Below, piece after piece: positions 1 through 23,502 of a stretch of DNA of 23,502 nt. A program made the translations under genes and the position numbers. Origin of the DNA: Halovenus sp. (GTDB lineage Archaea > Halobacteriota > Halobacteria > Halobacteriales > Haloarculaceae); assembly GCA_003551265.1 (NCBI GenBank), contig PUMG01000092.1, positions 1 through 23,502 on the forward strand, written 5' to 3'. Position 1 is the stretch's first letter. Every line of letters begins with the position of its first letter. The notes beneath the pieces are model-generated. The model was not told the DNA's origin. It ran no database searches and was given only the letters and a program-made list of their open reading frames with translations.

Positions 1-2
1 CT

Positions 3-830
3 CGCGCTGCCAGCGAGACGGGTATCGCGATGGGGCTCGGAAGTCAGCGAGCAGGTCTCGAAATCGACGATGACAGCGTCCTCGAATCCTACACCGTCGT
101 CCGTGATGTCGCACCTGAGGCGTTCATCTACGGAAACCTCGGTGCTGCGCAACTCCGAGAGTACGACCTCGAACTGGTCGAGCGTGCAGTCGAGATGATC
201 GAGGCGGACGCGCTCGCAGTTCACCTGAACTTCCTTCAAGAAGCTGTCCAACCCGAAGGTGATGTCGATGGCCGGAACTGTCTGGTGGCCATCGAGCGAG
301 TCGCTGAGAATCTCTCGGTACCCATCATCGTCAAGGAGACGGGCAACGGTATTTCGGGGACAACTGCCCAGAAGCTAGCAGCCGCAGGCGTTGACGCGAT
401 CGATGTCGCTGGAAAAGGCGGCACGACGTGGTCCGGAATCGAAGCCTACCGCGCAGCAGCGGCGAACGAACCGCGACAGAAACGAATCGGAACGCTGTTT
501 CGAGCGTGGGGAATCCCAACTGCTGCAAGCACAATCGAGTGTGTCGCCGAACACAACTGCGTGGTTGCGAGTGGCGGTGTCCGAACGGGACTGGATGTGG
601 CAAAAGCGATTGCACTCGGTGCCCGTGCCGGCGGGTTGGCAAAACCGTTCCTGCAACCGGCTACGGAGGGGTCGGACGCCGTCGCTGAACTGGTTGGAGA
701 CCTGGTTGCCGAGTTGCAGACCGCAATGTTCGTCACCGGGTCGGGGTCGATTGCAGAGCTGCAACAGACGGAGTACGTTCTCCAGGGCGAAACCCGCGAA
801 TACGTCGCACAACGAGCCACCGGAGAGTAG
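3..830 (+). CDS. fni: Type 2 isopentenyl-diphosphate delta-isomerase, 3' part (5' end outside window)
   Basis: FMN- and NADPH-dependent enzyme that interconverts isopentenyl and dimethylallyl diphosphate, the building blocks of archaeal isoprenoid lipids; cytosolic. The frame is already open at base 3 and reads into [11 protein letters not shown], a conserved segment of the family, so the ATG at base 30 is internal and I estimate that about 60-70 N-terminal residues are missing. Visible family motifs: [14 protein letters not shown] (the Gln-Glu involved in catalysis and metal binding), VKETGNGIS, the phosphate/FMN loop [11 protein letters not shown], and [19 protein letters not shown] near the C-terminus. 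The TIM-barrel end and C-terminus are complete, stopping at a TAG. No neighbour in the window belongs to the mevalonate pathway. The identification is firm; only the missing start is uncertain. Confidence 0.93.
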
Positions 831-840
831 CAGTCAGAAC

Positions 841-855
841 GACTCTCGGAGAGTC
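841..855 (+). terminator. Possible terminator hairpin or palindromic site after fni
   Basis: A perfect inverted repeat, GACTCTC-G-GAGAGTC, lies ten bases after the isomerase stop codon. As a hairpin it would need to open several central pairs to form a loop, so it could equally be a protein-binding palindrome. No oligo-T tract follows. The rest of the gap to base 1088 holds no gene I can support, only the promoter of the next gene. Confidence 0.3.
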
Positions 856-1060
856 ATGATTGTGCTTCAGGCACCCCCTGAACCAGCCATCGCAATTGTG
901 CCAGAGCCGATGGCGTCCGACAATTCAACAGACCCACCCGGACGAGACCCCGTTACACTTCTGAGAACCAAATCGATGAGCGCAGACCGCGATAGTGCTG
1001 ATTTGCGACGGCAGGGCTTTATCAAATCACGTTCGGGTGGATAGTGCTGCACAAAATAGC

Positions 1061-1066
1061 TTTAAC
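1061..1066 (+). promoter_or_regulatory. TATA box for the small membrane protein gene
   Basis: TTTAAC is centred about 26 bases before the ATG at 1089, the expected distance for a leaderless haloarchaeal transcript, and so supports that start. A second TATA-like sequence (CTTTATC, 1017-1023) sits about 24 bases before an in-frame GTG at 1044, which would add 15 residues; I consider it less likely. Confidence 0.5.
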
Positions 1067-1088
1067 ATTGGACATCCTCTCGACACGT

Positions 1089-1517
1089 ATGGCTTCCTCG
1101 ATGCCTGTTCGCAGTCTGTCACCAGCGTGGAAATTCGCGCTCATCGGCACGGTGGTCTCTATTCCGATTACGGTCGTGCTGAATTGGCTGCCAGACCAGA
1201 TTGCACAGGCCGATTTCGGCGCTGCAATATTCGTCTTTGGAGCGTTCGCCGCAGGGTTCGTCGCCGCCGTGTACTCGTCAGACCCAGGCGCTGCCGGAGT
1301 CCGAACTGGATTCATCGGTGCGCTCGTCGGCATAGGGATAACCACCACGACAGCAGGGATGACCGTGACATCGTCGACCGCCACAGGCGTGTTTTTCCTC
1401 TTCGGCTCGGGACTGCTGTTAGTCGTTGCATCCCTTTTTGGGTTGTTCTTCGGTCGGATTGGTGGCTGGGTAGCAAACGCTGTCGAGGTTTCATCGACAC
1501 CCACTGCAGACGCCTGA
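1089..1517 (+). CDS. Small membrane protein, DUF5518-like
   Basis: A 142-residue integral membrane protein of unknown function. After a short N-terminus it has four hydrophobic segments (roughly residues 12-33, 40-61, 72-93 and 101-125) rich in Gly, Ala and Val, then a short polar tail. The small-residue packing and the pattern FGAFAAGFVAA...GVRTGFIGALVG match what I remember of the haloarchaeal DUF5518 family; this is recall, not a search result. The ATG at 1089 is chosen because a TATA box lies about 26 bases before it and the polar N-terminus then leads straight into the first membrane segment; a GTG at 1044 is the alternative. The gene stands alone and its neighbours give no hint of a role. 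Confidence 0.72.
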   Translation: MASSMPVRSLSPAWKFALIGTVVSIPITVVLNWLPDQIAQADFGAAIFVFGAFAAGFVAAVYSSDPGAAGVRTGFIGALVGIGITTTTAGMTVTSSTATGVFFLFGSGLLLVVASLFGLFFGRIGGWVANAVEVSSTPTADA

Positions 1518-1558
1518 TAGCGAGAACTCTATGATGACGTACGATAGTCCCTCTAGCT

Positions 1559-2281
1559 ATGGACCTCTCTCGTGCCACCTGGACGGATATCGACGCAGTT
1601 GAGACGAATCTTGCTGTCCTTCCGGTCGGAAGCACCGAACAGCACGGCCCACACGCCCCACTCGGAACCGACGTGTTGAACGCGACTGCTGTTGCCGAGG
1701 CGGGAGTCGACCGATTCGAGGACGTCGTTCTCGCTCCCACGATACCAATCGGCGTGGCGGCCGAACACCGACAGTTTCCGGGAACGCTGTGGGTGAGCGA
1801 AGACACGTTCCGAGCGTACGTGGGCGAGACAATCGAGAGTCTGGCGAGTCACGGCTTCGACCGCGTCGTCGTCGTCAACGGCCACGGCGGGAACGTCGAC
1901 GCTCTTCGTGAGGTCTGTGGAAGAGTCGTCCGAGACGAGTGTGCCTACGCAGTTTCGTTCACGTGGTTCGACGCGGTCGACTACGACGACCTCCCTGTCG
2001 GGATGGGCCACGGTGGGCCGGTCGAAACCAGCCTCCTGCGACACTGCCATCCGGACACCGTTCACACCGACCGCCTCGAAGCCGCTGGTGAAGGTGCCAG
2101 TGAGGGCTGGGGAGAGTGGTGTTCCGGCGTCAACCTCGCGTACGACACAGCCGAGTTCACCGACAACGGCGTCGTTGGCGACCCGCGTAAGAGCTCTCCG
2201 GAACTCGGGGAACAACTGCTCGACACCGCGGCGACGGCGCTCGTCGACCTGCTCGCGGCGGTGCGTGAGCGAGAGCTGTGA
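1559..2281 (+). CDS. Creatininase-superfamily amidohydrolase (ArfB/MftE-like)
   Basis: A 240-residue metal-dependent amidohydrolase, close to the family's usual length. The N-terminal motif LPVGSTEQHGPHAPLGTD supplies the predicted metal ligands Glu27, His29 and Asp38. NGHGGN (His109) and GHGGPVETS (His151, Glu156) complete the site. True creatininase has NGHYEN at the third motif; the HGGN form is that of archaeal ArfB (formylamino-pyrimidine deformylase of flavin/F420 synthesis) and mycofactocin MftE, so creatinine is an unlikely substrate. The usual GHAGE is changed to GHGGP here. Haloarchaea make F420 and flavins, so an ArfB role is plausible, but no pathway gene lies alongside. The start follows a short gap after the membrane protein; the stop faces the DUF5790-like gene tail to tail, 21 bases away. 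Confidence 0.85.
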   Translation: MDLSRATWTDIDAVETNLAVLPVGSTEQHGPHAPLGTDVLNATAVAEAGVDRFEDVVLAPTIPIGVAAEHRQFPGTLWVSEDTFRAYVGETIESLASHGFDRVVVVNGHGGNVDALREVCGRVVRDECAYAVSFTWFDAVDYDDLPVGMGHGGPVETSLLRHCHPDTVHTDRLEAAGEGASEGWGEWCSGVNLAYDTAEFTDNGVVGDPRKSSPELGEQLLDTAATALVDLLAAVREREL

Positions 2282-2302
2282 AAATCCGCAGACGCTCGCT
2301 CG

Positions 2303-2710
2303 TCAGTTCTCTTCGTCCGCTGCTTCGGCGTCTTCGAGCGCGCTTTTGAGCTGTGGGACCGTGCTGGCGAGTTCGCCGACCTGTTCGTGGGTCTCTTCGA
2401 CCTCGACGATGAGTGCTTCGACCGCTTCGATTTCCTCGGCGAGTCCCTCGCTGTCTTCGAACGCATCGGCTTTTGTTCCCATCGTGAACCACTTCTTGGC
2501 ATCCCGCAGATGGTCGCGAGCGTTACCGACGTCGAGCGCCGACCGGAGCGCGTTGAGGACACCCAGCGTGTTGTCCGCCTCGACCTCCCAGACGTCGTCG
2601 GCAGCAGGCAGCGATGCCTGCGCCGCTTCGAGCGATTCTTCGACGTCCTCGCGCATCTCGGAGGCCGCCTCTGTGAACAGTTCGTCGTCGTCGAGTGTCG
2701 CTTGCGTCAT
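2303..2710 (-). CDS. Small acidic coiled-coil protein, DUF5790-like
   Basis: A 135-residue, very acidic soluble protein (theoretical pI clearly low) that is almost wholly helical, beginning MTQATLDDDELF. The core ADNTLGVLNALRSALDVG followed by ARDHLRDAKKWFTMG matches what I recall of the haloarchaea-specific DUF5790 family, whose function is unknown. The C-terminal half shows a heptad-like pattern of Glu, Val, Ile and Leu suggestive of a coiled coil. The frame is open 37 codons further upstream, but that part is basic and aromatic, unlike the rest, and would overlap the TATA box; the ATG at 2710 has a TTTTAA box about 28 bases upstream. Transcribed divergently from the epimerase gene. Confidence 0.8.
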   Translation of the reverse strand: MTQATLDDDELFTEAASEMREDVEESLEAAQASLPAADDVWEVEADNTLGVLNALRSALDVGNARDHLRDAKKWFTMGTKADAFEDSEGLAEEIEAVEALIVEVEETHEQVGELASTVPQLKSALEDAEAADEEN

Positions 2711-2735
2711 GGATGAGGGTTCGATGCGGGCAGGG

Positions 2736-2741
2736 TTAAAA
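2736..2741 (-). promoter_or_regulatory. TATA box for the DUF5790-like gene
   Basis: TTTTAA on the minus strand lies 26-31 bases before the ATG at 2710, fitting a leaderless transcript. The rest of this divergent region (2742-2829) holds a short GTGAAA direct repeat (about 2749-2767) and only a weak TATA candidate, CACTAACC (about 2798-2805), for the epimerase. Confidence 0.5.
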
Positions 2742-2829
2742 GGGAGCCTGAAAGTGAAAGTGAAAATACGACACCTGACACCGGAGAGAGACCGATGCAC
2801 TAACCACGGATGCGAACGCACGGCCTTAC

Positions 2830-3792
2830 ATGGGAAATAGCACTGTACTCGTCACAGGTGGTACCGGCTTTATCGGCTCGTACATGGTCGCAGACCTGCT
2901 CGAACAGGGCCACGATGTCGTCGCGTACGACATCTCGACCGACACCGAGATTCTCGAACAGCTCGGTGTCGCAGAGGAGACGACCGTTCGGCGGGGTGAC
3001 CTCGCCGACCCGACCGACGTGATTCGAGCGGTCAAAGAGACAGAGACGACACACATCGTCCACCTCGCCGCGCTGTTGACGACGACAGCACGTGCGAACC
3101 CGCGTGCCGCAGCGGAGGTCAACGTGATGGGGACGAACAACGTTTTCGAGGCCGCACGTACGCTCGACGACCAGGTCGAACGCGTCGCGTGGGCGTCCTC
3201 AGCGGCGGTCTACGCACCGCCACACAACTACGACGCCGAGTGGGTCGACGAGGACGAACTGGTCTACCCCGACACACTGTATGGCGCGACCAAGGAGTAC
3301 AACGAACACCAGGCCCGAATCTACCACGAAGAGTACGGTCTCGACCACGTCGGGCTTCGACCCACCGTTGCGTACGGTCCCTACCGCGAGACGGGCGGGT
3401 CGGCGTTCCTCGCGAACATCATCGAAAAGCCCGCACTCGGCGAGTCCTACAGCGTCGAGTACGGCGACCAGGCAATCGACTGGCAACACGTCGAGGACAT
3501 CGCCCAGTCGTTCCGACAGGCAGCGTTCACGCCCGAAGAAGACCTCACCCAGCGCATCTACAACGTCCGGGGCGTGCTCGCGACGGTGCGCGAGGCTGCC
3601 GAGACGGTCGAGAACATCATCCCCGACGCCGACATCAACGTCTCCGACGAGGGCGAACTCCCGTGGACACAGAACCTCGACATGACGAAGGCGAATGAGG
3701 ACCTCGGCTACGAACCTGTCTACGACCTCGAAACCGGTTTCCGAAAGTACATCAACGTGCTGCGTGAGGATGCGGGTCTCGACCCTGTCTAG
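2830..3792 (+). CDS. NAD-dependent epimerase/dehydratase (extended SDR)
   Basis: A 320-residue extended short-chain dehydrogenase/reductase of the sugar-nucleotide epimerase/dehydratase type. The Rossmann dinucleotide loop GGTGFIG is at residues 10-16, an acidic residue (Asp34) ends beta-2 as expected for NAD preference, DL at 57-58 and HLAAL at 78-82 mark the nucleotide pocket, and the active site is Ser123/124 with Tyr151-x-x-x-Lys155 (YGATK). NVMGTNN and RPTVAYGP are also typical. Substrate cannot be told: UDP-glucose 4-epimerases, nucleotide-sugar dehydratases and related non-sugar reductases share this pattern. It ends 107 bases before the BMP-type transporter genes in the same direction, and that gap contains the transporter's own promoter, so co-regulation is possible but not shown. 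Confidence 0.88.
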   Translation: MGNSTVLVTGGTGFIGSYMVADLLEQGHDVVAYDISTDTEILEQLGVAEETTVRRGDLADPTDVIRAVKETETTHIVHLAALLTTTARANPRAAAEVNVMGTNNVFEAARTLDDQVERVAWASSAAVYAPPHNYDAEWVDEDELVYPDTLYGATKEYNEHQARIYHEEYGLDHVGLRPTVAYGPYRETGGSAFLANIIEKPALGESYSVEYGDQAIDWQHVEDIAQSFRQAAFTPEEDLTQRIYNVRGVLATVREAAETVENIIPDADINVSDEGELPWTQNLDMTKANEDLGYEPVYDLETGFRKYINVLREDAGLDPV

Positions 3793-3864
3793 GGAGTCGA
3801 CACCGCATCACTGTAATAACGATACGTCCGAGAGACCCACGACTGTCTCGTTGACGAGTGGAAA

Positions 3865-3873
3865 CTTATATTT
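3865..3873 (+). promoter_or_regulatory. TATA box of the BMP-type transporter operon
   Basis: CTTATATTT is centred about 30 bases before the ATG at 3900. It overlaps the codons that an alternative start at 3858 would use, which argues for 3900 and a leaderless or nearly leaderless mRNA. A 5-bp inverted repeat (GAGAC 3832-3836, GTCTC 3845-3849) just upstream could be a weak operator. Confidence 0.6.
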
Positions 3874-3899
3874 CATCCCGACAGAACTGTTCGCCTGTG

Positions 3900-4952
3900 A
3901 TGTTACGGCGTAATATTCTCAAAGCAGGTGCAGTGGGGCTCACTGTCAGCGTCGCGGGGTGTATCTCGGGTGGAGATGACGACGACAGCGGTGGGGGAAC
4001 GAACATCGGTCTTATTTACGGGAGAGGGGGAACCGGAGACCAGTCGTTCAACGACGCCGCCCACAGAGGCATCGAACAGGCCGTCGAGGAGTTCGACATC
4101 AGCTACGACGACGCAGGTCCCCAGAGCAGCGGGGATTTCGGCGAGTTCCAGAGCCAGTATGCTCGCTCGACGGACCCGGACTACGACCTCGTCATCTGCC
4201 TGGGCTTCGAACACGTCTCACCGTTAGAGGACAACGCCGACGAGTACGAAGACCAGCAGTGGGCGCTGCTTGACGACGTCCTCGACAGGCCAAACGTCGA
4301 GAGCTGGGTGTACGCCGAGCAACACGGCGCGTACATGGCGGGCGAGGTCGCCGCGAAGCTCTCCTCACAGGAGTTCGCCGCAGGGGCTGCAGAGACCAAC
4401 CCCGACGAGAAGACGCTCGGATTCGTCGGTGGTGCCGAAGTGCCTGTCGTCCAGGCGTTCGAGGCTGGCTTTCGCGCCGGTGCACAGAGCGTCGACGAGG
4501 AGTTCGAGGTGCGCTCGAGCTACGTCGGCGGGTTAGACAGTCCCGGCGACGTCGAGGAGGCAGCCATCTCGATGATAGACAGCGGGGCCGACGTTTTGCT
4601 CCACGGGGCCGGTGCGGGCGGCTCCGGGCTGTTCCAGGCCTGCCAGGACCGCGGCCGATTCGCCATGGGAGCTGACAGCCGCCAGTCTGAAACCGCTCCG
4701 GAGTTCTCCGACGTCATCCTGGGCAGTATCATGAAAGGCGTCGACGCGAGCGTCGTCAGCGCGGTTGAACGCGTCATCGAGGGCGAGTACGAGGGTGGCG
4801 AAACGTTCGAACTCGGCGTCGGCGAGGACGGCGTCGAACTGCTCTGGGGCGTCGACATCGGCGACGACATCCCACAGGATATCAGAGACGGAGCAGACGA
4901 GACTGCACAGGCCATCGCCGACGGCGACATCGACGTACCGAGAACGCCCTGA
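3900..4952 (+). CDS. BMP-family ABC transporter substrate-binding lipoprotein
   Basis: A 350-residue binding protein of the BMP/PnrA-like family, which in characterised members captures nucleosides or purines for import. The N-terminus MLRRNILKAG is a twin-arginine signal, and VAGC puts the predicted lipid-anchored cysteine at residue 21, followed by a Gly/Asp-rich tether; it should sit on the outer face of the membrane. The family pattern is seen in GLIYGRGGTGDQSFND at the start of the mature domain, then CLGFEH, EQHGAYMAGEVAA and GFVGG. DVLLHGAGAGGSG marks the second lobe. It is the first gene of a four-gene importer operon. Substrate is inferred only from family; haloarchaeal members are variously annotated as sugar or nucleoside binders. 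Confidence 0.9.
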   Translation: MLRRNILKAGAVGLTVSVAGCISGGDDDDSGGGTNIGLIYGRGGTGDQSFNDAAHRGIEQAVEEFDISYDDAGPQSSGDFGEFQSQYARSTDPDYDLVICLGFEHVSPLEDNADEYEDQQWALLDDVLDRPNVESWVYAEQHGAYMAGEVAAKLSSQEFAAGAAETNPDEKTLGFVGGAEVPVVQAFEAGFRAGAQSVDEEFEVRSSYVGGLDSPGDVEEAAISMIDSGADVLLHGAGAGGSGLFQACQDRGRFAMGADSRQSETAPEFSDVILGSIMKGVDASVVSAVERVIEGEYEGGETFELGVGEDGVELLWGVDIGDDIPQDIRDGADETAQAIADGDIDVPRTP

Positions 4953-4959
4953 GCGTGGC

Positions 4960-6513
4960 ATGAGCACTGCAGTTCAGCTCGAAGGGATCACGAAACGCTT
5001 TCCAGGTGGCGTTCTGGCCAACGACGACGTCGACCTGACGGTTGAGCACGGGACGGTCCACGCTCTCCTCGGCGAGAACGGTGCCGGGAAGACGACGCTG
5101 ATGAACGTGCTGTATGGGCTGTACGAGCCGACGGCGGGAACAGTTCGCCTCGACGGTGACGCCGTCTCTTTCGAGACGCCACAGGACGCCATCCAGCGGG
5201 GTGTCGGTATGATACACCAGCACTTCACGCTGGTCAGGCCCATGACGGTTCTGGAGAACGTCGCACTGGGATGGGAGCCGGTCAAATACGGCGGTCTCAC
5301 CATCGACGAGGCCACCATCGAAGAGGAACTCCGGGAGCTGAGCGAGCGCTACGGCTTCGGTATCAGCGAGCACATCCATACGCCGGTCGAGGAGCTGAGC
5401 GTCGGTACCCAGCAGCGCGTCGAAATTGTCAAAACGCTGTATAGGGGAGCAGATGTGTTCATCTTCGACGAGCCGACGGCGGTGTTGACCCCACAGGAGA
5501 GCGAGGAGCTGTTCGGTGTCTTCGACGAACTCATCGACCAGGGCAAGACGCTCATCTTCATCACCCACAAGCTCAACGAGGCGCTGACGGTGGCAGACAG
5601 AATCACCGTCCTGCGCGATGGGCGCACAGTCGAGACGTTCGACACCGAGGGTGCAACCACCCAGGAACTTGCCCGAAAGATGGTCGGCCGGGACGTGCTG
5701 TTGCGCGTCGAGGGCCGCGAGAGAGACCAGGGCGACCCCCGGCTGGTGGTCGACTCGCTGTCAGTCCGAACCAACCAGGGGCTTCCAGCGGTCGACGGTG
5801 TCGACCTGACCGTCCGTGGCGGGGAGATATTCGGCGTCGCCGGTGTCGACGGGAACGGACAGACTGAACTTGTGGAGGCGGTGACCGGTCTCCGTGATGT
5901 GGAGTCAGGAACGGTTGCGTTCGACGGGACGGACGTCACCGGTCTCTCGCGTCGGGAACGGATGAACCGTGGGCTGGCGTACATCCCCGGTGAGCGCCAG
6001 GAGCAAGCGCTCGTCATGGCGTTCGACCTGACGCAGAACGCCGTTCTGGGGAGCCAACACCGCGAGGAGTTTCGTGACGGCCGTCAGATAGACTGGGAAA
6101 GGGTGCGCGCTCACACAGCCGAGATTATCGACACCTACGACGTCCGGCCGCCGGACCCGACGGTGCTCGCCCGGTCGCTGTCGGGCGGCAATCAGCAGAA
6201 GTTCGTCGTGGGTCGGGAGTTTCTGCGCGACCCGGACATCGTGGTTGCGGCCCACCCGACCCGGGGCGTCGACGTCGGCAGCATGGAGTTCATCCACGAA
6301 CAGCTCATCGAGATGAGCGAGCGGGGAGCCGCGGTGTTGCTCGTCTCGGCCTCGCTCGACGAGGTGACCAGTCTCGCCGACCGCATCGGCGTCATGTACG
6401 ACGGGCAGTTCGTCGACGTCGTCGAACCCGACGCGGTGACCAAGACCGAACTTGGACTCCTGATGGCTGGTCAGCACCCGGACGAACCCGATGTCTGCCG
6501 GGAGGAACGATGA
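4960..6513 (+). CDS. ABC transporter ATP-binding protein, double domain, BMP/nucleoside-type
   Basis: A 517-residue cytoplasmic ATPase with two ABC domains in one chain, as in the RbsA/YufO-type importers. Domain 1 is intact: Walker A GENGAGKT at 38-45, Q-loop IHQHF near 85-89, signature LSVGTQQ at 146-152, Walker B FIFDEP at 167-172 and switch THK near 202. Domain 2 is degenerate in the family's usual way: GVDGNGQT at 295-302 lacks the Walker lysine, signature LSGGNQQ at 407-413 is good, and the Walker B region reads AAHPTRGVD in place of LDEP. One composite ATP site is therefore likely active. The ATG at 4960 follows the lipoprotein stop by seven bases; the frame is open much further upstream, but that part overlaps the lipoprotein gene. 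Confidence 0.92.
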   Translation: MSTAVQLEGITKRFPGGVLANDDVDLTVEHGTVHALLGENGAGKTTLMNVLYGLYEPTAGTVRLDGDAVSFETPQDAIQRGVGMIHQHFTLVRPMTVLENVALGWEPVKYGGLTIDEATIEEELRELSERYGFGISEHIHTPVEELSVGTQQRVEIVKTLYRGADVFIFDEPTAVLTPQESEELFGVFDELIDQGKTLIFITHKLNEALTVADRITVLRDGRTVETFDTEGATTQELARKMVGRDVLLRVEGRERDQGDPRLVVDSLSVRTNQGLPAVDGVDLTVRGGEIFGVAGVDGNGQTELVEAVTGLRDVESGTVAFDGTDVTGLSRRERMNRGLAYIPGERQEQALVMAFDLTQNAVLGSQHREEFRDGRQIDWERVRAHTAEIIDTYDVRPPDPTVLARSLSGGNQQKFVVGREFLRDPDIVVAAHPTRGVDVGSMEFIHEQLIEMSERGAAVLLVSASLDEVTSLADRIGVMYDGQFVDVVEPDAVTKTELGLLMAGQHPDEPDVCREER

Positions 6514-7691
6514 GAGAGCGCATCGAGTGGCTCTTCGGTGTCGTGCTACGGTTTTCTGCCGCCGAGCGGGTGCTGGTGAGTCTGTCGGCGGTCGTTTTCG
6601 CCATCTTCGTCGGTGGAGTCGTCGTCCTCGTGGCAGGCTATGCGGCTTCCTGTGAGTCAGCGGCGCTGTACATACTCGGCGCACCCGTCTGTTACAACCC
6701 GGTCGAGGTGTATCTGGTCATGCTGGAGGGGTCGTTCGGGGACAGTTTCAGCCTCGCGGCAACCCTGCAGTGGACGACACTCCTGCTGTTTACAGGGTTG
6801 AGCTTTGCCATTCCCTACAGGGCAGGGCTGTTCAACATCGGGGCACAGGGCCAGTTCATCCTTGGCTCGCTGGCGACGACGGTCACACTGCTCTGGCTGG
6901 CCGACCTCGCCCCATCCGGCCTCGCTGGGACGCTCGTACTCGTCCCAGTCGGTCTGTTCGCCGGGACCCTCGTCGGCGCTCTCTACGGGCTTTTGCCGGG
7001 GTATCTCAAGGTGCGTTTCGAGATGAACGAGGTTATCACGACGCTGCTGTTGAGTTTCATCGCTGCTGACCTCGCGTTCGTGGCCGTGGACCGCTTTTTC
7101 ACGACTGACGACATCCAGGGGACTGTTACCGACCGAATTCCCGAGGAGGCGACGTTCTCACCGCTCGTATTCCCCAGTTCGACCGACTTCTCGTTGCCCG
7201 TGTTCGTCTTCGCACTGGTCGTCGTGGCGGGCTGTTACTGGCTGTTGATGCGGACGGCTGTCGGCTACGACATCCGGGCAATGGGTGCCCAGCCAAAGGC
7301 GGCGGTGTTCGGCGGCGCGAGTCAGCGGTTCACGACGCTGTTTTCGATGACCGCCGCTGGCGCGGTCGCGGGCCTGGGTGGCGCAATCTACGTGATGATG
7401 ATACTCGGGCGCTGGCAGACTGGCACACCACCGCTGGGATTCGACGGCATCGCCGTCTCGATTCTCGCTGGCAACAACCCCGCAGGATTGCTCCCTTCGG
7501 GACTGCTTTTCGGCGCGCTCGAAAGCGGCGGCCGCGCGATTCAGTTGCGACTGGGCGTCCCGAGTGAACTCATCGAGGTGTTGCGCGGAATCATCATCCT
7601 GCTCGTCGCCACCCCCGAGCTGTTCCGGCTCCTCGGTGCGCATCTGAACAGACGTGGAATCATCGACGTCGACACTGGGGGGAGCGACTGA
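6510..7691 (+). CDS. ABC transporter permease, BMP/nucleoside-type (first permease)
   Basis: A 393-residue inner-membrane permease of the branched-chain-amino-acid/ribose/nucleoside class (BPD_transp_2). It has about nine to ten hydrophobic segments and the conserved loop GLFNIGAQGQFILGS, which contacts the ATPase side in this class. KVRFEMNEVITTLLLSFIA and the later segment GLGGAIYVM are also typical. Its ATG overlaps the ATPase stop by four bases (ATGA), and a good Shine-Dalgarno sequence, GGAGG at 6501-6505, lies just before it, so translation is probably both coupled and SD-driven. It pairs with the next gene to form the membrane channel of the importer. Confidence 0.92.
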   Translation: MRERIEWLFGVVLRFSAAERVLVSLSAVVFAIFVGGVVVLVAGYAASCESAALYILGAPVCYNPVEVYLVMLEGSFGDSFSLAATLQWTTLLLFTGLSFAIPYRAGLFNIGAQGQFILGSLATTVTLLWLADLAPSGLAGTLVLVPVGLFAGTLVGALYGLLPGYLKVRFEMNEVITTLLLSFIAADLAFVAVDRFFTTDDIQGTVTDRIPEEATFSPLVFPSSTDFSLPVFVFALVVVAGCYWLLMRTAVGYDIRAMGAQPKAAVFGGASQRFTTLFSMTAAGAVAGLGGAIYVMMILGRWQTGTPPLGFDGIAVSILAGNNPAGLLPSGLLFGALESGGRAIQLRLGVPSELIEVLRGIIILLVATPELFRLLGAHLNRRGIIDVDTGGSD

Positions 7692-8761
7692 TGCGTGCGG
7701 AGTTCGAGACCGCTGCGAAGTGGACTGTCGGGTTGCTCGGGCTGGTGCTTGCACTTCTCGTCGCGAGCGCGCTCGTCGCGCCCGACTCGGTGGCGGGTGA
7801 GGTTCTCGACAGGATGCTCGACGCTGGCTACGCGAGCGCGGTGCTCCGCGTCAGCGTCCCCATCACGTTCGCCGCACTGGGTGGTATCTTCGCCGAGAAG
7901 ACGGGTATCATCAACATCGGCATCGAGGGCTTTCTCATCCTCTCGGCGCTGAGCAGCGTCATTGCGGTCGTCTCTCTGACCGGTGCTGGCGTCGACCCGA
8001 CAGCCGCACTCTGGCTGGCTTTTTTCGTCGGAATTGCAGTCAGCGTCGTCACGGCGGGCGTGTTCGCTGTGTTCGTCATCAGATACCAGGCCAATCAGGT
8101 CATCGCCGGTCTCGCCATCTGGCTCATCGCTCTCGGTCTCGCCCCGTTCGTCTCGCTTGTGGTGTTCGAGACCGTCAACAGCCCCTCAGTCGGGACGTTC
8201 GGCACGTGGCGGATTCCGATCCTCGCGGAGCTGCCGGGTGTTGGTCCCGTGCTGTTCGACGCCTCACCGATGGTCTACCTGATGTTGCTCGCGGTCCCGC
8301 TGTGCTGGTACGTCCTGCGGTACACCCGACTCGGCCGGTACATTCGCGCCTGTGGTGACAACCCACGCGCGCTCGACACGGCCGGCATCAGCGTCAGCCG
8401 GACGCGCTACATCGGCGTGTTGCTCTCTGGCGTGCTCTGTGGCATCGGCGGGGCCGGGTTCACGCTTGGCCAACTCGGTCGATTCGTCGGCGCTGGTGAG
8501 ACGAGCATCGGCGGCCGGGGCTTTCTCGGCATCGTCGCCTACCTCTTTGGCAACTACAACCCCATCGCCTCCTTCGGCGGCGCGTTGCTGTTTGCGAGCT
8601 TCGACGCGCTCCAGTTTCGACTCCAGGAGATTGCCTTCCTCAACGTGCCCCAACGGCTCTTACAGGCGCTCCCGTTCATCGTCGTCATCCTGGTGTTGAT
8701 GCTCGTCGGCCGCACTCGGATTCCCGCCGCACTCGGCGAACACTACGACGAAAAGGAGTAA
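7691..8761 (+). CDS. ABC transporter permease, BMP/nucleoside-type (second permease)
   Basis: A 356-residue permease, the second half of the membrane channel. It has about nine to ten membrane segments and the signature AEKTGIINIGIEGFLILSAL, which is diagnostic of the shorter permease in nucleoside-type BMP systems; NQVIAGLAIWLIALGLAP and the C-terminal LVGRTRIPAALGEHYDE also fit. The start overlaps the previous stop by one base (TGATG), preceded by a G-rich stretch that could act as a ribosome binding site. The operon ends here; a T5 run at 8770-8774 just after the stop could serve as an archaeal terminator as well as part of the next gene's promoter. Confidence 0.92.
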   Translation: MRAEFETAAKWTVGLLGLVLALLVASALVAPDSVAGEVLDRMLDAGYASAVLRVSVPITFAALGGIFAEKTGIINIGIEGFLILSALSSVIAVVSLTGAGVDPTAALWLAFFVGIAVSVVTAGVFAVFVIRYQANQVIAGLAIWLIALGLAPFVSLVVFETVNSPSVGTFGTWRIPILAELPGVGPVLFDASPMVYLMLLAVPLCWYVLRYTRLGRYIRACGDNPRALDTAGISVSRTRYIGVLLSGVLCGIGGAGFTLGQLGRFVGAGETSIGGRGFLGIVAYLFGNYNPIASFGGALLFASFDALQFRLQEIAFLNVPQRLLQALPFIVVILVLMLVGRTRIPAALGEHYDEKE

Positions 8762-8769
8762 CCTGTCGC

Positions 8770-8776
8770 TTTTTAC
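8770..8776 (+). promoter_or_regulatory. TATA box of the unknown gene at 8799, possibly also terminator of the BMP operon
   Basis: TTTTTAC is centred about 26 bases before the ATG at 8799, as expected for a leaderless transcript. The T-run is also of the type that ends archaeal transcripts, so one element may do both jobs. Confidence 0.5.
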
Positions 8777-8798
8777 TCTGGCTCCCGACGCTCCGTCC

Positions 8799-9266
8799 AT
8801 GGCAGAAGACCCGAGGACGGAGGGGTGGCTCGCACTCCTCGACGAGATGGAGGCGCTGGCCGCAGCGCTAGAGACTGAGGGCTGGGAACCGCTGACGATA
8901 CCGGCGGGTGATGCGAGCGCGGTTACTCCAGCACACGGGGCTACTGACCGCCATGGCTACGCGTACGTCATTCCGGGGAGCGCTGCTCAGACGTTCGAGA
9001 ACTGGTTCGAACCGGAGCGGTTTCCACGAACGGAAATTCACAGGGCGGTCCACGCGGGACAGTTATTCCTGCTGACGGTCCTGTTCGACCCCCCGACAGA
9101 GAGGACAATCCTGCTTGCAGGCGTCCTGGACCGGAGTTCGCTCGGCGAGTGTCGGCGGCTCGCTCACGAGACCGGCTCCATGTACTCACACGTGTTCAGG
9201 GTCGACGGAACGCACCTCGGGTCGTTCGAGCACGACGACCCGGAGCTGTTCTTTCCCGACGAGTGA
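8799..9266 (+). CDS. Conserved-looking haloarchaeal protein of unknown function
   Basis: A 155-residue soluble acidic protein I do not recognise with confidence; it resembles small single-domain proteins found only in haloarchaea. It opens with a helical acidic part (WLALLDEMEALAAALETEGW), then mixed strand/helix segments, with YAYVIPGSAAQTFENWF in the middle and a final stretch SHVFRVDGTHLGSFEHDDPELFF. No membrane segment, signal or metal-binding cluster is visible. Coding is supported by its own well-placed TATA box, acidic composition and GC-rich third positions. It stands alone between the two transporter operons, all on the plus strand, but its own promoter suggests independent expression. 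Confidence 0.75.
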   Translation: MAEDPRTEGWLALLDEMEALAAALETEGWEPLTIPAGDASAVTPAHGATDRHGYAYVIPGSAAQTFENWFEPERFPRTEIHRAVHAGQLFLLTVLFDPPTERTILLAGVLDRSSLGECRRLAHETGSMYSHVFRVDGTHLGSFEHDDPELFFPDE

Positions 9267-9288
9267 TACCACCGTGGGGCAGTCCGAA

Positions 9289-9388
9289 GCGAATAAGTAT
9301 TCTCGGACAGTTTGTACCCTCATATTACGGTGCACGAGTGCGTATCCCCACAGAGTCGGCAACCGTCCTGGCTGCGGAGGTCGGCTGA
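9289..9388 (+). promoter_or_regulatory. Leader of the Dpp-type operon: TATA boxes, Shine-Dalgarno, possible 16-codon leader ORF
   Basis: Two TATA-like sequences are present, GAATAAGTAT (about 9290-9299) and TCATATTA (about 9320-9327), both too far from the ATG at 9389 for a leaderless mRNA. A strong Shine-Dalgarno, GGAGG at 9376-9380, lies eight bases before that ATG, consistent with a leadered transcript. A short frame starting at GTG 9338 ends at TGA 9386-9388, touching the permease ATG; it could be a leader peptide giving translational coupling, but may be chance. Confidence 0.45.
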
Positions 9389-10408
9389 ATGAGCCGGCTG
9401 CAGTACTTCCTCAAACGGCTGGCGCTGTCGGTTCCGGTTCTCTTCTTCGGGGCGACACTGACGTTTGTCATCTTTCGGTTCGGCCCAATCGACCCCGCTG
9501 CGGCTATCGTCGGTGAGGCGGCGACCGAGGCGTCCCGGGCGGAGTACCAGCGGATTCGTGTACAACTCGGTCTCGAACAGCCTGTTCTGGAGCACTACCA
9601 GCAGTTCATGGTCGACTTCTTCACGCTCAATCTCGGACAGTCCTGGGTGCTCGCTCCGGGGACGGACGTCGTCGACCTGTTGCTCATCTACGGTCCTCGA
9701 ACGGCCTGGCTCGCTTTCTGGGCGGTGTTGATTCCGATTTTCGTCGGTATCCCGATGGGCGTCTACGCCGGATTGCGCTCCAACACGATGACGGACTACT
9801 CGCTTTCGCTGTTCGGTATCGTCTGGCGCGCGATGCCGAACTTCTGGCTGGCTATCATCCTGCTTGCAGTGCTCTCACAGTCTGACGCGCTCATCGGCTT
9901 CGACTGGAACGCGTTCCTCGTCGAAACGTCCGTCACCGGGACGCCAGACCTGTCGAACATCACTTCACCCGCGGGCTTTGCGGCCGCGACCAAACAGGTG
10001 CTCCCGGCGGCAATCGTACTGGGGTCGGCCTCGATGGGGAGCGAGCTTCGAATTGCCCGCACGGCGGTCCTCGAAACCATCAACTCGAACTACGTTGAGA
10101 CGGCGAAAGCCAACGGCGTTTCCGAGCGCTCGCTCGTCTGGAAGCACATCCTTCGAAACTCGATGATTCCGCTCGTTCCAACCATTACGAACGAGGCGTT
10201 CCTCCTGATTGGCGGGTCGGTCATCGTCGAGGTCGTCTTCGGCATCAACGGTATCGGCTGGCTGTTCTTCCAGGCTGCAATCAACGGCGACCTCCCGCTG
10301 GTGGTCGCGCTCGTGTTCGTATTCATCGTGGTCGTCGTCATCATGAACATCGTTCAGGACCTGCTGTACGTCTTGATCGACCCGCGGGTCGGCTACGAGG
10401 GGCGATAA
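9389..10408 (+). CDS. Peptide/nickel-type ABC transporter permease, DppB-like
   Basis: A 339-residue integral membrane permease of the oligopeptide/dipeptide/nickel class, of usual length. The first membrane segment (RLALSVPVLFFGATLTFVIF) is followed by the large external loop, with five more membrane segments after it. The cytoplasmic EAA coupling helix is visible in YVETAKANGVSERSLVWKHI followed by LRNSMIPLVPTI, and VVEVVFGINGIGWLFFQA is a family signature. The start is fixed by an in-frame TGA directly before the ATG and by a Shine-Dalgarno GGAGG eight bases upstream. First of four packed genes (B, C, D, F order); the usual preceding substrate-binding protein gene is missing and lies instead on the opposite strand at 15984-17840. 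Confidence 0.93.
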   Translation: MSRLQYFLKRLALSVPVLFFGATLTFVIFRFGPIDPAAAIVGEAATEASRAEYQRIRVQLGLEQPVLEHYQQFMVDFFTLNLGQSWVLAPGTDVVDLLLIYGPRTAWLAFWAVLIPIFVGIPMGVYAGLRSNTMTDYSLSLFGIVWRAMPNFWLAIILLAVLSQSDALIGFDWNAFLVETSVTGTPDLSNITSPAGFAAATKQVLPAAIVLGSASMGSELRIARTAVLETINSNYVETAKANGVSERSLVWKHILRNSMIPLVPTITNEAFLLIGGSVIVEVVFGINGIGWLFFQAAINGDLPLVVALVFVFIVVVVIMNIVQDLLYVLIDPRVGYEGR

Positions 10409-10410
10409 CC

Positions 10411-12099
10411 ATGGAGTACAGACCACTCCGCGAGCGCGTACGCGAACGCCCACGGCCGTTCCTCCTCTGGCTGCTCGGTGCGTTCGTCCTGGTCGGTATC
10501 GAACTCGGGCGCATCGCGTCGGGTCTCGTCGAAATCGGCGACGCCACTGCTGCAGCGCTCGAGACAGTTTCCGGCGGTATCTCGGACGCCCTCGCTGTGG
10601 GGGGAGCGACCGCAGTTGCGGTCTGGCTTGGAATTGGTGTCACGCTTGCACTCGTCGGACTGGCGATTGCAACCTGGACCCGCGCGACACTCGTCTTGCG
10701 GGTCACCGAGAGCATCCCCTTGCGTCCACAGCAGTCGCTCGACGGGCTGGTGTTCGGTCTCGCTCTCGGCGTGGGTGGCTGGTTCGCGCTTCAGGTTGGT
10801 GCGGTCGACGTGCTGGCTCGCCTTGCGAGCAGCGTCCGTTTCCCGCTCGGCTGGCTTGGAGAGCTACCGACGCTGACCAGCCGCGAAACGATTCCGAATC
10901 AGGGGTATCAGACTCCCGACGGAACCTGGCACGGCACATTCCTTGGTCTCTCGCCAGCGCTCGCGTGGACGCTTCGCGTCCTCGTTGTCCACCTCTACGT
11001 CGCAGCGTGGCTCATCTGGCTCTGGACGGGCTACCTGTGGTACCGCAACTACTACAGGCAGGCCGACTGGACGCCACGGGACGACGTGATTCAGCGACTC
11101 CGATACCATCGCTGGGGACAGTTCGGGATGGTCGTTGTCTTGCTGTTTCTGACGATGGCGGCGTTTGCGCCGTCGCTGGGAACGACGACCGCCGAACAGA
11201 ACATCTACGCGCCGTTCTCACACACCATCGAGTACTACGATGAAGAACTTGGGGAGGTGACAGATATTCTCGTCGGGAATGCAAACCTCAACACCCGCTC
11301 ACAGGGATACGCGGCCGAGAACGTCGGTCCGATGAGCTACGACCAGTACGACCGGTTCCACCCCTTCGGAACCCTGACAGACGGGTCGGACCTGTTCACA
11401 TTCCTCGTCCACGGTGCGCGTGTCTCACTGATAATCGGGCTGTTGAGCGTCGGCGTCAGCGCGATTCTCGGGACCGTCTTCGCGCTCGTCTCGGCGTACT
11501 ATCGCGGTCTTGCCGACCTCGTTCTCGTGGTCACGGGCGACACCATCATGGGCGTTCCCCGCCTGTTGTTGTTGATTCTGCTCACCGTGATACTGGCCGA
11601 TACGTGGCTGGCGTCGCTGTACGACGGCGGCGTGCTGCTGGCACTGATACTGGCAGCGACGGGGTGGCCGTTTCTCTGGCGCTCGTTCCGGGGACCGACG
11701 CTCCAGATTGCCGAAGAGGACTGGGTCGACGCTGCCCGGAGCTACGGGCAGTCGCCCTCGGGAATCATGCGACTGCATATGCTCCCGTACCTCGTCGGCT
11801 ACCTGCTGATATACAGCTCACTGGTACTCGGTGGCGTGATTCTCGCCGTTGCCGGACTCTCCTTTCTGGGACTGGGAATCACCGCACCGACGCCGGAGTG
11901 GGGCCGGGCCGTCGATCTCGGGCGAGAGTACGTCGCCACGAACTCGTGGCACATCTCGCTCATCCCGGGAATCATGGTCACCCTGGTGGTGATGGGGTTC
12001 AACGCAGTTGGCGACGCGCTCCGGGACGCGGTAGACCCACAGAGCGACGCAGGCGTCGCCAACGCGAGTGAGACAGAGTCGAGAGGTGGTGGTGTATGA
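10411..12099 (+). CDS. Peptide/nickel-type ABC transporter permease, DppC-like, with extra N-terminal membrane domain
   Basis: The second permease of the importer, 562 residues against about 300 for typical DppC. The canonical part begins near residue 228 (QRLRYHRWGQFGMVVVLLFL) and contains the external loop, DppC-type membrane segments (VHGARVSLIIGLLSVGVSA), the EAA helix (LQIAEEDWVDAARSYGQSPS...LHMLPYL) and the ending GITAPTPEWGRA with a last membrane segment. The first about 220 residues are an added domain with roughly four hydrophobic segments (about 17-35, 64-88, 113-135, 183-209) and a polar loop at 145-180. I recall long DppC proteins in other haloarchaea, so this may be a lineage feature; its role is unknown. 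It begins three bases after the previous stop and overlaps the next gene by four. Confidence 0.92.
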   Translation: MEYRPLRERVRERPRPFLLWLLGAFVLVGIELGRIASGLVEIGDATAAALETVSGGISDALAVGGATAVAVWLGIGVTLALVGLAIATWTRATLVLRVTESIPLRPQQSLDGLVFGLALGVGGWFALQVGAVDVLARLASSVRFPLGWLGELPTLTSRETIPNQGYQTPDGTWHGTFLGLSPALAWTLRVLVVHLYVAAWLIWLWTGYLWYRNYYRQADWTPRDDVIQRLRYHRWGQFGMVVVLLFLTMAAFAPSLGTTTAEQNIYAPFSHTIEYYDEELGEVTDILVGNANLNTRSQGYAAENVGPMSYDQYDRFHPFGTLTDGSDLFTFLVHGARVSLIIGLLSVGVSAILGTVFALVSAYYRGLADLVLVVTGDTIMGVPRLLLLILLTVILADTWLASLYDGGVLLALILAATGWPFLWRSFRGPTLQIAEEDWVDAARSYGQSPSGIMRLHMLPYLVGYLLIYSSLVLGGVILAVAGLSFLGLGITAPTPEWGRAVDLGREYVATNSWHISLIPGIMVTLVVMGFNAVGDALRDAVDPQSDAGVANASETESRGGGV

Positions 12100-13364
12100 C
12101 CGACGAGTCACAGGCCATGTCTGGTGTGACCGATGGACCGCTCCTCTCGGTCGAGAACCTTCGGACGACGTTTTACACCGACCAGGAGACGATTCACGCC
12201 GTCGACGGCGTCTCCTTTACGGTATCGCCACAGCAGACACTCGGCGTCGTCGGCGAGAGCGGGTCGGGCAAGAGCGTCACTGCCCGGTCGATACTCGGAC
12301 TGGTCGACGACCCCGGGCGCGTCCACCCAGACAGCGAAATCCGGTACCACGACCCGGCGTTCGTTCAGACGGTCGCTCGTACGTATCCGGACCGGGTCAC
12401 GTGGGCTGGTGAGAAGACGGCACGTAGCGCGTCCGACGCGTTCGTCACCATCGAATCCGGCTCCGGTGAGGGGTCGTCGGTGACGGTAGAGCGAGGCTCG
12501 GTCAACCTTGTGGCTGCACCCGACGACGTGACCCGCTCGCTTCGCGGCAGCGAGGTCGCGATGGTGTTTCAGGACGCACAGACTGCGCTCAACCCAGTCT
12601 ACACGGTGGGTAACCAGATCAAAGAGTTACTCGACATCCATCAGGGGCTGTCGGGGACAGAGGCGACCGAAGCGGCGGCCGACCTGCTCGAGAGCGTCGG
12701 AATTCCCGACCCGAAACGGCGGCTCAGCGAGTATCCCCACCAGTTCAGTGGCGGGATGCAACAGCGTACGGTCATCGCGCTGGCGCTGGCCTGTGACCCG
12801 GCCGTGTTGCTCTGTGACGAACCGACGACCGCACTCGACGTGACGATTCAGGCCCAGATTCTCGAACTGCTGGAGCGACTCCAGCACGAGCGCAACCTCT
12901 CGATTCTGTTCATCACGCACGACATGGGTGTCATCGCCCAGGTTGCAGATGCGGTTGCGGTCATGTACGCTGGAGAGGTCGTCGAACAGGCATCGGTCGA
13001 CCGACTGTTCGACCAGCCCAGACACCCCTACACGCAGGGGCTGCTCCAGAGTATTCCCGGACTGGCAAGCGAGGGTGACCGTCTTCCCACTATCGACGGA
13101 CGCGTGCCGACGCCGAACGAACCAGCAACGTACTGTCGGTACGCGCCGCGGTGTCCGGAAGCCTTCGAGGAGTGTAAATCGACTCACCCCGAGCGCGTCC
13201 CTGTCGACAGCGCAAACGAGAAGTCGGGCTGGATGCGAGCACACACCGCTGCCTGTCTCCTCTACCCCGAGGATGAATCACTCGAGGACCGCCTCCAGAT
13301 GCACCACAACTTCGGAGCACCGGACGAAAGTGACGCGGCAACCACAGCGAGGGAGGACGACTGA
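12096..13364 (+). CDS. Peptide/nickel-type ABC transporter ATP-binding protein, DppD-like
   Basis: A 422-residue cytoplasmic ATPase, longer than the usual about 330. Walker A GESGSGKS is at 53-60, Q-loop VFQDAQ at 157-162, signature FSGGMQQ at 217-223, Walker B LLCDEP at 238-243 and the switch histidine at 275. Between Walker A and the Q-loop about 50 extra residues (roughly 83-140), hydrophilic and Ser/Glu-rich, are inserted. The C-terminal oligopeptide-transporter domain carries four cysteines (347, 353, 360, 387) in the pattern that binds a [4Fe-4S] cluster in some homologues. Its ATG overlaps the permease stop (ATGA), with GAGGTGG just upstream as a possible ribosome binding site. Together with the next protein it should energise the two permeases. 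Confidence 0.92.
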   Translation: MTDESQAMSGVTDGPLLSVENLRTTFYTDQETIHAVDGVSFTVSPQQTLGVVGESGSGKSVTARSILGLVDDPGRVHPDSEIRYHDPAFVQTVARTYPDRVTWAGEKTARSASDAFVTIESGSGEGSSVTVERGSVNLVAAPDDVTRSLRGSEVAMVFQDAQTALNPVYTVGNQIKELLDIHQGLSGTEATEAAADLLESVGIPDPKRRLSEYPHQFSGGMQQRTVIALALACDPAVLLCDEPTTALDVTIQAQILELLERLQHERNLSILFITHDMGVIAQVADAVAVMYAGEVVEQASVDRLFDQPRHPYTQGLLQSIPGLASEGDRLPTIDGRVPTPNEPATYCRYAPRCPEAFEECKSTHPERVPVDSANEKSGWMRAHTAACLLYPEDESLEDRLQMHHNFGAPDESDAATTAREDD

Positions 13365-14665
13365 TGACAGAGCAAAACGACGAACAGGACGACCCGCTCG
13401 TGGTCGTCGACGGACTGCGGACGTACTACGGAAGCGAGCGATTACTCGGCGGTGAGCCAGTCAAGGCCGTCGATGGCGTCTCCTTCGAAATCGCTCGCGG
13501 GGAGACGTTCGGTATCGTCGGTGAGAGTGGCTGTGGCAAGACAACACTCGGGCGGAGCATTCTTCGACTCGAGGACGCTGACAGCGGGACCGTCGAGTTC
13601 GATGGGACGGACCTGCTCTCGCTTGGCAGGCGCGACCTCAAAGCGTGGCGGCGGAACGCCCAGATGGTCTACCAGAACCCGACGTCGAGCATCAACGAAC
13701 GGATGACCGTTGGCCGGATTGTCCGCGAGCCGCTGGATATCCACGACTGGGGGATGCCACACGACCGCCGGAACCGGGTGTCGGAACTGCTCGACCGCGT
13801 CGGTCTCCAGCCCGAGCACTACCACCGCTACCCACACCAGTTCAGCGGCGGCCAGCGCCAGCGAATCGGCATCGCCCGGGCGCTCGCGCTCGAACCCGAC
13901 TTTATCGTCCTCGACGAGCCTGTGAGTGCGCTCGACGTAAGCGTTCAGGCGAAGATTCTCAACCTGCTGTTGGACCTCCAGGATGAGTACGACCTCACGT
14001 ACCTGCTCATCGCCCACGACCTCTCGGTCGTCCGCCACATCTGTGACCGGGTCGGGGTGATGTACCTCGGAAAGCTCATGGAGGTCGGCCCGACCGAACA
14101 GCTGTTCCGGTCGCCGTCGAACCCCTACACTCGGGCACTGCTGTCGGCGATTCCACAGCCCGACCCGGATGCTGGTGCGGACCGTATCACGCTCCGTGGG
14201 ACGCCACCGAGTCCCCGCAACCCGCCCACTGGCTGTGTGTTCTCGACCCGGTGTCCGTTCAAAATCCGTCGGGAGGAACACGAGTCGCTCACCACCGAGC
14301 AGTGGGACAGCATCGAGGAGTTCAGAGACGTACTCCGCGAACGCGAGAAGCTCCGAACGACGCCACTACAGCGGGTCAAGGCGCGGCTCGGACGTGAACC
14401 ACCTGTGACGCCCATCGAGGAAGTCGTCTCGGAACTGTTCGAGCTTTCTACCTATCCGGAATCCGTCCAGGAGACGGTCGACCAGACGGCGACACTGGTT
14501 GTTGAAGGTGAATTCACAGCGGCACGGGAACTGCTCGAGGAGACGTTCAGCACGGTCTGTGAGCACGAGCGCCCCGACCAGCACCAGGTCGCGGATGGAC
14601 AGGCGAGTCGCTGTCACCGTCACCTGTCTGAGTACGAGGAACCCCGGGAGTTCCTATCCGAATAG
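13364..14665 (+). CDS. Peptide/nickel-type ABC transporter ATP-binding protein, DppF-like, with C-terminal insertion
   Basis: A 433-residue second ATPase of the importer. Walker A GESGCGKT is at 53-60, Q-loop VYQNP at 102-106, signature FSGGQRQ at 160-166, Walker B IVLDEP at 181-186 and switch histidine 208; all catalytic residues are present. In the C-terminal domain the first two cysteines (291, 297, in CVFSTRCPF) are separated from the last two (399, 417) by about 100 residues of charged helical sequence, where typical DppF has about 30 or fewer. I recall similar long forms in haloarchaea. The start overlaps the previous stop by one base, and GGAGG at 13352-13356 is a good Shine-Dalgarno. 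It is the last gene of the BCDF block. Confidence 0.92.
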
Positions 14666-14673
14666 GCAAGCGG

Positions 14674-14680
14674 TTTTATC
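14674..14680 (+). promoter_or_regulatory. TATA box of the SAHH-like gene
   Basis: TTTTATC is centred about 24 bases before the ATG at 14701, so the SAHH-like gene can be transcribed separately, probably leaderless, despite following the transporter operon by only 35 bases. The T4 run may also contribute to termination of the operon. Confidence 0.5.
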
Positions 14681-14700
14681 ACGCAGACCCAGGCCGTCGT

Positions 14701-15948
14701 ATGAGAGAAGGTACGGACCAGACTCCGGTTGCTGGCGTCAAAAACCGCTCGCCGCTTTTGTGCTCGTACGCCGAACAGTACCAGCGCTCGAAGCCGTTCG
14801 ACGGCCTCACTATTGGTGTGTGCGCACCGCTGACGCCGCATACCGGCCTGTTCGCCGATGTGCTCGCAACGGGCGGCGGTGAGGTACTCGTCACCGGCGA
14901 GGCGGGGAGCACTCACGCCGATGTCGTCGAGTGGCTCCGGGAGCGGCCGGGTGTGACACCACTTGCTGCGGCCGGAATGACGGCGGACGAACTGGCAGAC
15001 ACGCGAGAGACGGTGCTCGAAGCAGAGCCGGACCTGCTCGCCGACGACGGCGCGTTCCTGCTGAGTCTGGTTCACGACCGATTCCCCGAGATTGCACGGG
15101 GTGTTCGTGGTGCGTGTGAGCAGACGACGGGCGGTATCACCCGTCTTCTGGCGATGGACGAACAGGATGCGCTCTCGTTCCCGGTCTACGACGTCAACGG
15201 GACGCCGATGAAACAGCACTTCGACAACGTCCACGGCACCGCCGAGAGTTCACTGTCGGCGATTACGTCGCTCACAGACACGATGATTGCCGGTTCTGTC
15301 GCAGTCGTCGCGGGCTACGGCCACTGCGGCCGCGGCATCGCCCGGAAACTCAGAGCGCTCGGTGCCCGGACAGTCGTCACCGAGGTCGACCCGCGCAAGG
15401 CGCTGGAGGCGCTCGCCGATGGACACGACGTTGAGCCGATGGCCGACGCGGTGGCCGATGCCGATCTCGTGATAACTGCGACTGGGCGCTACCAGGTGCT
15501 TCGACGCGAACACGTCGACACACTCGCAGACGGCGTCGTCGTCGCCTCCATCGGCAGCGCAATCGAAATCGACGACAGCGCACTCGCCGACGAGGCCACC
15601 TCGAACACGACAGAAAAACCCGGTGTCGAGCGATACGAGTTACCAGACGGCCGTCGGGTGACGCTGCTCACGGAGGGGAAGGTCGTGAACCTGGCAGCAC
15701 CGGGACGTTCCGGGAACCCGAGCCACGTGATGGATACGACGTTCGCCATGATGACGCGCGGACTCGCGGATCTCGCCGACAGCGACCTGCCGCCGGGACT
15801 GCATCCGGTTCCAGACCATCTTGACAGAGAAGTCGCCCACGAGAAGCTGTCGGCGATGGATGTCGATATCGACCAGGTGACAGCAGCACAGCGCGACTAC
15901 CACGACCGCTGGGAGACACACGACAGCACCAAACCGGACGAACAGTAG
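14701..15948 (+). CDS. Divergent S-adenosylhomocysteine hydrolase-like protein (active-site residues changed)
   Basis: A 415-residue relative of SAHH, the NAD-dependent enzyme that splits S-adenosylhomocysteine. The fold is clear: DDG at 115-117, EQTTGG at 140-145, VNGTPMKQHFDNVHGT at 165-180, the NAD Rossmann loop GYGHCGRG at 205-212 and TEGKVVNLAAP at 324-334. Lys171 and Asp175 (human Lys186, Asp190) remain. Human positions His55, Glu156, His301 and His353 are Pro43, Gln141, Ser286 and Asn339 here, so ordinary SAH hydrolysis is doubtful; NAD binding probably persists. Haloarchaea normally carry a standard SAHH as well, so this is likely a paralogue with another substrate, or a regulatory one. 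It lies between a Dpp-type importer and its presumed binding protein, with its own TATA box. Automatic annotation would probably call it adenosylhomocysteinase. Confidence 0.85.
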   Translation: MREGTDQTPVAGVKNRSPLLCSYAEQYQRSKPFDGLTIGVCAPLTPHTGLFADVLATGGGEVLVTGEAGSTHADVVEWLRERPGVTPLAAAGMTADELADTRETVLEAEPDLLADDGAFLLSLVHDRFPEIARGVRGACEQTTGGITRLLAMDEQDALSFPVYDVNGTPMKQHFDNVHGTAESSLSAITSLTDTMIAGSVAVVAGYGHCGRGIARKLRALGARTVVTEVDPRKALEALADGHDVEPMADAVADADLVITATGRYQVLRREHVDTLADGVVVASIGSAIEIDDSALADEATSNTTEKPGVERYELPDGRRVTLLTEGKVVNLAAPGRSGNPSHVMDTTFAMMTRGLADLADSDLPPGLHPVPDHLDREVAHEKLSAMDVDIDQVTAAQRDYHDRWETHDSTKPDEQ

Positions 15949-15952
15949 CCCA

Positions 15953-15970
15953 GTTGTCTACAGAGACAAC
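15953..15970. terminator. Hairpin between convergent genes, probable bidirectional terminator
   Basis: A perfect 7-bp inverted repeat, GTTGTCT-ACAG-AGACAAC, with a four-base loop lies exactly in the 35-base gap between the convergent SAHH-like and substrate-binding protein genes. Position and symmetry suit a shared transcription end or an mRNA 3' stabiliser. There is no long T-run, so intrinsic archaeal termination is not proven. Confidence 0.5.
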
Positions 15971-15983
15971 AGAGTGAGTCGGT

Positions 15984-17840
15984 TCACGACCGGTCGCTCA
16001 GTGAGAGTTCGTTGAACTTCTGACTGTACTGTGGGCCGTGCATCCCGAAGTTCTCGACCCAGTCGTACCAGTACCGTTCGCCGACGGGATGCCAGAGGGG
16101 AAGCTGTGTCATATCCTCCCAGTTCGCGCGTTCGAGTTCGATATAGGACTCGTTTCGAACCTGCTGGTTCTCCTCGCCAGGGGTGCGGTGGTCCTCGTAG
16201 CGCTCCCACGCGTCGGCGGCTTGCTCGGCGGCCTCGGAGAGACCGTCCTCACCCTGTCCCCACTGCGTCCACGTGAACGGGTTGGGGTAGGCGAACTGCA
16301 GGGTTGCGTCGGCTTCCTGCCACTCGAGTTCGTTCCACACGCCGTAGACATCGATGTCGCCCTCGATAGCCCGGTTCGTGAGCGTCGTTGCCGGTGCCTC
16401 CTCGATATCGAGGTCGATGTGGACGGTCTCTGCGAGGTCGCGGAGGAGACTGGCTATTTCGCGCCACTCTGACGCCTGCGAGTCTGAGGGGTGCTGGAAG
16501 GTCGTCTCGTACATATCGTTCTCGCTGTATCCCGCCTCTTCCATGATTCGGGCAGCGTCGTCGAGGTTCGACTCGCCGTAGCCGTAGGGATACTCGGCCT
16601 GTGCGATGTCGTCGTAGTTCTCCGGACCCTCCGGGAACGCCGTTGGGGGTGTGAGGAAGTACGCTGGCTGGCCCTGTCCGCGCACCGCCGCGTCGATGAT
16701 GGTCTCCTGGTCGAGAATGTAGGCAATCGCCTGTCTGGCTGCTTTCTCGACGGTGAGTGTGTTGAACAGCAGGTACTGCGTCCGCAGGAGTGTCACCTCA
16801 CCATAGTTGAGCGTCTCGTCGTTTGCGACTGGTCCGTACGTCCCGAGCCGTCGTCCATCGTCGAGGTCCTCTTCGATTTCCAGAAGCGAGGGGTCGAACT
16901 GCGAGCGCGGGATGTCGAAGATGTCGGCGTTTTGTTCGTTCACCGCGTATGTGTACTGGGCGTTCGGGTCCTCGGTAATCTGCCAGCGAACCTTCGAGAG
17001 GGTGGCGACCGAACCGTGATAGTCGTCGAAGCGCTCGATGACGATTTCGCTTCCCCGGTCCCACCTCTCCAGGGAGAATGGCCCAGTCCCGTGGACGTGT
17101 TCGGTCGACCACTCCTCGTAGCTCATCTCGCCCTCGTATCCCTCGATATCTCCGACGATACCCTCCGGAATAATCGAAAAGCGCGGGTCGGCGAGCATGC
17201 CGAGCGTGCCGTGGAACGGAGTTTCGAGCGTCATCTCCACAGTGTACTCGTCGACTGCCTCGAGTTCGAGCGTGTCGGGGACGAGTTCTTCGTCCTCGCC
17301 TTCGGTCTCGTGGGCGACCGACATCACGCCGCCGACGATTCTGTCCCCGTGGCCGCGGTTGTTCTCGGACTCTGCGAGTCGCCGCCAGGAGTAGACGACG
17401 TCGTCCGCCGTGAGTTCGTCACCGTTGTGGAACTGGACACCCTCCTGCAGTTCGAAGGTGTACGTCAGATAGTCGTCGGAGACATCGTAGTCAGTTGCCA
17501 GCTCTCCGATGACCGGCGGCATCCCGTTCTCGTACGTGAACAGCTGTTCGTGTATCTGCCAGTTCGTTCGTGCAGATGCTGGTCCCGCAATGCCGATCGG
17601 GTCCAGCGTCTGCTGTTGAATCTGCATGAGCTGGAGCACTGAGTCGTCGCGGTCTTCGTCGTCTGTGTCGTCTGCGTCGACCGGGTCGTCGTCGCCCGTG
17701 TCATCGACATCGACTGGGTCGTCGTCGGTATCGTCTACGTCGACCGGGTCATCGTCGTCACCGATACACCCTGCGAGTGCGACTGTCGTCGCTGCCCCCG
17801 CCGCAGTCAGAAACCTGCGCCGGTTCATATCTGATGGCAT
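15984..17840 (-). CDS. Peptide/nickel-type ABC substrate-binding lipoprotein (SBP family 5)
   Basis: A 618-residue extracytoplasmic binding protein, presumed partner of the BCDF importer at 9389-14665. The N-terminus has a twin-arginine motif (NRRRFLTAAG) and lipobox LAGC with the lipid-anchored cysteine at residue 25, followed by an Asp-rich repeat tether (28-66). The mature part matches SBP_bac_5: the segment from QTLDPIG to QIHEQLFTYENG at the start, then LTYTFELQEGVQFHNGDELT and ADDVVYSWRRL. AARQAIAYILDQETI lies mid-protein. The start at 17840 is chosen because a TATA-like ATTAAAC sits about 26-28 bases upstream; the ATG at 17828 is the alternative and leaves the Tat signal intact. The gene is convergent with the SAHH-like gene and divergent from the M24-like hydrolase. 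Ligand unknown: the family binds peptides, metals, sugars and more. Confidence 0.92.
   Translation of the reverse strand: MPSDMNRRRFLTAAGAATTVALAGCIGDDDDPVDVDDTDDDPVDVDDTGDDDPVDADDTDDEDRDDSVLQLMQIQQQTLDPIGIAGPASARTNWQIHEQLFTYENGMPPVIGELATDYDVSDDYLTYTFELQEGVQFHNGDELTADDVVYSWRRLAESENNRGHGDRIVGGVMSVAHETEGEDEELVPDTLELEAVDEYTVEMTLETPFHGTLGMLADPRFSIIPEGIVGDIEGYEGEMSYEEWSTEHVHGTGPFSLERWDRGSEIVIERFDDYHGSVATLSKVRWQITEDPNAQYTYAVNEQNADIFDIPRSQFDPSLLEIEEDLDDGRRLGTYGPVANDETLNYGEVTLLRTQYLLFNTLTVEKAARQAIAYILDQETIIDAAVRGQGQPAYFLTPPTAFPEGPENYDDIAQAEYPYGYGESNLDDAARIMEEAGYSENDMYETTFQHPSDSQASEWREIASLLRDLAETVHIDLDIEEAPATTLTNRAIEGDIDVYGVWNELEWQEADATLQFAYPNPFTWTQWGQGEDGLSEAAEQAADAWERYEDHRTPGEENQQVRNESYIELERANWEDMTQLPLWHPVGERYWYDWVENFGMHGPQYSQKFNELSLSDRS
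17664..17756 (-). repeat. Tandem repeat encoding the acidic tether of the binding lipoprotein
   Basis: Three in-frame units of 30, 30 and 33 bases encode DDDPVDVDDT, DDDPVDVDDT and GDDDPVDADDT just after the lipobox cysteine. They probably form a flexible, salt-tolerant spacer between membrane anchor and binding domain. The repeat is long enough to change copy number by slippage or recombination. Confidence 0.85.
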
Positions 17841-17975
17841 GCGAGAGGTTAACGGAGTACCAGGGTTTAATGCTTGCCATTAATCGATACCACACAGCAA
17901 CGTTAATTCTGCTCCTCGAACTGGTTCCGTGTGGAACAGCACGATTTAGTTACTCGCAGAGATAGATACGAACGG
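17841..17975. promoter_or_regulatory. Divergent promoter region with inverted repeat, binding protein versus M24-like hydrolase
   Basis: On the minus strand ATTAAAC (17865-17871) serves the binding protein. On the plus strand GTTAATT (17902-17908) lies about 26 bases before a GTG at 17931, and TTTAGTT (17945-17951) about 28 bases before the ATG at 17976. A perfect inverted repeat TTAATG-cttgc-CATTAA (17867-17883) overlaps the minus-strand TATA box, where a bound protein would be expected to block it. GTTAAC (17848-17853) is a further palindrome. No regulator gene is adjacent. Confidence 0.5.
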
Positions 17976-19247
17976 ATGACGTTTCACGAACGCGACTACA
18001 TGGAGGGAACGCTCGGCACACAGGCGGTCGACTGGGAAGAGCGCATCAACACCCAGCGTCTGCGTACCGAGCGCACAGAGCGCGCACTCGAACGACTACA
18101 GGACAGCGACCTCGGCGCGGTGCTCTTGCTGTCGGACCCGAACATCCGGTACGTGACGGGGCTGGCGATGACCGGCGGCAGCGGCGCAGACCACTACACG
18201 CTGCTCACCGAAGACGGCGACATTGTCCACTGGGACACGGCCGACCACGCAAGCAACCAGCGCAAACACTGCCCGTGGCTCGAAGACATCCGCTACGCCT
18301 GTCCCGGACTGGGGAACGTCCCCCGTGCATCCGGTCGAGACTCCGCCCGTCAGTTCCTCCTCTCGAAGATGGCCGAACTGGTCGCCGATGCGATGGTCGA
18401 ATACGGCGTGGAACACGAGACGCTCGGTCTCGATGTCGGCAATCAGGGTCTCGTCAGCGCGCTCGAAGCGCAGGGGGTCGACGTCGATACGGGGACCGCA
18501 CCCGACCTCATGCTCGACGCACGAAAGACGAAGACGAAAGACGAAATCGAGTGTCTTCGGATGGTTGCGGCCATCTGTGAGGCTGGCTTTCAGCGTATCA
18601 CCGAGACAGCGAAGCCGGGTATGCGCGAGACAGAGGTCTGGGGCGAGACGGTGTCGGAACTCTGGCGTCACGGCGCGTTTGTCGGCGGGGGCTATCTCAC
18701 GAGCGGCCCGAACACCTGGCCGAAACACCAGGCCAACACCACTGACCGGATGATCCGGCCCGGCGACCTCGTCTACGCCGACTTCTACAACATCGCCTAC
18801 CTCGGCTACCGCTCGTGTTACTACCGGACGTTCTCGGTGGGTGAGCCAACGGCAACACAGCGCGACGCCTACGAGACCGCACGTGACAATCTCTACGACG
18901 TGCTCGAACGTATCGAGCCGGGAGCGACGACCGACGAAATCGCCGAGGGATTCCCGGACATGGAGGGTGAACACGCCGACTACTACGGGGCTGAGGAGCC
19001 CTGGCAGATGACGACGAACCACTGGGCGCACGGTCTCGGACTCCAGCTCTATGAGGTGCCGCTCATCTGGCGTGGACTCTCGCCGGAGCACCCGATAGAG
19101 ATAGAGGAGGGGATGACGATGGCCGTCGAGACCCAGGAACCCGCAGGCAGACAGGGTGTGCGCATCGAGGAGATGGTCGTCGTCCGCGAGAACGGCGTCG
19201 AGATACTGAGCCAGTGGCCTATCGAGGAGATCACGCGAATCGAGTAG
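17976..19247 (+). CDS. Pita-bread fold hydrolase, M24/creatinase/DddP-like, with altered metal site
   Basis: A 423-residue protein of the aminopeptidase P/creatinase superfamily. The creatinase-type N-terminal domain (LSDPNIRYVTG at 53-63) is followed by the pita-bread domain from about 190. Usual metal ligands are matched at Asp269, His352 (AHGLGL), Glu385 and Glu398, but the second aspartate of the DxTRT motif is Cys281 (SCYYRTF). The segment TSGPNTWPKHQ (242-252) resembles DddP, the DMSP lyase, from memory. Non-peptidase members (creatinase, ectoine hydrolase DoeA) also depart from the ligand set, so I infer a non-peptidase role. The ATG at 17976 is favoured by a TATA box 28 bases upstream; a GTG at 17931, with its own TATA-like box, would add 15 residues. 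Divergent from the binding protein, it probably acts on the imported compound. Confidence 0.85.
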   Translation: MTFHERDYMEGTLGTQAVDWEERINTQRLRTERTERALERLQDSDLGAVLLLSDPNIRYVTGLAMTGGSGADHYTLLTEDGDIVHWDTADHASNQRKHCPWLEDIRYACPGLGNVPRASGRDSARQFLLSKMAELVADAMVEYGVEHETLGLDVGNQGLVSALEAQGVDVDTGTAPDLMLDARKTKTKDEIECLRMVAAICEAGFQRITETAKPGMRETEVWGETVSELWRHGAFVGGGYLTSGPNTWPKHQANTTDRMIRPGDLVYADFYNIAYLGYRSCYYRTFSVGEPTATQRDAYETARDNLYDVLERIEPGATTDEIAEGFPDMEGEHADYYGAEEPWQMTTNHWAHGLGLQLYEVPLIWRGLSPEHPIEIEEGMTMAVETQEPAGRQGVRIEEMVVVRENGVEILSQWPIEEITRIE

Positions 19248-19348
19248 TTGCAGTTCTCTGGGCGGAGATATACCGGTCGACATGGTCTCTGAGAGCTTCT
19301 CGACCTACCCGTGCTGTGTGAGAACTCTCGATCGTTCCGTCGACTGAT

Positions 19349-19376
19349 ATAATATTTAATACGGATGAGTTATATT
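19349..19376 (+). promoter_or_regulatory. AT-rich promoter of the GLUG-repeat protein gene
   Basis: An unusually AT-rich stretch for this window holds overlapping TATA boxes: ATATAATATTTAATA (19348-19362) and TTATATT (19370-19376). TTTAATA (19355-19361) is centred 26 bases before the ATG of a 12-codon upstream ORF at 19384, and TTATATT would give an mRNA start near 19400. Upstream (19248-19348) no gene is seen, only a weak hairpin (GGTCGA 19275-19280 with TCGACC 19300-19305). Confidence 0.5.
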
Positions 19377-19383
19377 CTGAGTT

Positions 19384-19422
19384 ATGGATGAGCGACGAAG
19401 CTGTAGTTATTGTAACTTGTAA
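19384..19422 (+). CDS. Possible 12-residue upstream ORF before the GLUG-repeat gene
   Basis: ATG at 19384 opens MDERRSCSYCNL and stops at TAA 19420-19422, three bases before the ATG at 19426. A TATA box centred 26 bases upstream would make it a leaderless start. It contains a CxxC pair. It is short enough to occur by chance; if translated, it would more likely couple or attenuate translation of the next gene than make a functional product. Confidence 0.25.
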   Translation: MDERRSCSYCNL

Positions 19423-19425
19423 TAC

Positions 19426-20847
19426 ATGTCTGAGGATGAACGTACGGAACACCTCGCAGAAAGTCACGACTTCGACGAACTGAGTCGACTCGACCGGAAG
19501 CGAGTTGAACAACACCGTCACGAACGTCTCATCGAGACAACCACCTCCCGGTTTCAGGGATACGTGACGCGCCGTGCCATGATTGCGACGATTGGCGTCG
19601 GTGCAGTTGCTGGTATTGTTGGTCTCACGGGTCAGGCGTCTGCGAGCTTTGCCGGTGGTGACGGAGACGCTGGTGACCCGTTCCAGATTGAGACGTGGGA
19701 CCACCTCAACAACATCCCGGACGGGACGGACGACCACTTTATACTGAATACCGATCTGGATGAGGATACCGAGGGGTACGAGGGTATCGGCGACGACTGG
19801 GATCCGATCGACGATTTTATCGGCGAGTTCGATGGAAACGGCAAGACAATTTCGGACCTCGTGATCGACAGGCCAGCAGAGAGCCGCGTTGGATTGTTTG
19901 GATTCCTTGGCGGCGATAGTGAAAGTGTCACAGTCAAGAATATTGCGCTCACGAACGTCGACATCCAGGGAGACAGCAGAGTTGGCGGGCTCGCTGGTGA
20001 GGTTGAGTCAGGTGGTGGGATAGGGGTTATTGAGCAAGTCGCCGTCGAAGGAACGATTGCAGGAGAGGGCAGGGTCGGCGGAGTAGTTGGTGAATCGTTC
20101 GAGTATGGTGGGGAGATTACCGAATCATACGTGCTTGGCGAGGTACTGGGTGTCGGCTCAGGTAACGGAATCGGTGGAGTGGTTGGTGCCTCCGGACGGT
20201 TTTTCTCCGGACATAGCATCGAGCGGTGTTTTGTCGCGGCAAACGTCAGCGCACCCGATAGCTCACAGGTTGGTGGATTAGTCGGTCGGACAAGTTTTGA
20301 TGGGAGTATCGAGGACTGTTATGTTATCGGCAATGTCACAGGTGATACCACTGTCGGTGGTGTGGTTGGAGACACATCGAGTAACGGGACTTCATTTGAA
20401 AACGTATATGCGGCCGGTGAAGTGAACGGAGACGATGCTGGCGGGCTGTATGGTAGCACTGGCGGCAGTGATACGTACACAGCGAACTACTGGGACGAAG
20501 ACACGACCTCGCAAAACGCTGCCGTCGGAGATGGTTCGACCCCCTCAGGTACAGAAGGGCTTGGAACCGATGAGGTGCAAGGAGAGACACCGTTGCCAAC
20601 AGCAGATGGCGGCGATAATACCATGGATGGTTTTGACTTTACTGATGAGTGGCACGCAGTAATACAAGGTGAAGCGATCAACCCAACACCCACTGACGAC
20701 GGGTATCCGATTCTCCAGGCTATCGACATCGAAACACAGCTCCGAGCGCAAGAAATCTTCCGCAGAGACGCGTCCATCGTCGTCGAAGGCGACGACCTGA
20801 CCGTCTCGAACAGTACGGTGCGTACTGGTGACGACGAAGACGAGTGA
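19426..20847 (+). CDS. Tat-exported GLUG-repeat (beta-helix) protein
   Basis: A 473-residue acidic protein. A long polar N-region (about 48 residues) leads to Arg49-Arg50 and a hydrophobic stretch ending GQASASF, a likely Tat signal with cleavage near residue 74. The mature part starts with the typical lead-in (ETWDHLNNIP, then FIGEFDGNGKTISDL) and continues with six GLUG-type repeats, each with a (V/I/A)GG(L/V)xG core, near residues 186, 217, 249, 282, 310 and 338, a spacing of 28-33 residues that suits a right-handed beta-helix. Such domains occur in secreted or surface proteins of adhesin type; no substrate or partner can be named. There is no C-terminal PGF-type anchor, so it may be released. 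Third codon positions look less GC-biased than in the neighbours, possibly a sign of recent acquisition. Confidence 0.82.
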   Translation: MSEDERTEHLAESHDFDELSRLDRKRVEQHRHERLIETTTSRFQGYVTRRAMIATIGVGAVAGIVGLTGQASASFAGGDGDAGDPFQIETWDHLNNIPDGTDDHFILNTDLDEDTEGYEGIGDDWDPIDDFIGEFDGNGKTISDLVIDRPAESRVGLFGFLGGDSESVTVKNIALTNVDIQGDSRVGGLAGEVESGGGIGVIEQVAVEGTIAGEGRVGGVVGESFEYGGEITESYVLGEVLGVGSGNGIGGVVGASGRFFSGHSIERCFVAANVSAPDSSQVGGLVGRTSFDGSIEDCYVIGNVTGDTTVGGVVGDTSSNGTSFENVYAAGEVNGDDAGGLYGSTGGSDTYTANYWDEDTTSQNAAVGDGSTPSGTEGLGTDEVQGETPLPTADGGDNTMDGFDFTDEWHAVIQGEAINPTPTDDGYPILQAIDIETQLRAQEIFRRDASIVVEGDDLTVSNSTVRTGDDEDE

Positions 20848-20936
20848 ACCACCTCCATCAAGTCACTCTCCGTTATACAACCCTACTGACAGTACCGTCG
20901 TGCAGAGACTCTCACAACCAGAGAGCGGTTCCGGAG

Positions 20937-20945
20937 TTATTTATT
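20937..20945 (+). promoter_or_regulatory. TATA box of the histidine kinase gene
   Basis: TTATTTATT is centred 27 bases before the ATG at 20968, indicating a leaderless transcript and supporting that start. The remainder of the gap after the GLUG gene (20848-20936) shows nothing else. Confidence 0.6.
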
Positions 20946-20967
20946 CATAGACAATCAAGCAGGGTCG

Positions 20968-22641
20968 ATGGTCTCTCTTGCGACGGTGCTGTTTGCGTTC
21001 GGAACAGTCGTCAGTGTCGGTCTCTGCGGTCTCGGCTACTACAGCTATCGGCGATGGGACGAACTTGGTGTGGTCCCGTTCGCTGTGTTCGTCGGCCTGC
21101 TGGGTCTCGGCGGTGCAATCGGGGGGGTTCTCAGCATCGTTTTCGGGCCCGAAAGCGGTGAGGCACCGCTCTGGCCGAGCGTCGGGTTCGTCAGTCTCCT
21201 CATCTGGAGCGTGCCCTGGGCGCTGTTCGTGCTTCAGTACACCGGCAAGTACACCACCATACGACGGAAAATAGTCGGTCTTCTTCTGCTTCCGTTGCTG
21301 GCACTCTTGCTCGTCGGAGCTATCCAGCTTGGAACCCCGGTAGGGACAACCGTGTTTGACCAGGTTATCGGCGGCGGAGTACTTCTCTACGTGCTCGGGT
21401 TGCTTGCAGTCGGTGTCTACTTCCTGGTCCGGACGACGCACGAATACGGACACCTCTCGCTTGGGCAGGGTGTGGCTCTCAGCCTCACCGTGGTGGTGAA
21501 CCTGCTCCTCCTCAACACGGCGACGATGCCACAGGGATGGCGAGACAGCGAGAGTGCGACGGTGTACATCGTCGCGTTCGCAGTTCCTGCTGGCGCACTC
21601 CTTGTTGCTCTTTTCTGGTACGATACGTTCGAGTCTGCGCCCGCTGTTGGCGCGATTGGCGAACGAGCGCTTGCGCGGGAGATAGACGACCTCGTGTTCG
21701 TCGTCGATGACTGTGACCGTATCATCAGACACAACGACGCCGCAGTCGAGACGCTCGGTCTCACACAGGCGCTCGGGACGAGCCTCAAAGAGGTACTCGG
21801 GGAGGACAGCGAGACGCTCGACAACTGGGAGTCACTCTCGCTCGAAACCACCGGCGGAACGCGCAGATACGACCCGCAGGTGTCGCCGGTCACAGACCAG
21901 CACGACCGCAGTTTCGGCTCGCTCGTCAGCCTCCACGACGTGACAGAGCGCGAACTCCGCGAACAGCGACTTGCCGTCCTCAACCGTGTTCTCAGACACA
22001 ACCTCCGGAACAAAGTCGAAGTCGTCAAGAGTCACGCCGAGGCGCTCGACGACCAGATTCAGCGCGAACAGCAGGTTCGTGGAGGCGGGTTCTCCGACGA
22101 CGAAGACGAACGGACCCAGCACGTGAGCACTATCGCAGAGACCGCCAACGCCATTGCACAACTCGGCGAGAGCGCTCGTGCTATCGACCGGTTCGTCTCC
22201 CAGTCGAACCGCACTGAAGACGTCGACCTCGTCACGAGCGTCGAACAGGCACTCGCTGTCGTCGACACCGACGCTCACGACGTAACCGTGTCACTCGACC
22301 TGCCAGCGTCTGCCTCCATCAGGACGAACGGACACGCGCTTCGAGGTGCGTTCGACAGTGCCCTCGAAAACGCCCTGAAGTACGCCGACTCCGAGGTGGT
22401 CATCACCGTCGGAGAGATGTCCGACGGCTACGAGGTCGCCATTGCAGACGACGGTCCCGGCATTCCCGGGGACGAACTCGACTCCCTCGACGCGGGTACA
22501 GAGACGCCACTTCAGCACGGGACGGGGCTGGGGCTGTGGCAACTCAACTGGGCCGTGACGACGATGGGCGGCGACCTCTCTTTCGAGACGAACAACGGCA
22601 CAACCGTCGTCTTCACCGTTCCCCACCAGCAGGGTGAGTGA
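20968..22641 (+). CDS. 7TM-PAS sensor histidine kinase
   Basis: A 557-residue membrane sensor kinase. Seven hydrophobic segments fill residues 1-217 (about 4-25, 35-58, 70-90, 102-120, 131-153, 164-183, 197-217), as in the histidine kinase N-terminal 7TM module. A PAS-like domain follows (about 237-330, DDLVFVVDDCDRIIRHNDAA), ending in DVTERELREQ. The phospho-acceptor is His344 in LRHNLRNK, the usual haloarchaeal form of the dimerisation helix. The ATPase domain has the N-box ENALKYAD (Asn468), DDGPGIP at 494-500 and GTGLGLW at 518-524, so it should be active. No receiver or regulator gene adjoins it, so it is an orphan whose signal and partner are unknown. It ends three bases before the helicase stop, tail to tail. 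Confidence 0.93.
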   Translation: MVSLATVLFAFGTVVSVGLCGLGYYSYRRWDELGVVPFAVFVGLLGLGGAIGGVLSIVFGPESGEAPLWPSVGFVSLLIWSVPWALFVLQYTGKYTTIRRKIVGLLLLPLLALLLVGAIQLGTPVGTTVFDQVIGGGVLLYVLGLLAVGVYFLVRTTHEYGHLSLGQGVALSLTVVVNLLLLNTATMPQGWRDSESATVYIVAFAVPAGALLVALFWYDTFESAPAVGAIGERALAREIDDLVFVVDDCDRIIRHNDAAVETLGLTQALGTSLKEVLGEDSETLDNWESLSLETTGGTRRYDPQVSPVTDQHDRSFGSLVSLHDVTERELREQRLAVLNRVLRHNLRNKVEVVKSHAEALDDQIQREQQVRGGGFSDDEDERTQHVSTIAETANAIAQLGESARAIDRFVSQSNRTEDVDLVTSVEQALAVVDTDAHDVTVSLDLPASASIRTNGHALRGAFDSALENALKYADSEVVITVGEMSDGYEVAIADDGPGIPGDELDSLDAGTETPLQHGTGLGLWQLNWAVTTMGGDLSFETNNGTTVVFTVPHQQGE

Positions 22642-22644
22642 GAC

Positions 22645-23502
22645 TCATCGTCGTCGTTGAGCGACGCGCTCCTCTGCAGTCTCCTCGGTTACGAGTTCGT
22701 ACAGCAGCGCCCGTCCGCCGTCTTCTTTGGGACGGAGAATTCGTCCGAGTCGCTGGGTAAACTCGCGCTCGCTTCCGGAGCCGGAGAGAACGACTGCCAC
22801 GTTCGCGTCGGGAACGTCGACACCCTCGTCGAGGACGTTCGCCGTGACGAGACAGGAGTACTCCCCGCGACGAAATCGCTCCACCAGGTCGCGGCGTTCG
22901 CCCGCACCGGTTTCGTGGGTGATTGCGGGTATCAGAAACCGCTCGGAGAGGCGGTAGACGAGGTCGGTGTGTGCCGTGAAGACGATGATTCGGTCGCCAT
23001 CGCGGTGGTGGTCGAGAATCGTTTCGAGCTGGTCGACCTTGCGCTCGGCGTTCATCATCACCTCGCGGGCGCGCTGTTTCGAGAGGAGTGCCTCCCGCGC
23101 TCTCGGGTCGTTCCCCGACCGCTTGACGAGTTCGAGGTAGTCGCTGCCGCTCCGGAGCCTGACGTTCGAGGACGCGAGATAGTCCGTGAACACCTTCTGG
23201 TGGCGGTCGTACACCTCGCGTTCGTCGGGCGTCAGGCTGACCTCGATTCGCCTGATGTCGTAGGGTGCGAGGTGCTCGCCCGCCAGTTCCTGTGCGCTCA
23301 CCTGATAGACGAGGGGACCAAGTAACTCCTCGACCACCTCGTGTGCGCCGTCGGGACGCTCGAACGTTGCCGTCAGTCCAAGACGGGCGGGCGTGGCGAG
23401 GAGCCGTGCGATGTCGCGGTAGCCCTCTCCGCCGAGGTGGTGTACCTCGTCGAAGACCACCAGTCCAAACCGGTCGCCGAGTTCGTCCGCCCGAAGGTAC
23501 GC
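22645..23502 (-). CDS. DEAD/DEAH-box helicase, XPB/Rad25-like, C-terminal part (5' end outside window)
   Basis: The last 286 residues of a superfamily 2 helicase; the frame runs open to base 23502, so the GTG at 23460 is an internal valine and not the start. Visible motifs, in order: Walker B VVFDEVHHL (DEVH form), motif III LTATFERPDG, then the second RecA-like domain with IIVFTAHTDLVYRLSERF, motif V TANVLDEGVDVPDA and motif VI REFTQRLGRILRPK with its arginine finger. The LGLTATxxRxDG and QRLGRILRPK forms are those of XPB/Rad25-type helicases, linked to DNA repair and transcription-coupled processes. Walker A and the N-terminal damage-recognition region lie outside the window. It is convergent with the histidine kinase with almost no gap, so the two transcripts probably overlap at their 3' ends. 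Confidence 0.9.
   Translation of the reverse strand, partial: AYLRADELGDRFGLVVFDEVHHLGGEGYRDIARLLATPARLGLTATFERPDGAHEVVEELLGPLVYQVSAQELAGEHLAPYDIRRIEVSLTPDEREVYDRHQKVFTDYLASSNVRLRSGSDYLELVKRSGNDPRAREALLSKQRAREVMMNAERKVDQLETILDHHRDGDRIIVFTAHTDLVYRLSERFLIPAITHETGAGERRDLVERFRRGEYSCLVTANVLDEGVDVPDANVAVVLSGSGSEREFTQRLGRILRPKEDGGRALLYELVTEETAEERVAQRRR

Follow-up and report, generated by a model that had tools for sequence, protein, structure and literature searches.

A haloarchaeal SAHH paralogue from importer loci, a candidate NAD-dependent oxidase of nucleoside-type substrates

In the available portion of the crystallographic work on mouse SAH hydrolase (SAHH), Thr157 and Lys186 are assigned to the 3'-OH, Glu156 and Asp190 to the 2'-OH, and His55, Asp131, and His301 to the 5'-OH and the elimination/water-addition step (PMC4647836). 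The same portion identifies the gate of the homocysteine channel as His301, within the motif GHF, and places His353 in contact with the base through main-chain atoms and Glu59 in contact with the base edge. The base-reading motif of SAHH and SIH hydrolase (SIHH) is HxTxE(Q)/HxExK, and some Euryarchaeota carry more than one SAHH, the motifs of which differ (Koeppl et al. 2024; PMC10978960, accessible text).

Paralogues with other roles have been described. AgmF is an SAHH-type NAD-dependent dehydratase of angustmycin A biosynthesis, which dehydrates angustmycin C with tightly held NAD; in the accessible text of the report it shows no activity on SAH, its variants H56A, D129A, K184A, D188A, and H299A are each inactive, and its homologues are considered widespread (PMC8599513). 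AHCYL1 and AHCYL2 are, in the passages of the source available, SAHH paralogues that lack activity and act in regulation; whether they form a heterotetramer with AHCY is debated (PMC12955632). Our search of the mostly open-access literature on adenosylhomocysteinase paralogues in haloarchaea and archaea found none describing the haloarchaeal paralogues presented here.

The window protein and its orthologues

The window is the whole stretch of DNA analysed, 23,502 nucleotides of a Halovenus sp. contig (PUMG01000092.1). Its open reading frame at 14701-15948 on the plus strand is intact, with 415 codons and no internal stops, and an earlier note had described the product as an SAHH paralogue that keeps NAD binding and has lost most catalytic and adenosine-binding residues. 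The frame and its neighbours are as follows.

3858..8761, plus strand: ABC importer, which we take to be of BMP type (binding protein, ATPase, two permeases), from open reading frames; the ATPase resembles sugar/B6-type ABC ATPases below cut-off
8799..9266, plus strand: DUF7529 protein (PF24373), upstream of dppB here and in L054, L056, L062, and L063
9389..10408, plus strand: Dpp/Opp-type permease (DppB); NCBIfam dipeptide/nickel permease models below curated cut-offs, same order in related loci
10411..12099, plus strand: Dpp/Opp-type permease (DppC), below curated cut-offs, supported by related loci
12096..13364, plus strand: Dpp/Opp-type ATPase (DppD), below curated cut-offs, supported by related loci
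13364..14665, plus strand: Dpp/Opp-type ATPase (DppF), stopping 35 bases ahead of the SAHH paralogue
14701..15948, plus strand: SAHH paralogue (P0001) of the group termed family A below, 415 aa; retains the residues for NAD binding and C3' oxidation, has other residues at the positions of His55, Asp131, Glu156, His301, and His353, and lacks the GHF gate through a deletion
15984..17840, minus strand: Dpp/Opp-type substrate-binding lipoprotein (DppA), convergent with the SAHH paralogue, below curated cut-offs
17931..19247, plus strand: M24-family hydrolase (DddP/ectoine-hydrolase-like), below cut-offs

The window protein contains both domains of the SAHH fold, namely the NAD-binding domain PF00670 (140 bits) and the SAHH (AdoHcyase) domain PF05221 (76 bits), and its best solved relative was Thermotoga 3x2e (E 2.4e-80, residues 8-407). 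Alignments with SAHH start at residue 6 or 8 and end at residue 407, and a profile of five orthologues gave the same register against solved SAHHs as the single sequence. Human/mouse numbers of the SAHH residues were assigned through motifs and the residue roles in the available part of PMC4647836, the aligned chains being those of Thermotoga, Pyrococcus, and Synechocystis rather than human. Pro43 is paired with His55, Phe119 with Asp131, Gln141 with Glu156, Ser286 with His301, and Asn339 with His353; Lys171, Asp175, and the NAD loop GYGHCGRG (205-212) are retained. All five substitutions and the retained residues had been named in the earlier note, and both sets stood. The predicted model of the protein (mean pLDDT 83.5, pTM 0.76) had low confidence at about residues 171-180 and 330-336 and deviated from SAHH chains by an rmsd of about 13, which we read as a different domain opening, and pocket geometry was therefore not drawn from it.

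Of 293 genomes of the order, five contain family A: G000, which is the window's own, G224, G076, G153, and G222. One scan of genome contigs located it in 11 loci, from Halovenus salina, H. rubra, H. aranensis, Halopenitus persicus, H. malekzadehii, and six MAGs, so that the family comprises 13 distinct members with the window protein. The gene call of one of them, from QS_4_66_20, is truncated at 342 aa. Among 196 genomes of the phylum (33 of the same order), judged by match strength and not by motifs, neither family A nor the sister group described below (family B) was found outside the order; the best match there (1e-97, 41%; G310 and G319) was weaker than every A and B found.

The equivalents of His55, Glu156, Thr159, His301, and His353 are Pro, Gln, Gly, Ser, and Asn in all 13 members, and the GHF gate is replaced in every one by Gly-Ser with a one-residue deletion. 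Position 119, the equivalent of Asp131, is His in five members, Asn in four, Tyr in three, and Phe in one; Phe119, which the earlier note had listed among the losses, is present in the window protein but, because the position varies, is no hallmark of the family. Compared with SAHH/SIHH, the 3'-OH pair is kept in 13/13, the 2'-OH pair is half kept (Asp190), and the 5' trio is lost in 13/13, on the residue roles in the available literature. Asn181, Asn191, Glu243, and Asn346 have NAD roles in SAHH, and the equivalents of all four, like those of Lys186, Asp190, and Thr157, are kept without exception, so that the residues for C3' oxidation are present throughout.

The claimed loss of catalytic residues was borne out, whereas that of most adenosine-binding residues goes too far, since the equivalents of Thr157, Lys186, Asp190, Leu347, Met358, and Phe362 are retained. 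Within the hydrophobic base pocket, Leu54 is changed to Ala in 13/13 and Leu347 is kept in 13/13, while Met358 and Phe362 are kept in all 12 rows readable there (one of 13 is unreadable). Because His353 contacts the base through its main chain, the change to Asn need not alter base contact. The base-reading motif is absent, PxTxH standing in its place in all 13 members with Thr45 and His47 invariant.

Judged from the aligned sequences, the sharing of these substitutions by 13 of 13 orthologues is more than chance. The dN/dS ratios of all ten pairs among five members were 0.14-0.31, which indicates weaker constraint than on the M24 and DppB genes nearby and about the same as on DppA. Family A is under purifying selection and clearly constrained, and we rejected gene decay in view of these ratios and the shared substitutions; low dN/dS fits an enzyme or a binding protein alike and does not discriminate between them.

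Family B, the standard copy, and parallels on bacterial plasmids

The genome of the window encodes three SAHH homologues: the window gene, a family B copy on contig C44 (46%), and a standard copy on contig C24 (43%). The separate standard gene was thus found (L003/L097); it closely follows the gene for an amidohydrolase that is similar to SAH/MTA/5'-deoxyadenosine deaminases, with scores under their curated cut-offs. TIGR00936 (ahcY, cut-off 497.6) accepted the standard copy with 545 bits, narrowly missed the family B copy of H. salina (488), and gave the window protein only 349.3. NF004005 ('adenosylhomocysteinase', cut-off 275) accepted the window protein with 377.3 bits, and it also accepts family B, the standard copy, and the histidine-less paralogues from Roseateles and Rubrobacter described below.

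We defined family B by motif, as D131E with EQTT, and found it in at least 25 of 293 genomes; genomes with one SAHH match were assigned to the standard copy without individual motif reading, and the count leaves aside the two copies of G187. The substitutions D131E, E156Q, and T159A are present, and His55, His301, His353, and GHF retained, in 24/24 aligned rows. These rows omit L020 (G213) and L028 (G146), which are mis-called long frames, and L095 (G219); the residues of all three were read separately, and two of the three deviate, with Ser for Thr159 and GHR for GHF. Gene calls at the loci came from a codon-usage caller, and family B was missed or mis-called in L048 and L080. Family B differs from family A in its histidines, its gate, D131E, and T159A, but shares with it E156Q (Gln141 of the window protein), a link to importers, and a clade.

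In the tree, family A forms one clade (100/100) inside a joint clade with family B (100/100), and six standard haloarchaeal copies form a separate clade (99/97). The unity of family B is weakly supported (93/47), so that family A could be either a sister group to family B or a lineage derived from inside it, and the tree flags long branches between family A and the rest. Four of the five family A genomes in the 293-genome set also carry family B (p 2e-4), against at least 25 of 293 overall; three of these four belong to one genus (g45), and the co-occurrence is thus not independent. In H. salina and H. aranensis, a single locus holds family B, a 286-aa SDR, DUF7529, dppBCDF, family A, dppA, and M24. 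The genome of H. rubra (G224, 98% complete) contains family A and no family B match.

Similar residue losses were seen on bacterial plasmids. On a plasmid of Roseateles sp. XES5, sugar ABC transporter genes flank a pair of overlapping genes annotated as 'adenosylhomocysteinase', and a LacI regulator and an amidohydrolase are encoded nearby. The first paralogue keeps the histidines and has D131E; in the second, His55, Asp131, His301, and His353 are replaced by Val, Ser, Gly, and Asn, respectively. A paralogue on a Rubrobacter radiotolerans plasmid, beside a symporter gene, has Pro, Gly, and Gly at His55, Asp131, and His301 and keeps His353. The gate of these histidine-less proteins reads GGG or GGV without deletion. 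Over 13 plasmid-derived rows, which come from 11 of 109 matching records, Lys186 is invariant, and the position of Asp190 holds Asp (nine rows) or Glu (four rows). In the tree, the haloarchaeal clade (100/99) excludes the two histidine-less proteins, from Roseateles and Rubrobacter, and their losses look independent of those in family A, a reading to be taken with caution given the long branches. No close relatives of them with the same losses were seen among the part of the listed plasmid rows covered.

Importer neighbourhoods of families A and B

Dpp genes adjoin family A in 10 of 13 loci, and dppA does so in eight loci besides the window (L053, L055-L059, L062, and L063). Three Halopenitus loci place family A beside uvrA and a tatC-family gene with no directly adjacent importer; one of the three, L034, has a set of ABC importer genes on the far side of uvrA, at a distance of about 5-8 kb. 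The importer setting that the earlier note took to favour a catabolic task thus recurs in most orthologues, but the link is not strict.

The M24 hydrolase of the window occurs in 108/293 genomes, nearly all without family A. We considered this hydrolase and the 320-aa epimerase of the window as partners of family A and rejected both: the two lie within the same 20-kb stretch in five of seven M24 loci from genomes without family A (L064, L065, and L067-L069, not L066 or L070), and they are probably background. The epimerase was also compared with the 286-aa SDR recurrent near family B as possibly one partner, and the two are only about 25% alike and so do not count as the same partner. At gathering scores, the only RNA family that turned up in the window or in six related loci was one tRNA (L046).

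Family B has importer neighbours in 17 of at least 25 genomes, of the QueT-type ECF (12), BMP-type (3), and MFS (2) kinds. Relatives of the BMP-type importer genes at 3858..8761 of the window are those flanking family B in three other genomes. For the seven genomes below without a recognised importer, the comparison used only a reference set made up of window proteins, ECF and MFS proteins, and a few more, which could miss importers of other kinds; at the family B locus of the window's own genome (G000), the contig end cuts one side.

Family B beside a QueT-type ECF transporter: G005, G017, G019, G035, G076, G106, G140, G153, G191, G213, G222, G286
Family B beside a BMP-type importer: G043, G238, G268
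Family B beside an MFS gene: G099, G133
Family B with no importer recognised: G002, G008, G013, G016, G058, G146, G219

An inosine-uridine nucleoside hydrolase adjoins family B in the single locus L049, and a second deaminase-like amidohydrolase in the single locus L077. Taken together, the importer, hydrolase, and deaminase neighbours point to the import and breakdown of nucleoside-type compounds, the substrate itself not being named by them.

Candidate functions of family A

From the residues read above, family A is very probably no SAH hydrolase, as the earlier note had held, and the label 'adenosylhomocysteinase' is probably wrong for it. Our preferred reading, to which we give a probability of about 0.48, is that family A is active by NAD-dependent oxidation of a nucleoside-type substrate and is not an SAH/SIH hydrolase. 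The protein would hold NAD and most likely a nucleoside or riboside, and would oxidise the 3'-OH of this imported substrate. The 3'-keto intermediate might then lose a substituent other than that at C5', such as the C1' base by way of deprotonation at C2', or be released as the 3'-keto product. We would place such an enzyme in a catabolic system linked to import, where most genomes also have the histidine-bearing family B.

AgmF offers a precedent, being likewise an SAHH paralogue annotated as SAHH, with a new nucleoside reaction on the fold (PMC8599513, accessible text). Family A differs from it in lacking the equivalents of His56, Asp129, and His299, while keeping those of Lys184 and Asp188, as mapped by SAHH position without aligning AgmF itself. 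Since His55, Asp131, and His301 are lost and the AgmF alanine variants were inactive, an SAHH-type or AgmF-type elimination of homocysteine or water at C5' is unlikely in family A. The earlier suggestion of NAD-assisted oxidation and elimination may thus hold in its first half, for which the residues are kept, and probably fails in its second, the residues for elimination at C4'/C5' being gone.

Several observations count against this reading. SAHH recycles its own NAD, and a protein that only oxidises would need NADH release or re-oxidation. The three Halopenitus loci of the 13 lack a directly adjacent importer, H. rubra has family A without family B, and long branches are flagged between family A and the rest. 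E156Q and T159G touch the part of the site called kept, and the bacterial parallels lose the gate His and Phe with no change in length, one of them keeping His353.

The main rival, which we regard as rather unlikely, is that family A is catalytically dead and regulatory, either as a sensor of NAD or a nucleoside or as a non-catalytic subunit in mixed tetramers with family B or the standard SAHH, in the manner discussed for AHCYL1/IRBIT. AHCYL1 and AHCYL2 share with family A the SAHH fold and substituted catalytic residues, and in the portion of the source available they are no SAH hydrolases (PMC12955632), as is very probable for family A; they are, however, animal proteins with an N-terminal IRBIT region, whereas family A is prokaryotic, is mostly encoded in importer loci, and lacks this added region. 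The combination of lost catalytic residues with a kept fold and NAD site would suit a regulatory protein, as would the presence of A with B in four of five genomes, their shared locus in two named Halovenus species, and the overlapping histidine-bearing and histidine-less pair of Roseateles. Yet the equivalents of Lys186, Asp190, Thr157, and Asn181 are invariant in 13/13, a constancy with no obvious use in a pure binding protein, no family B match accompanies family A in H. rubra, and the co-occurrence comes mostly from one genus.

We find it improbable that family A is a hydrolase or lyase acting on a new 5'-substituted riboside, with the invariant His47 or Gln141 replacing the lost acid/base groups. 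Thr45 and His47 are indeed invariant at the site of the base-reading motif (motif roles from the accessible text of PMC10978960), and AgmF illustrates that the fold can accept a new nucleoside substrate (PMC8599513, same limits as above). However, His47 sits at the place of Glu59, at the base edge rather than at C5' (PMC4647836, available portion), and the 5' part of the site includes position 119, where His, Asn, Tyr, and Phe all occur, a variability ill-suited to a catalytic pocket there.

The transporters beside family B raise a further explanation, which we judge very improbable, that families A and B serve the salvage of queuosine/archaeosine-type 7-deazapurine nucleosides, one of them being an NAD-dependent nucleosidase that frees the base. 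The S component adjoining family B (the copy of L038 was tested) matches QueT (PF06177, 66.6 bits against a cut-off of 33.7), and two haloarchaeal plasmid records label the family B neighbour 'QueT transporter family protein'. Of 293 genomes, 21 encode a QueT-type S component, and 13 of the 21 also hold family B (Fisher p 5e-11); in 12 of the 13 these genes are no more than about 5 kb apart, and in the remaining one they are on different contigs. In bacteria, according to the part of the source available, precursors of Q enter through QueT/QrtT ECF transporters, and the base is released by nucleoside hydrolases (PMC11130926). Salvage was tested indirectly through the distribution of queC and was not supported: queC is absent in 12 of at least 25 family B genomes against 59/268 others (Fisher p 0.007), but several of the queC-less genomes are incomplete, which makes the excess weak, and queC is absent in only three of the 12 genomes with QueT beside family B. 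Moreover, QueT was not seen beside family A in any of the 13 loci, some of which are short contigs, and family B also adjoins BMP-type and MFS transporters.

That family A is still an SAHH/SIHH with unusual residues, or a decaying gene, is the least probable of all, as the score above the NF004005 cut-off stands against failure at TIGR00936, which the standard copy of the same genome passes, identical substitutions in 13/13, constrained dN/dS, and the inactive AgmF variants at the corresponding His, Asp, and His (PMC8599513, within the same limits).

Family B, the gate deletion, and the bacterial parallels go beyond the earlier note, and together with the proposed NAD-dependent oxidation by family A they suggest a broader and more tentative proposal, which we hold at well under even odds. 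SAHH paralogues stripped of the 5'-chemistry and the gate may be a recurrent class with at least three origins (family A, Roseateles, and Rubrobacter plasmids), which would retain only the C3'-oxidation half, often stand beside a histidine-bearing sister, and serve import-linked redox breakdown of nucleosides or ribosides through a 3'-keto intermediate and base loss, as NAD-dependent nucleosidases, rather than 5'-thioether hydrolysis.

Families A and B and the bacterial parallels are all annotated as adenosylhomocysteinase, so that methyl-cycle reconstructions based on annotation miscount SAHH. If the proposal is true, evolution would have split the SAHH site more than once, keeping the oxidation half and removing the 5'-chemistry half for the catabolism of imported nucleosides. 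A redox route would then exist beside the hydrolytic and phosphorolytic breakdown of nucleosides, and family A would be a natural control for the assignment of SAHH residues to the steps of the reaction.

Genes beside family B and the QueT-type transporter

The haloarchaeal loci encoding family B, the sister SAHH paralogues, repeatedly carried in the same stretch a gene for an NAD-dependent epimerase/dehydratase (SDR) of 284–295 aa (loci L056, L063, L043, L046, L049, L052, L081, and L082), with a distance to family B of ~10 kb in L082. At L049, family B and a BMP-type importer adjoined genes for an inosine-uridine nucleoside hydrolase and a class II aldolase. In L077, from genome G013, the gene directly after family B encoded a second amidohydrolase; this protein and the deaminase-like one adjoining the standard SAHH were 50% alike.

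L056 2405–3265: SDR near family B
L063 3259–4119: SDR near family B
L049 10710–12761: genes for inosine-uridine nucleoside hydrolase and for class II aldolase
L077 9135–11657: family B, then the second amidohydrolase

The QueT-type ECF transporter was present without family B in L071 and L072. It was adjoined in L071 by a TbsP-like regulator, with a fused Mur-ligase/pterin-binding (folate-type) gene nearby, and the surrounding genes in L072 matched those of L071 in size.

Other genes of the window

In the window, as in four further loci, the gene for the DUF7529 protein lay upstream of dppB. The M24-family hydrolase was present in 108 of the 293 genomes, with identities of 72–89% when the window's own genome was excluded, an unusually high degree of conservation; a 320-aa epimerase, found in the window too, was encoded close to it in 5/7 fetched loci.

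8799–9266: DUF7529 protein, upstream of dppB
17931–19247: M24-family hydrolase, DddP/ectoine-hydrolase-like, scoring far under every curated cut-off

SAHH paralogues on bacterial plasmids and their annotation

A histidine-less paralogue was encoded on each of two bacterial plasmids.

L086 5914–8426: tandem overlapping SAHH paralogues, Roseateles sp. XES5 plasmid
L088 5923–7188: SAHH paralogue, Rubrobacter radiotolerans plasmid

The second Roseateles paralogue had V/S/G/N at His55/Asp131/His301/His353 (mammalian numbering), and the pair neighbored sugar ABC genes, a LacI regulator, and an amidohydrolase. The Rubrobacter paralogue carried Pro/Gly/Gly at His55/Asp131/His301, and was adjoined by HAD-hydrolase and bile acid:sodium symporter genes. 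A further SAHH variant, which retained His55 and His301 but had Glu in place of Asp190 and Asn in place of His353, was found on plasmids of Ensifer, Rhizobium, Vibrio fortis, and Photobacterium (L089, L090, L091, and L092).

The NCBIfam model NF004005 placed the label "adenosylhomocysteinase" on family A (the window protein at 14701–15948 and its orthologues), family B, and the histidine-less bacterial paralogues; this naming of the window protein and its relatives is a source of annotation error.
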